Origin: Piscinibacter sp.
GTDB taxonomy: Bacteria; Pseudomonadota; Gammaproteobacteria; Burkholderiales; Burkholderiaceae_C
DNA length: 64,000 nt
Direction of reading: 5' to 3'
Assembly: GCA_017983795.1 (NCBI GenBank)
Contig: JAGOAS010000004.1
Coordinates: forward strand, 142,002-206,001
The notes under the pieces were generated by a model. That model saw nothing but the letters and a program-made list of their open reading frames with translations, had not been told where the DNA came from and made no database searches. The number at the start of each line of letters is the position of its first letter. Position 1 is the stretch's first letter. Shown piece after piece: positions 1-64,000 of this stretch. The position numbers were made by a program, and so were the translations under genes.

Positions 1-1
1 G

Positions 2-1675
2 GCCGCGTTGCCCGCCTTCGCCGAACTCGATGTCGACACCGCGCGAGCGGTGCTGGCCGAAGCCGCGCGCTTCGCCACCGAGGTGCTGGCGCCGACCAAT
101 GCCAACGGTGACCTGGAGGGCTGCACGCTCGCCGAGGGCGAGGTGCGCACGCCGCGCGGCTACAAGGAGGCCTACCGCGCCTTCGTCGAGGCTGGCTGGC
201 CGGCGCTGGCCTGCGACCCCGCGGTGGGCGGCCAGGGCCTGCCGCAGGTGCTCAATGCCGCGCTCTACGAGATGCTGGCCGCGGCCAACCACGCCTGGAC
301 CATGTACCCCGGCCTGCTGCACGGCGCCTACGAGTGCCTGCACCTGCATGCCAGCGAGGAACTGAAGCAGCGCTACCTCGGCAAGGTGGTCAGCGGCGAG
401 TGGCTCTCGACCATGTGCCTGACCGAAGCGCATGCCGGCTCCGACCTCGGCCTGCTCGCCACGCGCGCCACGCCGGCGGCCGATGGCTCGTACCGCCTCA
501 AGGGCACGAAGATCTTCATCTCCGGCGGCGAGCAGGACTTGACCGACAACATCGTGCACCTGGTGCTGGCGCGGCTGCCCGACGCACCGCCCGGCACCAA
601 GGGCATCTCGCTGTTCCTCGCGCCGAAGTTTCTTCCCGACGGTTCGCGCAATCCGCTGCGCTGCGATGGCATCGAGAAGAAGATGGGCATCAAGGGCAGC
701 GCCACCTGCGTGATGGCCTTCGACGGCGCCACCGGCTGGCTGGTGGGCGAGCCGAACCGCGGCCTGCAGGCGATGTTCGCGATGATGAACGCGGCGCGCC
801 TGCACGTGGCGCTGCAGGGCCTGGCGCATGCGCAAAACGCGCACCGCAACGCCGTGGTGTATGCGCATGAGCGCCTGCAATCGCGCGCGCCGCTGCGCGA
901 AGGCAAGGCAGCGGCCGACCCCATCGTGCTGCACCCGGCGATGCGCCGCACGCTGCTGCGCCAGCGCGTGCTGGTGGAGGGCGCGCGCCTGATCGCCTAC
1001 GAGGCCGCGCACCTGATCGACCTCGCCGAGCATGCCGGCGATGCCGCGCAGCGCGAGCGCGCCCAGGAGCAGGCGGCGCTGCTGACGCCGGTGCTCAAGT
1101 CCTTCCTCACCGACAACGGCTTCGCGCTCGCCAGCGACGCGCTGCAGGTCTTCGGCGGCCATGGCTACACGCACGACTGGGGCATCGAGCAATGCCTGCG
1201 CGACGCGCGCATCGCGATGATCTACGAGGGCACCAACCAGATCCAGGCCATCGACCTGGTGGTGCGCAAGCTGGTCGCCGACGGCGGGCGTGCCTTCGCG
1301 GCCTGGCTGGAGGCGCTGGCCGCGTCGCTGCCGCGCGAGGCACGCTACGCGGCGGCGGCGGCCGGGCAGCTGCAAGCCCTCGGCGCGCTCGCGCGCGAGG
1401 TGGTGGCGGCGTCGCGCGAGGATGCCGAGCTGCCCTTCCGCGTTGCCGACGATCTGCTGCGCGCCACCGCGCTGGCGCTGATCGCGCATGCCTGGGCGCG
1501 TGCCGAGGCGGTGTCGGCGCGACCCGCACACGCCGGCGATGCCTTCCACGCCGCCAAGCGCGAGAGCGCGGCGCACTGCTTCACCCACCTGCGGCCGGAG
1601 TTCGAGCACGCGCTCGCGCAGGCGCGTGCCGGCTGGTCGCCCTTCGCCCAGGTGGCGCTAGGCGAGATGGCATGA
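2..1675 (+). CDS. Acyl-CoA dehydrogenase, 5'-truncated by the window edge
   Basis: FAD-dependent enzyme that oxidises an acyl-CoA to the enoyl-CoA in fatty or aromatic acid catabolism. The frame is open from the first bases with no convincing start, so the N-terminus lies outside the window; the TTG at 8 is not a likely start. Family marks are TEAHAGSDL (around 420-450) in the FAD/acyl-CoA binding part and MIYEGTNQIQ (around 1217-1246), whose Glu codon at 1226-1228 is the expected catalytic base. The long C-terminal extension is usual for the roughly 590-residue AcdA/FadE-like subfamily of Proteobacteria. Its stop overlaps the start of the MarR gene (ATGA), so the two are probably cotranscribed. 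The substrate cannot be told from sequence. Confidence 0.93.
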   Translation, partial: AALPAFAELDVDTARAVLAEAARFATEVLAPTNANGDLEGCTLAEGEVRTPRGYKEAYRAFVEAGWPALACDPAVGGQGLPQVLNAALYEMLAAANHAWTMYPGLLHGAYECLHLHASEELKQRYLGKVVSGEWLSTMCLTEAHAGSDLGLLATRATPAADGSYRLKGTKIFISGGEQDLTDNIVHLVLARLPDAPPGTKGISLFLAPKFLPDGSRNPLRCDGIEKKMGIKGSATCVMAFDGATGWLVGEPNRGLQAMFAMMNAARLHVALQGLAHAQNAHRNAVVYAHERLQSRAPLREGKAAADPIVLHPAMRRTLLRQRVLVEGARLIAYEAAHLIDLAEHAGDAAQRERAQEQAALLTPVLKSFLTDNGFALASDALQVFGGHGYTHDWGIEQCLRDARIAMIYEGTNQIQAIDLVVRKLVADGGRAFAAWLEALAASLPREARYAAAAAGQLQALGALAREVVAASREDAELPFRVADDLLRATALALIAHAWARAEAVSARPAHAGDAFHAAKRESAAHCFTHLRPEFEHALAQARAGWSPFAQVALGEMA

Positions 1676-2118
1676 GCGCGGCGCCGCTCGATCACTCGAA
1701 GCTCACGCCGCTGGTCGGCTATGTCGCCAGCCGCGCGGCGCTGGTGCTGCGCAAGGATTTCGAGCGTTCGCTCGGGCCGCTCGGGCTGAAGGTGCTCGAC
1801 TATTCGCTGCTGGTGCTGGTGGCCTCGAATGCGGAGGTCAACCAGAAGCAGCTCGGCGAGGCGCTGGACATCTCGGCGCCCAACATGGCGATCACCATCG
1901 ACCGCCTGGTCGAGCGTGGCTGGGTCGAGCGCGTGCGCAGCACGCAGGATCGCCGCGCGATGATCATCCACCTCACCGCGGCCGGGCGCGAACTCGTCAA
2001 GCGCGCGCAGAAGATCGCCGCGACCATGGAGGAGCAGTCGCTGGCGAGGCTCTCGCCGGCCGAGCGCGCGCTGCTCGTCGAGCTGTTGGTCAAGGTCGGC
2101 CTGCGCGCGGCCGCATAG
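1672..2118 (+). CDS. MarR family transcriptional regulator
   Basis: A 148-residue winged helix-turn-helix protein. The recognition region reads NQKQLGEALDISAPNMAI followed by the wing segment VRSTQDRRAMIIHLT, a typical MarR arrangement (helix-turn-helix about residues 55-85, wing about 85-105). MarR proteins are dimeric repressors or activators that respond to small phenolic or CoA-linked ligands. The start ATG lies inside the stop of the acyl-CoA dehydrogenase (ATGA overlap), which suggests translational coupling and a shared catabolic theme. The target operator is not identifiable. An inverted repeat follows the gene and may end the transcript. Confidence 0.9.
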   Translation: MSAAPLDHSKLTPLVGYVASRAALVLRKDFERSLGPLGLKVLDYSLLVLVASNAEVNQKQLGEALDISAPNMAITIDRLVERGWVERVRSTQDRRAMIIHLTAAGRELVKRAQKIAATMEEQSLARLSPAERALLVELLVKVGLRAAA

Positions 2119-2122
2119 ATCC

Positions 2123-2194
2123 CGTTCGGGCTGAGCCTGTCGAAGCCCGGCCGAGGTGCAGCGCGGGGCCCTTCGACAAGCTCAGGGCGACCGG
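2123..2194. repeat. REP-like inverted repeat
   Basis: Two imperfect inverted arms at 2123-2145 and 2171-2194 share the core CTGAGCcTGTCGAAG / CTTCGACAAGCTCAG, separated by about 25 GC-rich bases. Elements with this core are dispersed between genes in many Burkholderiales and Xanthomonadales genomes. It sits between convergent genes (MarR on plus, the MetE-like gene on minus), where it could act as a bidirectional terminator, although there is no U-tract. Confidence 0.7.
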
Positions 2195-2199
2195 ATTTG

Positions 2200-3318
2200 T
2201 CAGCCCCAGACTTCCCGCGCCGTCTCCACCACCAGCGCCAGCTTCCTGCGCTGGTCTTCCACCGCGATGTTGTTGCCGTGCACGGTGCTGGAGAAGCCGC
2301 ATTGCGGCGACAGGCAGAGCTGCTCGAGCGGAGCGTGTTTCGAAGCTTCGTCGATGCGGCGCTTGAGGTCGTCCTTCTTCTCGAGCTGGCCGAACTTGGT
2401 GGTGACGAGGCCGAGCACGACGATCTTGCCCTTGGGCAGGAAGCGCAGCGGGCGGAAGTCGCCCGAGCGGTCGTCGTCGTACTCCATGAAATAGGCGTCG
2501 AGGTCCATCTCCTCGAGCAGCGCCTCGGCCACCGGCTCGTAGTTGCCCTGGGCGGCGAAGGTGCTCTTGAAGTTGCCGCGGCACAGGTGCATGGCCAGCG
2601 TCATGCCCTTGGGCTTGCGGGCCACCACCTTGTTGATGAACTTCGCATAACGGTGCGGCAGCTCGTTGGGGTCGTCGCCGCGCGCTCGCGCCGCTTCGCG
2701 CATCTTCTCGTCGCACAGGTAGGCGAGGTTGGTGTCGTCCATCTGCACGTAGCGGCAGCCGGCGTCGAAGAGCGACTGCAGCTCCTGCCCGTAGGCCTTG
2801 GCGACGTCGTCGTAGAAGTCGGGCTCGAGCTCCGGGTAGGCCTCGCGGCTGATGCCGGCGCGGCCGCCGCGGAAGTGCAGCATGGTCGGGCTGGGGATGG
2901 TCACCTTGGGCGTCATGCCGGCGGCGACCTGGCTCTTCAGGTATTCGAAGTCGGCCTTCTGGATGTCCTTCGCATGCCTGACCTTGTCGATCACGCGGAT
3001 CACCGGCGGCGCCAGTTCTTCCGTGCCGTCGGGCTTCTTCACCGTGACGGGAATGTCGGTCTTCACGCCGCCCAGCTGCTCGAGGAAATCGATGTGGAAA
3101 TAGGTGCGGCGGAACTCGCCGTCGGTGATGGACTGCAGGCCCACGTCCTGCTGGAACTTCACGATCTCGGTGATCGCCTTGTCTTCCACGGCGCGCAGCT
3201 GCGCGGCGCCGATGCTCTTCTTCACGAAGAACTGTTCGCGCGCCTCCAGCAGATAGCTCGGGCGCAGGAAGCTGCCGACATGGTCGGCGCGGAAGGGCGG
3301 GGTGGTGCGTGCGGTCAT
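2200..3318 (-). CDS. Cobalamin-independent methionine synthase-like protein (MetE C-terminal domain only)
   Basis: A 372-residue single-domain member of the UROD/MetE-C superfamily, related to the YxjG/YxjH group and about half the length of full MetE. It carries the expected zinc ligand pattern: the MHLCRGN motif (His and Cys near residue 245), an acidic FMEYDDDRSG segment, and the late Cys in SPQCGF near residue 343. The family transfers a methyl group to homocysteine or a related thiol, but the donor for stand-alone C-terminal proteins is usually unknown. A GGAGA ribosome site precedes the ATG. Upstream, a hairpin with GGGCTGC/GCAGCCC arms (3336-3342 and 3357-3363) could be regulatory. The gene is divergent from the ABC transporter operon. 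Confidence 0.88.
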   Translation of the reverse strand: MTARTTPPFRADHVGSFLRPSYLLEAREQFFVKKSIGAAQLRAVEDKAITEIVKFQQDVGLQSITDGEFRRTYFHIDFLEQLGGVKTDIPVTVKKPDGTEELAPPVIRVIDKVRHAKDIQKADFEYLKSQVAAGMTPKVTIPSPTMLHFRGGRAGISREAYPELEPDFYDDVAKAYGQELQSLFDAGCRYVQMDDTNLAYLCDEKMREAARARGDDPNELPHRYAKFINKVVARKPKGMTLAMHLCRGNFKSTFAAQGNYEPVAEALLEEMDLDAYFMEYDDDRSGDFRPLRFLPKGKIVVLGLVTTKFGQLEKKDDLKRRIDEASKHAPLEQLCLSPQCGFSSTVHGNNIAVEDQRRKLALVVETAREVWG

Positions 3319-3575
3319 GAGCGTCTCCGTTGCGGGGGCTGCTCATCGAATGATAGGCAGCCCACGGCGTGCTGGCGCGAATGCCCATGCCCGATTGCGA
3401 TAGCTGCTAGTGGGCGCCGCCGGTTGTCCTTGCGAGGGCGGCAACGGAGCATCCCGCCCCGTCGATTCCGCCTCGCGGCAGAGCGTCTCTCAGGGTTCAC
3501 CCGCAGTGAGTGAATCCCACGATGAGCCGCTGCCGCGCCGGCGCGAGAATCGGGCCCCCTCCCTGGAGACCGCAC

Positions 3576-4754
3576 ATGCACAAGCGCACCGCCCTGCACG
3601 GCTTGGCCGCCGCCACTCTGACCCTGGGCCTGGGCCTCGTCGGCCCGCAGGCCTTCGCCGCCGACCCGATCAAGATCGGCCTGATCCTGCCCATGACGGG
3701 CCAGCAGGCAACCACCGGTCGGCAGGTCGAGGCGGCCGTCAAGCTGTACATGGCGCAGAACAACCCGGTCATCAACGGGCGCAAGGTCGAGGTGATCGTC
3801 AAGGACGACGCCACCGTGCCCGACACCACGCGCCGCCTCGCGCAGGAGCTGGTGGTGCAGGACAAGGTCGTCGCGCTGGCCGGCTTCGGCATCACGCCGG
3901 CGGCCATGGCCACCGCGCCGATCGCCACGCAGAGCAAGACGCCGATGGTCGTGATGGCCGCGGCCACCTCGGCCATCACCGAGGCCTCGCCCTACGTCGT
4001 GCGCACCAGCTTCACGCTGCCGCAGGCCTCGGTGGCGATCGCCGAGTGGGCCAACAAGAACGGCATCAAGAAGGTCGTGACCCTGGTGTCCGACTACGCG
4101 CCCGGCATCGACGCCGAGAAATATTTCGCCGACCGCATCGTGCTCAACAGCGGCACGGTGCTCGAGAAGCTGCGCACGCCGCTGCGCAGCCCCGACTTCG
4201 CGCCGGTGCTGCAGAAGGTGCGCGACGCCAAGCCCGACGCGCTGTTCGTCTTCCTGCCCTCGGGCCAGGGCGCGGCCTTCATGAAGCAGTTCGCCGAGCG
4301 CGGCCTGGACAAGGCCGGCATCCGCCTGATCGGCACCGGCGACATCACCGACGACGACCAGCTCAACGACATGGGCGACGTGGCGCTCGGCGTGGTCACC
4401 GCGCACCACTACGCGGCCTCGCACAAGTCGGCGGTGAACCAGAAGTTCGTCGAGGCCTTCAAGAAGGCCAACAACGGCATGCGCCCGAACTTCATGGCGG
4501 TGGGCGGCTACGACGGCATCCGCGTGATCGTCGAAGGCCTCAAGGCCAGCAAGGGCGAGGGCGGCGAGAAGCTGCTGGCCGCGATGAAGGGCCAGATCTT
4601 CGAGAGCCCGCGCGGCCAGGTGCTGATCGACGGCCAGACGCGCGACATCGTGCAGGACATCTATATCCGCAAGGTCGAGCGCGTCGGCGGCGAACTCCAA
4701 AATGTGGAGTTCGATGCGATCAAAGCCATGAAGGACCCCGGCAAGTCCAAGTAA
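3576..4754 (+). CDS. ABC transporter substrate-binding protein (LIV type), first system
   Basis: A 392-residue periplasmic binding protein of the Peripla_BP_6 family. The N-terminus MHKRTALHGLAAATLTLG...AFAAD is a signal peptide with cleavage expected after AFA, followed by the typical opening IKIGLILPMTG. The ATG at 3576 is preferred to an upstream in-frame ATG at 3510 because it begins the signal peptide and follows a CTGGAGA ribosome site. It heads a five-gene operon with permeases and ATPases. The family binds branched-chain or aromatic amino acids, amides or aromatic acids; the ligand here is undetermined. Confidence 0.93.
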   Translation: MHKRTALHGLAAATLTLGLGLVGPQAFAADPIKIGLILPMTGQQATTGRQVEAAVKLYMAQNNPVINGRKVEVIVKDDATVPDTTRRLAQELVVQDKVVALAGFGITPAAMATAPIATQSKTPMVVMAAATSAITEASPYVVRTSFTLPQASVAIAEWANKNGIKKVVTLVSDYAPGIDAEKYFADRIVLNSGTVLEKLRTPLRSPDFAPVLQKVRDAKPDALFVFLPSGQGAAFMKQFAERGLDKAGIRLIGTGDITDDDQLNDMGDVALGVVTAHHYAASHKSAVNQKFVEAFKKANNGMRPNFMAVGGYDGIRVIVEGLKASKGEGGEKLLAAMKGQIFESPRGQVLIDGQTRDIVQDIYIRKVERVGGELQNVEFDAIKAMKDPGKSK

Positions 4755-4760
4755 GAACGA

Positions 4761-4785
4761 CGCCTGCGGCCTGACGCCGCAGGCG
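4761..4785 (+). other. Intercistronic hairpin between binding protein and permease genes
   Basis: A perfect 10-bp inverted repeat, CGCCTGCGGC (4761-4770) and GCCGCAGGCG (4776-4785), with a five-base loop and no U-tract. It lies in the 38-base gap after the binding-protein stop. In ABC operons such structures often protect the upstream message and reduce expression of the downstream permease genes. That role is inferred here. Confidence 0.6.
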
Positions 4786-4792
4786 CCTCCCG

Positions 4793-5653
4793 ATGCTCAC
4801 TCTCCTCTTCGACGGCATCGCCTACGGCATGCTGCTGTTCGTGCTCGCGGTCGGGCTGGCCGTGACGCTCGGGTTGATGAATTTCGTCAACCTCGCGCAC
4901 GGCGCCTTCGCGATGGCCGGCGGCTACGTCACCGTGCTGCTGATGGAGCGCGCCGGCGTGCCCTTCCTGGCCACGCTGCCGCTGGCCTTCATGCTGCCGG
5001 CCGTCGTCGGCGCGGTGGCCGAGCGCACGCTGTACCGGCCGATGTACAAGCGGCCGCACCTCGACCACGTGCTGTTCTCCATCGGCCTGGTGTTCATGGC
5101 GGTGTCGGCGGTCGACTACCTGGTCGGCTCGCAGCAGCAGATCATCAAGCTGCCGGAATTCCTGCAGGGCCGCTTCGAGATCGCCGGCGTGGGCATCGGC
5201 CGCTACCGGCTCTTCATCGTCATCGTCTGCCTGGTGCTGACCGCGATCCTGCAGCTCGTCCTCGCGCGCACGCGCTTCGGCAGCCGGCTGCGCGCGGCGG
5301 TGGACGATCCGCGCGTCGCCGCCGGCCTGGGCATCAACGTCAACCAGGTCTTCAGCGTCACCTTCGCGGTGGGCTCGGGCCTGGCCGGCCTGGGCGGCGC
5401 GCTGGGCGCCGAGGTGCTGGGGCTGGATCCGAGCTTCCCGCTCAAGTTCATGATCTATTTCCTCATCGTCGTGTCGGTGGGCGGCACGACGACCATCACC
5501 GGTCCGCTGCTGGCGGCGCTGCTGCTGGGCATCGCCGACGTGTTCGGCAAGTACTACGTGCCCAAGCTGGGCGCCTTCGTGGTCTACACGCTGATGGTGG
5601 TGATCCTGTTCTGGCGCCCGCAGGGCCTGTTCGGAAGGGCGGCGAGCAAATGA
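4793..5653 (+). CDS. livH: Branched-chain-type ABC permease, LivH family
   Basis: A 286-residue inner-membrane permease with about eight hydrophobic segments. It contains GLMNFVNLAHGAFAMAGGY near residue 25, the LivH-type motif seen in other LIV permeases, and GLGGALGAEVLGLDPSF near residue 200. It forms the translocation pore together with the LivM-like protein encoded next, whose ATG overlaps this stop (ATGA at 5650). Confidence 0.92.
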   Translation: MLTLLFDGIAYGMLLFVLAVGLAVTLGLMNFVNLAHGAFAMAGGYVTVLLMERAGVPFLATLPLAFMLPAVVGAVAERTLYRPMYKRPHLDHVLFSIGLVFMAVSAVDYLVGSQQQIIKLPEFLQGRFEIAGVGIGRYRLFIVIVCLVLTAILQLVLARTRFGSRLRAAVDDPRVAAGLGINVNQVFSVTFAVGSGLAGLGGALGAEVLGLDPSFPLKFMIYFLIVVSVGGTTTITGPLLAALLLGIADVFGKYYVPKLGAFVVYTLMVVILFWRPQGLFGRAASK

Positions 5654-6618
5654 GCGGCGCAGCGCAATCGCTCGCGGCGGCGCGCCGCTGGAAGCCCTGG
5701 GAGATCGCCTTCCTGGTGCTGCTGCCGCTGTCCTGGTTCGCGGCCGGCGAGCAGCACTCGCTGCTGGCCAACGAGATCGCGATCTTCGCGCTGTTCGCGC
5801 TCTCGCTCGATCTCATCCTCGGTTATGCCGGCATCGTCTCGCTCGGCCACGCCGCCTTCTTCGGCACCGGCGCCTACGCGGCGGCGCTGTTCGCCAAGTT
5901 CGTGATGCCCGACCCGCTGGTCGGCCTGGTGGTGGCGACGGCGCTGACCGCCGTGCTCGGCGCGGCCAGCAGCGTGCTGGTGATGCGCGGCTCCGACCTG
6001 GCGCGGCTGATGATCACGCTGGGCGTCGCGGCCATCCTGTACGAACTGGCCAACAAGCTCGAGTTCACCGGCGGCGCCGACGGCCTGCAGGGCGTGACCA
6101 TCGCGCCGCTGCTGGGGCGCTTCGAATTCGACCTCTACGGCCGCGTCGCCTTCGCCTACGCGCTGGTGGTGCTCATCGTCGCCCTGCTGATCGCGCGGCG
6201 CATCGTGCATTCGCCCTTCGGCTGGTCGCTGCAGGCGATCCGCGACAACCGCCTGCGCGCCGGTGCCATCGGCCTGAACGTCGACGCACGCCTGGGTGTG
6301 ATCTACACCATCTCCGCCGCCATGGCCGGCGCCGCCGGCGGCGTGCTGGCGCAGACCACCGGCTTCGCCTCGCTCGACGGGCTGGATTTCCACCGCAGCG
6401 CCGACACCATGCTGATGGTGGTGATCGGCGGCGCGGGCTGGCTGTGGGGCGGCGTCTTCGGCGCCATCGCCTTCAAGCTGCTGCACGACCTGCTCTCGGC
6501 CTGGACGCCGCAATACTGGACCTTCTGGCTGGGCTTGTTCCTGGTGGTGCTGGTGATGGTCGGCCGTGACCGCTTCTTCAAGCCCTGGCTGTGGTTCCGC
6601 AAGGGGAGCGGCGCATGA
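5650..6618 (+). CDS. livM: Branched-chain-type ABC permease, LivM family
   Basis: A 322-residue polytopic permease. It carries the LivM hallmarks GYAGIVSLGHAAFFGTGAY near residue 57 and FTGGADGLQGV near residue 138, plus a C-terminal GGAGWLWGGVFGA segment contacting the ATPase. It overlaps its neighbours by ATGA at both ends, so the operon is translationally coupled. It pairs with the LivH-like permease. Confidence 0.92.
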   Translation: MSGAAQSLAAARRWKPWEIAFLVLLPLSWFAAGEQHSLLANEIAIFALFALSLDLILGYAGIVSLGHAAFFGTGAYAAALFAKFVMPDPLVGLVVATALTAVLGAASSVLVMRGSDLARLMITLGVAAILYELANKLEFTGGADGLQGVTIAPLLGRFEFDLYGRVAFAYALVVLIVALLIARRIVHSPFGWSLQAIRDNRLRAGAIGLNVDARLGVIYTISAAMAGAAGGVLAQTTGFASLDGLDFHRSADTMLMVVIGGAGWLWGGVFGAIAFKLLHDLLSAWTPQYWTFWLGLFLVVLVMVGRDRFFKPWLWFRKGSGA

Positions 6619-7370
6619 GCGTGGTTCTCGAAACGCGCGACCTGGTCAAGCGCTTCGGCGCCTTCGCCGCCACCAACAAGGTCTCGCTGGTGGTGGAGCG
6701 CGGCGCGCGCCAGGCGCTGATCGGCCCGAACGGCGCCGGCAAGACCACGCTGATCAACCTGCTGACCGGCGTGCTCGAGCCGAGCTCGGGCAGCGTGATC
6801 CTCGACGGCGAGGACATCACCCGGCTGCCCTCGCACCAGCGCGTGCGCCGCGGCATCGTGCGCACCTTCCAGATCAACCAGCTGTTCAACGAGCTGACGC
6901 CGCTGCAGTCGCTCGCGCTCACCGTCTCCAACCAGCTCGGCATCAGCGGGCGCATCTGGCAGGCGCTGGGCCGCGACGAGCGCGTCGCGCAGCGTTGCGA
7001 CGAACTGCTCAGGCAGTTCCACCTCGACGACGTGCAGGACCAGAAGGTCTCGCTGCTCGCCTACGGCAAGCGCCGCCAGCTGGAGATCGCCACCGCGCTG
7101 GCCTGCAACCCGCGCGTGCTGCTGCTCGACGAGCCGGTGGCCGGCGTGCCCGAGGGCGAGCGCCAGGAGATCTTCGACATCGTCAACGCGCTGCCTGCCG
7201 AGGTGACGGTGCTGCTGATCGAACACGACATGGACCTGGTCTTCAACTTCGCGCGCACGGTGTCGGTGCTGGTCAACGGCGCGCTGTTCGCCGAGGGCGA
7301 TGTGCAAAGCATCTCCAACGACCCGCGCGTGAAGGCGGTCTACCTCGGGGAGGGCACGCCGCATGGCTGA
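6615..7370 (+). CDS. livG: ABC transporter ATPase, LivG family
   Basis: A 251-residue nucleotide-binding protein. Walker A is GPNGAGKTTL, the signature region is LLAYGKRRQLEIA and Walker B is VLLLDEPVAGV, followed by the H-loop LLIEHDMDLV. The start at 6615 (ATGA overlap with the LivM stop) is preferred over an in-frame ATG eight codons upstream. It energises the LivHM permease as a heterodimer with the LivF-like ATPase. Confidence 0.93.
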   Translation: MSVVLETRDLVKRFGAFAATNKVSLVVERGARQALIGPNGAGKTTLINLLTGVLEPSSGSVILDGEDITRLPSHQRVRRGIVRTFQINQLFNELTPLQSLALTVSNQLGISGRIWQALGRDERVAQRCDELLRQFHLDDVQDQKVSLLAYGKRRQLEIATALACNPRVLLLDEPVAGVPEGERQEIFDIVNALPAEVTVLLIEHDMDLVFNFARTVSVLVNGALFAEGDVQSISNDPRVKAVYLGEGTPHG

Positions 7371-8073
7371 GGAGCTGCTGCGCGTCGAGGCCCTGAAGTC
7401 CGGCTACGGCCAGGCCGTGGTGGTGCAGGGCGTGAGCCTGGTGCTCGAGAAGGGCGCCTCGCTGGCGCTGCTGGGCCGCAACGGCACCGGCAAGACCACG
7501 CTGCTCAATACGCTGGTGGGCGCGACAAGGCGCCACGCCGGCCGCATCGTGCTCGACGGGCAGGACATCAGCACGCTGCCCTCGTTCAAGCGCGCCATCG
7601 CCGGCATCGGCTGGGTGCCGCAGGAGCGCAACATCTTCAAGTCGCTGACGGTGGAGGAGAACCTGACCGCCGTGGCACGGCCGGGGCCGTGGACGCTGGC
7701 GCGCGCCTACGAGATGTTCCCGCGCCTCGCGGAGCGGCGCCGCAACCTCGGCAACCAGCTCTCCGGCGGCGAGCAGCAGATGCTCGCGGTGGCGCGCGCG
7801 CTGGTGCTCAACCCCAAGCTGCTGCTGCTCGACGAGCCGCTCGAAGGCCTGGCGCCCATCATCGTCGAGGAGCTGCTGCGCTCGATCGGCCGCGTGGTGC
7901 GCGACGAGGGCATGTCGGCCATCATCGTCGAGCAGAACCCCAAGCTGATCCTGCCGATCACGCAGCGCGCCGTGGTGCTCGATCGCGGCGCGGTGGTGCA
8001 CGAAGGCGACAGCGAGGCGCTGCTCGCCGACCCGGATACGCTGGACAAGTGGCTGGCGGTGGCGGGGCACTGA
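7363..8073 (+). CDS. livF: ABC transporter ATPase, LivF family
   Basis: A 236-residue ATPase with Walker A GRNGTGKTTL, signature QLSGGEQQMLAVARAL and Walker B LLLLDEPLEGLAP. The gene overlaps the LivG stop by eight bases. It completes the first LIV-type transporter. No clear terminator follows; the next gene begins 73 bases downstream. Confidence 0.93.
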   Translation: MAEELLRVEALKSGYGQAVVVQGVSLVLEKGASLALLGRNGTGKTTLLNTLVGATRRHAGRIVLDGQDISTLPSFKRAIAGIGWVPQERNIFKSLTVEENLTAVARPGPWTLARAYEMFPRLAERRRNLGNQLSGGEQQMLAVARALVLNPKLLLLDEPLEGLAPIIVEELLRSIGRVVRDEGMSAIIVEQNPKLILPITQRAVVLDRGAVVHEGDSEALLADPDTLDKWLAVAGH

Positions 8074-8108
8074 CACCCGGCTGCGCCGAGGTGCGCGCTG
8101 CGATTGGG

Positions 8109-8137
8109 TAGAATGCATCGCAACTGCAACGCATCGC
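8109..8137 (+). promoter_or_regulatory. Possible promoter and operator of the toxin-antitoxin pair
   Basis: A -10-like TAGAAT (8109-8114) is followed by a direct repeat of GCATCGC (8115-8121 and 8131-8137, centres 16 bases apart), immediately before the antitoxin gene. Paired half-sites next to the start are typical of autoregulated RHH antitoxins. No -35 match is visible. Confidence 0.35.
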
Positions 8138-8146
8138 GTGCCTGCC

Positions 8147-8431
8147 ATGAAAACTGCCACCTTGCCTTCGCTGCGCGTCGATCCTGAGCTTCGCGAAGCC
8201 GCCGAGAGCGTGCTCCAGGAGGGCGAGAGCCTGTCGGGCTTCATCGAGGCATCGGTGCGCGAGACCATCCTGCGGCGCCGCGTCCGTGCCGAGTTCCTCG
8301 CGCGTGGCCTGGCCTCGCGCGAGGAAGCCAAACGCACCGGCGTATACGTCGATGCCGAGGTGGTGCACGCGGAACTGGCCAAGAAGCTGGCCCGGGCCCG
8401 GACGAAGCTGCAGAAGAAGGCCCGCGCGTGA
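8147..8431 (+). CDS. Type II antitoxin, ribbon-helix-helix (CopG/ParD-like; YlcI/YnfO-type)
   Basis: A 94-residue protein. The N-terminal half, LPSLRVDPELREAAESVL then ESLSGFIEASVRETI, fits a ribbon-helix-helix DNA-binding fold; the C-terminal half is charged and helical, as expected for a toxin-binding arm. ATG at 8147 is chosen; an in-frame GTG at 8138 is the alternative. Its stop overlaps the GTG start of the toxin gene (GTGA), the usual antitoxin-first order. It is expected to neutralise the toxin and repress the operon. Confidence 0.8.
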   Translation: MKTATLPSLRVDPELREAAESVLQEGESLSGFIEASVRETILRRRVRAEFLARGLASREEAKRTGVYVDAEVVHAELAKKLARARTKLQKKARA

Positions 8432-8739
8432 GCTTTGTCGTCCGCTACAGCGTCACTGCAAAGGATGACCTGGCGCGGCTGTACGACCACCTGCTCGATC
8501 GCGCCACCACGCTCGAGGATCTGGACCTTGCCGAGCGGGCGCTGGCTGCGATCGCGGCCGCGGTGGAGAGCCTGCGCCGCTCGCCGTTCATCTACCGCAA
8601 GGCTGACGACGATCCGTTTCTGCGCGAGCTGCTCATCCCCTTCGGACACAGCGGCTACGTGGCGCTGTTCGAGATCGAAGACGCGGCGACGGTGACGATC
8701 CTCGCCGTTCGCCAGCAGCTCGAGGACGACTACCACTGA
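8428..8739 (+). CDS. RelE/ParE family toxin
   Basis: A 103-residue protein beginning at a GTG inside the antitoxin stop. It has the ParE/RelE pattern: YSVTAKDDLARLYDHLLDRA at the N-terminus, an Arg-Ser-Pro turn after the second helix (LRRSPF), then FLRELLIPFGHSGYVALFEI and a final strand VTILAVRQQ. Family members are ribosome-dependent mRNA interferases (RelE) or gyrase poisons (ParE); sequence alone does not decide which. The coding strand converges with the TIR gene. Confidence 0.85.
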   Translation: MSFVVRYSVTAKDDLARLYDHLLDRATTLEDLDLAERALAAIAAAVESLRRSPFIYRKADDDPFLRELLIPFGHSGYVALFEIEDAATVTILAVRQQLEDDYH

Positions 8740-8779
8740 GGCTGTGACCGGCGCGACGACTCGCCCGCGCCGCCGCGCC

Positions 8780-10045
8780 TCACCCCTGCCGCAGCGCCCG
8801 CGCCACCGCGGGCACCGACTCGCCCGCCAGCTGGCTGGCCAGCAGGCCGCCGATGAGCAGCACGCTGCCCAGCAGCAGCAACCAGACGGCGGTGGCGGCC
8901 GCGGCGCGGCCGCGCGTCACGCCGAAGGCCTGGCGGAATGCACCCCAGGCGACGATGCACCACAGCGCGCTGAGCAGCCAGGTGAGGGCGCCCGTGCCCA
9001 GGCCGGCGACGGCGGGAATCGCCTGCAGGCCGAGCCGGCGTTCGAGCACCGGCCCCAGCGCTCCCGGCGCATCGAGGCCGAAGCCGATGGCGCGCGCGAA
9101 GGCGCCGAACCAGCCGGGGTCGTAGAAGCTGGCGCCGAAGCCGAAGACCAGCGCGCCGGCGGCCAGCCCGAGCCAGGCGCCGCTGACGAGGTAGGCCATC
9201 ACCAGCGTGATCTGCTGCAGCTCGACGCGCCGCCCGGCCGCGCGCCAGGCGAGCAGCAGCGCGATCGACATCAGCATCGTGATCACCAGCCCGGCCAGCA
9301 CCAGCCCCAGCGAGCCGCCGACGAAGCGCCGCGCCAGCTCGGCGGCGCTGCTGCCCGGGTCCTGCAGCTGGAAGCCCAGCAGCACCAGCAGGCTGCCGAC
9401 CGCCAGGCTGCCGAGCAGGAAGACGAAGGCGCGCACATGGTCGATGGCCTGGCCGGTCTGCTGCTTGGCGATCATGCGCGTGGGGTGGGTGGCGAGCTCC
9501 AGCAGGCTGAGCGCGAAGCGCGCGCCCGAGCCGAACAGCGGCGTGCTGCCGGGCAGCTCGCCCATCGCCGGGCGGTCGGACTCGATCACGTAGCGCGACT
9601 GCAGCGTGCGCATCAGCTGATCGGTGTCGAATGGCCAGCGCGACTCGGAGAGCTCGATGGCGTTGATGCGCCACAGCTCGGCGATGGACTTGGGCAGCTC
9701 GTTGCGCGCCGGCATCTTGGCGCCTTCCACCAGCACCGGCACCACCGGCACGCCGGCCTGCAGCGCGGTCTCGATCTCCTGGCGCACGAAGTCGCCGCTC
9801 TGTTCGAGGCGGCGCCGGCCCTGCTCGTCGTGCGCGGTGAGCCAGTCGGGGCCGATGATCGCGAGCATCACCGTCGAGGTGGCGATGGCGCGCCGGATCG
9901 CCTCGGTGAAATCGTCGCCGGGGCTGATCGATTCATGGTCGCGGAAGACGCGGCCGGGGCCGAAGTGTTCCTCCAGCCGATCGGCCAGGCGTCCGGTGGC
10001 GCTGCTGCTGTCCTGCCGCCGGTAGGACAGGAAGATGTCGGGCAT
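8780..10045 (-). CDS. TIR-domain protein with five C-terminal membrane helices
   Basis: A 421-residue protein. Residues 1-150 are a bacterial TIR_2 domain: FLSYRRQD (5-12), VFRDHESISPGDDF (33-46), AIIGPDWL (62-69) and DFVRQEIETAL with Glu90 as the candidate catalytic residue for NAD cleavage. Residues about 204-224, 242-266, 279-303, 344-369 and 382-404 are hydrophobic and predicted to cross the membrane; the fold resembles Yip1-like domains but the match is weak. The start MPDIF at 10045 is chosen because the TIR fold begins there; upstream in-frame residues are low complexity. Bacterial TIR proteins act in anti-phage defence, NAD metabolism or signalling. The role here is unknown; it lies next to a toxin-antitoxin pair. 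Confidence 0.82.
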   Translation of the reverse strand: MPDIFLSYRRQDSSSATGRLADRLEEHFGPGRVFRDHESISPGDDFTEAIRRAIATSTVMLAIIGPDWLTAHDEQGRRRLEQSGDFVRQEIETALQAGVPVVPVLVEGAKMPARNELPKSIAELWRINAIELSESRWPFDTDQLMRTLQSRYVIESDRPAMGELPGSTPLFGSGARFALSLLELATHPTRMIAKQQTGQAIDHVRAFVFLLGSLAVGSLLVLLGFQLQDPGSSAAELARRFVGGSLGLVLAGLVITMLMSIALLLAWRAAGRRVELQQITLVMAYLVSGAWLGLAAGALVFGFGASFYDPGWFGAFARAIGFGLDAPGALGPVLERRLGLQAIPAVAGLGTGALTWLLSALWCIVAWGAFRQAFGVTRGRAAAATAVWLLLLGSVLLIGGLLASQLAGESVPAVARALRQG

Positions 10046-10068
10046 GGCCGACCTCGCCGTGTGAGGGT

Positions 10069-11000
10069 TCAGATCAGTGAGGCCGGATCCACGTTCGCGC
10101 CGCACAGCACGAGGCAGATGCGCTGCCCCGCCTGTGCCTGCCATGCGCCGCTGCGCAGGGCCGCCAGAGGCAGGGCCGCCGCCGGCTCCACCGCGAGCTT
10201 CAAAGACTGCCACAGCCAGCGCTGGGCGTCGACGATGTCTTCATCCCGAAGAACGAGCGAACTCATGGGATGGCGCTGCGCGACCTCCCAGGCCAGCGCG
10301 CCGATGCGGCGTGCACCCAGCGCGTCGGCGGCGATGCCCGACACCTCGACGTCGACCGGGCCGCCGGCCGCGAGCGCGGCATGCAGCGTCGGTGCGCGCT
10401 CGGGCTCGAGCGCGACCATGCGCGTGCGGCCGGCGAACCAGGCCGCGATGCCGCCGGCCAGCCCGCCGCCGCCCACGCTGACCAGCAGCGCGTCGGGCAC
10501 GCCGGCCTGGCTCTCGATCTCGCGCGCCAGCGTACCGGCGCCGGCCAGCACCTCGGCCTGGTCGTAGGCATGCGTCATCAGCGCACCGCTCTCGCGCTGG
10601 CGCTGCTGGCAGGCGGCGAAGGCTTCGGCGTAGACCGCGCCGGTGACCACCACGCGCGCGCCGAGCTGCTCGAGCCTGTCGCGTTTGGCCGGCGAGATCA
10701 CCGCGGGCACGAAGATCTCCGCCGGAACGCCGAGCGCCTGCGCGGCCGTCGCGGTGGCGATGCCGGCGTTGCCGCCGGAGGCGGCAATCACGCCCGCGGC
10801 GGGAATGGGGTTGGCGAGCAGGCGGTTGAACATGCCGCGTGCCTTGAAGCTGCCCGAGCGCTGCAGTTGCTCCAGCTTCAGCCAGACCTCGAAGCCCGGC
10901 CCGGGCAGGCCGAGCTCGTCGCTGCGCAGCACCCACAGCGGCGTGCGCCGCACGTGCGGTGCGATGCGCTGCGCCGCGGCTTCGATGTCGTCGCGGCTGA

Positions 11001-11004
<4 letters not shown>
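10069..11004 (-). CDS. Threonine/serine dehydratase-like PLP enzyme
   Basis: A 311-residue fold-type II PLP enzyme. The cofactor lysine lies in RSGSFKARGMFN, the substrate loop is ASGGNAGIA and the phosphate loop is SVGGGGLAGG. The family deaminates threonine or serine to 2-oxo acids, or racemises serine; this short form lacks the C-terminal ACT domain of biosynthetic IlvA. It starts with GTG at 11004, overlapping the thiolase stop (GTGA), so both are probably on one transcript. The exact substrate is unassigned. Confidence 0.85.
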
Positions 11005-12203
<1,199 letters not shown>

Positions 12204-12212
12204 CGTGTCTCC

Positions 12213-12243
12213 TGTTCGTATATAGAACACTGGTTCAATTATA
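12213..12243 (-). promoter_or_regulatory. Promoter and candidate operator of the thiolase gene
   Basis: On the minus strand a perfect TATAAT (12238-12243) is followed by an inverted repeat TGTTC-N7-GAACA (12213-12217 and 12225-12229) that would cover the transcription start. No good -35 box is visible, which would suit an activator-dependent promoter. The half-site equals the outer part of the palindrome in front of the IclR gene at 21023-21040, but the spacing differs by one base. Confidence 0.45.
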
Positions 12244-12352
12244 GAAATTCAGCGGCATAAAGCCTGGGTGCGCAGCGCCCTTCCTCAAGTGCGCCGTGCC
12301 ATCTGCCGAAACAGCCGGCAATCCCTCTCGGGGTGATCCACCCCTTGCCGCC

Positions 12353-13624
12353 ATGTCTTCCGCCACCGCTCACGAAACCATCGACGTCGCCGCCTTGCGC
12401 GTGGGCATGTTCGTGCAGCTCGACCTCGGCTGGCTGTCGCACCCCTTCCCGCTGAGCAGCTTCCGCATCAGTTCGGAAGACCAGATTGCCACGATACGCG
12501 CGCTCGGGCTCAAACGTGTGCGCTGGAGCAGCGAGCAGAGCGACTCCGGCAAGCCCGCCGCAGCGAGCGCCGCCGCGGCGCCATCGGCCGAGGCAGCACC
12601 GGCCGAGAGCCCCGAGGCGCGCGCGCGCCGCGAGCATCGCGAGCGCCTGCGCGCCGAACGGGCCGCGCTGACGCAGTGCGAGCGCCAGTTCGCCGAGGCC
12701 ACGCGCGAGCTCAAGCGCGCCTTCGATCTCGTCGGCTCGCAGCCCGTCGAGGCCGGCACCCACGCCGCCGCGCTGGCCAAGGGCCTGGCCGACAAGATGC
12801 TCGGCGCCGACGACCTGTGCATCCGGCTGCTCTCCGAGGGCGCCGGCGACAAGGCCTCGACGCATGCGCTGAACGTCGCGCTCGTCTCGATGCTGATGGG
12901 CCGCAGCTTCGGGCTGGCCGAGGCCGACATGCTCGACCTCGGCGCCGGCGCGCTGATGCACGACGTGGGCAAGCTCGAGCTGCCCGACCGCGTGCGCCAC
13001 CGCGAGGATCACTTCAGCGCCGCCGAGCTGCGGCTCTACGAGGAGCACGTCGCCTTCGGCATCGCGCAGGCGCGCAAGATGGGCCTGACCCAGGGCGCCG
13101 CGCTGGTGGTCGCGCAGCACCACGAGCATGCCGACGGCACCGGCTTCCCGCTCAAGCTCAACACCGATCGCATGTCGCCGCTGGCGCGCATCGTCGCGCT
13201 GGTCAACCGCTACGACAACCTCTGCAACCCGCACGTCATCGCCCATGCGCTGACGCCGCACGAGGCGCTGTCGATGCTGTTCGCGCAGAGCAAGACCAAG
13301 TTCGACACCGCCATCCTCGGCGCCTTCATCAAGATGATGGGCGTGTACCCGCCGGGCTCGGCGGTGCAGCTCACCGACGACCGCTACGCGCTGGTGGTCT
13401 CCGTCAACTCGAGCCGGCCGCTCAAGCCGCGCGTGCTGGTGCACGAGGCCCGGGTGCCGCGCGACGAGGCGCTGACGCTCGACCTCGAGCACGCCGACGG
13501 CCTGGGCATCCGCCGCAGCCTGCGCCTGCAGCAGCTGCCGCCCAACACGCTCGCCTACCTGGCGCCGCGCCCGCGCGTGGCCTACTTCTTCGAGCCGGCC
13601 CGGGACGGCGACGCGCCGGCATGA
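12353..13624 (+). CDS. HD-GYP domain c-di-GMP phosphodiesterase with DUF3391
   Basis: A 423-residue protein. Residues 1-120 are a DUF3391-type region (VAALRVGMFVQLDLGW) followed by an Ala-rich charged linker. Residues 165-345 are an HD-GYP domain with LMHDVGK (H203, D204), EEHVAFG and HHEHADGTGFP near residue 256. HD-GYP enzymes hydrolyse c-di-GMP to GMP through a di- or tri-metal centre; the metal ligands appear intact, with GFP replacing the usual GYP. Start MSSAT at 12353 is chosen. Its stop overlaps the start of a GGDEF-EAL gene, giving a coupled c-di-GMP pair. Confidence 0.9.
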   Translation: MSSATAHETIDVAALRVGMFVQLDLGWLSHPFPLSSFRISSEDQIATIRALGLKRVRWSSEQSDSGKPAAASAAAAPSAEAAPAESPEARARREHRERLRAERAALTQCERQFAEATRELKRAFDLVGSQPVEAGTHAAALAKGLADKMLGADDLCIRLLSEGAGDKASTHALNVALVSMLMGRSFGLAEADMLDLGAGALMHDVGKLELPDRVRHREDHFSAAELRLYEEHVAFGIAQARKMGLTQGAALVVAQHHEHADGTGFPLKLNTDRMSPLARIVALVNRYDNLCNPHVIAHALTPHEALSMLFAQSKTKFDTAILGAFIKMMGVYPPGSAVQLTDDRYALVVSVNSSRPLKPRVLVHEARVPRDEALTLDLEHADGLGIRRSLRLQQLPPNTLAYLAPRPRVAYFFEPARDGDAPA

Positions 13625-15735
13625 CCGGCGCCACGCGCGCGCTGATCGACGCACTGCCGCAGGCGGTGTGGCTGGTCGATGCCGCGACGCTGCGTGTCAT
13701 CGCCGCCAACCCCGCGGCCGCTACGCTGCTCGGCTGCGAGCGCGAGGCGCTGCTCGGCAATGCCGCGCTGACGCTGGCCGCCACGCCGGAAGACCTGTGC
13801 TTCTGGCACGACGCCGCCGAGGGCCGCCGCGAGCGCCTGGCGAGCAACAGCTTCGTGCGCCGCTTCGACGGGCAGACCGTGCCGGTGCTGCGCTCCATCG
13901 AGCCGCTGCAGATCGACGGCAGCGCCGCCTTCCTCGTTGCCATGCACGACCGCAGCGCGCAGCTGCGCGCCGAGCACGAGCTCGAGCTGGCCGCCGCGGA
14001 ACTCGCCGCCACGCTGGAATCCACCGCCGACGGCCTGCTGGTGACCGACCTGTCGGGCCGCATCCGCCACTGCAACCGCCGCTTCGCCGACCTCTGGGCA
14101 CTGCCCGACGACCTGCTCGCGCTGCACGACGATGCGCGGGTGTTCGACTGGATGCGCCGCAGCGTGGTCGATCCCGGCGGCTACGCGCAGCGCCTGGGCG
14201 CCATCGCCGAGGCGACCCTGCTGCAGGCCAGCGACGTGCTCGAGCTGCACTCGGGCCGCGTGCTCGAGCGCATCGTGCAGCCGCAGTGCAGCCGCGGCCG
14301 GCCGGTGGGGCGCGTCTGGTCGTTCCGCGACATCACCGAGCGCATCCTCGCCAGCCGGCGCATCGAGCAGCTCGCGCACACCGACGCGCTCACCGGCCTG
14401 CCCAACCGCGTGCTGCTGGCCGAGCGCGTCGAGCGCGCGCTCGCGCTCGCGGCGCGCGAGGGCGAGCCCTTCACGCTGCTGCAGCTCGACCTCGACCACT
14501 TCAAGCACATCAACGACACCCTCGGCCAGGCCTTCGGCGACCGCGTGCTGGTGGAGATCGGCGAGCGGCTCGCGGCCGGGCTGCGCCAGATCGACAGCGT
14601 CGCGCGCCTGGGTGGCGACGAGTTCGTGCTGCTGGTGCAGCGCTCCGACGCCGCCGGCGCCGAGGCCGCCGCCCGCCGCGTGATGGAGGCGCTGCAGCGC
14701 CCCTTCACGCTCGACGGCCTGAACTTCACCGTGACGGCCAGCGTGGGCATCGCGCTGCATCCTTCCGACGGCGCCAACCTCGACGAGCTGCTGCGCCACG
14801 CCGACGCGGCGATGCGCGAGGTCAAGGCCTCGGGCCGCGCCGCCTGGCGCTTCCACACCCAGCGGCACGACGCCGGCGAGGCCGAGCTGCGCGCGCGCAT
14901 GAAGCTCGACCACGCCATGCGCCAGGCGCTGGCGCGCGAGCGCTTCCGGCTGCACTACCAGCCGCAGGTGGCGGCCGGCAGCGGCGAGATCGTCGGCGCC
15001 GAGGCGCTGATCCGCTGGAGCGATCCCGAGCTGGGCGAGGTGCCGCCGGGGCGCTTCATCCCGGTGGCCGAGGAGAGCGGTTTCATCGTCGCGATCGGCG
15101 ACTGGGTGCTGCGCCAGGCGCTGGCGCAGGGCGTGCGCTGGCACGCCGAGGGCCGGCCGCTGCGCCTGTCGGTCAACGTCTCGGCGCTGCAGTTCCGCCA
15201 GCCCGGCTTCGTCGACGGCGTGGCGCGGGCGCTGCGCGACAGCGGCCTGCCCGGCCACCTGCTCGAGCTGGAGCTGACCGAGTCGATCCTGATCCAGGAT
15301 GCCGAGGATTCGCTGGCCCGCGTGCACGCACTCGCGGCGCTGGGCGTGCAGCTCGCCATCGACGACTTCGGCACCGGCTACTCCAGCCTCGGCTACCTCA
15401 AGCGGCTGCCGATCACGCGGCTGAAGATCGATCGCAGCTTCGTCACCGACCTGCCGGGCGATGCCAGCGGCGCGAGCATCGTCGACGCCATCGTCAAGCT
15501 TGGCCGGGCGCTGGGCATGCACGTGATCGCCGAGGGCGTCGAGACCGAGGCGCAGCGGCGCTTCCTGCTGAACTGCGGTTGCGACGAGTACCAGGGCTGG
15601 CTGTTCGCGCCGGCCCTGCCGCTGGACGAGTTCGAGGCGCGCCTCGCGCCGCAGGCGCCGCCGCGCGTGGTGCCGCTGCAGCGCCGCCGCACCAGAGTGG
15701 CGCGGCCGGTGCCCGCTGCAGCGTCCGGGGATTGA
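13621..15735 (+). CDS. PAS-PAS-GGDEF-EAL protein (c-di-GMP synthesis/degradation)
   Basis: A 704-residue, probably cytoplasmic protein with no clear membrane segment. Two PAS-like sensor domains (about 1-110 and 125-245) precede a GGDEF domain (about 250-415, intact GGDEF at 331-335) and an EAL domain (about 435-680, EALIRW at 461 and [12 protein letters not shown] near 580). Both catalytic motifs are intact, so it may be bifunctional, or one domain may be regulatory. It starts with an ATGA overlap on the HD-GYP gene. The short C-terminal tail is Arg- and Pro-rich. Confidence 0.93.
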
Positions 15736-15797
15736 GCCGGCGCACTGCCCGGAAGCCGCCGCTCTCGCTAGAGTTCGATGCGCAAGGAGGCTTGCGC

Positions 15798-17063
15798 ATG
15801 GGTGCTCTCGATGCCGTCCTGGAACGCCGGCTTGCCGGCCTGTCGCTGCCGCTGGCCGTGCAGCTGCCGGGCGGCCAGCGCCTCGGGCCCGAGCGCGCCG
15901 CGGTGACGCTGCGCCTGCAGGGCCTGGGCACGCTGGCCCACCTCGCCACCGGGCAGATCGGCCGCGTCGGCGAAGACTACGTCGAGGGCCGCCTCGATTT
16001 CGACGGTTCGCTGCGCGACCTCATCGCCATCGCCGGCCAGCTCGTCGGCGACCCGCTCCCCGCGGCCGAGCCGGCGGCGCCGCTGGCCTGGTGGCGCGCG
16101 CTGTGGCGCCAGGTGCGCTCGCGCCAGAACCACCACCCCGAGGCCGACGCGCGCCAGGTGCAGTTCCACTACGACGTCTCGGACGACTTCTACGCCCTGT
16201 GGCTGGATCCGCGCCGCGTCTACTCCTGCGCCTACTACCGCGAGCGCACCATGACGCTGGCACAGGCGCAGGAGGCCAAGCTCGACCACGTCTGCCGCAA
16301 GCTGATGCTGCGCGAGGGCGAGCGCTTCCTCGACATCGGTGCCGGCTGGGGCGGCCTGCTGCTGTGGGCGGCCGAGCACTACGGCGTGCGCGCCCAGGGC
16401 ATCACGCTCTCGCGCCACCAGCATGCCTACGTCAACCAGCTGATCGAGGAACGCGGCCTGGCCGGGCGCGTGAGCATGCAGCTGCTCGACTACCGCGAGC
16501 TGCCCGAGGGCGAGACCTTCGACAAGATCGCCTCGGTGGGCATGTTCGAGCACGTCGGCCTGGCGCAGCTGCCGGCCTACTTCGCCACCATCCGCCGCCT
16601 GCTGCGCCCGGGCGGGCTGCTGCTCAACCACGGCATCACCGCCGCCGCGCCGCGCCACGACCAGCTCGGCGCCGGCCTGGGCGACTTCATCGAGCGCTAC
16701 ATCTTTCCCGGCGGCGAGCTGCTGCATGCTTCCAAGGTGCTGGAGGTGATGGCCGACCAGGGGCTGGAAGCGCTCGACGTCGAGAACCTGCGGCCGCACT
16801 ACGCGCGCACGCTGTGGGCCTGGAGCGACGGCCTGGAGGCGAATCTCGACGCGGCGCGGCGCATCGCCGGCGAGCGCGTGCTGCGCGCCTTCCGCCTCTA
16901 CCTCGGCGGCAGCGCGCTGAGCTTCGAGCGCGGCTGGATCTCGCTGCACCAGATGCTCGCCGCGCGGCCCGACGGCGACGCGGCCGGCGGCGCACTGCGG
17001 GGGGCACAATCGGCCTATCCGTTCAACCGCGGCTACATGTACCCCGCCGCCCGCGACGCATGA
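15798..17063 (+). CDS. cfa: Cyclopropane-fatty-acyl-phospholipid synthase
   Basis: A 421-residue SAM-dependent methyltransferase that adds a methylene bridge to unsaturated acyl chains of membrane phospholipids. It has the family stretch QFHYDVSDDFYALWLDPRR, the conserved YSCAYY (near residue 140), SAM motif FLDIGAGWGGL and GMFEHVG. Length fits the family. The ATG at 15798 follows a strong AAGGAGG. The stop overlaps the next gene (ATGA). Cyclopropanation usually marks stationary phase or acid stress adaptation. Confidence 0.92.
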   Translation: MGALDAVLERRLAGLSLPLAVQLPGGQRLGPERAAVTLRLQGLGTLAHLATGQIGRVGEDYVEGRLDFDGSLRDLIAIAGQLVGDPLPAAEPAAPLAWWRALWRQVRSRQNHHPEADARQVQFHYDVSDDFYALWLDPRRVYSCAYYRERTMTLAQAQEAKLDHVCRKLMLREGERFLDIGAGWGGLLLWAAEHYGVRAQGITLSRHQHAYVNQLIEERGLAGRVSMQLLDYRELPEGETFDKIASVGMFEHVGLAQLPAYFATIRRLLRPGGLLLNHGITAAAPRHDQLGAGLGDFIERYIFPGGELLHASKVLEVMADQGLEALDVENLRPHYARTLWAWSDGLEANLDAARRIAGERVLRAFRLYLGGSALSFERGWISLHQMLAARPDGDAAGGALRGAQSAYPFNRGYMYPAARDA

Positions 17064-17383
17064 TCTACAAGTTCAAGTCCAAGGCCGCCGGCGACCTGAT
17101 CATGATGGGCCCCTCGGGCGATCAGGTGCTGCGCATCATCGGCAAGGAGCCCGCGGCCAAGGGCATCATCGAGCCGGCCGCGATGGCGGCGGCGATCGCC
17201 GCGCTGGAGCGCGCCGTCGCCGAGGAGGAAGCGGCACGCGTAGAGGCCGAGCGCGAGGCGCAGGCCGAGGGCCGCACGCCGGCGCCGCGCGAAGGCGTCT
17301 CGCTGCGCCAGCGCGCCTGGCCGATGGTGGAGATGCTCAGGCGCGCGCAGGCCGAGGGCAAGGAAATCGTCTGGGGCGTCTGA
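17060..17383 (+). CDS. DUF1840 family protein
   Basis: A 107-residue protein with the DUF1840 opening MIYKFKSKAAGDLIMMGPSG and the terminal WPMVEMLRRAQAEGKEIVWGV region. An Ala/Glu-rich middle is predicted to be helical. The family is small, cytoplasmic, common in betaproteobacteria and without known function. It is translationally coupled to the cyclopropane synthase gene (ATGA). Confidence 0.85.
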   Translation: MIYKFKSKAAGDLIMMGPSGDQVLRIIGKEPAAKGIIEPAAMAAAIAALERAVAEEEAARVEAEREAQAEGRTPAPREGVSLRQRAWPMVEMLRRAQAEGKEIVWGV

Positions 17384-17402
17384 AGCGCCCGGGGAGGAAA
17401 CG

Positions 17403-18029
17403 ATGAGACTGGTCAGCAACAGCTGGGTCGATGGCGACCGCATTCCGGCGCGCTATGCCGCCGGCCGGCGCGACGGGCAGGGCGTGGGCTTCTCCGACAA
17501 CCTGAGCCCGCACCTGGCCTGGAGCGAGATCCCGCAGGGCACGCAGTCCTTCGCGCTGATCTGCCACGACTTCGACGTGCCCAGCCGCGGCGACGACGTC
17601 AACCAGGCCGACCGCGAGGTGTCCGAGGATCTGCCGCGCGTGGACTTCTTCCACTGGGTGATGGTCGACCTGCCGGCCACGCTGCGCAGCATCGCCGAAG
17701 GCGAGTTCAGCCGCGGCTTCACGGCGCGCGGCAAGAGCGGCCCGGCCACGCTGCACGGCGCGCGCCACGGCCTGAACGACTACACCGGCTGGTTCGCCGG
17801 CGACAAGGACATGGGCGGCCAGTATTTCGGCTACGACGGCCCCTTCCCGCCCTTCAACGATTCGCTGGTGCACCACTACGTCTTCACGCTCTACGCGCTG
17901 AACGTGGCGCGCGCGCCGATCGAGGGCGCCTTCACCGGGCCGCAGGTGCGCCAGGCGATCTACCCGCATGTGCTGGCCGAGGCCACGTACTCGGGCACCT
18001 ACACGCTCAACCCGCGCCTGATCGGCTGA
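17403..18029 (+). CDS. YbhB/YbcL-type PEBP-fold protein
   Basis: A 208-residue member of the phosphatidylethanolamine-binding / Raf kinase inhibitor-like superfamily. The fold marks are NLSPHLAWSEIPQGTQSFAL near the N-terminus, the HWVMVDLP strand and the C-terminal YVFTLYALN. An insertion around residues 60-75 makes it longer than E. coli YbhB. The biochemical role of the bacterial members is largely unknown. A GGGGAGGAAACG ribosome site precedes the ATG. Confidence 0.88.
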   Translation: MRLVSNSWVDGDRIPARYAAGRRDGQGVGFSDNLSPHLAWSEIPQGTQSFALICHDFDVPSRGDDVNQADREVSEDLPRVDFFHWVMVDLPATLRSIAEGEFSRGFTARGKSGPATLHGARHGLNDYTGWFAGDKDMGGQYFGYDGPFPPFNDSLVHHYVFTLYALNVARAPIEGAFTGPQVRQAIYPHVLAEATYSGTYTLNPRLIG

Positions 18030-18049
18030 CGATCGGACGAGGCTCGAGC

Positions 18050-18733
18050 ATGTCGCAAGGCGCCGTCACCCGCATCCTCGCCATCCGCCACGGCGAGACG
18101 GCCTGGAACGTCGATACGCGCATCCAGGGCCAGCTCGACGTGCCGCTCAACGACAAGGGCCGCTGGCAGGCGACGCGCGTCGCCGCGGCGCTGGCCGACG
18201 AGGGCATCACGGCGCTCTATTCGAGCGACCTGCAGCGCGCCTGGCAGACCGCGCAGCCGCTGGCCGAGGCCACCGGCCTGGCGCCGCGGCCCGAGCGCGG
18301 CCTGCGCGAGCGCGCCTTCGGCGTTTTCGAAGGCCTGACCTGGGCCGAGATCGAGCGCGACCATCCCGAGGCCAGCGAACGCTGGCGAAAGCGCGACGCC
18401 ACGTTCGGCCCCGAGGGCGGCGAGCGCCTGGCCGAGTTCTACGCGCGCTGCGTGGCCTGCGTGACGGCACTGGCGCAGCGCCACGCCGGCGAATTGCTGG
18501 CCCTGGTGGCGCATGGCGGCGTGCTCGATTGCCTGTACCGCGCCGCGGCGCGCGTCGAGCTCAACGCGCCGCGCACCTGGCAACTCGGCAACGGCAGCAT
18601 CAACCGGCTGCTCTACACCCCGCAGGGCCTGAGCCTGGTGGGCTGGGCCGACACCGGCCATCTCGACGGCGCCGTGCACGACGAGTTCAGCGACGCGCTG
18701 GCCCGCCGTGTGCCGCCGGGGAGCGCCTCGTGA
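18050..18733 (+). CDS. Histidine phosphatase family protein (GpmB-like)
   Basis: A 227-residue protein of the phosphoglycerate mutase-like histidine phosphatase family. The phospho-His motif is LAIRHGETAWN near residue 17; the second catalytic part is LLALVAHGGVLDCL near residue 150. Such cofactor-independent enzymes hydrolyse diverse phosphomonoesters and the substrate cannot be assigned. The stop overlaps a GTG start of the next gene (GTGA). Confidence 0.9.
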   Translation: MSQGAVTRILAIRHGETAWNVDTRIQGQLDVPLNDKGRWQATRVAAALADEGITALYSSDLQRAWQTAQPLAEATGLAPRPERGLRERAFGVFEGLTWAEIERDHPEASERWRKRDATFGPEGGERLAEFYARCVACVTALAQRHAGELLALVAHGGVLDCLYRAAARVELNAPRTWQLGNGSINRLLYTPQGLSLVGWADTGHLDGAVHDEFSDALARRVPPGSAS

Positions 18734-19848
18734 GCCTCGCCGCCGCTGCGCGTGTGGGCGATCCGGTCGCCGCCATCGCCACGCCGGCACTGGTGATCGA
18801 CCTCGACGCGCTGGAGCGCAACATCGCGCGCATGGCCGCCTATGCGCGCGAACACGGCATGCGCCTGCGGCCGCACGCCAAGACGCACAAGTGCGCCGAG
18901 ATCGCCAAGCGGCAGATCGCCGCCGGCGCGGTGGGCGTGTGCGTGCAGAAGCTCTCCGAGGCGCAGGCGCTGGCCGAGGCCGGCGTGGCCGATCTCTACA
19001 TCAGCAACGAGGTCGTCGATGCCGGCAAGCTCGCCGAACTGGCGGCGCTGGCCGCTCGCGCCAGGCTCGCCATCGCGGTCGACTCGGGTCTGGGCGTCGA
19101 CCGTCTCGCGGCGGCGTTGAAGGCGGCGGGCACCTCGGTCGACGTCTTCGTCGAGGTCGACGTGGGCCATGGCCGCTGCGGCGTCGCGCCGGCGGCTGCG
19201 GCCTCGCTGGCGCACCAGGTCGTCTCGCACGGCCTGCGTTTCGCCGGGCTGCAGGCCTACCACGGCCGCGCCCAGCACCTGCGCACACCGGCCGAGCGCG
19301 AGAGCGCGATCCGCCATGCCGTCAGCCTGGCGCGCGCGGCGCAGGCGAGCGTCACCTCGGCGGGCATCGCCTGCCCGCTGGTCACCGGCGCCGGCACCGG
19401 CACCTTCGTGCTGGAGGCGGCCAGCGGCCTGTACGGCGAGCTGCAGGCCGGCAGCTACGTCTTCATGGACCGCGACTACGCCGACAACCACGCTGCGCCG
19501 CACGCGCCGGCGTTCGAGCACGCGCTCTTCGTCAAGAGCCAGGTGATGAGCGCGGGCACCTCGCACGTGGTCGTCGATGCCGGCCACAAGTCGCATGCGA
19601 TCGACTCGGGCCTGCCGCGCGTGCACGGCCGCGAGCTCGAGTTCGTCAACGGCGGCGACGAGCACGGCATCCTGCGCAAGCATGGCGCGGCGCCGCTGCC
19701 GGCGCTGGGCGAGACGGTGTGGCTGATCCCCGGCCATTGCGACCCGACCGTCAACCTGCACGAGCACTACGTCGTCGTGCGCGGCGGGCTGGAGGCCGGC
19801 CGGGTCGAAGCCGTCTGGCCGATCGACGCACGCGGCTGCATCCGCTGA
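18730..19848 (+). CDS. DSD1-type PLP enzyme (D-threonine aldolase / D-serine dehydratase-like)
   Basis: A 372-residue fold-type III PLP protein. The PLP lysine is in RPHAKTHKC near residue 50. The C-terminal metal site is GHCDPTVNLHEHY, whose His and Cys/Asp hold the metal in D-threonine aldolases and eukaryote-type D-serine dehydratases. It starts with GTG at 18730, coupled to the phosphatase gene. It probably acts on D-threonine, D-serine or beta-hydroxyaspartate; sequence does not choose among them. Confidence 0.88.
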   Translation: MSLAAAARVGDPVAAIATPALVIDLDALERNIARMAAYAREHGMRLRPHAKTHKCAEIAKRQIAAGAVGVCVQKLSEAQALAEAGVADLYISNEVVDAGKLAELAALAARARLAIAVDSGLGVDRLAAALKAAGTSVDVFVEVDVGHGRCGVAPAAAASLAHQVVSHGLRFAGLQAYHGRAQHLRTPAERESAIRHAVSLARAAQASVTSAGIACPLVTGAGTGTFVLEAASGLYGELQAGSYVFMDRDYADNHAAPHAPAFEHALFVKSQVMSAGTSHVVVDAGHKSHAIDSGLPRVHGRELEFVNGGDEHGILRKHGAAPLPALGETVWLIPGHCDPTVNLHEHYVVVRGGLEAGRVEAVWPIDARGCIR

Positions 19849-19859
19849 AAGGCATCGGT

Positions 19860-20957
19860 TTGGCGCTCACCGGCCCGCAGGTCATCGTGCTGGCCACGCC
19901 GGTATTCCTGGCGCTGATCGCGCTCGAGTTCGCCGTCGGCCGCTGGCGCGGGCGCAACACCTACCGCCTCGCCGATGCGCTCGCCAGCATCGGGCTGGGC
20001 ATCATGAGCCAGATCACCGGGCTGTTCGTCACGCTCTTCACGCTGGGCATCTACACCTTCGTATACGACCAGTGGGCGCTGTGGCGGCTGCCGGCCGACT
20101 CGGCGGGGGTCTGGCTGGGCGCGCTGCTCGCCTACGACTTCTGCTACTACTGGCACCACCGCGCCGGGCACCGCGTGGCGCTGTTCTGGGCCTCGCACGC
20201 GGTGCACCACCAGAGCGAGGACTACAACCTCTCCACCGCGCTGCGCCAGACCAGCGGCGGCTGGCCGGCCGGCTGGATCTTCTACCTGCCGATGGCGCTG
20301 GCTGGCGTGCCGCCGCTGGTGTTCGCCGTGGTCGCGCTGATCGACCTGCTCTACCAGTACTGGGTGCACACGCAGCAGATCGGCCGCCTGGGCTGGTTCG
20401 ACCGCTGGTTCTGCGCGCCCAGCAACCACCGCGTGCACCATGCGGTGAACGATCGCTATCTCGATCGCAACTACGGCGGCATCCTGATCGTCTGGGATCG
20501 CCTGTTCGGCAGCTACGCCGCGGAGGACGAGACCGAGCCCTGCGTCTACGGCACGCGAACGCCGCTGCGCAGCTGGAACCCGCTGTGGGCCAACCTGCAG
20601 GTCTACGCCGAGCTGGCGAAGGATTCGTGGCGCGCTGCAGCCTGGGCCGACAAGCTGCGCGTCTGGCTGAAGCCGCCCGGCTGGCGGCCGGCGGACGTGG
20701 CGGCACGCTGGCCCAAGCCCGCCTTCGACATCGCGGCCGTGACGCGCTACGACCCGCCGCTGTCGCGCGGCGCCGCACTCGCCGCCACACTGCTCTTCGT
20801 GCTGCTGCTCGCCGCCACCGCTGCACTGCTGTGGCAGGCGCACTTGCTCGGGGCCGGCGTGCTCGCCGCTGGTGCGCTGTCCATCGTCGCCGGGCTCTGC
20901 GCCGTCGCCACGATCTGCGCGCCGCGCAGCGCTGCGGGCAATCCCTCAGAGCAATAA
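19860..20957 (+). CDS. Sterol desaturase / fatty acid hydroxylase family membrane protein
   Basis: A 365-residue integral membrane protein with the eight-His diiron signature: HHRAGH, ASHAVHH and SNHRVHH. Several hydrophobic helices surround the first box and two more lie at the C-terminus (about 305-350). The most probable start is TTG at 19860, preceded by AAAGG about seven bases upstream; there is no ATG near the natural N-terminus. Family members hydroxylate or desaturate lipids such as fatty acids, ornithine lipids or carotenoids. It follows the PLP enzyme gene by 11 bases. Confidence 0.87.
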   Translation: MALTGPQVIVLATPVFLALIALEFAVGRWRGRNTYRLADALASIGLGIMSQITGLFVTLFTLGIYTFVYDQWALWRLPADSAGVWLGALLAYDFCYYWHHRAGHRVALFWASHAVHHQSEDYNLSTALRQTSGGWPAGWIFYLPMALAGVPPLVFAVVALIDLLYQYWVHTQQIGRLGWFDRWFCAPSNHRVHHAVNDRYLDRNYGGILIVWDRLFGSYAAEDETEPCVYGTRTPLRSWNPLWANLQVYAELAKDSWRAAAWADKLRVWLKPPGWRPADVAARWPKPAFDIAAVTRYDPPLSRGAALAATLLFVLLLAATAALLWQAHLLGAGVLAAGALSIVAGLCAVATICAPRSAAGNPSEQ

Positions 20958-21022
20958 CCCGCGGGGGCTGCAACAGGCGCGCGGTGCCTGCCTACACTGC
21001 GCGCGTTCGATGGGCTGAAGCC

Positions 21023-21040
21023 TGTTCGACCTATCGAACA
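21023..21040. promoter_or_regulatory. Perfect palindrome, candidate IclR operator
   Basis: TGTTCGA-CCTA-TCGAACA is a perfect 7-bp inverted repeat with a four-base spacer ending 14 bases before the IclR start codon. IclR regulators commonly bind palindromes with GTTCG/CGAAC half-sites and repress their own gene. Confidence 0.65.
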
Positions 21041-21054
21041 AATGACACGCCGCC

Positions 21055-21867
21055 ATGCAAGCCCGTCACTCCCCGCACGCCCCGCGCACCAGTGCCTCGC
21101 CCGCGCTGGTGCCGGCGCTGTCGCGCGCGCTGACGCTGCTCGAACGCCTGGCGCAGCGCCGCGAGCCGATGAGCCTGGCGCGCCTGGCCAGCGAGCTCGA
21201 ACTGCCCAAGAGCAGTGTGCACGGCCTGTGCAGCACCCTGCTGCGCTACGGGTATCTGGCGCGCCAGGACGACGGCGCCTTCCGCATCGGCCCGGGCGTG
21301 ATGCCGCTGGCCGAGGCCTTCGTCTCGGGCACCGGGCTGACGCAGGAGTTCAACGCGCTGTGGGCCGAGCGCGCGCCCGACGAGACCGTGATCCTCTCGG
21401 TGCTCAACGGCCGCGACGTGGTCTATATCGGCGCGCGCAACGGCCAGCGGCCGCTCGGCCTGGCCTTCAACGTCGGCATGCGCCTGCCCGCGCACCTGGC
21501 CGCCACCGGCAAGGCGATGCTCGCCTTCCACGCCGGCGCGGCGGTGCGCGAGCTGTTCGCCGGCGCCGAGCTGACGCGCATGAACGGGCGCGGCCCGCGC
21601 GGCATCGACGAGCTGCTGGTCGAGCTGGGCCGCACCCGCGAGCGCGGCTACAGCGTCGACGACGAGGCGGTGCGCGCCGGCGTCTACTGCTTCGGCGCGC
21701 CGGTGTTCGATGCCGCCGGCGAGCCGGTGGCCGGCATCGGCGTGTGCCTGAACAAGACCACGCTCGGCGCCGACGCCGGCGCCGAGCACCGCGACACCGT
21801 GCTGCGCGTGGCGCGCACGCTGACGCAGCGGCTCGGCGGCCGCGCGCCCGCGGCGACGCAGGACTGA
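21055..21867 (+). CDS. IclR family transcriptional regulator
   Basis: A 270-residue regulator with an N-terminal winged helix (about 20-85: RLASELELPKSSVHGLCSTL) and a C-terminal effector domain (about 95-260) with ATGKAMLAF and a late GIGVCLNKT strand. IclR proteins sense small aromatic or aliphatic acids and regulate adjacent catabolic or transport genes. The following transporter operon begins three bases after its stop, so it probably controls that operon and itself through the palindrome at 21023-21040. Confidence 0.92.
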   Translation: MQARHSPHAPRTSASPALVPALSRALTLLERLAQRREPMSLARLASELELPKSSVHGLCSTLLRYGYLARQDDGAFRIGPGVMPLAEAFVSGTGLTQEFNALWAERAPDETVILSVLNGRDVVYIGARNGQRPLGLAFNVGMRLPAHLAATGKAMLAFHAGAAVRELFAGAELTRMNGRGPRGIDELLVELGRTRERGYSVDDEAVRAGVYCFGAPVFDAAGEPVAGIGVCLNKTTLGADAGAEHRDTVLRVARTLTQRLGGRAPAATQD

Positions 21868-21870
21868 ACC

Positions 21871-22644
21871 ATGGCCGACGACACCATCCTCGAGACGCAC
21901 GACCTGACCAAGGAGTTCAAGGGCTTCGTGGCGGTCAACCAGGTCAACCTGAAGGTGCGGCGCGGCAGCATCCATGCGCTGATCGGGCCGAACGGCGCGG
22001 GCAAGACGACCTGCTTCAACCTGCTGACCAAGTTCCTGATCCCGACCACCGGCCGCATCGTCTTCGACGGCGTCGACATCACGCGCGAGAGCTCGGCGCA
22101 CATTGCGCGGCGCGGCGTGATCCGCTCGTTCCAGATCTCGGCGGTCTTCCCGCACCTCACGGTGCTGGAGAACGTGCGCGTGGCGCTGCAGCGCCAGCTC
22201 GGCACCTCGTTCCACTTCTGGCGCCCCGAGCGCACGCTCGATACGCTCAACGGCCGCGCGATGGAGCTGCTGGCCGCGGTGGATCTCGACAAGTACGCCG
22301 GCCTCACCGCCGTCGAGCTCAGCTACGGCCGCAAGCGCGCGCTCGAGATCGCCACCACGCTGGCGATGGAGCCGCGCCTGATGCTGCTCGACGAGCCGAC
22401 CCAGGGCATGGGCCTGGAAGACGTCGACCGCATCAAGCAGCTCATCAAGAAGGTGGCCGCCGACCGCACCGTGCTGATGGTCGAGCACAACATGAGCGTG
22501 GTGGCCAGCCTGGCCGACACCATCACCGTGCTGGCGCGCGGCGCGACGCTGGCCGAAGGGCCGTATGCCGAGGTGTCGAAGAACCCGGCGGTGATCGAGG
22601 CCTACATGGGCAGCGCCGATGCCGAGTTGAAGGGAGCGCATTGA
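21871..22644 (+). CDS. livG: ABC transporter ATPase, LivG family, second system
   Basis: A 257-residue ATPase. Walker A is GPNGAGKTTC, the signature region is LSYGRKRALEIATTL and Walker B is LMLLDEPTQGMG, followed by LMVEHNMSVV. It forms the nucleotide-binding pair with the LivF-like protein encoded one base downstream. Here the ATPases precede the binding protein and permeases, unlike the first LIV system. Confidence 0.93.
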   Translation: MADDTILETHDLTKEFKGFVAVNQVNLKVRRGSIHALIGPNGAGKTTCFNLLTKFLIPTTGRIVFDGVDITRESSAHIARRGVIRSFQISAVFPHLTVLENVRVALQRQLGTSFHFWRPERTLDTLNGRAMELLAAVDLDKYAGLTAVELSYGRKRALEIATTLAMEPRLMLLDEPTQGMGLEDVDRIKQLIKKVAADRTVLMVEHNMSVVASLADTITVLARGATLAEGPYAEVSKNPAVIEAYMGSADAELKGAH

Positions 22645-22645
22645 G

Positions 22646-23350
22646 ATGAGCAAGCGCTTCCTCGAGGTGATGGATCTGCACGCCTGGTACGGCGAATCGC
22701 ACGTGCTGCACGGCGTGAACTTCCACGTCGACGAGGGCGAGGTCGTCACGCTGCTGGGCCGCAACGGCGCCGGCCGCACCAGCACGCTGCGCGCCATCAT
22801 GGGCCTGACCGGCTCGCGCAAGGGCTCGGTGAAGGTGCACGGCACCGAGTCGATCGGCCTGCCCACGCACCGCATCGCGCGGCTGGGCATCGGCTACTGC
22901 CCCGAGGAGCGCGGCATCTTCGCCAGCCTGTCGGCGCAGGAGAACCTGCTGCTGCCGCCCAGGCTGGCAGAAGGCGGCATGGCGGTCGAGCAGATCTACG
23001 CGATGTTCCCCAACCTGAAGGAGCGCGCCGGCAGCCAGGGCACGCGCCTGTCCGGCGGCGAGCAGCAGATGCTGGCGGTGGCGCGCATCCTGCGCACCGG
23101 CGCCAAGCTGCTGCTGCTCGACGAGATCTCGGAAGGCCTCGCGCCGGTGATCGTGCACAAGCTCGCCGAGATGGTGGTGGCCTTGCGCAAGCAGGGCTAC
23201 ACCATCGTGATGGTGGAGCAGAACTTCCGCTTCGCCGCCCCGCTGGCCGACCGCTTCCTGGTGATGGAGCACGGCCAGGTCATCCAGGAATTCACCCAGT
23301 CCGAACTGCCGGCGCGCATGGAGCGCCTGCACGAGTACCTCGGCGTCTGA
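22646..23350 (+). CDS. livF: ABC transporter ATPase, LivF family, with Arg in Walker A
   Basis: A 234-residue ATPase. The signature RLSGGEQQMLAVARIL and Walker B LLLLDEISEGLAP are normal, but Walker A reads GRNGAGRTST: the invariant Lys is Arg (codon CGC). The following residues are also atypical (Thr-Ser). In most ABC ATPases this Lys contacts the nucleotide phosphates, so this site may hydrolyse poorly and leave the LivG partner site to drive transport. All other motifs and the length are conserved, which argues against a pseudogene. Confidence 0.9.
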   Translation: MSKRFLEVMDLHAWYGESHVLHGVNFHVDEGEVVTLLGRNGAGRTSTLRAIMGLTGSRKGSVKVHGTESIGLPTHRIARLGIGYCPEERGIFASLSAQENLLLPPRLAEGGMAVEQIYAMFPNLKERAGSQGTRLSGGEQQMLAVARILRTGAKLLLLDEISEGLAPVIVHKLAEMVVALRKQGYTIVMVEQNFRFAAPLADRFLVMEHGQVIQEFTQSELPARMERLHEYLGV

Positions 23351-23398
23351 ACGTCCGAAGACGCCACTTTCTCGCTCTCAACCCACGGAGAACAGACC

Positions 23399-24601
23399 AT
23401 GAAGCTCAAGAAGATCGCCGCCGCCAGCGCCCTGACGCTCGCGGCCGCCACCGGCGCGAACGCCCAGGTCTCGGGCGACGTCATCAAGATCGGCATCATC
23501 ACCGACATGTCGGGCCTGTACTCCGACATCGACGGCGCCGGCGGCGTCGAGGCCATCAAGATGGCGGTGGCCGACATGGGCGGCGCGGTGGGCGGCAAGA
23601 AGGTCGAGGTGGTGTTCGCCGACCACCAGAACAAGGCCGACGTCGCCGCCGCCAAGGCGCGCGAATGGTTCGACACCGCCGGCGTCGACATGCTGATCGG
23701 CGGCACCAACTCCGGCACCAACCTGGCGATGGCCAAGGTGGCGGTGGAGAAGAAGAAGCTCTTCATCGCCATCGGCGCGGCCACCTCGGCGCTGACCAAC
23801 GAGCAGTGCAACCCGTACACCGTGCACTGGGCCTACGACACCGTCGCGCTGGCCAAGGGCACCGGCAACGCGGTGGTCAAGCAGGGCGGCAAGACCTGGT
23901 ACTTCCTGACCGCCGACTACGCCTTCGGCGCGCAGCTGCAGAACGACACCACCGCGGTGGTCAACGCCGCCGGCGGCAAGGTGGTCGGCTCGGTCAAGCA
24001 CCCGCTGTCGGCCACCGACTTCTCCTCCTTCCTGCTGCAGGCGCAGGCCAGCAAGGCCGAGATCCTCGGCCTGGCCAATGCCGGTGGCGACACCATCAAC
24101 TCGATCAAGGCCGCCAACGAGTTCGGCATCACCAAGACGATGAAGCTGGCCGGCCTGCTGGTCTTCATCAACGACATCCACTCGCTGGGCCTGAAGACCA
24201 CGCAGGGCATGTACCTGACGGACAGCTGGTACTGGAACCGCGACGCCGACACGCGCGCCTGGAGCCGCAAGTTCTTCGAGAAGGTCAAGCGCATGCCTTC
24301 GTCGATCCAGGCCGGCGACTACTCGGCCACGCTGCAGTACCTGAACGCGGTGAAGGCCACCGGCAGCGACGACAGCGACAAGGTGCTGGCGCAGATGAAG
24401 AAGACGCCGGTCAACGACATCTTCGCCAAGGGCGGCTTCATCCGCGGAGACGGCCGCATGGTGCACGACATGTACCTGATGCAGGTGAAGTCGCCCGACA
24501 AGTCGGTCGAGCCCTGGGACTACTACAACGTCGTGCAGACCTTCAAGGGCGAGCAGGCCTGGACCACCAAGGCCGAATCGAAGTGCGCCCTGTGGAAGTA
24601 A
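23399..24601 (+). CDS. ABC transporter substrate-binding protein, second LIV-type system
   Basis: A 400-residue periplasmic binding protein. The signal peptide MKLKKIAAASALTLAAATG... is predicted to be cleaved after GANA, followed by VIKIGIITDMSGLYSDIDG. A CGGAGA ribosome site precedes the ATG. The Peripla_BP_6 fold is complete. The IDGAGG loop after SGLY and the IclR context suggest an organic acid or aromatic ligand rather than leucine, but this is inference. Confidence 0.92.
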   Translation: MKLKKIAAASALTLAAATGANAQVSGDVIKIGIITDMSGLYSDIDGAGGVEAIKMAVADMGGAVGGKKVEVVFADHQNKADVAAAKAREWFDTAGVDMLIGGTNSGTNLAMAKVAVEKKKLFIAIGAATSALTNEQCNPYTVHWAYDTVALAKGTGNAVVKQGGKTWYFLTADYAFGAQLQNDTTAVVNAAGGKVVGSVKHPLSATDFSSFLLQAQASKAEILGLANAGGDTINSIKAANEFGITKTMKLAGLLVFINDIHSLGLKTTQGMYLTDSWYWNRDADTRAWSRKFFEKVKRMPSSIQAGDYSATLQYLNAVKATGSDDSDKVLAQMKKTPVNDIFAKGGFIRGDGRMVHDMYLMQVKSPDKSVEPWDYYNVVQTFKGEQAWTTKAESKCALWK

Positions 24602-24634
24602 GCGCCTGAAGCGACGACGACGCCCACGCACGCC

Positions 24635-25519
24635 ATGGAGATCTTCGGCATCCCGTTGCAGGCCTTCCTCGGGCAGCTGCTGCTCGGGCTGGTCAACGGC
24701 TCGTTCTACGCCATGCTCAGCCTCGGGCTGGCGGTGATCTTCGGGCTGCTGGGCATCGTCAACTTCGCGCACGGCGCGCTCTACATGATCGGCGCCTACG
24801 TGGCCTGGCTGGGCCTGGAGACCTTCGGCCTGAACTACTGGGCGGCGCTGATCGTCTCGCCGCTGGTCGTCGGTGCGCTCGGCCTGGTGGTCGAGCGCAC
24901 GCTGCTCAAGCAGCTCTACAAGATCGACCCGATCTACGGCCTCTTGCTCACCTTCGGTTTGTCGCTGATCGCCGAAGGCATCTTCCGCGACCAGTTCGGC
25001 GTCTCGGGCCAGCAATACCCGGTGCCCGAACTGCTGCAGGGCGCCACCAATCTCGGCTTCATGATCCTGCCCAACTACCGCGGCTGGGTCGTCTTCGCCT
25101 CGCTGATCGTCTGCTTCGGCACCTGGTTCCTGATCGAGCGCACGCGGCTGGGCTCCTACCTGCGCGCCGGCACCGAGAACCCGGCGCTGGTGCAGGCCTT
25201 CGGCGTCAACGTGCCGCTGATGGTGATGCTCACCTACGCCTTCGGCGCCGGCCTCGCGGCCATCGCCGGCGTGCTCGCCGCGCCGGTCATCCAGATCACG
25301 CCGCTGATGGGCAGCAACCTGATCATCGTCGTCTTCGCGGTGGTGGTGATCGGCGGCATGGGCTCCATCCTCGGCTCCATCCTCACCGGCCTGGTGCTCG
25401 GCCTGATCGAGGGGCTGACCAAGGTCTTCTACCCCGAGGCTTCGAACATCGTGGTGTTCGTGATCATGGCGATCGTGCTGATCATCCGGCCCGCCGGGCT
25501 GTTCGGGAAGGAACGCTGA
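24635..25519 (+). CDS. livH: Branched-chain-type ABC permease, LivH family, second system
   Basis: A 294-residue polytopic permease. LivH marks are GLLGIVNFAHGALYMIGAY near residue 45, LGSYLRAGTENPALVQAFG and the final GMGSILGSILTGLVLGLIEG. The stop overlaps the next start (TGATG), so the two permeases are made together. Thirty-three bases separate it from the binding-protein gene. Confidence 0.92.
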   Translation: MEIFGIPLQAFLGQLLLGLVNGSFYAMLSLGLAVIFGLLGIVNFAHGALYMIGAYVAWLGLETFGLNYWAALIVSPLVVGALGLVVERTLLKQLYKIDPIYGLLLTFGLSLIAEGIFRDQFGVSGQQYPVPELLQGATNLGFMILPNYRGWVVFASLIVCFGTWFLIERTRLGSYLRAGTENPALVQAFGVNVPLMVMLTYAFGAGLAAIAGVLAAPVIQITPLMGSNLIIVVFAVVVIGGMGSILGSILTGLVLGLIEGLTKVFYPEASNIVVFVIMAIVLIIRPAGLFGKER

Positions 25520-26469
25520 TGGGCACCGATCGCGCAAGCCGCATCGCCTGGCTCGCCGGCCTGGCCCTGCTGATCGTCGCGCCCTTCATCGGGCTGTATC
25601 CGATCTTCATGATGAAGGCGCTGTGCTTCGCGATCTTCGCCTGCGCCTTCAACCTGCTGCTCGGCTATACCGGGCTGCTCTCCTTCGGCCACGCCGCTTA
25701 CCTCGGCGCGGCGGCCTACGGCACCGGCTGGCTGATCAAGAGCGCCGGCTGGTCGCCCGAACTGGGCGTGCTGGCGGGCACGCTGTTCGCCGCGGCCATC
25801 GGCCTGCTGGTGGGGCTGATCGCGATCCGCCGCCAGGGCATCTACTTCGCCATGATCACGCTGGCGATGGCGCAGATGGTCTATTTCGTCTGGCTGCAGG
25901 CGCCCTTCACCGGCGGCGAGGACGGGCTGCAGGGCGTGCCGCGCGGCAAGCTGCTCGGCCTCGTCGACCTGGAAAGCGACACGGCGCTGTACTTCGTGGT
26001 GCTGGCGGTCTTCGTCGCGGTATTCCTGTTCATCGTGCGCGTGGTGCACTCGCCCTTCGGCCAGGTGCTCAAGGCGATCCGCGAGAACGAGCCGCGCGCC
26101 GTCTCGCTGGGCTACGACGTCGACAAGTACAAGCTGCTCGCCTTCGTGCTCTCCACCGGCCTGGCGGGCCTGGCCGGCTCGCTGAAGACGCTGGTGCTGG
26201 GTTTCGCCACGCTGTCGGACGCGCACTGGTCGCTCTCCGGCGAGGTGGTGCTGATGACGCTGCTCGGCGGCATGGGCACCTTCGCCGGGCCGGTGCTCGG
26301 CGCCTTCACCATCATCGGCCTGCAGAACTTCCTGGCCGACCGAGTCGGCTCCTGGGTGACGGTGATCATCGGCGCGATCTTCGTCATCTGCGTGGTGGCC
26401 TTCCGCCGCGGCTTCGTCGGCGAGCTGCTGGCCTGGCGCAACAAGCGCCGCGCGGCGGGCAAGGGTTAG
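25519..26469 (+). CDS. livM: Branched-chain-type ABC permease, LivM family, second system
   Basis: A 316-residue permease with GYTGLLSFGHAAYLGAAAY near residue 50, FTGGEDGLQGVPRG near residue 130 and GGMGTFAGPVLGAF near residue 247. It is the last gene of the IclR-LivG-LivF-binding protein-LivH-LivM operon and converges with hsdM, whose stop lies 12 bases away. Confidence 0.92.
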   Translation: MGTDRASRIAWLAGLALLIVAPFIGLYPIFMMKALCFAIFACAFNLLLGYTGLLSFGHAAYLGAAAYGTGWLIKSAGWSPELGVLAGTLFAAAIGLLVGLIAIRRQGIYFAMITLAMAQMVYFVWLQAPFTGGEDGLQGVPRGKLLGLVDLESDTALYFVVLAVFVAVFLFIVRVVHSPFGQVLKAIRENEPRAVSLGYDVDKYKLLAFVLSTGLAGLAGSLKTLVLGFATLSDAHWSLSGEVVLMTLLGGMGTFAGPVLGAFTIIGLQNFLADRVGSWVTVIIGAIFVICVVAFRRGFVGELLAWRNKRRAAGKG

Positions 26470-26478
26470 GCGCGCGCG

Positions 26479-26497
26479 GCCTCAGGCTGCGTGAGGC
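26479..26497. terminator. Possible bidirectional terminator hairpin
   Basis: GCCTCA (26479-26484) and TGAGGC (26492-26497) form a six-base stem between the convergent livM and hsdM genes, overlapping the hsdM stop. There is no U-tract on either strand, so intrinsic termination is uncertain. Confidence 0.3.
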
Positions 26498-27966
26498 GTG
26501 GCCACCAGTTCGTCGGCCACGGTCTGGAAGGCCTCCAGCGCCGCCTGCAGGTTCTCCACGATCTCCGCCGCGATCACGTCGGGCGCCGGTAGACTGTCGA
26601 CGTCGTCGAGGCTGTCGTCCTTGAGCCAGAAGATGTCGAGGTTGAGCTTGTCGCGCGCGAGCAGATCATCGACCTCGAAACGCCTGAAGCGCTCGGTCTC
26701 CTTTCGCTGGCCCATCTGCCCCACGCGGTAGCAGGCCACGAAATCCTGCAGGTCCCTGGCGTCGAGCGGGTTCTTCTTCAGCGTGAAGTGCACGTTGGTG
26801 CGCAGGTCGTAGATCCACAGCGCCTTGGTGTTCGGCTTGCCGTCGGCGCGCGGTGCGCGCTTGTCGAAGAACAGCACGTTGGCCTTCACGCCGGGCTTGT
26901 AGAAGATGCCGGTGGGCAGGCGCAGCAGGGTGTGGAAGTCGAACTGCTCCAGCAGCCGGCGCCGGATGCCCTCGCCGGCGCTGCCGGCCTCGAACAGCAC
27001 GTTGTCGGGCAGCACCACGCCGGCGCGGCCGCTGCTGCCCATCACCGTCATGATGTGCTGCATGAAGTTGAGCTGCTTGTTGCCGGTGGTGAACTTGAAA
27101 TCCTCGCGCTCGTAGTCTTCGCGCTCGGTGTCGACCTCGCCGTCCTCGCCGATCACCTTGTAGCTGCTCTTCTTGCCGAAGGGCGGGTTGGTCAGGATCA
27201 CGTCGTAGGTGGTGCTCGGCACGACGGCAAGTGCATCGCCGCTGCGGATCGGGCTGTCGCCGTTGCCGATGCCGATGCCGTGTAGATACAGATTCATCGC
27301 GCACAGCCGCACCACCTCGTCGACGATGTCCACGCCGCTGAAGGTCTGCTCGCGCAGGCGGCGCTGCTGTGCCCGATCCTGCGCGCCGTCCTGCCGCTTC
27401 ATGTAGTCGTAGGCCGAGAGCAGGAAGCCGCCCGTGCCGCAGGCCGGGTCGTGCACGGTCTGGCCGATGCGCGGATCGAGCACCGTCACCATCGCCTGGA
27501 TCAGCGGGCGCGGCGTGAAGTACTGGCCGGCGCCGCTCTTCACCTCGGCGGCGTTGCGCTCGAGCAGGCCTTCGTAGATGGCGCCCTTCACGTCCACGCC
27601 GATGCCGATCCAGGTTTCGGCGTCGATCAGCGAGACCACGCGCTTGAGCTTGGCCGGATCGGTGAGCTTGTTCTGCGCGCCGCGGAAGATGGTGCCGATC
27701 AGGCCTTTCTCACGGGCCAGCGCCTCCAGCGCATGGCGGTACTGGATCTCCAGCGCGTCGCCGGCCAGCGGCGCCAGCGTGTCCCAGCGCCAGGCGGCCG
27801 GGATGGTGCTGGGCTCGCCGAGCAGCTCGGCGCGCTCCTGGTCCATCTTCAGGAACAGCAGGAAGGTGATCTGCTCGACGTAATCGCCGTAGCCGATGCC
27901 CTGGTCACGCAGGACGTGCGCGTAGTTCCAGACTTTGCCGACGAGGGCGGTGTGGTCGGTGCTCAT
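26482..27966 (-). CDS. hsdM: Type I restriction-modification methyltransferase subunit HsdM
   Basis: A 494-residue N6-adenine methyltransferase subunit. The SAM motif is DPACGTGGFLLSAYDYM and the catalytic motif is NPPFGKKSSY; an N-terminal HsdM_N helical domain precedes them. With HsdS it methylates the recognition site; with HsdR it completes the restriction enzyme. The start MSTDHTALV at 27966 is chosen because it begins the HsdM_N domain; the frame is open upstream but reads low-complexity sequence. It is unusually placed, with hicAB and decayed sequence between it and hsdS, so it may depend on its own promoter. Confidence 0.93.
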   Translation of the reverse strand: MSTDHTALVGKVWNYAHVLRDQGIGYGDYVEQITFLLFLKMDQERAELLGEPSTIPAAWRWDTLAPLAGDALEIQYRHALEALAREKGLIGTIFRGAQNKLTDPAKLKRVVSLIDAETWIGIGVDVKGAIYEGLLERNAAEVKSGAGQYFTPRPLIQAMVTVLDPRIGQTVHDPACGTGGFLLSAYDYMKRQDGAQDRAQQRRLREQTFSGVDIVDEVVRLCAMNLYLHGIGIGNGDSPIRSGDALAVVPSTTYDVILTNPPFGKKSSYKVIGEDGEVDTEREDYEREDFKFTTGNKQLNFMQHIMTVMGSSGRAGVVLPDNVLFEAGSAGEGIRRRLLEQFDFHTLLRLPTGIFYKPGVKANVLFFDKRAPRADGKPNTKALWIYDLRTNVHFTLKKNPLDARDLQDFVACYRVGQMGQRKETERFRRFEVDDLLARDKLNLDIFWLKDDSLDDVDSLPAPDVIAAEIVENLQAALEAFQTVADELVATPHAA

Positions 27967-28040
27967 GGGGTTGGCCGGCGCCGGATAACAACCGGCATTC
28001 CAAGTCGTTGATTTGAAAGAGATAAGTCCCACAGCCTCGG

Positions 28041-28066
28041 TTGTTTTCCGGAGCGGCGGAAAACAA
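28041..28066. promoter_or_regulatory. Perfect 10-bp inverted repeat upstream of hsdM
   Basis: TTGTTTTCCG (28041-28050) and CGGAAAACAA (28057-28066) flank six bases, 75 bases before the hsdM start. There is no U-tract, so an operator is at least as likely as a terminator of the hicAB transcript. It stands out as AT-rich in a GC-rich setting. Confidence 0.45.
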
Positions 28067-28070
28067 GTGG

Positions 28071-28362
28071 TCAGCCCGAATGCGGCGCAGGTGCGCGCGC
28101 CGTGTAGCACTGCTCGGGCAGGCTCTGCGCGAGTTCGGCAGGCATCGGCGCATCTGCCTTGGGGGTTTGGGCTCCAGGCTGGGAGGTTTGTCGGCCTGCC
28201 TGGGGGGGTTGTTGCTCCGGCTGGGGGGTCTCGGACACAGCCGGCGCCGACCGGAAGCCGGGGCCGGGCCCGTAGCAGGTGCGGATGCCGCTCCCTTGGT
28301 CTCGGCCACGTTCACCTCGTGCAGCACCGCCGCACGTCCAGCCGGTTGGCGTAACGGATGAT
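28071..28362 (-). pseudogene. Decayed coding remnant, unidentified
   Basis: Reading the minus strand downstream of hicB gives coding-like text only if frames are switched: IIRYANRLDV in one frame, VLHEVNVAETKG in a second, and a Pro/Gln-rich tail ending PAELAQSLPEQCYTAR and a TGA at 28071 in a third. A GTG at 28238 could open the last 55 codons on its own. The frame changes fall around C-runs. I do not recognise the family. It could be the tail of a gene disrupted when hicAB entered, or chance. Confidence 0.3.
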
Positions 28363-28367
28363 CGGTC

Positions 28368-28697
28368 TCACGCGGCGAGCTTTGCGCTCACCAAGCGGTT
28401 GAGGCTCACCCCCTGCTCGCTGGCCTCGATGGCCAGTCGGCGATGCTGCTGCGGCGGGATGCGAACCTTGAACTCGCCGCTGTACCGGCGATCAGCGAGT
28501 GGTTCGGGCACCTGCTCGGCGTTTGCCGCCATGTCGCGCACGCACTCGGCGACGACCTTGCGAATGCCGGCCAGCGCCTTCTCTGGCGTCTTGGCGAGCC
28601 AGGATAGCGACGGGAACTCGGCACACAAGCCGACGTGCTCGCTGTCCTCGGCGGACCAGGTGACGCGGTAGGTGTAGTGGTCAAGATTCACCGCCAT
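28368..28697 (-). CDS. hicB: HicB family antitoxin
   Basis: A 109-residue protein. Residues 1-65 form the partial RNase H-like HicB fold (YTYRVTWSAEDSEHVGLCAE then FPSLSWLAKTPEKAL). Residues 75-109 resemble an Arc-type ribbon-helix-helix tail, FKVRIPPQQHRRLAIEASEQ followed by VSLNRLVSAKL, which would bind the operator. It overlaps hicA by 17 bases, downstream of it, the common hicA-hicB order. It is expected to bind and inhibit HicA and autorepress. Confidence 0.88.
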   Translation of the reverse strand: MAVNLDHYTYRVTWSAEDSEHVGLCAEFPSLSWLAKTPEKALAGIRKVVAECVRDMAANAEQVPEPLADRRYSGEFKVRIPPQQHRRLAIEASEQGVSLNRLVSAKLAA

Positions 28698-28938
28698 GTC
28701 CTTTCAACTTCTGGATCGCCGCCAGTACCTGGCGCACCTGATACACCTTGGCCTTGCCCTTGTCGTTCTGAATATTGACCCGCGGATCGCCTGGCCACGG
28801 CGTCCTGAAGACCGCGTGGCTCGTGCCCGACTGCCGGGCCGAACCGAAGTAGTGCTCACAGACCTTCTTGAGGTCGATGAAGCGCAGCCCTGCGGGCGAC
28901 GCTTTCATCTTTTCCAAGACCTTTTCGATGTCCGTCAT
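28681..28938 (-). CDS. hicA: HicA family toxin
   Basis: An 85-residue dsRBD-like protein of the HicA mRNA interferase family. The family-defining active-site His lies in RQSGTSHAVFRTPW (near residue 40), followed by DPRVNIQNDKGKAKVYQVRQVL. It is longer than classical 60-residue HicA and belongs to the variant found with the long HicB. Its ATG overlaps the stop of a broken small gene (ATGA) within the restriction operon. HicA cleaves mRNA during translation when HicB is lost. Confidence 0.85.
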   Translation of the reverse strand: MTDIEKVLEKMKASPAGLRFIDLKKVCEHYFGSARQSGTSHAVFRTPWPGDPRVNIQNDKGKAKVYQVRQVLAAIQKLKGHGGES

Positions 28939-28946
28939 ACCCCAGA

Positions 28947-28970
28947 AATGGTGTCACTATTGGAACCATT
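28947..28970. promoter_or_regulatory. Candidate hicAB operator
   Basis: AATGGT (28947-28952) and ACCATT (28965-28970) form an inverted repeat with a 12-base spacer, 9-32 bases upstream of the hicA start. A TTGACG (28970-28975, minus strand) overlaps it as a possible -35, but no convincing -10 lies 17 bases on. HicB tails usually bind palindromes in this position. Confidence 0.4.
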
Positions 28971-29030
28971 CGTCAAGCTGGGAGGCGCCATCACGGGCGG
29001 GCGACCGATCTGCGAGGCGCGCTTGGCCTC

Positions 29031-29045
29031 GATGCGATGCGATGC
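29031..29045. repeat. Tandem GATGC x3 (5-bp simple repeat)
   Basis: Three perfect copies of GATGC. Because five is not a multiple of three, gain or loss of one copy changes the frame of the small gene fragment between hsdS and hicA. Two copies would give an uninterrupted frame linking hsdS to hicA. Confidence 0.85.
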
Positions 29046-29094
29046 GACTCGTCGACGGCGGCGAGTTCCTGCAACAGGTCTTCGGCGCTGCGGG

Positions 29095-30477
29095 TCATGG
29101 TGCGGCGGTGCGGACGCGGCGACCTTTGCGCTGCGTTGCGTTCTGCGCTTCGCCCGCCTGCTTGGCAAGGCGGGCGAGCAGCGCGGAGGCGGGTTCGTCG
29201 GCGGGGTCTTGGGGGACGAGTTGGCCGGAGAAGGCGGCTTTGAGGATGGATTGGCGCAGGGCAGTTGAACCGGCCATGCCCGCACCGCACTCTTTCAAGG
29301 TCGACTCCATCCGGGACGCTGCGAGTCGCCATGCGTCGAGCAGGGCCGCACGCTCGCTTTCAGGTGGAATCGGGAGCCGGATCGAGCGGAGCTTCGATTG
29401 CGATACGTTGTACTGCCCGGCGCTCGTCGCCTTGTGCTTGTGCACAAAACGCCGAACGACGTCCGATTGCCAGACAAGATTGATCCATTCGGCGAGCAAT
29501 GGCTCGGGGTGCAGCCGAAAGCGGATGAGGTAGGACGCGAAATAGCTCGGTGTGGGCAGTGCGCTCAGCACCACGGCACCAACCCCTATTAGGCTTTCAC
29601 TGCCGTTTGTCCGAACCACCAGCAAATCCCCAGGAGCAAGCGCGTCGTCGGTAGTCATGGCGAAGTCTGCGGGGGCCCATTTGAGGTCACGCAGCGCGAT
29701 CCGCCCCTCGCGAACGTTCGGGATTCTTAGAACAGGAGTCGCCCCCTTGGTGGATGAGCACTTCGCCGATGTTCCGTAGGAGGTGGACCAGGAGAGTTCG
29801 TCAAGACTGCGCCAAGACCATCCCGGCGGCAGCGAGCACTCGTCGCCATCGCGATCTACTGGCCTCGACGATTCAGTGTCACGCCACTCGCGCGTCAGCT
29901 CACCCGTGACGGCAGCCTTGAGCACGGACTGGCGGTAGCGCTCCACCAGCTTCTGCACACGTTCCAGCGCGCGTTCGCCTTCGTCGATTTCGCTGAAGAG
30001 TTCTTCGATGCGGGAGACGATGCGTTGCTGCTCGGATTTTGGAGGCAAGCCAAACGCGAAGAACGAGAGACTCCCGAAGTCAACGCGAGGCCGATCGCCC
30101 GAACTCTGGTTGCTTGCGAAATTCACGAAGCTGCGCTGGTGCAGCAAATAGGCAAGAAAGTCACCGTGCAGCAACTCGCCCGGCGGCATCACGATGAACT
30201 CCGCCGAGCAGGCGCCGCGCTGTCGAGCGCGATGCACCTTGTTGAGATAGGGGCGCATGCGGCCGTACAGCACATCGCCCGGCTCAAAGAGACCGCCAGC
30301 GCTCTTCATGTCGCCGAAGCGCCCGACGCTGAGCAGGCTCATACCGCCGGGCGCGATGCTGTCCATGCCGACGAAGGGCAACTCCGAGTGATCGCCGGGT
30401 GCGGCTTTGGGCCGCGGCGGATCGACCACTTGCCCGAGCGTGACCTCTGCCCAGCCCCGCGGCGGTTCACCCCTCAT
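29095..30477 (-). CDS. hsdS: Type I restriction-modification specificity subunit HsdS
   Basis: A 460-residue protein with two target recognition domains (about 1-150 and 225-390), each followed by a conserved helical spacer: KSEQQRIVSRIEELFSEIDE then LVERYRQSVLKAAVTGELT, and the C-terminal counterpart ending LRQSILKAAFSGQLVPQDP. The halves read different half-sites of a bipartite DNA target. The ATG overlaps the hsdR stop (ATGA). Both TRDs and both spacers appear intact. Confidence 0.92.
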   Translation of the reverse strand: MRGEPPRGWAEVTLGQVVDPPRPKAAPGDHSELPFVGMDSIAPGGMSLLSVGRFGDMKSAGGLFEPGDVLYGRMRPYLNKVHRARQRGACSAEFIVMPPGELLHGDFLAYLLHQRSFVNFASNQSSGDRPRVDFGSLSFFAFGLPPKSEQQRIVSRIEELFSEIDEGERALERVQKLVERYRQSVLKAAVTGELTREWRDTESSRPVDRDGDECSLPPGWSWRSLDELSWSTSYGTSAKCSSTKGATPVLRIPNVREGRIALRDLKWAPADFAMTTDDALAPGDLLVVRTNGSESLIGVGAVVLSALPTPSYFASYLIRFRLHPEPLLAEWINLVWQSDVVRRFVHKHKATSAGQYNVSQSKLRSIRLPIPPESERAALLDAWRLAASRMESTLKECGAGMAGSTALRQSILKAAFSGQLVPQDPADEPASALLARLAKQAGEAQNATQRKGRRVRTAAP

Positions 30478-33245
30478 GCCACCAACCCCTCACTCAACTC
30501 CTCCAGCATCCCGTTCAACTCCGTTCCGAACACCCTTCGCGCCGCCACCACGCCGCCCCAGTCGCTGAACGGCTGGTCGCGCATCAAATCGGCCGGCGCG
30601 ATCTCCACGTTCGCGGCCAGATAGTCCTTGATCGCCTTCAGCCACGCCATCTGCTCGTCGCTGAAGCTCCTGCCCGCCTTGATCTGCCGCCCGATCCACA
30701 GGTTGAAGCGCTGCTCCACACGCGCCGCATGCGGCTCCAGCACCTCCGCCTGCCCGGTGGCAAAACGCACCAGGCTGATCAGGTCGGTCAGCACCTTGTC
30801 GCTGGGCGCACCGCGCACCAGCGCGGCGTTGAGCCGCTTGTAGGCCTGCCACACGTCGGCGGTGGTCAGGTGCTGCGGCGGGTCGGCCAGCTTGGTCGCC
30901 AGTTCGCGGATGCTGGCATAGGTGAGGCGGCGTTTCGGGTAGGGCTGGCCGTAGAGGATCTGCAGCGCCAGCAGCTCGTTCTTGTGCGTCTCGATGAAGG
31001 CCTTGAACGAGGTGGTGCGGCGCTCGGCCTGGCCCTTGTCGTACTCGGCCACCTGCAGCACGTCGAGCGTGCCTTCGTCGATCACGATGTCGGTCTTCTT
31101 CTTGATCGCCTTGATCAGCTGGCGCAGCGCGGCATCGTCCAGCGGCGCGCAGGCCTGGTCGCGCAGGTCGGCTTCGATGGCCTTCACCTGCGCGAGCGTG
31201 GCCGTCTCCACGCTGCCGTGGCGCTGGATGACGGCCGCGTCGATGATCTCGGGCGTGATCGCATCCAGCAGTCCGCGGGCCAGCGCCTTCAGGCTCTGGC
31301 CCTGGGCGGCCTGTTCGATGCGTTGGCGATCCTCGCCGTCGATCTGCCGGTTCAGCGCCGCCAGGCGCGCGGCCAGCGACGAGAGCGCGTTCTCGTCTCG
31401 CCGGCCCTGCGCGATCTGGTCGATCAGCTTGTCGAAGGGCACGGTGCGCTTGCGCTCCATCGGCTGAGACAACGTCTTGCGGCCCTCGGTCACGCCCACC
31501 GCGTCGATCAGCACGAAGCGGGTCTTGGTCTGCGCGTCGGGCGTCACCTGCTGCAGGCTGGCGTCGTGCAGGGTGCGCACGCCGCGGCCCTTCATCTGCT
31601 CGAAGTAGCTCTCGCTCTTCACGTCGCGCATGAAGATCAGGCACTCCACCGGCTTGATGTCGGTGCCCGTGGCGATCATGTCCACCGTGACGGCGATGCG
31701 CGGAAACGGGTCGACGCGGAAGGCGGCGATCAGCTCCCTGGGTTTCTCGCTGGTCTGGTAGGTGATCTTCTTGGCGAAGTCGTTGCCCTGGCCGAAGACT
31801 TCCCAGCAGGCCTTGACGATCTCCTCGGCGTGGTTGTCGTCCTTGGCGAAGATCAGCGTCTTGGGCACCCATTGGCCGCTGCGGCCGGGGAAGAGTTCGG
31901 TGAACAGCTTTTCGCGGAAGGTGCGCAGCACCAGGCGGATCTGGTCGGGCACGGTCACCGAGCTGTCGAGATCCTGCTTCGCGTAGGGCAGATCGGCGTC
32001 GAGCTGCTTGTAGCGCAGCGCACGGGTGCGGCGGTCGCGCACCGGCACGTGGTAGCTCGCGTCCACCGTGCCGCCTTGTTCGCCGACTCGCGTGCGGATG
32101 CGGTAGACCTCGAAGCCGACGTTGACGCCGTCGACCACCGACTGCTCGTAGGGGTACTCCGCCACCAGGTTGCGCTGGAAGAAGCCCAGCGTGTGCGCCG
32201 AGGGCGTGGCCGTCAGGCCGATGAGGTGCGCGTCGAAATACTCCAGCACCTGGCGCCACAGGCCGTAAATGGAGCGGTGGCACTCGTCGGTGACGATGAC
32301 ATCGAAGTGTTCGATCGGGACGGCCGGGTTGTAGACCACCGGGCGCAGCTCGCCTTCGTCGTCGACCTCTCCGCCGCTCCACGTCTCGAAGGCGGAGGCT
32401 TCCTCGGCCGACTCGTCGAGCTCCTCGCCGCGCAGCATCGCGTACAGACGCTGGATGGTGGTGATCACGACCTTGGCGTCGGGGTCGATGCGGTTGCCGT
32501 GCAGGTGCTGGACGATGTAGGTCTTGTCGAACTTGTGCGCCGCGCCGGGCGGGTCGAAGTTCTGGTACTCCTTCAACGTCTGGTCGCCCAGGTTGTTGCG
32601 GTCGACCAGGAACAGGATGCGGCGCGCGCCGGCATGCTTGAGCAGCCGCCAGCTGAAGTTGCAGGCGGTGAAGGTCTTGCCGGCGCCGGTGGCCATCTGG
32701 ATCAGCGCCCTCGGGCGGTCGTCGGCCAGCGAGGTTTCGAGGCCGGTGATGGCGTCGATCTGGCAGTCGCGCAGGCCGGCCGTCTCCAGCGGCGGCATGC
32801 GGCGCAGGCGCTGGCGCAGGGTGTCGGCTTCCTTCAGCCAGGCGTGCAGCGTGCGCGGCTGGTGGAAGGCGAATACGCGGCGCGAGCGCGGTTTCGGGTC
32901 GCGCGTATCGCGGAAGTAGGTTTCCGCGCCGGTGGATTCGTAGTCGAACACCAGCCGGTCGGCCCAACGCGCCACGTGCTCGGGCAGCGCCGCCATGTAG
33001 CGCGCTGCCTGTTCGGCCACGCCGCTGAGCGTGACGCCGGCCTTCTTGGCCTCGATCACGCCGCAGGCCTTGCCGCCGACGAACAGCAGGTAGTCGCACG
33101 CGCCGCCGGGCAGCGGGAACTCGCGCACCGCAACGCCTTCGGCGGCGTTGCGGTTGAACTCGGCCATGTCCTGCAGCACCCAGCCCGCGGCGACGAGCAG
33201 GCCGTCGATGGCCACGCGCGCCTGGTCTTCGGGTGTCACGCCCAT
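30474..33245 (-). CDS. hsdR: Type I restriction endonuclease subunit HsdR
   Basis: A 923-residue motor and nuclease subunit. The N-terminal nuclease motif is CDYLLFVGGKACGVIEAKK. The SF2 helicase core has Walker A MATGAGKTFTACN, DECHRS (motif II) and LTATPSAHT (motif III). The EcoEI_R-type C-terminal region binds the MTase. It translocates DNA with ATP and cuts unmethylated DNA far from the site. It begins 11 bases after the ruvB stop, so read-through from ruvB is possible. Confidence 0.94.
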   Translation of the reverse strand: MGVTPEDQARVAIDGLLVAAGWVLQDMAEFNRNAAEGVAVREFPLPGGACDYLLFVGGKACGVIEAKKAGVTLSGVAEQAARYMAALPEHVARWADRLVFDYESTGAETYFRDTRDPKPRSRRVFAFHQPRTLHAWLKEADTLRQRLRRMPPLETAGLRDCQIDAITGLETSLADDRPRALIQMATGAGKTFTACNFSWRLLKHAGARRILFLVDRNNLGDQTLKEYQNFDPPGAAHKFDKTYIVQHLHGNRIDPDAKVVITTIQRLYAMLRGEELDESAEEASAFETWSGGEVDDEGELRPVVYNPAVPIEHFDVIVTDECHRSIYGLWRQVLEYFDAHLIGLTATPSAHTLGFFQRNLVAEYPYEQSVVDGVNVGFEVYRIRTRVGEQGGTVDASYHVPVRDRRTRALRYKQLDADLPYAKQDLDSSVTVPDQIRLVLRTFREKLFTELFPGRSGQWVPKTLIFAKDDNHAEEIVKACWEVFGQGNDFAKKITYQTSEKPRELIAAFRVDPFPRIAVTVDMIATGTDIKPVECLIFMRDVKSESYFEQMKGRGVRTLHDASLQQVTPDAQTKTRFVLIDAVGVTEGRKTLSQPMERKRTVPFDKLIDQIAQGRRDENALSSLAARLAALNRQIDGEDRQRIEQAAQGQSLKALARGLLDAITPEIIDAAVIQRHGSVETATLAQVKAIEADLRDQACAPLDDAALRQLIKAIKKKTDIVIDEGTLDVLQVAEYDKGQAERRTTSFKAFIETHKNELLALQILYGQPYPKRRLTYASIRELATKLADPPQHLTTADVWQAYKRLNAALVRGAPSDKVLTDLISLVRFATGQAEVLEPHAARVEQRFNLWIGRQIKAGRSFSDEQMAWLKAIKDYLAANVEIAPADLMRDQPFSDWGGVVAARRVFGTELNGMLEELSEGLVA

Positions 33246-33255
33246 CGATGCGCGG

Positions 33256-34317
<1,062 letters not shown>

Positions 34318-34384
34318 GCGCGATTATGGGCATGGCCCCGTCGCCTTGCGGGCGCGCAAGCCGGCCCGCGCCGTCGTTGTTAAG

Positions 34385-34783
34385 ATGCACGCCGTGTACG
34401 CCATTCGCCGCCTGTTCCGCCCCGCCACCTGGCTCGCGCTCGTCGCGATGCTCGGGCTGGCGCTCGCGCCGACGGTGTCGCACGCGCTGGCGGCCTCCGG
34501 CCCCGGCAACCCCTGGGCCGAGATCTGCTCGGTGACGGGCGGCACGATGGTGGTGGCCGACGCGAGTACCAGCACCGATGCCCAGGCCGATGCGGGTGTC
34601 CACCTCGGCCACTGTCCGCTGTGCGGCCAGGTCGGCACCGCGCCGGCCCTGCCGAGCGCCGAATACGCGCCGGTGCGCATCGCCGGCGGCGCCGAGCATC
34701 GTCCCGCGCTCTTCCTGCACGCGCCGCGCACGCTGTTCGCGTGGGCTGCGGCGCAGCCGCGCGCACCACCGCTTTCCTGCTGA
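34385..34783 (+). CDS. DUF2946 family protein
   Basis: A 132-residue small protein with an N-terminal hydrophobic segment (RPATWLALVAMLGLALAPTV) acting as signal or anchor, and the DUF2946 metal-like motif HLGHCPLCGQ near residue 83. The genes are commonly found beside TonB-dependent copper receptors, and one follows 111 bases downstream. ATG at 34385 is chosen; a GTG at 34394 is possible. Function is unknown; metal delivery or sensing in the envelope is inferred. Confidence 0.8.
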   Translation: MHAVYAIRRLFRPATWLALVAMLGLALAPTVSHALAASGPGNPWAEICSVTGGTMVVADASTSTDAQADAGVHLGHCPLCGQVGTAPALPSAEYAPVRIAGGAEHRPALFLHAPRTLFAWAAAQPRAPPLSC

Positions 34784-34894
34784 ACGCTCGCGGCCGGCGC
34801 CTCGATGGCGCCGTCGCGCGCCATGCCGATGGCCCGTGCCAACGCCGGGCACCGACACGCACCTCGATGGGTGCGGCCTCATTGCAGCAGGACC

Positions 34895-37273
34895 ATGACA
34901 AGCTCTACCTTCCCCGCCAGGCCGTGGCGCCTGGGCGCCGCGGCGCTCGCCGCGGCCGCCTTCGTGCACCCCGCGCACGCCCAGGGCGTCGCCACCGAGC
35001 AGCAGCTCGCGCCCGTGCTCGTCAGCGGCAACGGCGTGCGCAGCGGCCTGGCCGCCGACGTGCCCAGCAACAGCGCCAGCAAGACCGCCGAGGATCTGCG
35101 CGAGCAGAACCTCGTCAATCCGGAGGACGCGCTCAAGTACGTGCCCAACACCAGCATCCGCAAGCGCTACATCGGCGATCGCAACTCGATGATCGGCGGG
35201 CGCAGCTTCGGCACGCTGCAGCCCTCGCGCGGCCTGGCCTACGTCGACGGCTACCTGATCTCCAACTTCCTCGGCCGCTTCGACGGCCCGCGCTGGAACA
35301 TGATCACGCCCGAGGCGATCGCGCGGGTCGACGTGCTGTACGGCCCGTTCTCGGCGATCTACCCCGGCAACTCGATCGGCACCACGGTGGTCACCACCGA
35401 GCGCGAGCCGCGCGGCTTCGAGGCCTCGGCGCGCATCACCGGCTACCGGCAGCGCTTCGAGCTGTACGACGACGCGGCCGACTACGACGGCCATCAGCTC
35501 TCGGCCTTCGTCGGCAGCAGGCTCGACTCGGGGCTGTGGTACTCGCTGAGCGCGAACCGGCAGAACTCCACCTCGCAGCCGATGAACTACTACACCGTGA
35601 GCGCCGATGCGGCCGGCGTCTTCCCGGCGGTCACCGGCACGGCCGTGCCGGTGACGGGAATCCGCTACGACGAAGACCCGAAGGGCCGCCGGCGCGCCGT
35701 CTTCGGCGCCAGCGGCGGTGCGATCGACCACACCGTGCAGGACACGCTCAAGCTCAAGCTCGGCTACGAGTTCACGCCCGAGCTCGTGGCCAGCGCGATG
35801 CTCGGCGGCTGGACCAACGACACGCGCAATTCGAACCGCTCGTTCCTGCGCGACGCGAGCGGCGCGACGCTGTGGTCGGGCCGCGTCACCGACGGCGTCA
35901 ACACCTTCAACATCCCGCTCAGCGCCTTCGCGCCGTCGAACCGCGACGAGATGCACCGCCACGGCGGCATCACGCTGAAGACGAAGTACGCGACGGGCTG
36001 GAACGGCTCGATCGTCTACTCGAACTACCGCATCGTCAGCGACATCGCGCGCCAGGCCAACCTGCCGGAAGACCAGGCGGCCAGCGGCGGCGCCGGCAGC
36101 TGGACGCGGCGCGACGGCACCGGGTGGAACACCTTCGAGGTGCAGGCGGCGTACCGGCCGAGCGAAGGCGACTTCACCGACGGCCGCCATGCACTGACGC
36201 TCGGCGCGCACCGCAATGCCTATCTGCTGGACAGCCCGACCAGCAACGCCAGCGACTGGCGCAGCACCGAGACGACGCTGGCGCAGCGCTACCGCGGCCG
36301 CACCGAGGTGACGGCGCTGTATGCGCAGGACGCCTGGCGGCTGCGCGAAGACCTGGTGCTCACGCTCGGGCTGCGCCACGAGCGCTTCGTCACGCGCGAC
36401 GGCGAGCAGCTGCTGCGCGTCGCCAGCTGCACGGCGGCTGCCGGCGTCGACTGCGTGGACAACGGCGACGGCAGCTTCAACCGCGTGCTCGCTTATCCGC
36501 AGCGGCGCCTGTCGGGCAGCTCGCCGAAGGCCTCGATCAGCTGGCACGCCGAGGAGGATCTGCTGCTCAAGGCCAGCTTCGGCCGCGGCGTGCGCTTCCC
36601 CAACGTCGAGGAGCTGTACAACGGCACCTTCACCGCCAGCGCGCAGACGCAGAGCGATCCGAACCTGAAGGCGGAGCGCTCCGATGCGCTCGAACTGAGC
36701 GCCGAGAAGGACTGGGAGCAGCACCGGCTGCGCGTGTCGGTGTTCCACGATGCCGTGCGCGACGCCATCCTGCGCCAGAGCGACACCACCGTGACGCCGA
36801 GCGTGACGCGCGTCTCCAACGTCGACCGCGTGAAGACCAGCGGGCTGGAGATCGTCTGGCAGACGCAGGACTGGCTGCTGCGCGGGCTGAGCCTGGACGC
36901 CAATGCCGCGTTCGCGCACTCGAAGGTGACGGCCAACGCCGCCGACCCGGCCTCGGTGGGCAAATACTGGCTGCGCGTGCCCAAGCTGCGCGCCAACCTG
37001 CTGGCCACCTACCGGCCGACGCGTCAGTGGATGGGCAGCCTCGGCATCCGGCACTCGGGGCGTGCCTACAACGACACCTACAACCTGGACGTCCAGCCCG
37101 ACGTCTACGGCGGCGTCTCGTCCTTCACCTTCGTCGACCTGCGCGGCAGCTACAAGCTCACGCCCCAGGTCGAACTCGCGCTCGGCGTGGACAACCTGGC
37201 CGACAGCCGCGGGTTCCAGGCGCACCCGTACCCCGGGCGCACCGTGTTCACCGAGCTGCGCGCCAGCTACTGA
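34895..37273 (+). CDS. TonB-dependent outer-membrane receptor, possibly for copper
   Basis: A 792-residue receptor: signal peptide (cleaved after AHA, about residue 29), plug domain (about 50-180, with RVDVLYGPFSAIYPGNSIGTT) and a 22-strand beta barrel ending in the aromatic-terminal FTELRASY. The ligand cannot be read from sequence alone. Copper is proposed because DUF2946 precedes it and a PCu(A)C chaperone follows, and the sequence has MHRHG and other Met/His pairs. A siderophore or other chelate is the alternative. Confidence 0.9.
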   Translation: MTSSTFPARPWRLGAAALAAAAFVHPAHAQGVATEQQLAPVLVSGNGVRSGLAADVPSNSASKTAEDLREQNLVNPEDALKYVPNTSIRKRYIGDRNSMIGGRSFGTLQPSRGLAYVDGYLISNFLGRFDGPRWNMITPEAIARVDVLYGPFSAIYPGNSIGTTVVTTEREPRGFEASARITGYRQRFELYDDAADYDGHQLSAFVGSRLDSGLWYSLSANRQNSTSQPMNYYTVSADAAGVFPAVTGTAVPVTGIRYDEDPKGRRRAVFGASGGAIDHTVQDTLKLKLGYEFTPELVASAMLGGWTNDTRNSNRSFLRDASGATLWSGRVTDGVNTFNIPLSAFAPSNRDEMHRHGGITLKTKYATGWNGSIVYSNYRIVSDIARQANLPEDQAASGGAGSWTRRDGTGWNTFEVQAAYRPSEGDFTDGRHALTLGAHRNAYLLDSPTSNASDWRSTETTLAQRYRGRTEVTALYAQDAWRLREDLVLTLGLRHERFVTRDGEQLLRVASCTAAAGVDCVDNGDGSFNRVLAYPQRRLSGSSPKASISWHAEEDLLLKASFGRGVRFPNVEELYNGTFTASAQTQSDPNLKAERSDALELSAEKDWEQHRLRVSVFHDAVRDAILRQSDTTVTPSVTRVSNVDRVKTSGLEIVWQTQDWLLRGLSLDANAAFAHSKVTANAADPASVGKYWLRVPKLRANLLATYRPTRQWMGSLGIRHSGRAYNDTYNLDVQPDVYGGVSSFTFVDLRGSYKLTPQVELALGVDNLADSRGFQAHPYPGRTVFTELRASY

Positions 37274-37281
37274 GGATGGCC

Positions 37282-38481
37282 ATGAGCAAGCGATTCACGG
37301 CCGCGGGTCGACTGGCGCTGGGGCTGCTCGGCCTGGTGTTCGCGCTGGCCGCCCCGGCGCAGCATGCCGGGCATGGCGCGGCCAAGGCGAAGAAGCGCGC
37401 GCCGGCGCTGGGCATCGGCGCCGCCTTCTCGCCCTCGGGCGAGCTGTGGGTGGTGGCGCTGGACGAACAGCAGCGCCTGACGCTACGGACGAGTGCCGAC
37501 CAGGGCAAGACCTGGGCGCCGCCGCGCGTGCTGGAACGCGGCGACGATGCGATCTCCGCCGACGGCGAGAACCGGCCCAAGATCGCCTTCGGCCCGCAGG
37601 GCCGCGTGGTGATCAGCTATACGCAGCCGCTGGCCAAGCCCTACAGCGGCGCCATCCGCATGCTGCGCTCGAGCGACGGCGGGCGCAGCTTCGCGGCGCC
37701 CTTCACCGTGCACGCGGACCGGCAGATCATCACGCACCGCTTCGAGTCGATCGCCTTCGACGCGCAGGGCACGCTGCACACGCTGTGGATCGACAAGCGC
37801 GACCTCGAGGCCGCCGCGTCGAAGAAGGACTACCGCGGCGCGGCGATCTACCGCAACGAGTCGCGCGACGGCGGCGCCAGCTTCGGGCCGGACATCAAGC
37901 TCGCCGACCACTCCTGCGAGTGCTGCCGCATCGCGCTCGCGCCGTCGCCCGACGGCAGCCTGGCCGCGATGTGGCGCCATGTGTTCGCACCGAACCAGCG
38001 CGACCACGCCTTCGCGCTGCTCGGCGCGCCGGCGAAGGCGGAGCCGGTGCGCGCCAGCCTCGATCGCTGGGCGGTGGACGCCTGCCCGCACCACGGCCCC
38101 GGCCTCACGCCGGCGGCACAGGGTGGCTACCATGCCGTCTGGTTCGGCGAGCGTGCCGGCACCGCGGCCGTGCGCTACGGGCGGCTCACCGCCGACGGCT
38201 CGCCGCAGGGCGAAGCGCGGCCGCTGCCGGACGACGGCGCCGAACACGCCGACCTGATCAGCGCCGGGGCGACGCTGGCCATCGTCTGGCGCAGCTACGA
38301 CGGGCAGGCCACGCGGCTGCGCGCCTGGTTGTCGCGCGACGACGGCCGCAGCTTCGTGCTGCAGGAACTCGACAGCAGCAGCGACGACAACGACCACCCG
38401 CGCCTCGTCCGGCACGGCGAGCGCCTGTTCGCGCTGTGGCACACCACGAAAGGCATCCATGTCCACGCTCTCCTTCCCTAA
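37282..38481 (+). CDS. Secreted Asp-box (BNR/sialidase-like) beta-propeller protein
   Basis: A 399-residue protein with a signal peptide (FALAAPAQ) and four Asp-box motifs: SADQGKTW, SSDGGRSF, SRDGGASF and SRDDGRSF, indicating a beta propeller. It also has HSCECCRIAL near residue 209 and DACPHHGPG near residue 260, Cys/His clusters suited to metal binding. No sialidase active-site residues could be confirmed. ATG at 37282 is preferred for its spacing from GAGGA; ATG at 37276 is the alternative. It lies in the receptor operon and probably acts in the periplasm on the same metal. Confidence 0.78.
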   Translation: MSKRFTAAGRLALGLLGLVFALAAPAQHAGHGAAKAKKRAPALGIGAAFSPSGELWVVALDEQQRLTLRTSADQGKTWAPPRVLERGDDAISADGENRPKIAFGPQGRVVISYTQPLAKPYSGAIRMLRSSDGGRSFAAPFTVHADRQIITHRFESIAFDAQGTLHTLWIDKRDLEAAASKKDYRGAAIYRNESRDGGASFGPDIKLADHSCECCRIALAPSPDGSLAAMWRHVFAPNQRDHAFALLGAPAKAEPVRASLDRWAVDACPHHGPGLTPAAQGGYHAVWFGERAGTAAVRYGRLTADGSPQGEARPLPDDGAEHADLISAGATLAIVWRSYDGQATRLRAWLSRDDGRSFVLQELDSSSDDNDHPRLVRHGERLFALWHTTKGIHVHALLP

Positions 38482-38953
38482 GCTGGCCGCTGCAGCGGCG
38501 CTGCTGGCGCTGGCTGCCGGCTGGCAGGCCGCGGCGGCCCCGCGCGGCATCGAGCCGTTCGGCGCCGGCACCTGGCCGGCATTGCAGTCGTCGCTGACGA
38601 AGCCGGCGCTGGTGGTGTTCTCGTCCACCAGCTGCGGCAACTGCCCGGCGGTGATGCAGCAGCTTTCCGCCGAACTGCGCCGCCGCCGCATCGATGCCAC
38701 GCTGATGGCCGTGGTCACCGACATGGCGCCCGGCGAAGACGATGCCCACCTGCTGCGTCAGGCGCACTACCGCGTCGCCGAGCGCCTGTTCGCCTTCGAT
38801 GGCCAGGCCGCGGCGCTGCGCCATGCCGTCAACCCCGGCTGGCGCGGCGCCACGCCCTATGTCGGACTGCTGGTACCCGGCCAGAGCGTGCGCTGGGTGA
38901 CCGGCGCACCGTCGAGCGCCGAGCTCGATGCCTGGGCCGCGGCCCGACACTGA
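38459..38953 (+). CDS. Periplasmic thioredoxin-like protein
   Basis: A 164-residue protein with a signal peptide (AAALLALAAGWQAAAA) and a thioredoxin-type motif SSTSCGNCPAVMQQL near residue 60, followed by a cis-Pro-like TPYVGLLV. The CGNC motif is unlike CGPC of thioredoxin. It overlaps the preceding gene by 23 bases, so it is translationally coupled. In a metal-handling operon it could reduce metal-binding cysteines of a partner; this is inference. Confidence 0.75.
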   Translation: MSTLSFPKLAAAAALLALAAGWQAAAAPRGIEPFGAGTWPALQSSLTKPALVVFSSTSCGNCPAVMQQLSAELRRRRIDATLMAVVTDMAPGEDDAHLLRQAHYRVAERLFAFDGQAAALRHAVNPGWRGATPYVGLLVPGQSVRWVTGAPSSAELDAWAAARH

Positions 38954-38987
38954 TTCCCGTTCCGTTCCAACCCCTGGAGAAACCGCG

Positions 38988-39455
38988 ATGAAGACCGTTC
39001 AGTTCACCGTCCTGGCCGCCCTGGCGTTCACCGCCGCCGCCGTATCGGCACAGACCAGCGTCAAGGACGGCTGGGTGCGCAGCACCGTCGAGCCGCAGAA
39101 GGCCACCGGCGCCTTCATGCAGATCACCTCGCCGCAGGGCGGCAAGCTGGTCGGCGCGCAGTCGCCGGTGGCCGGCGTCACCGAGGTGCACGAGATGGCG
39201 ATGGAGGGCAACGTGATGAAGATGCGCGCGGTGTCCGCGCTGGAGCTGCCCGCCGGCAAGGCCGTCGAGCTCAAACCCGGCGGCTACCACGTGATGCTGA
39301 TGGACCTGAAGCAGGCGCTGAAGGCGGGCGAGACCGTGCCGCTGACGCTCACCGTCGAGGGCAAGGACGGCAAGCGCGAGACCGTCGAGCTCAAGCTGCC
39401 GGTCAAGGCCGCCGCTGCCGCGCCCGCGGCGCAGCACGAGCACGCCAAGCACTGA
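38988..39455 (+). CDS. Periplasmic copper chaperone PCu(A)C
   Basis: A 155-residue protein with a signal peptide (cleaved after VSAQ) and the DUF461/PCu(A)C copper site: VHEMAMEGNVMKM (His and Met ligands) and, about 20 residues on, YHVMLMDL. The C-terminus is His-rich (AQHEHAKH). Such proteins carry Cu(I) in the periplasm, mainly for assembly of cytochrome oxidase Cu(A). An CTGGAGAAA ribosome site precedes the ATG. It is the strongest evidence that this operon deals with copper. Confidence 0.9.
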   Translation: MKTVQFTVLAALAFTAAAVSAQTSVKDGWVRSTVEPQKATGAFMQITSPQGGKLVGAQSPVAGVTEVHEMAMEGNVMKMRAVSALELPAGKAVELKPGGYHVMLMDLKQALKAGETVPLTLTVEGKDGKRETVELKLPVKAAAAAPAAQHEHAKH

Positions 39456-39465
39456 CGAAGAACGG

Positions 39466-40038
39466 TCAGCGCGCGAGGGCCTTGAGCGCGAGCTTGATGC
39501 CTTCGCTGACGCCGACCTCGGCCGGCAGCGCCTTCAGCGCCGCGGCCGCTTCGCGGTCGCTGTAGCCCAGCGCCACCAGCGCCTGCAGGATGTCGCCGTG
39601 CGCGTCGCCCTGCACGGCGGCCGGCGCGGCGATGGCGTCGCCGAGCTTGCCTTTGAGCTCGAGCAGCAGGCGCTCGGCGGTCTTCTTGCCGATGCCCGGC
39701 ACCTTCACGAGGCGGCCGCTCTCCTGCAGGCTCACCGCCTGCGCGAGTTCGGAAACGCTCAGGCCGGAGAGGATGGCGAGCGCCGTGCGCGGCCCGACGC
39801 CGGAGATCTTCACCAGCTGGCGGAAGGTGCTGCGCTCCTCGTGGCTGAGGAAGCCGTAGAGCACCTGCGCATCCTCGCGCACCACGAAGTGCGTCAGCAG
39901 CACGACGCGCTCGCCCAACGCCGGCAGGTTGTAGAACGTGCTCATCGGCACGTCGACTTCGTAGCCGACGCCGTTGACGTCGACGAGCAGCTGCGGCGGA
40001 TTCTTCTCCGCCAGGGTTCCGCTGAGCCTGCCGATCAA
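39466..40038 (-). CDS. ruvA: Holliday junction protein RuvA
   Basis: A 190-residue protein with the OB-fold N-terminus ([20 protein letters not shown]), the two helix-hairpin-helix motifs ([15 protein letters not shown] and [19 protein letters not shown]) and the domain III that binds RuvB ([15 protein letters not shown]). It starts at TTG 40038, which overlaps the stop of the response-regulator gene (TTGA). It tetramerises on Holliday junctions and loads RuvB, encoded at 33256-34317. Confidence 0.95.
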
Positions 40039-40688
40039 CGGCCGCGCCCGAACAGGCCGAGGCGCTGCGCTTCCAGCGCCGCTTCTGCGCGCGAGCTCAC
40101 GTTGAGCTTGCGGTAGATCTGCTTGACGTAGTCGGCGATGGTGTGGCGCGAGAGGTTGAGCTGCACGCCGATCTCCGGCAGCGTGAAGCCCTTGGCCACG
40201 CGCAGCAGCACCTCGTTCTCGCGGTCGGTGAGCTGCACGTGCGGGATCATGTCCTTCTGCGGCTTGGCCTGCGCGGCGAAGTACGCGATGACGCGGCGCG
40301 CGATCGACGGCGACAGCGGCGGCTCGCCCTGGCTCATGCGGCTCAGCTGCTCGGCGATCAGCTCGCGCGCCTGCTCCTTGAGCACATAGCCGAAGGCGCC
40401 GGCCTGCAGCGCCGGGAAGAGGTGTTCGTCGTCGTCGTGGATGGTCACCACCACCGACTGGCACTCGGGCTGGTGTTCGCGCAGCGACGCCACCACGTCC
40501 ACGCCCGAGCCGTCGGGCAGGCCGAGGTCGACCAGCGCGAGATCGAACTTCAGCGCGCTGACCAGGCCGAGCGCGTCGTGCACGCGCGCCGATTCGGAGA
40601 TCTGGGCGTCCGGGAACACCTGGTTGATCAGCACCTTCAGCCAGGCGCGGATCTCGGGCAGGTCCTCGAGCAGCAGGATGTTCTTCAT
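40035..40688 (-). CDS. NarL/FixJ family response regulator
   Basis: A 217-residue regulator: receiver domain (1-120, phospho-Asp in [13 protein letters not shown] near residue 54, Lys in YVLKEQA) and a LuxR-type helix-turn-helix (150-205, [20 protein letters not shown]). The partner is the histidine kinase just upstream on the same strand, with a 46-base gap. It precedes ruvA with a TTGA overlap. Target genes are unknown. Confidence 0.92.
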
Positions 40689-40734
40689 GGTGAGTCCTCA
40701 CTCGGAGCGCGCAGGCTCCGCGGCGGAGATCGTA

Positions 40735-42618
40735 TCAGCGCGAGGCGGACGCCGGGGCTTCCGGGCCGAGGGGCAACGTGAGCCTTATCACGGTGCCATA
40801 GCCGGGGCCGGACTCCACCAGGCACTGGCCCTGCATCTGCTTGGCGCGCTGCTTCATGCTGGTCATGCCGTGGCCGCGGTCGAGCTTGCCGTCGAGCTCC
40901 ATCGGGATGCCCTTGCCGTTGTCCTGGATGTTGATGCCGAAGTTGCCTTGGTGGATCGCGCAGCGCACCTTCACGTGCGAGGCGCCGCTGTGCTTGATGA
41001 TGTTGTTGACCGACTCGCGCAGGATGCGCGTGGTCTGCACGTAGACGCGCGCGGCCAGCACCTGATCGCTGTCCTCGGCGGGGCTCTTCCAGTCGATCTC
41101 GACGTTGGCCTGGCCGAGCCGCATCACCGTCTCGGCGCGCCAGTCGGCCAGCGCGTCGGTCAGGCGCACCGGCTTGCCGGTCAGGCCGCGCACCGACAGG
41201 CGCATCTCCTCGAGCGCCTCGCGCGCCAGCGTGGAGATGCGCTCGCTCTCGCTGGTGTGCACGATGGTCAGCAGCTTGGCGCCGAGGTCGTCGTGCAGGT
41301 CGGCGGCGATGCGCTTGCGCTCCTTCTGCGTCACCTCCTCGATGCGCGCCTCGGCCTGTTCGGCATGCGTGCGCTCGAGCTCGGCGCTGACCTCGCGCAC
41401 GCGCGCGTCGATCAGGTAGCGCATGTCGGGCACCGCGGCGGGCGCGGCGGCGCGCTGCAGCAGCAGGCGCACGCCGAAGGCGAGCAGGATCAGCGGCAGC
41501 CACACCTGCAGGCGCGGCGCCTCGGGCAGCGGCAGCCAGCCGCGCTGCACCGCCAGCTCGTGCAGCATCACCGCCGAGGTGGCGGCGAGCGTGATGGCCA
41601 TCGGCACGAAATCGCGGCGCCGGTCGCGCCAGCTGATGCGCAGGTGCAGCAGCATGGCGCCGAAGGTCTCCAGCGCCAGCACCACGTACCACGCGCTGGT
41701 GGTGGCGAACAGCCGCGACGGGCCGGCGACCAGCAGGCTCACCGGCATCACCACGCACTGCGCCAGCAGGGCCGCCTCGATCATGCGCGAGCGCACGCCG
41801 GCATAGCTGAGCAGGAACTGCACGCCCAGCGCCAGCACCGGCGTGAAGGCGAGGCAGACGAGGAACTCGACGGTGGCGTTGTCCAGCGGCACCGCGCGCC
41901 ACCAGTGGCGCGCCGAGAGCAGCGCCAGGCCGACGGCCATCAGCCCGTAGTAGCCCAGCGGCGCGTCGCGCCGGTTCACCCAGGCCAGCAGCACCATCAC
42001 CACGCCCAGTGTCGCCAGCGCGAGATTGACGATCTTGACGATGCTGACGTTCCAGAACACCGCGTCGGCATAACGCCCGACCAGCGCGTCGTGGGCGCCG
42101 ATGCGCAGCTCCGACAGGCCGCCGGCGCGGTCACGCGAGGCGACGCTCGCCAGCGCATGGCCGCGCACGTGCAGGTCGAGCACGTTGCCCTGCGAGAGCA
42201 CCAGCCCGCCGGGGATGGTCACCAGCTGCGGGTAGTGGCAGTCGCGCGCCATCGTGTCGCCGGGGCGCCCGCCGCTGTGGATGCGGCGGCCGTTGAGGTA
42301 GACGTCCAGCGCGCTGCAGGCGCGGTGCACGTACAGGCCGAGCAGGTCGTTGCGATCGAGCGCGCGGCCGGGGTCGAACTGCACGCGGTACCACACGCCG
42401 CCGTCGTGGCGCGGGTTGCTCTCGGCCCATTCGTCGGGCAGCGACACCGTCGCCGCCGACGGATCGCCCTCGGGGAAGCGCTCGGCGTTGCTGGCCACCG
42501 CCAGCGCCTGCGAGAGCAACTGCATGTCCGGCGGCTGCGCCGAAGCCGCGGCGCCCCCGGCCAGCAGCGCGGCCAGCACGAGGCGCAAGACGGTGCGGAG
42601 CAGGGCAGCGCGGGGCAT
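40735..42618 (-). CDS. Sensor histidine kinase with 7TMR-DISM-type sensor
   Basis: A 627-residue kinase. It has a signal peptide, an extracytoplasmic beta-sandwich domain (about 40-190: WYRVQFDPGRALDRNDLLGL), seven predicted membrane helices (about 200-395) and a cytoplasmic HisKA_3/HATPase part with H-box RKRIAADLHDDLGAKLL, N-box ESVNNIIKHS and G-box DNGKGIP. The layout fits 7TMR-DISM receptors with carbohydrate- or ligand-like extracellular domains. ATG at 42618 begins the signal peptide. Cognate regulator: the NarL-type protein that follows. Confidence 0.88.
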   Translation of the reverse strand: MPRAALLRTVLRLVLAALLAGGAAASAQPPDMQLLSQALAVASNAERFPEGDPSAATVSLPDEWAESNPRHDGGVWYRVQFDPGRALDRNDLLGLYVHRACSALDVYLNGRRIHSGGRPGDTMARDCHYPQLVTIPGGLVLSQGNVLDLHVRGHALASVASRDRAGGLSELRIGAHDALVGRYADAVFWNVSIVKIVNLALATLGVVMVLLAWVNRRDAPLGYYGLMAVGLALLSARHWWRAVPLDNATVEFLVCLAFTPVLALGVQFLLSYAGVRSRMIEAALLAQCVVMPVSLLVAGPSRLFATTSAWYVVLALETFGAMLLHLRISWRDRRRDFVPMAITLAATSAVMLHELAVQRGWLPLPEAPRLQVWLPLILLAFGVRLLLQRAAAPAAVPDMRYLIDARVREVSAELERTHAEQAEARIEEVTQKERKRIAADLHDDLGAKLLTIVHTSESERISTLAREALEEMRLSVRGLTGKPVRLTDALADWRAETVMRLGQANVEIDWKSPAEDSDQVLAARVYVQTTRILRESVNNIIKHSGASHVKVRCAIHQGNFGINIQDNGKGIPMELDGKLDRGHGMTSMKQRAKQMQGQCLVESGPGYGTVIRLTLPLGPEAPASASR

Positions 42619-42733
42619 GGCCGGCGATTGTGCAGGATGGCCGTGCGCGCGCGGCGGCCGCGGGGCGGTCGGATGCCACGCTAACGCGCGGCTTGGCGCC
42701 ACAATGCCGGTCTTTGCTGCAGACCCGCGCGCC

Positions 42734-43717
42734 GTGATCCTCCGCCACGCCTTCATTCCGCCCGACAACACCCGCCTGGCGCACCTGTGCGGCAGCCTCG
42801 ACGAGCACCTGCGCAGCATCGAAGCGGCGCTGGACGTGAGCATCACGCGGCGCAACGAGTCCTTCCGCGTCGAAGGCGGCAAGCGCCAGGCCGAGCGCGC
42901 GGTGGCGCTGCTGCAGTCGCTCTACGATCGTGCGCGGCGCGCGCTGCCGGCCGAGCAGGTGCAACTGGCCATCGTCGAGGCGATGGCCGACCTGAAGGCG
43001 CCGCCGCTGCGCGCCGCGACGCCCGCCGACGCGCTGCCCGCGGAGGACGGCGAAATCGTGCTGCACACGCGGCGCAGCGATCTGTCGGGCCGCACGCCCA
43101 ACCAGGTGACCTACCTGCGCAACATCCTCGGCCACGACATCACCTTCGGCATCGGCCCGGCCGGTACCGGCAAGACCTTTCTCGCGGTGGCCTGCGCGGT
43201 CGATGCGCTGGAGCGCAGCCAGGTGCAGCGCATCATCCTCACGCGCCCGGCGGTCGAGGCCGGCGAGCGCCTCGGCTTCCTGCCCGGTGATCTGGCGCAG
43301 AAGGTCGACCCTTACCTGCGCCCGCTGTACGACGCGCTCTACGACCTGATGGGCTTCGACCGCGTCACCAAGGCCTTCGAAAAGGGCACGCTGGAGATCG
43401 CGCCGCTGGCCTTCATGCGCGGACGCACGCTCAACCACGCCTTCGTCATCCTCGACGAGGCGCAGAACACCACGCCCGAGCAGATGAAGATGTTCCTCAC
43501 GCGCATCGGCTTCGGCGCCAAGGCGGTGGTGACCGGCGACGTCAGCCAGATCGACCTGCCCAAGGGCACGCTCAGCGGCCTGATCGACGCCGAGCGCGTG
43601 CTGCGCCGCGTGCGCGGCATCGCGACGACGCGCTTCACCGCCGCCGACGTGGTGCGGCATCCGCTGGTGGCGCGCATCGTCGAGGCCTACGACGATGCGC
43701 GTGCGGACGAGCGCTGA
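42734..43717 (+). CDS. phoH: PhoH family ATPase
   Basis: A 327-residue protein with an N-terminal KH-like region and a PhoH ATPase domain: Walker [16 protein letters not shown], Walker [10 protein letters not shown] and [10 protein letters not shown]. PhoH-like proteins (YbeZ) are linked to ribosome maturation with YbeY, and ybeY follows four bases downstream. GTG at 42734 matches the usual start ([11 protein letters not shown]); an in-frame ATG at 42704 would add ten residues. It is a helicase-like RNA-associated ATPase by family. Confidence 0.92.
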
Positions 43718-43721
43718 AGCC

Positions 43722-44174
43722 ATGGCGAGCGCACGCCCCGAGCTTTCGCTCTCGCTGCAGTTCGCCGACGCGAGCCACCGCGCGCAGCTGCCGCGCCACA
43801 AGGTGGCGCGCTGGATCCGCGCCGCGCTGGAGTCGGATGCCGAGCTGGCGGTGCGCATCGTCGACGCCGAGGAAGGCCGCGCGCTGAACCGCGATTTCCG
43901 CGGCAAGGACTACGCCACCAACGTGCTGACCTTCGACTACGCGAAGGAGCCCGTGGTGCACGCTGACCTGGTGCTGTGCGCGCCGGTGGTCGAGCGCGAG
44001 GCGGCCGAGCAGGGCAAGACGATCGTGGCGCATTACGCCCACCTGCTGGTGCACGGCACGCTGCACGCGCAGGGCTGGGATCACGAGCGCGCGCGTGACG
44101 CGAAGCGGATGGAAGCGCGCGAGACGGCGATCCTCGCGGCGCTCGGCTTTGCCAATCCCTACGAGGAAGCCTGA
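43722..44174 (+). CDS. ybeY: Endoribonuclease YbeY (rRNA maturation)
   Basis: A 150-residue metal-dependent RNase with the signature [16 protein letters not shown], giving the zinc triad H-x3-H-x5-H, and the [10 protein letters not shown] strand. It matures the 3' end of 16S rRNA and supports ribosome quality control. ATG at 43722 is chosen; the stop overlaps the convergent transporter gene by 16 bases. Confidence 0.95.
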
Positions 44175-45067
44175 GCTGCGCGCGCGGCGCGCGAGGGCAG
44201 CAGCACCGAGGCGATCGCCACCAGCATCAGCACGATGGCGGCGAAGTCCTGCCAGTGCAGCTGCTCGTTGAGCCACCAGGCGCCCGACAGCGTGCCCAGC
44301 ACCGGGATCAGCATCACCGACAGCGTCGAGGCCACCGGCGGCAGCGCGCGCGCCAGGTAGAGCCACACCGGCTGGGCGAAGCCGAAGATCAGCACCGCGT
44401 TGAACACGATCGCCGCCCACACGCCCGGCGCCGGCGCGTGCCAGCGCTCGTGCTCCAGTGCGGCGGCGAGCACGGTCATCACGAGCGTGGTGAGCGTCGT
44501 CATCCAGAACACGATGGCCAGCGTCGGCGCCTCCATGCGCGTGCGGCGCAGCTGCTGCGTGCCGAGCGCCCAGACGGCCGCGGACAGCAGCATGCCGCCG
44601 GCGGCCCAGGGCTTGCCCGACATGCGGCCGAGCTCGTGCCACAGCAGCAGCGCGACGCCGATCGCCGCCGCCGCCACGCCGGCCAGCTGGCGCGCCGCGA
44701 GGCGCTGGCCGAACAGCGCCATGCCCCACAGCGCCGAGAACACCGGCATGGTGTAGCCGAGGATGGCGGCGCGGCCCGAGGAGAGCGCCTGCACCGACAG
44801 GATCGCCAGCACGTGCCAGACGATCATGTTGGTGATGGTGAGCTTGGCGAGCTCCGGCCAGTCGCGCCGCGCGATGCGCAGCGGCTGGCCGAGCGCGCGC
44901 ACCGCCAGCCACAGCACCGGCAGGCCGATCCACATCGAGAGGGCGCGGAAGCTCAGCGGCGGGAACTGCGTCACGCCGAACTTCATGATCGGCCAGTTCA
45001 GGCCCCACACCAGCGTCAGCCCGGCCAGCAGCGCGAGCTGGCGGGCGTTGAAATGCGCTCCGCTCAA
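44159..45067 (-). CDS. DMT superfamily (EamA) transporter
   Basis: A 302-residue ten-helix inner-membrane protein with two EamA repeats (about 10-140 and 155-290), each starting with a membrane pair such as [16 protein letters not shown]. EamA proteins export metabolites or amino acids; the substrate is unknown. The start is TTG at 45067 overlapping the stop of the CorA-like gene (TTGA); no ATG exists near the N-terminus. Confidence 0.88.
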
Positions 45068-46161
45068 TGCCGGCTGCCCAGGTAGTTCTTGCGCCAGAAG
45101 AAGACGCTCAGGCCGATGCCCAGCACCAGCATCACGAAGAAGACGATCCAGAAGCCGGTCGGGCTGTGGATGAGCGGCAGGCCTTCGAAGTTCATGCCGA
45201 AGAAGCCGGTGACCAGGTTGAGCGGCAGGAAGATCGCCGTCAGCACGGTCAGCGTGCGCATGATGTTGTTGGTGCGGTGGCTCTGCGCGGCGAAGTGCAT
45301 CTGCACCGCCGTCTCGGCCGAAGATTCGAGCCGGCGCACGTGCGTCAGCACGCGCTCGATGTGCTCGATGATGTCGCGCGAGCGCAGCCGCAGCAGCTCG
45401 CGCTCGCGGCGCGCTGCCGCTTCGGCCTCGTCGGGCCACTCCTCGAGCGCATCGATCCACTCGACCAGCGCGCTGCGCTGGTCCTCGCAGGTGTCCTCGA
45501 GCAGGTGCAGCGCGTTGCGCGACTCCAGCAGCAGCTGCCAGTTGCTGAAGCCGCCGCCGGGGCGGAACAGCTCGTGCTGCAGGTGGGTGAACTGGCGCGT
45601 CAGCAGGCGGCGCAGCTCGAGGTAGCTGTCGACCATGTGGTTGACCATGCGCAGCATCAGGTCGGCCGTGCCGCTGGGCAGGCGCGAGCCGCCGCGCGCA
45701 TCGCCGGGCTGCGCCTGCTGCGCCATGCGCGACGCGAAGTAGTCGCGCACCTGGCAGTCGGTGGGGTGCACGGTGAGCAGCACACGGTCGAACAGCGCGA
45801 AGCCGACCGGGCTGGTGTCGATGGCGTCGATGGCGCGGCGCGCCGACGCGCTCGTGCCGTGCTCCTCGTCGAGAAAGCTGCCGGCCGTGCCCGCGCCGGC
45901 GGCGAGGCGGCGGAATACCAGCAGGTCGTAGCCCGAGGTGGCGTCGAAGTGCGAGGGCAGCTGGTTGTTCAGCAGATCGGAGACGTGCAGGTCGACCAGG
46001 GTGCTGCCGGTCCACTGCGCCAGCCGGGCCTGCAGCATCGCGACGTTGACCTCGAACTCGCGGCGCGCCGCGCCGATCCAGAGGTAGCCGCCGGCCGGCA
46101 GCGCCTCGGGCAGCGCGTCGAGCTCGACGAACTGCTCGCCGCTGACGTGGAAGACGCGCAT
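45064..46161 (-). CDS. CorA/ZntB-type divalent cation transporter
   Basis: A 365-residue protein: long soluble N-terminal domain (1-300) with heptad-rich helices, then two C-terminal membrane helices around the pore motif FFGMNFEGLPLIH. The GMN motif defines CorA proteins; the gene cannot be assigned to Mg2+, Co2+ or Zn2+ by sequence. The last residues [12 protein letters not shown] follow the second helix. It precedes the EamA gene with overlapping stop/start. Confidence 0.9.
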   Translation of the reverse strand: MRVFHVSGEQFVELDALPEALPAGGYLWIGAARREFEVNVAMLQARLAQWTGSTLVDLHVSDLLNNQLPSHFDATSGYDLLVFRRLAAGAGTAGSFLDEEHGTSASARRAIDAIDTSPVGFALFDRVLLTVHPTDCQVRDYFASRMAQQAQPGDARGGSRLPSGTADLMLRMVNHMVDSYLELRRLLTRQFTHLQHELFRPGGGFSNWQLLLESRNALHLLEDTCEDQRSALVEWIDALEEWPDEAEAAARRERELLRLRSRDIIEHIERVLTHVRRLESSAETAVQMHFAAQSHRTNNIMRTLTVLTAIFLPLNLVTGFFGMNFEGLPLIHSPTGFWIVFFVMLVLGIGLSVFFWRKNYLGSRH

Positions 46162-46186
46162 GCGGTCTGTCGGTCCGCAGCGCGCC

Positions 46187-48971
<2,785 letters not shown>

Positions 48972-48982
48972 TCGGGCCCTCC

Positions 48983-48988
48983 TAGAAT
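48983..48988 (+). promoter_or_regulatory. -10 element six bases before the ferredoxin gene
   Basis: TAGAAT followed by CCGCCC and the ATG at 48995. A seven-base stem (AGGAGGG at 48961-48967 and CCCTCCT at 48977-48983) overlaps the VanZ stop just upstream. Leaderless transcription is possible. Confidence 0.4.
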
Positions 48989-48994
48989 CCGCCC

Positions 48995-49321
48995 ATGAGC
49001 TACTACCAGCGCCACATCTTCTTCTGTCTGAACCAGCGCGACAACGGCGAGAACGCCTGCGCGCAGCACGGCGCGAAGGAAGGCTTCGACCACTGCAAGA
49101 CGCGCATCAAGGCCGAAGGCCTGGCCGGGCCGGGCGGCGTGCGCGTCAACAAGGCCGGCTGCCTCGATCGCTGCGCCGGCGCGCCGGTGGCGGTGGTCTA
49201 CCCGGAAGCGGTCTGGTACACCTACGTCGACCAGGCCGACATCGACGAGATCGTCGACAAGCACCTGAAGAACGGCCAGGTGGTCGAGCGCCTGCTGCTG
49301 CCGCCGGGCGTGGGCCGGTGA
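48995..49321 (+). CDS. Thioredoxin-fold (2Fe-2S) ferredoxin-like protein
   Basis: A 108-residue protein of the thioredoxin-like [2Fe-2S] family. Cysteines at RHIFFCLNQR, NGENACAQHG and KAGCLDRCAG match the CX(n)C and CX3C cluster pattern. It ends with a charged HLKNGQVVERLLLP. Electron-transfer role and partner are unknown. The stop overlaps the GTG of the hydrolase gene. Confidence 0.88.
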   Translation: MSYYQRHIFFCLNQRDNGENACAQHGAKEGFDHCKTRIKAEGLAGPGGVRVNKAGCLDRCAGAPVAVVYPEAVWYTYVDQADIDEIVDKHLKNGQVVERLLLPPGVGR

Positions 49322-49938
49322 ACCACCAGACCGTCCGACAGCTCGTGCCCGGCCCGGCCGGGGCGATCGAGTGTGCGATCGATCTGCCGCCCACGCCCGA
49401 GCACGGCGTGGCGGTGATCTGCCATCCGCACCCGCAGCATGGCGGCACGATGGACAACAAGGTCGCGCAGACGCTCGCCCGCGCGGCCATCGCCCTGGGC
49501 TGGCGCAGCGTGCGCTTCAACTTCCGCGGCGTCGGCGCCTCCGAGGGGCATTGGGACGAGGGCCGCGGCGAGATCGACGACGCGCTGGCGGTTGTCCGCG
49601 CGATGCGCCGCGCCGGCGAGCCGCTGCTGCTGGCGGGCTTCTCCTTCGGTGCTTACGTCGCGTCACAGGCCGCGGCGCGCCTGCCCGATGATGCGAAGCC
49701 GCAGCGGCTGGCGCTGGTGGGCCCGTCGACACAGAAGCAGCGCATGCCCGCGGTGCCGGCCGATACCGTGGTGATCCATGGCGAGGCCGACGACGTGGTG
49801 CCGCTCTCCGCCACGCTCGAGTGGGCGCGGCCGCAGGCCTTGCCGGTGATCGTCTTCCCCGGCACCGGCCATTTCTTCCACGGGCAGCTCGGGCTGCTCA
49901 AGAACGTGCTGGTGCAGCAGCTGCGCAGCAACTCCTGA
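49318..49938 (+). CDS. Alpha/beta hydrolase, small family
   Basis: A 206-residue hydrolase. The nucleophile motif is LLAGFSFGAYVAS near residue 103; HPHPQHGGTMDNK forms the oxyanion/HG region near residue 40, and the catalytic Asp and His are in EADDVVPL and PGTGHFFHG. It starts with GTG inside the ferredoxin stop (GTGA). The family is conserved in betaproteobacteria; substrate unknown. Confidence 0.88.
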   Translation: MNHQTVRQLVPGPAGAIECAIDLPPTPEHGVAVICHPHPQHGGTMDNKVAQTLARAAIALGWRSVRFNFRGVGASEGHWDEGRGEIDDALAVVRAMRRAGEPLLLAGFSFGAYVASQAAARLPDDAKPQRLALVGPSTQKQRMPAVPADTVVIHGEADDVVPLSATLEWARPQALPVIVFPGTGHFFHGQLGLLKNVLVQQLRSNS

Positions 49939-49957
49939 TTCTTCTCTCACGACACCG

Positions 49958-51124
49958 ATGAAGCGACTGATTCCCTGGCTGGCCGCCACGCTGGCCCTCG
50001 CCCTTCCCTTGGCCGCGCGCGCGCAGATGCCGCAGCCGCCCGAGGTTGCCGCCAAGAGCTACCTGCTGCTGGACATGGCCAGCAACCAGGTGCTGGCCGA
50101 GCGCAACGCCGATGCCGCCGCCGACCCGGCCTCGCTGACCAAGCTGATGACGGCCTACGTCGTGTTCGCCGCGCTGCGCGACAAGAAGATCAGCGAAGAC
50201 CAGGTGCTGCCGGTCTCGCTGCGCGCCTGGGAGGAGCGCAAGGGCGGCGGCTCGCTGATGTTCATCGAGCCGCGCGACAAGCCCAAGGTGTCCGACCTGC
50301 TGCGCGGCATGATCGTCAACAGCGGCAACGACGCCTCGGTGGTGCTGGCCGAGGGGGTGGGCGGCACGCTGCCCACCTTCGTCGAGATGATGAACCGGCA
50401 GGCGCAGGCCTTCGGCCTGAAGAACACCTCGTTCAAGAACGTCACCGGCCTGACCGAGCCGGGCCACCAGAGCACCGCGCGCGACATGGCGGTGATCGCC
50501 TCGCGCATCATCCGCGACTTCCCCGAGTACTACCCGATCTACTCGACGAAGAAATACCGCTTCGAGGGCGCGCCGGCGAGCAACGAGAACAACCGCAACG
50601 TGCTGCTCTCGCGTGACCCGACGGTCGACGGCATGAAGACCGGCTACACCGAGGCCGCCGGCTACTGCCTGGTGGCCAGCGCGCAGCGCGACTTCCCGAA
50701 CGGCAAGCGGCGCCTGCTCAGCGTGGTGCTCAACACCACCTCGATGGAAGCGCGCGCCACCGAGAGCCAGAAGCTGCTCAACTGGGGCTACGTGGCCTGG
50801 GACGCGGTGCGCCTGTTCGAGCCGGGCAAGGCGATCGCCACGCCGCAGGTGTGGAAGGGCAAGACGAACGAAGCGAAGCTCGGCGCCGAGGCCGGCGTCT
50901 TCGTCAGCGTGCCCAAGGGCGAGGGCGGCAAGCTGGTGACGAAGATCGAACGCACCGATCCGCTGGTGGCGCCGCTCGCCAAGGGGCAGAAGGTGGGCGT
51001 GTTGAAGGTCGCCACCGCGGCCGGCGCGCCGGTGGCCGAGGTGCCGCTGGTGGTGCTGGAGCAGGTCGACGAGGCCGGCATCCTCGGCCGCGCCTGGGAC
51101 GCCATCCGCCTGTGGATCAAGTGA
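49958..51124 (+). CDS. dacC: D-alanyl-D-alanine carboxypeptidase (PBP5/6-type)
   Basis: A 388-residue periplasmic peptidase: signal peptide (cleaved after ARA), SxxK in DPASLTKLMTAYV, SGN in IVNSGNDASVVLAEG and KTG in VDGMKTGYTEAAGYC, then a C-terminal beta domain and an amphipathic anchor (RAWDAIRLWIK). It trims pentapeptide side chains of peptidoglycan. It is the first gene of a conserved cluster with a D-amino-acid aminotransferase, ybeD, lipB and lipA. Confidence 0.94.
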   Translation: MKRLIPWLAATLALALPLAARAQMPQPPEVAAKSYLLLDMASNQVLAERNADAAADPASLTKLMTAYVVFAALRDKKISEDQVLPVSLRAWEERKGGGSLMFIEPRDKPKVSDLLRGMIVNSGNDASVVLAEGVGGTLPTFVEMMNRQAQAFGLKNTSFKNVTGLTEPGHQSTARDMAVIASRIIRDFPEYYPIYSTKKYRFEGAPASNENNRNVLLSRDPTVDGMKTGYTEAAGYCLVASAQRDFPNGKRRLLSVVLNTTSMEARATESQKLLNWGYVAWDAVRLFEPGKAIATPQVWKGKTNEAKLGAEAGVFVSVPKGEGGKLVTKIERTDPLVAPLAKGQKVGVLKVATAAGAPVAEVPLVVLEQVDEAGILGRAWDAIRLWIK

Positions 51125-51155
51125 GCGCCGCACGGCCGTTCCGAAGGCGCTCGCG

Positions 51156-51188
51156 CCCCCTTGGGGGGCCGGGCCGCGGGCCCTGGGG
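51156..51188. repeat. GC-rich palindromic repeat after dacC
   Basis: CCCCCTTGGGGGG (51156-51168) followed by GGGCC-GC-GGGCC-type palindrome and CCCTGGGGGG. Such elements are common between genes in Leptothrix/Comamonadaceae-like genomes and may terminate or stabilise the dacC message. Confidence 0.5.
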
Positions 51189-51235
51189 GGCACCATGAGC
51201 CACGGTGTAAGCTGATTGCTTCGACAGGAGCCGCC

Positions 51236-52123
51236 ATGCAGACCTTGCCCGACACGCTGTGCTACCTCAACGGCGAGTACACCCCGCTGCGCGATGCGAA
51301 GGTGTCGGTGCTCGACCGCGGCTTCATCTTCGGCGACGGCATCTACGAGGTCGTGCCGGTCTACGGCGCGCGCCTGTTCCGCTTCGACGAGCACCTGGCG
51401 CGTCTCGGCCGCAGCCTCTCCAAGCTGCGCATCGTCAACCCGGCCACGCCGGCGCAATGGCTGGAGCGCTCGCGCCGTCTGGTGGCGGCGCTGGCCGAGA
51501 AGACCGGCGCGCAGGACCAGCTCGTCTACATCCAGGTGACGCGCGGCGTGGCGCTGCGCGACCACGTGATGCCGCCCGACATCGCGCCGACGGTGTTCAT
51601 GATGGCCAGCGCTATGAAGCCGGCGACGCCCGAGCAGCGCCACCACGGCGTGGCCTGCGTCACCGCGCGCGACTTCCGCTGGGAGCGCGGCGACATCAAG
51701 AGCACCTCGCTGCTGGGCAACGTGCTGGCGCGGCAGATGTCGGCCGACCACGGCGCGCTCGAGACCATCATGTTCCGCGACGGCTACCTCACCGAGGCCT
51801 CGGCCAGCAACGTGTGGGTGGTGCACGAGGGCGCGGTGCTGGGCCCGCCCAAGAGCGAGCATGTGCTGGAAGGCATCCGCTACGACCTGATCCGCGAGCT
51901 GTGCGAGGAAGAGGGCATCGCCTACAACCTGCGCCCCATCCCCGAGGGCGAGGTGCTGGCGGCCGACGAGCTGCTGCTCAGCTCGGCCACCAAGGAGGTG
52001 CTGCCCGTCACCACGCTGGACGGCCAGCCGGTCGGCCACGGCGCGCTGCGCGGCAAGCCGGGGCCGGTGTACGCGCGGCTCTTCGAGGCCTACCAGCGCG
52101 CCAAGGCCTCGCAATCGATCTGA
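51236..52123 (+). CDS. dat: D-amino-acid aminotransferase (class IV)
   Basis: A 295-residue PLP enzyme of fold type IV. The cofactor lysine is in [14 protein letters not shown]; conserved [21 protein letters not shown] and ATKEVLPVT follow. It makes D-alanine or D-glutamate from oxo acids, matching its position beside a D-Ala carboxypeptidase. A ACAGGAG ribosome site precedes the ATG. Confidence 0.92.
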
Positions 52124-52137
52124 TCCACGACCAGGCC

Positions 52138-52413
52138 ATGCGCGACATCCCGCCCGAGCAATCGCTGATCGAGTACCCCTCGCAGTTCCCCATCAAGGTG
52201 ATGGGCGCGAACGTCGAGGGTTTCGCCGAGGCGGTGGTGCGCGTGGCGCAGCAGTTCGATCCCGGCTTCGACGCCGCGAGCATCGAGACGCGCCCGAGCA
52301 AGGCCGGCAACTACCTGGGCGTGACCATCACCATCACCGCCACCAGCCGCGAGCAGCTCGACGAGCTGTACCGCACGCTGTCGACGCACCCGATGGTGAA
52401 GGTGGTGCTCTGA
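52138..52413 (+). CDS. ybeD: DUF493 / YbeD family protein
   Basis: A 91-residue protein with the YbeD alpha-beta fold: [20 protein letters not shown] and [25 protein letters not shown]. It is conserved between D-amino-acid and lipoate genes in many proteobacteria and is proposed to be a regulatory domain, but its function is not settled. It begins 14 bases after dat, and its stop overlaps the apparent CTG start of lipB. Confidence 0.92.
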
Positions 52414-53081
52414 ACGCTCCGCTCGTCAAGCGCCTCGGCCGCGTCGACTACGCGGCCACCGTCGAGGCCATGCGCGCCTTCACCGAGGCGCGCGACGAGC
52501 ACACGCCCGACGAGATCTGGCTGTGCGAGCACGCGCCGGTCTATACGCAGGGCGTGGCCGGCAAGGCCGAGCATGTGCTCGATGCGCACGGCATTCCGGT
52601 GGTGCAGACCAACCGCGGCGGGCAGGTCACCTACCACGGCCCCGGCCAGGTGGTGGCCTATCCGCTGATCGACCTGCGGCGGCTCGGCATCTTCGTCAAG
52701 GAATACGTATTCCGGCTCGAGAACGCCGTGCTGCGCACGCTGGAGCGCCACGGCGTCACCGGCCACCGCGTGCGTGGCGCGCCGGGCATCTACGTGCGCC
52801 TGGCCGACCCGTTCGGCCATGCGCGGCTGAGCGAGGACGAGCAACGCAGCTTCGCCGGCCTCGGCAAGATCGCCGCTTTGGGCGTCAAGGTGTCGCAGCA
52901 CCGCACCTACCACGGCGTGGCGCTGAACGTCGCGATGGATCTGAGCCCCTTCGACGGCATCAACCCTTGTGGTTACGCCGGGCTCGCGACGGTCGACCTC
53001 GCTAAAATCGGGGTTTCCACCGATTGGGATAGCGCGGCACGGATGCTCGGCGACCACCTCGCCGCGCAGTTCGCGCGCTGA
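52410..53081 (+). CDS. lipB: Octanoyltransferase LipB, apparent CTG start
   Basis: A 223-residue enzyme moving octanoate from ACP to lipoyl domains. Motifs are [30 protein letters not shown] with the catalytic Lys, and NPCGYAG with the catalytic Cys. Family homology starts at VKRLGRVDY, but the frame has no ATG, GTG or TTG before the ATG at 52470, which would remove about 20 conserved residues. The CTG at 52410 makes a CTGA overlap with the ybeD stop, analogous to ATGA/GTGA/TTGA overlaps nearby. The start is inferred; the function is certain. Confidence 0.9.
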
Positions 53082-53086
53082 ACCGC

Positions 53087-54037
53087 ATGGACACTCCGTA
53101 CGACGCCACCGCCAAGCAGAAGTCGCAGGCCAAGACCGCGCGCATCCCGATCAAGATCGTGCCGGCCGAGACGCTCAAGAAGCCCGACTGGATCCGCGTG
53201 AAGGCCGGTTCGCCGAGCACGCGCTTCTACGAGATCAAGCAGATCCTGCGCGAGCACAAGCTGCACACGGTGTGCGAGGAAGCCTCCTGCCCGAACATCG
53301 GCGAGTGCTTCGGCCACGGCACGGCCACCTTCATGATCATGGGCGACAAGTGCACGCGGCGTTGCCCGTTCTGCGACGTCGGCCACGGCCGGCCCGATCC
53401 GCTCGACGCGGCGGAGCCGGGCAACCTCGCCAAGACCATCGCCGCGCTGAAGCTGAAATACGTGGTGATCACCAGCGTCGACCGCGACGACCTGCGCGAC
53501 GGCGGCGCCGGCCACTTCGTCGAGTGCATCCGCCAGGTGCGCGAGCTCTCGCCGCAAACGCGCATCGAGATCCTCACGCCCGACTTCCGCGGCCGCATGG
53601 ACCGCGCGCTGGAGATCCTCAAGGCCGCGCCGCCGGACGTGATGAACCACAACCTCGAGACCGTGCCGCGCCTCTACAAGGAAGCGCGGCCCGGCTCCGA
53701 CTACGCCTTCAGCCTCAACCTGCTCAAGCGCTTCAAGGAATTCGCGCCCGGCGTGCCCACCAAGAGCGGCCTGATGGTCGGCCTGGGCGAGACCGACGAG
53801 GAGATCCTGCAGGTGATGCGCGACATGCGCGAGCACGGCATCGACATGCTGACCATCGGCCAGTACCTCGCGCCCTCGGGCCACCACCTGCCGGTGCGCC
53901 GCTACGTGCACCCCGACACCTTCAGGATGTTCGAGGCCGAAGCGGCGAAGATGGGCTTCAGCCACGCCGCCGTCGGCGCGCTGGTGCGCTCCAGCTACCA
54001 CGCCGACAAGCAGGCAGCGCAGGCCGGCGTGGCCTGA
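53087..54037 (+). CDS. lipA: Lipoyl synthase LipA
   Basis: A 316-residue radical SAM enzyme that inserts two sulfurs into octanoyl groups. Both clusters are visible: [12 protein letters not shown] for the auxiliary [4Fe-4S] and [13 protein letters not shown] for the SAM cluster. The C-terminal RSSYHADK is the family serine region. It lies five bases after lipB and works on its product. Confidence 0.97.
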
Positions 54038-54050
54038 ACCGCGGCGCGCG

Positions 54051-55025
54051 ATGGCTGCCGCGGCGAACAGCGAAGCGACCGTCGCCTGCGGCAACTGCCA
54101 TGAGCCCATGCAGCGGCTCATGCTGCCGGGCCACTACGGCCGCACGGTCGAGGTCGACCTGTGCAGCCACTGCCACCTCGTCTGGTTCGACCTGACCGAG
54201 ACGGCGCGCCTGTCCGGCCCCGCGCTGCTCGACCTGATCGGCGCGATGGCGCTGACGCAGCGCCTGCCGCACCGCACGCTCGAGGCAAAGGCCGGCTGCG
54301 CGCGCTGCGGCGCCGCGCTCAAGACGGTGCACAACCGCTCGCGCTGGGGCGCCTCGCTGCACCTCGAATGCCGCGCCGGCCACGGCGCCTACCAGACCTT
54401 CGCGCAGTTCCTGCAGGAGAAGGGCCTGTTGCGGACCATGTCGCGCATCGACCGCGCGCGCCTGCTGCAGACCCAGGGCCGCATCGACTGCGTCAACTGC
54501 GGCGCGGCGATCGCGCGCGACGAGGAGACCTGCAGCTACTGCGGCTCGGTGCCCAGCCTGCTCGACGTGGCGCGCCTGGCGCGCGCGCTCGATCCCGAGG
54601 GCGTGCTCGAGCCGCAGGCCGTGCACCGCGACGCGGTGCGCCAGCAGGCGCTGCAGTGCGAGGCCTGCGGCGCGGCGCTGCCGCCGGGCCTGTCGGTGGA
54701 CTGCGCGCAATGCGGCGCGACGCTGGCGATCAGCCGTCTCGCGGATGCCCACGAGCGCGTGGCCACGCTCGGCCCCGCGCTGCGCGCGCATGCCGCCAAG
54801 CCTTCGCCCGAGGTGGTGAAGCGCCGCCTCGAGGCGCTCGATGCCGACCTGCCGCGCCGGCGCGAGTTCACCGCCCAGATGGAGGCCGAGGCCGCCGCGC
54901 AGCGCGGCCACCATCGTCTCGACGGCGACTGGGATTGGAGCAACCTTTTCGGCGGCGGCACGAACCCGGTGCGCGCCGTGCTGCTCGCGCTGGTGATCTG
55001 GTTCGTCTGGTATTTCTGGCGCTGA
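54051..55025 (+). CDS. Zinc-ribbon protein with a C-terminal membrane helix
   Basis: A 324-residue protein with four Cys pairs: ACGNCHEPM (about 12), LCSHCHLVW (about 37), AGCARCGAAL (about 82), DCVNCGAAI then TCSYCGSV (about 147-162) and CEACGAAL then CAQCGAT (about 205-220). The first two resemble zf-TFIIB. A terminal helix (VRAVLLALVIWFVWYFW) anchors it in the membrane, with the ribbons cytoplasmic if the N-terminus is inside. Function is unknown. It follows lipA by 13 bases. Confidence 0.78.
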   Translation: MAAAANSEATVACGNCHEPMQRLMLPGHYGRTVEVDLCSHCHLVWFDLTETARLSGPALLDLIGAMALTQRLPHRTLEAKAGCARCGAALKTVHNRSRWGASLHLECRAGHGAYQTFAQFLQEKGLLRTMSRIDRARLLQTQGRIDCVNCGAAIARDEETCSYCGSVPSLLDVARLARALDPEGVLEPQAVHRDAVRQQALQCEACGAALPPGLSVDCAQCGATLAISRLADAHERVATLGPALRAHAAKPSPEVVKRRLEALDADLPRRREFTAQMEAEAAAQRGHHRLDGDWDWSNLFGGGTNPVRAVLLALVIWFVWYFWR

Positions 55026-55039
55026 GGCCGCGAAGGAAC

Positions 55040-55549
55040 TCAGCTCTCGGCGAGCAGCTTCTCGATCAGGCCGTGCAACTCGGCGAAGTCGGGTTGCCCG
55101 ACGAAGCGGCGCACCACGCGGCCACGCTTGTCGACCAGCAGCGTGGTGGGCGTGCCGCGGATGCCGCCGAAGCGCTCGGCGATCGCGCCGGTGTTGTCGA
55201 TCGCCACGCCGAAGGGCAGGCGCCGCGTCTGCGCGTAGTCCGCCACCGAGGCCGGTGCGTCGTATTGCATCGCCACGGCCAGCGTGTCGAAGCCGCGTGC
55301 CTTGAAGCGCTCGTGCGTCGCGACGATGGCCGGCATCTCGTGCACGCACACCGCGCAGCTCGTGGCCCAGAAGTTGACGAGCACGACCTTGCCTGGCCAC
55401 TGCGCGGTCGATGCGCTGTTGCCGTCCAGCAGCGTGTAGGAGACCTGCGGCACGGGCTGCGGCGCGCCGGGCAGGTCCAGGCTCAAATAGACACCCAGGC
55501 CGATTGCCACGGCCAGCAGCGGCAAGGCAAGATGGCGGGATACTTTCAT
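55040..55549 (-). CDS. TlpA-like thiol:disulfide reductase
   Basis: A 169-residue membrane-anchored thioredoxin: one N-terminal helix (ALPLLAVAIGLGVYLSL), then VVLVNFWATSCAVCVHEMPA with the CxxC pair near residue 81 and cis-Pro in GIRGTPTTLLVDK. TlpA/ResA proteins reduce cysteines of periplasmic apocytochromes or copper proteins. It converges with the zinc-ribbon gene and diverges from DUF4197 with only 14 bases between start codons. Confidence 0.9.
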   Translation of the reverse strand: MKVSRHLALPLLAVAIGLGVYLSLDLPGAPQPVPQVSYTLLDGNSASTAQWPGKVVLVNFWATSCAVCVHEMPAIVATHERFKARGFDTLAVAMQYDAPASVADYAQTRRLPFGVAIDNTGAIAERFGGIRGTPTTLLVDKRGRVVRRFVGQPDFAELHGLIEKLLAES

Positions 55550-55563
55550 CGGGAGATCAGCAC

Positions 55564-56253
55564 ATGCAGCGCAGGCAGTTTACGGCAGGGCTCGTGATCG
55601 TTCCGGGGCTGGCGATGATGTCCCCGCTGGCGTGGGCGCTCGATCTGAGCGAAACCGATGCGGCCGCCGGCGTGCGCGCCGCGCTGGAGAAGGGCGCCAC
55701 TTCGGCGGTCGGCCTGCTCGGCCGCGCCGACGGCTTTCTCGGCAACCCCAAGGTGCGCATCCCGCTGCCCGGCTTCCTCGAGGATGCGGGCAAGCTGCTG
55801 CGCAAGACCGGCCAGGGCAAGCGCGTCGACGAACTGGTCACGGCGATGAACCGCGCCGCCGAGGCCGCGATGCCGGAAGCCAAGCCGCTGCTGATCAACG
55901 CCGTCAAGTCCATGAGCGTGGAGGACGCGCGCAAGGTCATCGGCGGCGGCGACGATTCGGTGACGCAGTTCTTCGCCGGCAAGACGCGCACACCGCTGGC
56001 CGAGAAATTCCTGCCCATCGTGACCAAGGCGACCGAGAAGGTGTCGCTGGCCAGCAAGTACAACGCCGTCGCCGGCAAGGCGATGAGCCTCGGCCTCGTC
56101 AAGAAGGAAGACGCCAACATCCAGCAGTACGTTACCGGCAAGGCGCTGGACGGCCTGTTCCTGATGATCGGCGAGGAGGAGCGCAAGATCCGCCAGAACC
56201 CGGCGGCCGCCGGCAGCGCGATCCTGAAGAAGGTGTTCGGTTCGCTGAAGTGA
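55564..56253 (+). CDS. DUF4197 family protein, probably Tat-exported
   Basis: A 229-residue protein. The N-terminus MQRRQFTAGLVIVPGLAM has a twin-arginine-like signal followed by AWA. The body matches DUF4197: NPKVRIPLPGFLEDAGKLL, KRVDELVTAMNRAAEAAMPE and YVTGKALDGLFLMIGEEER. Function is unknown. The start is 14 bases from the divergent TlpA start, too close for a full promoter outside the genes. Confidence 0.87.
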   Translation: MQRRQFTAGLVIVPGLAMMSPLAWALDLSETDAAAGVRAALEKGATSAVGLLGRADGFLGNPKVRIPLPGFLEDAGKLLRKTGQGKRVDELVTAMNRAAEAAMPEAKPLLINAVKSMSVEDARKVIGGGDDSVTQFFAGKTRTPLAEKFLPIVTKATEKVSLASKYNAVAGKAMSLGLVKKEDANIQQYVTGKALDGLFLMIGEEERKIRQNPAAAGSAILKKVFGSLK

Positions 56254-56274
56254 ACCGGGCCGCGAGGGCCGCGC

Positions 56275-57432
56275 TCAGAGGCCCTTGGAGAGCTCGAACA
56301 TCAGCGCCGAGGGCAGCGAGCTCTCGATCACGTCGCGCCCGACGCGCGCGACGTTCGAGCCGCTGAAGCCCGACATCTCGAAGGTGTTGCCTTCCTCGAT
56401 GATCTCGATGAAGACGAAGTCGGGCACCTCGTTGCCGATCTCCTCGCGCAGCTGGGCGAACTTCTCGCCGCGCTGGATCGACTCGATGATCATCGCGTGA
56501 GGCAGGCCGTCGCGGCAGAACTCGGAGGCCTCGTCGATCGAGCCGACGAAGTCGATGACCAGGCCCATGCTGCGCAGCGCGTCGCGGATCTGCACGCGCA
56601 GGTCGCGGCGCGACGACACCACCAGCACGTGGCTGCCGGCCAGCGGCTTGGAGTTGGTGGACGGGGCGAAGCCCTCGTCGATCTCCATCGCGGTCACGCC
56701 TTCGATCTCGTCGCTGGCGGTGCGCGGGAACTCGATCGTCAGCAGGGAATGCAGCGCGTCGTCGCGCCGGTCCAGCGGCAGGCCCATGGTCCAGGCGGTC
56801 TGCTCGAGCAGCCGCCAGGTCAACGACTCCAGCGCGGCAGGCTCGGGCGCCCGCTCGTTCTCGCCCGCTTGGTCGGCCGGGCGGTGCGCGAAGCGGCAGG
56901 TGAGGCGCGCGTTCTGCGGCCAGGACTTGATGTCGATCGCGAACTCGATGTTGGACTGCGCATGCGCGAGCGCCCAGTCGAGCACGGTGTTGAGCAGGCT
57001 GAACAGCAGCGAGGCGTCGACGATGACCTCGGCGGCCTTCAGCGCCGGCTTGAGCACGATGCCGCGCGACTGCGTCTCGCGATGGCGGTGCGCCAGCAGG
57101 CTCTTGAGCGTGTCGGCCAGCTGCAGCCGCTCGTGCGACTGGCGCAGGCGGCCGGAGGCGAAGCGCGCGATCTGCTGGCCGGTCATGCCGGCCTGGCGCG
57201 CACCTTCGACTTCGTCGCGCAGGGCGCGCAGGCCGGCGCGGTCGATCTTGCCGCTGGTGATGAGGGTGTGGATGCGCTCCAGCGCCGAGGTCAGCGGCGT
57301 GGCGGTGGCGGCACCGATCTCGGCGACGAGGCGATGCCAGCGCTGCGCGGTCTCGCCGTCGTCGGCGGCCGGGGCAGGGTGCGAGCGTGCGGAGCCCGCG
57401 GAGCCGGGGCGATCGATGTCGGACATGTCCAT
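56275..57432 (-). CDS. Degenerate sensor-kinase/receiver-like protein
   Basis: A 385-residue cytoplasmic protein. Residues 30-240 resemble a histidine kinase dimerisation and ATPase region (LADTLKSLLAHRHRETQSRG; LLFSLLNTVLDWALAHAQ) but no canonical phospho-His, N or G box is clear. Residues 268-385 look like a receiver domain: HVLVVSSRRDLRVQIRDAL then HAMIIES where the phosphorylated Asp should be; the two acidic pocket residues are also missing. It may be a pseudo-signalling protein that binds partners without phosphotransfer. Identification is tentative. Confidence 0.65.
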   Translation of the reverse strand: MDMSDIDRPGSAGSARSHPAPAADDGETAQRWHRLVAEIGAATATPLTSALERIHTLITSGKIDRAGLRALRDEVEGARQAGMTGQQIARFASGRLRQSHERLQLADTLKSLLAHRHRETQSRGIVLKPALKAAEVIVDASLLFSLLNTVLDWALAHAQSNIEFAIDIKSWPQNARLTCRFAHRPADQAGENERAPEPAALESLTWRLLEQTAWTMGLPLDRRDDALHSLLTIEFPRTASDEIEGVTAMEIDEGFAPSTNSKPLAGSHVLVVSSRRDLRVQIRDALRSMGLVIDFVGSIDEASEFCRDGLPHAMIIESIQRGEKFAQLREEIGNEVPDFVFIEIIEEGNTFEMSGFSGSNVARVGRDVIESSLPSALMFELSKGL

Positions 57433-57528
57433 GAGCGTAGCCGCGAGTCTGGGGCCGCGGCTGCGCGGCTGCCAGAGGGGCGGGCCGGATTTCCCGCGCT
57501 TCCGGGGTGTGCAAATGTCACGGCAGGT

Positions 57529-58794
57529 TCACAGCACGCCGGCGGCGCGCAGTGCCGCGATCTCCTCGCCGGCCAGTCCGGCTTCGCGCAGCACCTCGTC
57601 GGTGTGCTCGCCGAGCAGCGGCGGCGGCCGCCGGTACTGCACCGGCGTGGCCGAGAACTTCATCGGGCTGGCGACCAGGCGCACGTGATCGGCCAGCGGA
57701 TGCGGCAGATCGACCGTCATGCCGCGCGCGCGTACCTGCGGGTCGGCAAACACCTCGGCCAGGTCGTTGATCGGGCCGCAGGGCACCTTGGCGGCCTCCA
57801 GCGCGGCCAGCCAGTCCGCCTTGGTGCGTGTGCGCATCAGCTCGGCGAGCAGGGGCACGAGCACCGCGCGGTGGCGCACCCGGTCGGCGTTGCGCGCGAA
57901 GCGCGCGTCCAGCGACAGCTCGGCGCGGCCGGCGACCTCGCAGAACTTGGCGAACTGCCCGTCGTTGCCGACGGCGAGGATCATGTGCCCGTCGGCCACC
58001 TCGAACACCTGGTAGGGCACGATGTTCTGGTGCGCATTGCCGGCGCGCTGCGGCGCGACGCCGGTGACGAGGTAGTTGGCGCCGAGGTTGGCGAGCATCG
58101 CCACCTGGGTGTCGAGCAGCGCCATGTCGATGGCCTGGCCGCAGCCGCTGAGGTCGCGATGGCGCAGCGCGGCGAGGATGGCCGTGCTGGCATACATGCC
58201 GGTGAAGAGATCGGCCACCGCCACGCCGACCTTCTGCGGCCCGCCGCCCGGCGCGTCGTCGGCGATCTCCTGGCGCGAAGGCCCGGTCACGCTCATCAGG
58301 CCGCCCATGCCCTGCACCGCGTAGTCGTAGCCGGCGCGGTCGCGGTAGGGCCCGGTCTGGCCGAAGCCGGTGATCGAGCAGTAGACGAGGCGCGGGTTGA
58401 GCGCGAGCAGGCTGGCGCTGTCCAGGCCGTAGCGGGCCATGTCGCCGACCTTGAAGTTCTCCACGAATACGTCGCTGCGCGCGGCCAGGCGCCGGATCAG
58501 CGCCTGGCCTTCCGGACGGGCGATGTCCACCGTGATCGAGCGCTTGTTGCGGTTGGTGCCCAGGTAGTAGGCCGCCTCGGCGGTGTCGCGGCCCTCGCGG
58601 TCGTGCAGGAAGGGCGGGCCCCAGCCGCGCGTGTCGTCGCCGCCGACGCCGTCGCGCAGCGGGCGTTCGACCTTGATCACGTCGGCGCCCAGGTCGGCCA
58701 GCGTCTGCGTGCACCAGGGGCCGGCGAGCACGCGCGAGAGGTCGAGCACGCGCACGCCGGCCAGCGGCAGGGAGCTTGAGGGGGTGTCGGTCAT
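57529..58794 (-). CDS. CaiB/BaiF family CoA-transferase
   Basis: A 421-residue family III CoA-transferase. The N-terminal LAGVRVLDLSRVLAGPWCTQ, YDYAVQGMGGLMSVTG and the catalytic Asp in VAVADLFTGMYAS (near residue 185) are conserved. It moves CoA between carboxylic acids such as formate, oxalate or aromatic acids. Substrates are not predictable. ATG at 58794 is chosen; the divergent lipoprotein starts 40 bases away. Confidence 0.9.
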   Translation of the reverse strand: MTDTPSSSLPLAGVRVLDLSRVLAGPWCTQTLADLGADVIKVERPLRDGVGGDDTRGWGPPFLHDREGRDTAEAAYYLGTNRNKRSITVDIARPEGQALIRRLAARSDVFVENFKVGDMARYGLDSASLLALNPRLVYCSITGFGQTGPYRDRAGYDYAVQGMGGLMSVTGPSRQEIADDAPGGGPQKVGVAVADLFTGMYASTAILAALRHRDLSGCGQAIDMALLDTQVAMLANLGANYLVTGVAPQRAGNAHQNIVPYQVFEVADGHMILAVGNDGQFAKFCEVAGRAELSLDARFARNADRVRHRAVLVPLLAELMRTRTKADWLAALEAAKVPCGPINDLAEVFADPQVRARGMTVDLPHPLADHVRLVASPMKFSATPVQYRRPPPLLGEHTDEVLREAGLAGEEIAALRAAGVL

Positions 58795-58822
58795 GCGGCC
58801 ATTGTGGCCGCGCGCTGCCCGG

Positions 58823-58828
58823 GATAAT
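58823..58828 (+). promoter_or_regulatory. -10 element six bases before the lipoprotein gene
   Basis: GATAAT followed by CCGACG and the ATG at 58835. It repeats the arrangement before hemJ (47402). No -35 is visible; a leaderless transcript is possible. Confidence 0.45.
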
Positions 58829-58834
58829 CCGACG

Positions 58835-59353
58835 ATGCCCCGCTTTGCATCCCTGCTCCTGGCCGGCGTGGCGCTGGCCGGCTGCTCGCCGGCGCTGGAC
58901 TGGCGCGAGTTCCAGCCCGAAGGCAGCGGCGTGCTGGCGAGTTTCCCGTGCAAGCCGGATCGCCATTCGCGCACCGTGAAGCTCGAGGTGCAGGCGGTGC
59001 GCATGGAGATGCTGGTGTGCGATGCCGGCGATGCGAAATTCGCGCTGGCCTTCTTCGACGTGGCCGAGCCGGGCCAGGTCGGCGCGGCGCTGGCCGAGCT
59101 GCAAGCGCTGGCGGCCGGCAACATCGGCGCGCAGAGTGCCGATGCGCAGCCGGCCGCCGTGCCCGGCATGACGCCCAATCCCAAGGCCATGCGCCTGCGT
59201 CTCGAGGGGCGCCAGCCCGACGGCACGACGGTGCAGGAGCAGGCCGTGTTCTTCGCCAAGGGCCTGCGCGTCTACCAGGCGATGGTGCTCGGACGCCGCG
59301 TGGGCGCCGAGGCGGCCGACACCTTCCTCGGCGGCCTGCGCCTGCCGGTATGA
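58835..59353 (+). CDS. Small lipoprotein of unknown function
   Basis: A 172-residue protein with a lipoprotein signal (LLLAGVALAGCSPAL, lipobox LAGC with Cys17). The mature part has two further Cys (FPCKPD and MLVCDAG) and ends FLGGLRLPV. No family was recognised. It is probably anchored to the inner or outer membrane, and the stop overlaps the transporter start (ATGA). Confidence 0.78.
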   Translation: MPRFASLLLAGVALAGCSPALDWREFQPEGSGVLASFPCKPDRHSRTVKLEVQAVRMEMLVCDAGDAKFALAFFDVAEPGQVGAALAELQALAAGNIGAQSADAQPAAVPGMTPNPKAMRLRLEGRQPDGTTVQEQAVFFAKGLRVYQAMVLGRRVGAEAADTFLGGLRLPV

Positions 59354-61041
59354 GTTCGCCGATCCCGGTCTTCCTCAGCTTCGCGTTCGCGTACTTCTTC
59401 TCGGCGCTGGTGCGCGCCGTCACCGCGACGCTGGCGCCGGCCTTCGGTGCCGAGCTGGGGTTGTCGTCCGGCGATCTGGGCCTGCTCGCCGGCGCCTACT
59501 TTCTCGGCTTCGCGCTCACGCAGCTGCCGCTCGGCCGCGCGCTCGACCGCCACGGGCCGCGTCGCGTCATCCTCGTGCTGATGTCGCTCGCGGTGATCGG
59601 CTGCTGCGCCTTCGCCTCGGCGCGGCACTTCGCGACGCTCACGCTGGCCCGCGCACTGATCGGCGTCGGGCTCAGCGCCTGCCTGATGGCGCCCCTGACG
59701 GCCTACCGGCGCAGCTTCGACCCGGTGGCGCAGCTGCGCGCCAATTCGTGGATGCTGGTCGCCGGTTCGCTGGGCATGGTGGCGTCGACGCTGCCGGTGC
59801 AGTGGCTGCTGCCGGTGCTCGGCTGGCGCGGCCTGTTCTGGGCGATCGCGGCGCTGCTGGCCGTGGCGATGCTGGCAATCCGGCTGCTGGTGCCGACCGA
59901 TGCACCGGCGGCGGCGAGCGCGCCCGGCGAACCCGGCGGTTATGCGGCGATCTGGCGGCACGGTGTGTTCAGGCGCTTCGCACCGCTCGCCTTCTTCCAC
60001 TACGGCGGCATGCTCGCCGTGCAGACCCTGTGGGCCGGCCCCTGGCTGGTGCGGGTGTGCGGCTGGACGCCCGAGCACGCCGCGGCCGGGCTGTTCGCCA
60101 TCAACGTGTCGATGCTGCTGGCCTTTCTCGCCTGGGGCTTCGTGGTGCCGCGCCTGTACCGCCATGGCTGGCCCGCGCAGCGGCTGGTGCGCTGGGGCGT
60201 GCCGCTCAGCCTCGGCGTGCTCGTGGCTGGCCTGCTGCTGGGCGAGCGTGCGACGGCGCCGCTGTGGGCGCTGTTCTGCGTGAGCTGCTCGGTGGTGTCG
60301 CTCACACAGCCTGCGGTCGGCCAGGCCATGCCCGCGGCGCAGGCGGGCCGCGCCTTGTCGGCCTACAACCTGCTGATCTTCGCCGGCATCTTCGTGCTGC
60401 AGTGGGGGCTCGGCCTGGTGATCGATGCGCTCTCGGCCGCCGGCTGGTCGACCGTGTCGGCGTTCCGGGGCGCGATGGCGTTGTGGGGTGTGTGTGCGCT
60501 GCTGGCCTACCTGTGGTTTTTGCGGCACGAGGCGCCGGCCGAAGCGGCGCCCGAGGTCGTCGCAGCGGCAGCCACCCATAATCCACGTTCCATGGCCGGA
60601 CTGCTGATCATTGCCCACGCGCCTCTGGCGTCATCGCTGAAGGCCGTCGCGAGCCACGCCTTCCCGGACTGCGGAGCGCGCCTGGAGGTGCTCGACGTGG
60701 CGCCCGACATGTCGCCCGAGCAGATCGAGAACCAGGCCCGCGAACTGCTGGAGCGCGTGCGCGGCCCCGAGGCCCTGATCTTCACCGACGTCTTCGGCGC
60801 CACGCCCTGCAACGTCGCGCAGCGGTTGGCCGATGGCGTGCAGGTCAAGGTGGTGGCGGGCGTCAACGTGCCGATGCTGTGGCGTTCGCTGTGCTACGCC
60901 GACGAGCCGATCGACGCGCTGGTCGCGCGGGCCATGGCCGGCGCCACTCAGGGCGTGATGCAGGTGGCCACTTCGCGGCCGCAGAACCAGACCTACAAAC
61001 CGGGCGGAAATGATCAAGACCACCGTCACCATCAGCAATAG
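59350..61041 (+). CDS. MFS transporter fused in frame to a mannose-type PTS EIIA domain
   Basis: A single uninterrupted frame of 563 residues. Residues 1-395 are a 12-helix major facilitator (GLLAGAYFLGFALTQLPLGR with the RALDRHGPRR loop between helices 2 and 3). An Ala/Pro-rich linker (about 396-414) leads into EIIA-Man: LLIIAHAPLASSLKAV with the phospho-His, ALIFTDVFGATPCNVAQR and VVAGVNVPMLWRSL. HPr and enzyme I genes follow, so the EIIA could be phosphorylated and regulate the transporter, as EIIA-Glc does in LacS. Separate internal translation of EIIA from 60592 is also possible. Confidence 0.7.
   Translation: MSSPIPVFLSFAFAYFFSALVRAVTATLAPAFGAELGLSSGDLGLLAGAYFLGFALTQLPLGRALDRHGPRRVILVLMSLAVIGCCAFASARHFATLTLARALIGVGLSACLMAPLTAYRRSFDPVAQLRANSWMLVAGSLGMVASTLPVQWLLPVLGWRGLFWAIAALLAVAMLAIRLLVPTDAPAAASAPGEPGGYAAIWRHGVFRRFAPLAFFHYGGMLAVQTLWAGPWLVRVCGWTPEHAAAGLFAINVSMLLAFLAWGFVVPRLYRHGWPAQRLVRWGVPLSLGVLVAGLLLGERATAPLWALFCVSCSVVSLTQPAVGQAMPAAQAGRALSAYNLLIFAGIFVLQWGLGLVIDALSAAGWSTVSAFRGAMALWGVCALLAYLWFLRHEAPAEAAPEVVAAAATHNPRSMAGLLIIAHAPLASSLKAVASHAFPDCGARLEVLDVAPDMSPEQIENQARELLERVRGPEALIFTDVFGATPCNVAQRLADGVQVKVVAGVNVPMLWRSLCYADEPIDALVARAMAGATQGVMQVATSRPQNQTYKPGGNDQDHRHHQQ
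60592..61041 (+). CDS. PTS EIIA component (mannose type), possible internal start
   Basis: ATG at 60592 opens MAGLLIIAHAPLASSLKAVA, the usual N-terminus of stand-alone EIIA-Man homologues in Burkholderiales, 149 residues long. A CATAAT -10-like box lies at 60577-60582, nine bases before it, but no ribosome site is evident. If used, the MFS and EIIA would be made separately as well as fused. Its 3' end overlaps ptsH by 32 bases. Confidence 0.55.
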   Translation: MAGLLIIAHAPLASSLKAVASHAFPDCGARLEVLDVAPDMSPEQIENQARELLERVRGPEALIFTDVFGATPCNVAQRLADGVQVKVVAGVNVPMLWRSLCYADEPIDALVARAMAGATQGVMQVATSRPQNQTYKPGGNDQDHRHHQQ

Positions 61042-61279
61042 GCTGGGGCTGCATGCCCGGGCATCCGCCAAGCTCACCAAGCTGGCCGGCAGCTTCAAGA
61101 GCGAAGTGTTCATGAGCCGCAACGGCCGGCGCGTGAACGCCAAGAGCATCATGGGCGTGATGATGCTGGCCGCCGGGCTGGGCAGCGAGGTCGAGCTCGA
61201 GACCGCGGGGCCGGATGAGCAGCAAGCGGCCGACGCCATCGCGGCGTTGATCAACGACAAGTTCGGCGAAGGCGAATAG
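61010..61279 (+). CDS. ptsH: Phosphocarrier protein HPr
   Basis: An 89-residue HPr with the phospho-His in NRLGLHARASAKL (His15) and the regulatory Ser region VNAKSIMGVMML. It carries phosphate from enzyme I to EIIA. No EIIB or EIIC is present, so the block resembles the incomplete, regulatory PTS of betaproteobacteria rather than a sugar-uptake system. It overlaps the EIIA coding region by 32 bases. Confidence 0.96.
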   Translation: MIKTTVTISNRLGLHARASAKLTKLAGSFKSEVFMSRNGRRVNAKSIMGVMMLAAGLGSEVELETAGPDEQQAADAIAALINDKFGEGE

Positions 61280-61340
61280 CCGGCGCACGCCTACAAGAAC
61301 TACGGATGGCGCCGCCGGCCCGAAGGGCTAGCATGGCGCC

Positions 61341-63101
61341 ATGAGCTTCCAGGTCATCGGTCTGCCTGTCTCGCGCGGCGTGGCCATCGGGCGCGCCGTG
61401 CTGGTGGCGTCGTCGCGCGTCGACGTCGCGCACTACTTCATCGACGAGAGCCGCGTGGAATCCGAGATCGCGCGGCTGCGCCTGGCGCGCGACGCCGTCG
61501 CCGGCGAGCTGAGCCTGCTCAAGCGCGACCTGCCCGCCGAGGCGCCGGCGGAACTCTCGGCGCTGCTGGACGTGCACCTGATGCTGCTGCACGACGACGC
61601 GCTGACCGGTGCGACCAAACAATGGATCGTCGAGCGGCACTACAACGCCGAGTGGGCGCTTTCGGCCCAGCTCGAGGTGCTGGCGCGCCAGTTCGACGAG
61701 ATGGAGGATGAGTACCTGCGCGAGCGCAAGGCCGATCTCGAGCAGGTCGTCGAGCGCATGCTGCGCGCGCTGGCGCACGGGCCCGGGGCCTCGTTCGCCG
61801 CGGCGCCGGCCGTGCGCGCACGCGACTTCGCCGGCGAGGATCCGCTCGTGCTGGTGGCCAACGACATCGCGCCGGCGGACATGCTGCACTTCAAGGGCGG
61901 CGTGTTCACCGGCTTCGTCACCGACGTCGGCGGCCGCACATCGCACACCGCGATCGTGGCGCGCAGCATGGACATCCCGGCCGTGGTCGGCGCGCGCGAG
62001 GCGAGCCGCATCATCCGCCAGGACGACTGGGTCATCATCGACGGCGACAACGGGCTGGTGATCGTCAACCCGTCGCCGATCGTCCTGGAGGAATACCGCT
62101 TCCGGCAGCGCCAGGCCGAGCTCGAGCGCGAGCGGCTCTCGCGGCTGCGGCACACGCCGGCCGTGACGCTGGACGGCGAACGCATCGAACTGCTGGCAAA
62201 CATCGAGCTGCCCGAGGATGCCTCGGCCGCGCTGGAGGCCGGGGCGGTCGGCGTGGGCCTGTTCCGCAGCGAATTCCTCTTCATGAACCGCGGTGGCGAG
62301 CTGCCCGGCGAAGACGAGCAGTTCGAGGCCTACCGGGCCGCGGTGGAGGCCATGAACGGCTTGCCGGTGACGATCCGCACGGTCGACATCGGTGCGGACA
62401 AGCCGCTGGATCGCATGTCCGTGAACGAGCTGCGCCACGAGCACGCGCTGAACCCGGCGCTGGGCTTGCGGGCGATCCGCTGGAGCCTGTCGGAGCCGGG
62501 CATGTTCCGCCAGCAACTGCGGGCCATCCTGCGGGCCAGCGCCTACGGCAAGGTGCGCCTGCTCATCCCCATGGTTGCCCACCTCAGCGAGGTGAAGCTG
62601 ACGCTCGATGCGCTGGCACGCGCCAAGCAGCAGCTGACCGACGCCGGTCGGCCGTACGTCGACGTCGAGGTCGGGGCGATGATCGAGGTGCCCGCGGCGG
62701 CGCTGATGCTGCCGGTGTTCCTGCGCTACTTCGACTTCGTCTCCATCGGCACCAACGACCTGATCCAGTACACGCTGGCGATCGATCGCGCCGACGAGTC
62801 CGTCGCGCATCTCTACGATCCCTGGCATCCGGCGGTGCTGGCGCTCGTTGCCGGCACCATCCGCCAGGCTGGTGAGGCCGGCAAGCACGTCAGCGTGTGC
62901 GGGGAGATGGCCGGTGACCCGGCGTTCACCGAGCTGCTGCTGGGCATGGGGCTGCGCAGCTTCTCGATGCATCCCGCGCAGATCGCCGCCATCAAGCAGC
63001 GCGTGCTGCGCGCCGACACGCGCCGCTGCGTCGTTCGTGCGACGAGCCTGCTCGAGGCGGAGGACCCGCGTGATCAGGGCGTCCGGTTGGTCGCCGGTTG
63101 A
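61341..63101 (+). CDS. ptsI: PTS enzyme I (PEP-protein phosphotransferase)
   Basis: A 586-residue enzyme. The phospho-His is in VGGRTSHTAIVARSMDIP, the PEP-binding core includes GLFRSEFLFMNRGG and the catalytic Cys is in VSVCGEMAGDP. It transfers phosphate from PEP to HPr. Its stop codon overlaps the -35 box of an rRNA promoter (63098-63103). It is the last protein gene before the rRNA operon. Confidence 0.97.
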   Translation: MSFQVIGLPVSRGVAIGRAVLVASSRVDVAHYFIDESRVESEIARLRLARDAVAGELSLLKRDLPAEAPAELSALLDVHLMLLHDDALTGATKQWIVERHYNAEWALSAQLEVLARQFDEMEDEYLRERKADLEQVVERMLRALAHGPGASFAAAPAVRARDFAGEDPLVLVANDIAPADMLHFKGGVFTGFVTDVGGRTSHTAIVARSMDIPAVVGAREASRIIRQDDWVIIDGDNGLVIVNPSPIVLEEYRFRQRQAELERERLSRLRHTPAVTLDGERIELLANIELPEDASAALEAGAVGVGLFRSEFLFMNRGGELPGEDEQFEAYRAAVEAMNGLPVTIRTVDIGADKPLDRMSVNELRHEHALNPALGLRAIRWSLSEPGMFRQQLRAILRASAYGKVRLLIPMVAHLSEVKLTLDALARAKQQLTDAGRPYVDVEVGAMIEVPAAALMLPVFLRYFDFVSIGTNDLIQYTLAIDRADESVAHLYDPWHPAVLALVAGTIRQAGEAGKHVSVCGEMAGDPAFTELLLGMGLRSFSMHPAQIAAIKQRVLRADTRRCVVRATSLLEAEDPRDQGVRLVAG

Positions 63102-63125
63102 CGGGTTCGAAAAGCATGCTATAGT
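63098..63125 (+). promoter_or_regulatory. rRNA operon promoter P1
   Basis: TTGACG (63098-63103), 16-base spacer and TATAGT (63120-63125). The -35 overlaps the ptsI stop, so the two cannot change independently. About 285 bases separate it from 16S. Confidence 0.75.
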
Positions 63126-63128
63126 CGC

Positions 63129-63179
63129 GGTCTTCGCTGATTGCAGCAGCCGCAACGCGGAACGCAGCAAGCAGCGAAG
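63129..63179 (+). other. rRNA leader inverted repeat
   Basis: TCTTCGCTG (about 63131) and CAGCGAAGA (about 63171) can pair over an approximately 32-base interval. The same TTCGCTGAT/ATCAGCGAA text recurs at 63235-63257. Probably leader RNA structure, between the two promoters. Confidence 0.4.
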
Positions 63180-63197
63180 AAAAAGAAAGCCGAGCGC

Positions 63198-63226
63198 TTG
63201 ACAGGGTTAAGAAAAACATGTCAGAA
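63198..63226 (+). promoter_or_regulatory. rRNA operon promoter P2
   Basis: Consensus TTGACA (63198-63203), 17-base spacer and CAGAAT (63221-63226), about 180 bases before 16S. The better -35 of the two promoters. Confidence 0.75.
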
Positions 63227-63234
63227 TCGCTTTC

Positions 63235-63257
63235 TTCGCTGATAACGAATCAGCGAA
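63235..63257 (+). other. rRNA leader hairpin
   Basis: Perfect 9-bp stem TTCGCTGAT (63235-63243) and ATCAGCGAA (63249-63257) with a five-base loop, just after P2. Confidence 0.6.
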
Positions 63258-63270
63258 CGCCGCAAGGCAA

Positions 63271-63279
63271 GCTCTTTAA
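63271..63279 (+). promoter_or_regulatory. BoxA-like antitermination site
   Basis: GCTCTTTAA matches the core of the rRNA boxA consensus (TGCTCTTTAACA) and lies in the leader about 130 bases before 16S, where the NusB/NusE antitermination complex would load. Confidence 0.65.
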
Positions 63280-63365
63280 AAACTAACAGCCGATAAGCGT
63301 GGGCGTTTGAAGGCGAGTGCCAAGGATCGCAAGATCCAAGGTCTCTTGGACCTTAAACGCTCACT

Positions 63366-63382
63366 GAAGTGAAGTTCACTTC
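63366..63382 (+). other. Palindrome before 16S rRNA
   Basis: GAAGTGAA-G-TTCACTTC is a perfect 8-bp palindrome with one central base, 27 bases before 16S. It may be part of the RNase III processing stem with a 3' partner outside the window, or a protein site. Confidence 0.35.
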
Positions 63383-63408
63383 AATTCTTTGAGCAAACAT
63401 TCAAGATC

Positions 63409-64000
<592 letters not shown>

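Follow-up and report, generated by a model that had tools for sequence, protein, structure and literature searches.

The 64,000-nucleotide stretch of Piscinibacter sp. DNA analysed here (the window; the genes and signals described from 58835 to 63101 are on the + strand) contains an open frame in which an MFS transporter runs directly into a mannose-type EIIA domain. Comparison of this junction with those of relatives makes it highly probable that the locus is a ptsMHI operon preceded by an MFS gene that has lost its stop codon, and that EIIA is separately started. By this explanation, an ordinary regulatory operon encoding EIIA-Man, HPr and enzyme I would lie behind an optional MFS gene; in the species represented by the window a sense codon would have replaced the MFS stop and, because the downstream EIIA gene shared that frame and no other stop intervened, the two genes would have become one open frame. 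EIIA would be transcribed from a -10 element at 60577-60582 and translated from the ATG at 60592 on a nearly leaderless mRNA, and the free 16-kDa product would be phosphorylated by way of enzyme I and HPr and act as a regulator. Transcripts arriving from upstream of the MFS gene would also give some 60-kDa MFS-EIIA protein, probably of minor consequence. Since the relatives examined keep the genes apart and EIIA has a conserved start signal of its own, the joining looks like a recent accident and not like a regulated transporter of a new, established type. Free EIIA is probably still made, and the 60-kDa product is plausible as a by-product because nothing in the frame would stop it.

The open frame and its two domains

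The frame extends from the ATG at 59350 to the TAG at 61041, 563 codons without an internal stop, and translation together with Pfam searches confirmed the initial annotation in its description of an uninterrupted frame encoding an MFS protein and then EIIA-Man. Codons 1-414 (59350-60591) comprise the MFS part with its tail and linker; MFS_1 (PF07690), the sole Pfam match in the membrane part, covers residues 12-349 (model positions 2-345 of 347, E 3.6e-34). Codons 415-563 (60592-61041) correspond to the 149-aa EIIA-Man protein (PtsM), and EIIA-man (PF03610) matches residues 417-526 of the fused frame (model positions 1-113 of 116, E 3.5e-15). The Ala/Pro-rich linker, described previously as about 20 residues in length, separates Met415 from the last MFS helix by approximately 22 residues. 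Computed masses are 59.8 kDa for the whole fused product and 16.0 kDa for EIIA alone. The MFS part had also been described as a complete 12-helix protein. The near-full coverage of the MFS_1 model agrees with completeness, but a hydropathy scan of the fused product returned 15 segments that overlap, including one within EIIA, and did not resolve 12 helices, so that completeness of this part rests on Pfam and homologue coverage.

The same frame is in fact open for 737 codons, extending back across the upstream gene at 58835-59353, and openness by itself is thus weak evidence for a fusion in this DNA. Values of dN/dS for EIIA were 0.10/0.76, 0.07/0.61 and 0.11/0.61 against three genomes of the same genus (G005, G001 and G006, respectively), and those for MFS were 0.21/0.85, 0.22/0.73 (355 codons only) and 0.26/0.74 against the same genomes. 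Both halves are under constraint, as is expected whether they are fused or separate.

The ptsMHI genes

The genes that follow are those for HPr (PtsH, 61010-61279; TIGR01003 and PF00381), whose start overlaps the EIIA end by 32 nt, and enzyme I (PtsI, 61341-63101; TIGR01417 over its cut-off, and Pfam), as had been reported. EIIA-Man, HPr and enzyme I are therefore adjacent in the order of a ptsMHI operon, and no EIIB or EIIC was present among the neighbouring genes looked at. His9 and His22 of EIIA are invariant in 28 aligned sequences, that of the window included, and two PDB alignments begin only at residue 34; by analogy with ManX, His9 would be the phosphorylated residue. A search of the window's genome detected an HPr kinase gene and a single EIIA-man match. 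The likely role of EIIA-Man, HPr and enzyme I is a regulatory phosphorelay.

Three side observations concern this region. Many relatives share the EIIA tail NDQDHRHHQQ (61010-61041); the HPr start, which uses these bases in a different frame, may be the reason. A possible -10 element, TAGCAT (61329-61334), precedes the ATG of enzyme I at a distance of exactly 6 nt, and relatives have TAGGAT, TACAGT or TAAAGT at about this place, so enzyme I may have a leaderless promoter of its own. By eye, the window and its contig end after ptsI in an apparent 16S rRNA gene (63415-64000).

An optional MFS gene upstream of ptsM

Upstream of the MFS gene is a small gene of 172 aa (58835-59353) that has no Pfam match and was judged lipoprotein-like by eye from its N-terminus; its stop and the MFS start share 4 nt. 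We examined junctions upstream of EIIA at 150 loci with a recognisable EIIA start, of which 140 distinct ones were kept after removal of identical sequences and of those with less than 60 nt upstream; loci in which no EIIA start could be recognised (L032), or that carry no EIIA (such as L031), fall outside these counts. An MFS gene lies directly upstream of EIIA in 74 junctions and is absent from 66. A homologue of the lipoprotein-like gene directly precedes MFS in 67 of the 74, and directly precedes EIIA in 57 of the 66. Present in some junctions and absent from others, the MFS gene has the distribution of an optional insert that sits between the conserved lipoprotein-like gene and ptsM, and the MFS and EIIA pair is not a unit. 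In three MFS-less loci of the same genus (L006, L007 and L008), a TGTGG/GGTGGTTTT stretch upstream of EIIA aligns with the MFS gene end of others; a deleted MFS gene may have left it behind.

The MFS stop codon in relatives

The genus search covered 8 genomes, including that of the window. In G005 (75% identity) and G001 (77%), MFS and EIIA share a frame and are separated by a TGA, and in G006 a TGA follows the MFS gene and EIIA is in a different frame. The MFS gene of G001 is split over two frames near residue 62-64, and may be broken or badly sequenced. Three further genomes, G007, G002 and G003, keep EIIA and have no MFS gene; the match to the upstream gene ends 135, 109 and 109 nt, respectively, before EIIA, which is too little space for an MFS gene. 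The remaining genome, G004, given as 96% complete, yielded no EIIA match in this search, through either loss or a gap.

Wider searches gave the same picture. Among 399 genomes of the family, all 22 other matches listed that begin no later than residue 10 and reach at least residue 540 contain one stop or more; among 399 genomes of the order, which overlap partly with the family set and were searched at E 1e-60, two further spanning matches were listed (G005 and G152), each with a stop. No stop-free match running from MFS into EIIA, other than the window's, was found among the matches listed for the 399 family and 399 order genomes, nor was a conserved fusion found in the genus, relatives, family and order searches. 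Literature searches for an MFS-EIIA fusion and for a leaderless ptsH gave no report of this arrangement among the papers listed. In a genome of another family (G500), an 860-codon open frame around EIIA was considered and attributed to chance; the preceding gene is a glutathione synthetase that ends at the EIIA start.

Only one of the 74 MFS-bearing junctions, that of the window, is fused. Of the other 73, MFS shares the frame of EIIA in 30, and in 25 a single stop stands between the genes, although the sample is non-random, many family-search loci having been chosen through one match spanning both genes in one frame, and both the same-frame and the one-stop shares are inflated because such spanning matches were preferentially delivered as loci. 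Among junctions of this kind, a single loss of a stop calls for no particular explanation. Where G005 and G006 have the MFS stop TGA, the aligned codon of the window's frame is GCA (codon 407, 60568-60570). The tail that forms the linker is conserved between relatives in neither length nor sequence.

These comparisons bear on whether the genes might be separate in the real genome, the stop having been removed by an error of sequencing or assembly. That the species is represented by one genome, and that the relatives examined have a stop, would be in keeping with such an error. However, TGA and GCA are two bases apart and the adjacent codons also differ, which makes a single miscall unlikely, and the genome is given as 99.73% complete with 0.01% contamination. 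We regard an error of either kind as very unlikely.

They bear likewise on the proposal, made in the initial annotation, of a transporter controlled by the PTS, in which HPr would phosphorylate the fused EIIA and so alter transport in the manner of LacS, beside free EIIA. The uninterrupted frame with both domains, the conservation of EIIA His9, the adjacent HPr and enzyme I genes and the excess of dS over dN in both halves are all compatible with this proposal, and LacS exemplifies the principle (PMC10710835). Yet 73 of 74 MFS-bearing junctions are unfused, three genomes of the same genus have EIIA and no MFS gene, the linker-forming tail is unconserved, and EIIA retains its own start and upstream hexamer. 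We consider a functional MFS-EIIA(Man) transporter improbable; LacS-like control of the MFS protein is possible but unsupported. A stop after the MFS gene in relatives had itself been named as an observation that would refute the fusion, and it is what the comparison revealed. There is likewise a small chance that the frame is a newborn gene with two outputs, namely a membrane MFS-EIIA(Man) protein whose transport would be set by HPr, and free EIIA from a nearly leaderless internal promoter.

The EIIA start and its upstream hexamer

Met1 of EIIA is invariant in the 28 aligned sequences, and GTG starts occur in two cases in a wider set. The window has CATAAT (60577-60582) 9 nt before the ATG at 60592, and we predict that this is the -10 element of the EIIA gene from the conservation of NATAAT upstream of EIIA: the hexamer occurs 5-25 nt before the EIIA ATG in 100 of the 140 junctions (73 of them at 5-11 nt), including 50/74 with MFS present and 50/66 with MFS absent. 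By comparison, it was found at 0/139 HPr starts and 0/113 enzyme I starts, and at 1/111 first-ATG ORFs of at least 150 codons in the window, a set of mechanically called ORFs rather than of genes. Among the 40 junctions without NATAAT at 5-25 nt, 21 carry TA...T at 6-8 nt (TAAACT in most cases, many of them from Hydrogenophaga), 2 carry it at 19-25 nt and 17 have neither. A looser pattern, NATAAT or TAVVVT at 5-11 nt, was present at 90/140 EIIA, 39/113 enzyme I and 0/139 HPr starts; either this pattern is less specific, or enzyme I may have a similar signal.

Shine-Dalgarno-like 4-mers were present at 2/140 EIIA starts, 10/139 HPr starts and 60/113 enzyme I starts. The EIIA start of the window resembles that of a leaderless gene, in that a -10-like hexamer directly precedes the start codon and there is no Shine-Dalgarno sequence. 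A transcript start near 60589 is predicted, which would give a 3-nt leader and a nearly leaderless mRNA. The first base of the hexamer is G or C, where T is usual, in 73 aligned cases; no clear -35 motif was seen when 73 junctions were aligned on the hexamer. A strict sigma-70 promoter scan of 60300-61400 found no promoter, and no terminators were found in the same interval. In other families, the short-leader arrangement looked less regular (27 loci, L186-L212, by eye, uncounted). In the aggregate, the junction comparison and the conserved EIIA start and hexamer favour the simpler reading offered at the outset, in which the stop was lost by chance and EIIA is also started at 60592.

Discussion

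The locus illustrates the caution that, in GC-rich genomes, one lost stop codon can mimic a new multidomain protein and conceal a real ptsM start. How these bacteria express their regulatory PTS is a question on which the conserved near-leaderless signal in front of ptsM offers something testable. Were the two-output reading true, the loss of one stop codon would have just wired a transporter to the PTS.

The LacS precedent cited in the initial annotation holds as a principle but serves as an analogy only. In LacS, the EIIA-type domain is C-terminal. LacS of streptococci and lactobacilli belongs to the GPH family and carries an EIIA-Glc-like domain that HPr can phosphorylate (PMC10710835). It resembles the window's frame in being a transporter that carries an EIIA-type domain, whereas the latter joins MFS_1 to EIIA-Man. 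The window's frame thus has neither a GPH-family part nor an EIIA-Glc-type domain, and with 1/74 junctions fused it is not a stable, conserved transporter-EIIA fusion.

The predicted EIIA start has its likenesses among mapped leaderless genes. The -10 consensus mapped in Burkholderia cenocepacia is TAnAAT, and the leaderless genes of this species have the motif directly upstream (PMC4603805); in Cupriavidus metallidurans, leaderless transcripts account for 4.67% of primary starts (PMC7563307); and a ptsH is listed among leaderless genes in PMC3160421. As described in PMC4603805 and PMC7563307, the leaderless genes of the first two organisms resemble window EIIA in having a TA-rich -10 motif, and not a Shine-Dalgarno sequence, directly ahead of the start codon. 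Their transcript starts were mapped, whereas that of the window is predicted from conservation, and its hexamer class begins with G or C.

The closest known counterpart of the operon itself is in Ralstonia eutropha (Cupriavidus necator) H16, for which a putative ptsMHI operon with a proposed regulatory role has been described (PMC3222305). HPr and enzyme I beside EIIA-Man, with no EIIB or EIIC, constitute that known putative operon, and the arrangement in the window is therefore of an already known kind. The gene order, EIIA-Man, HPr and enzyme I, is the same in the two organisms; they differ in that an upstream MFS gene is joined in frame in the window, and no such gene is mentioned for H16 in the excerpts of PMC3222305 used here.
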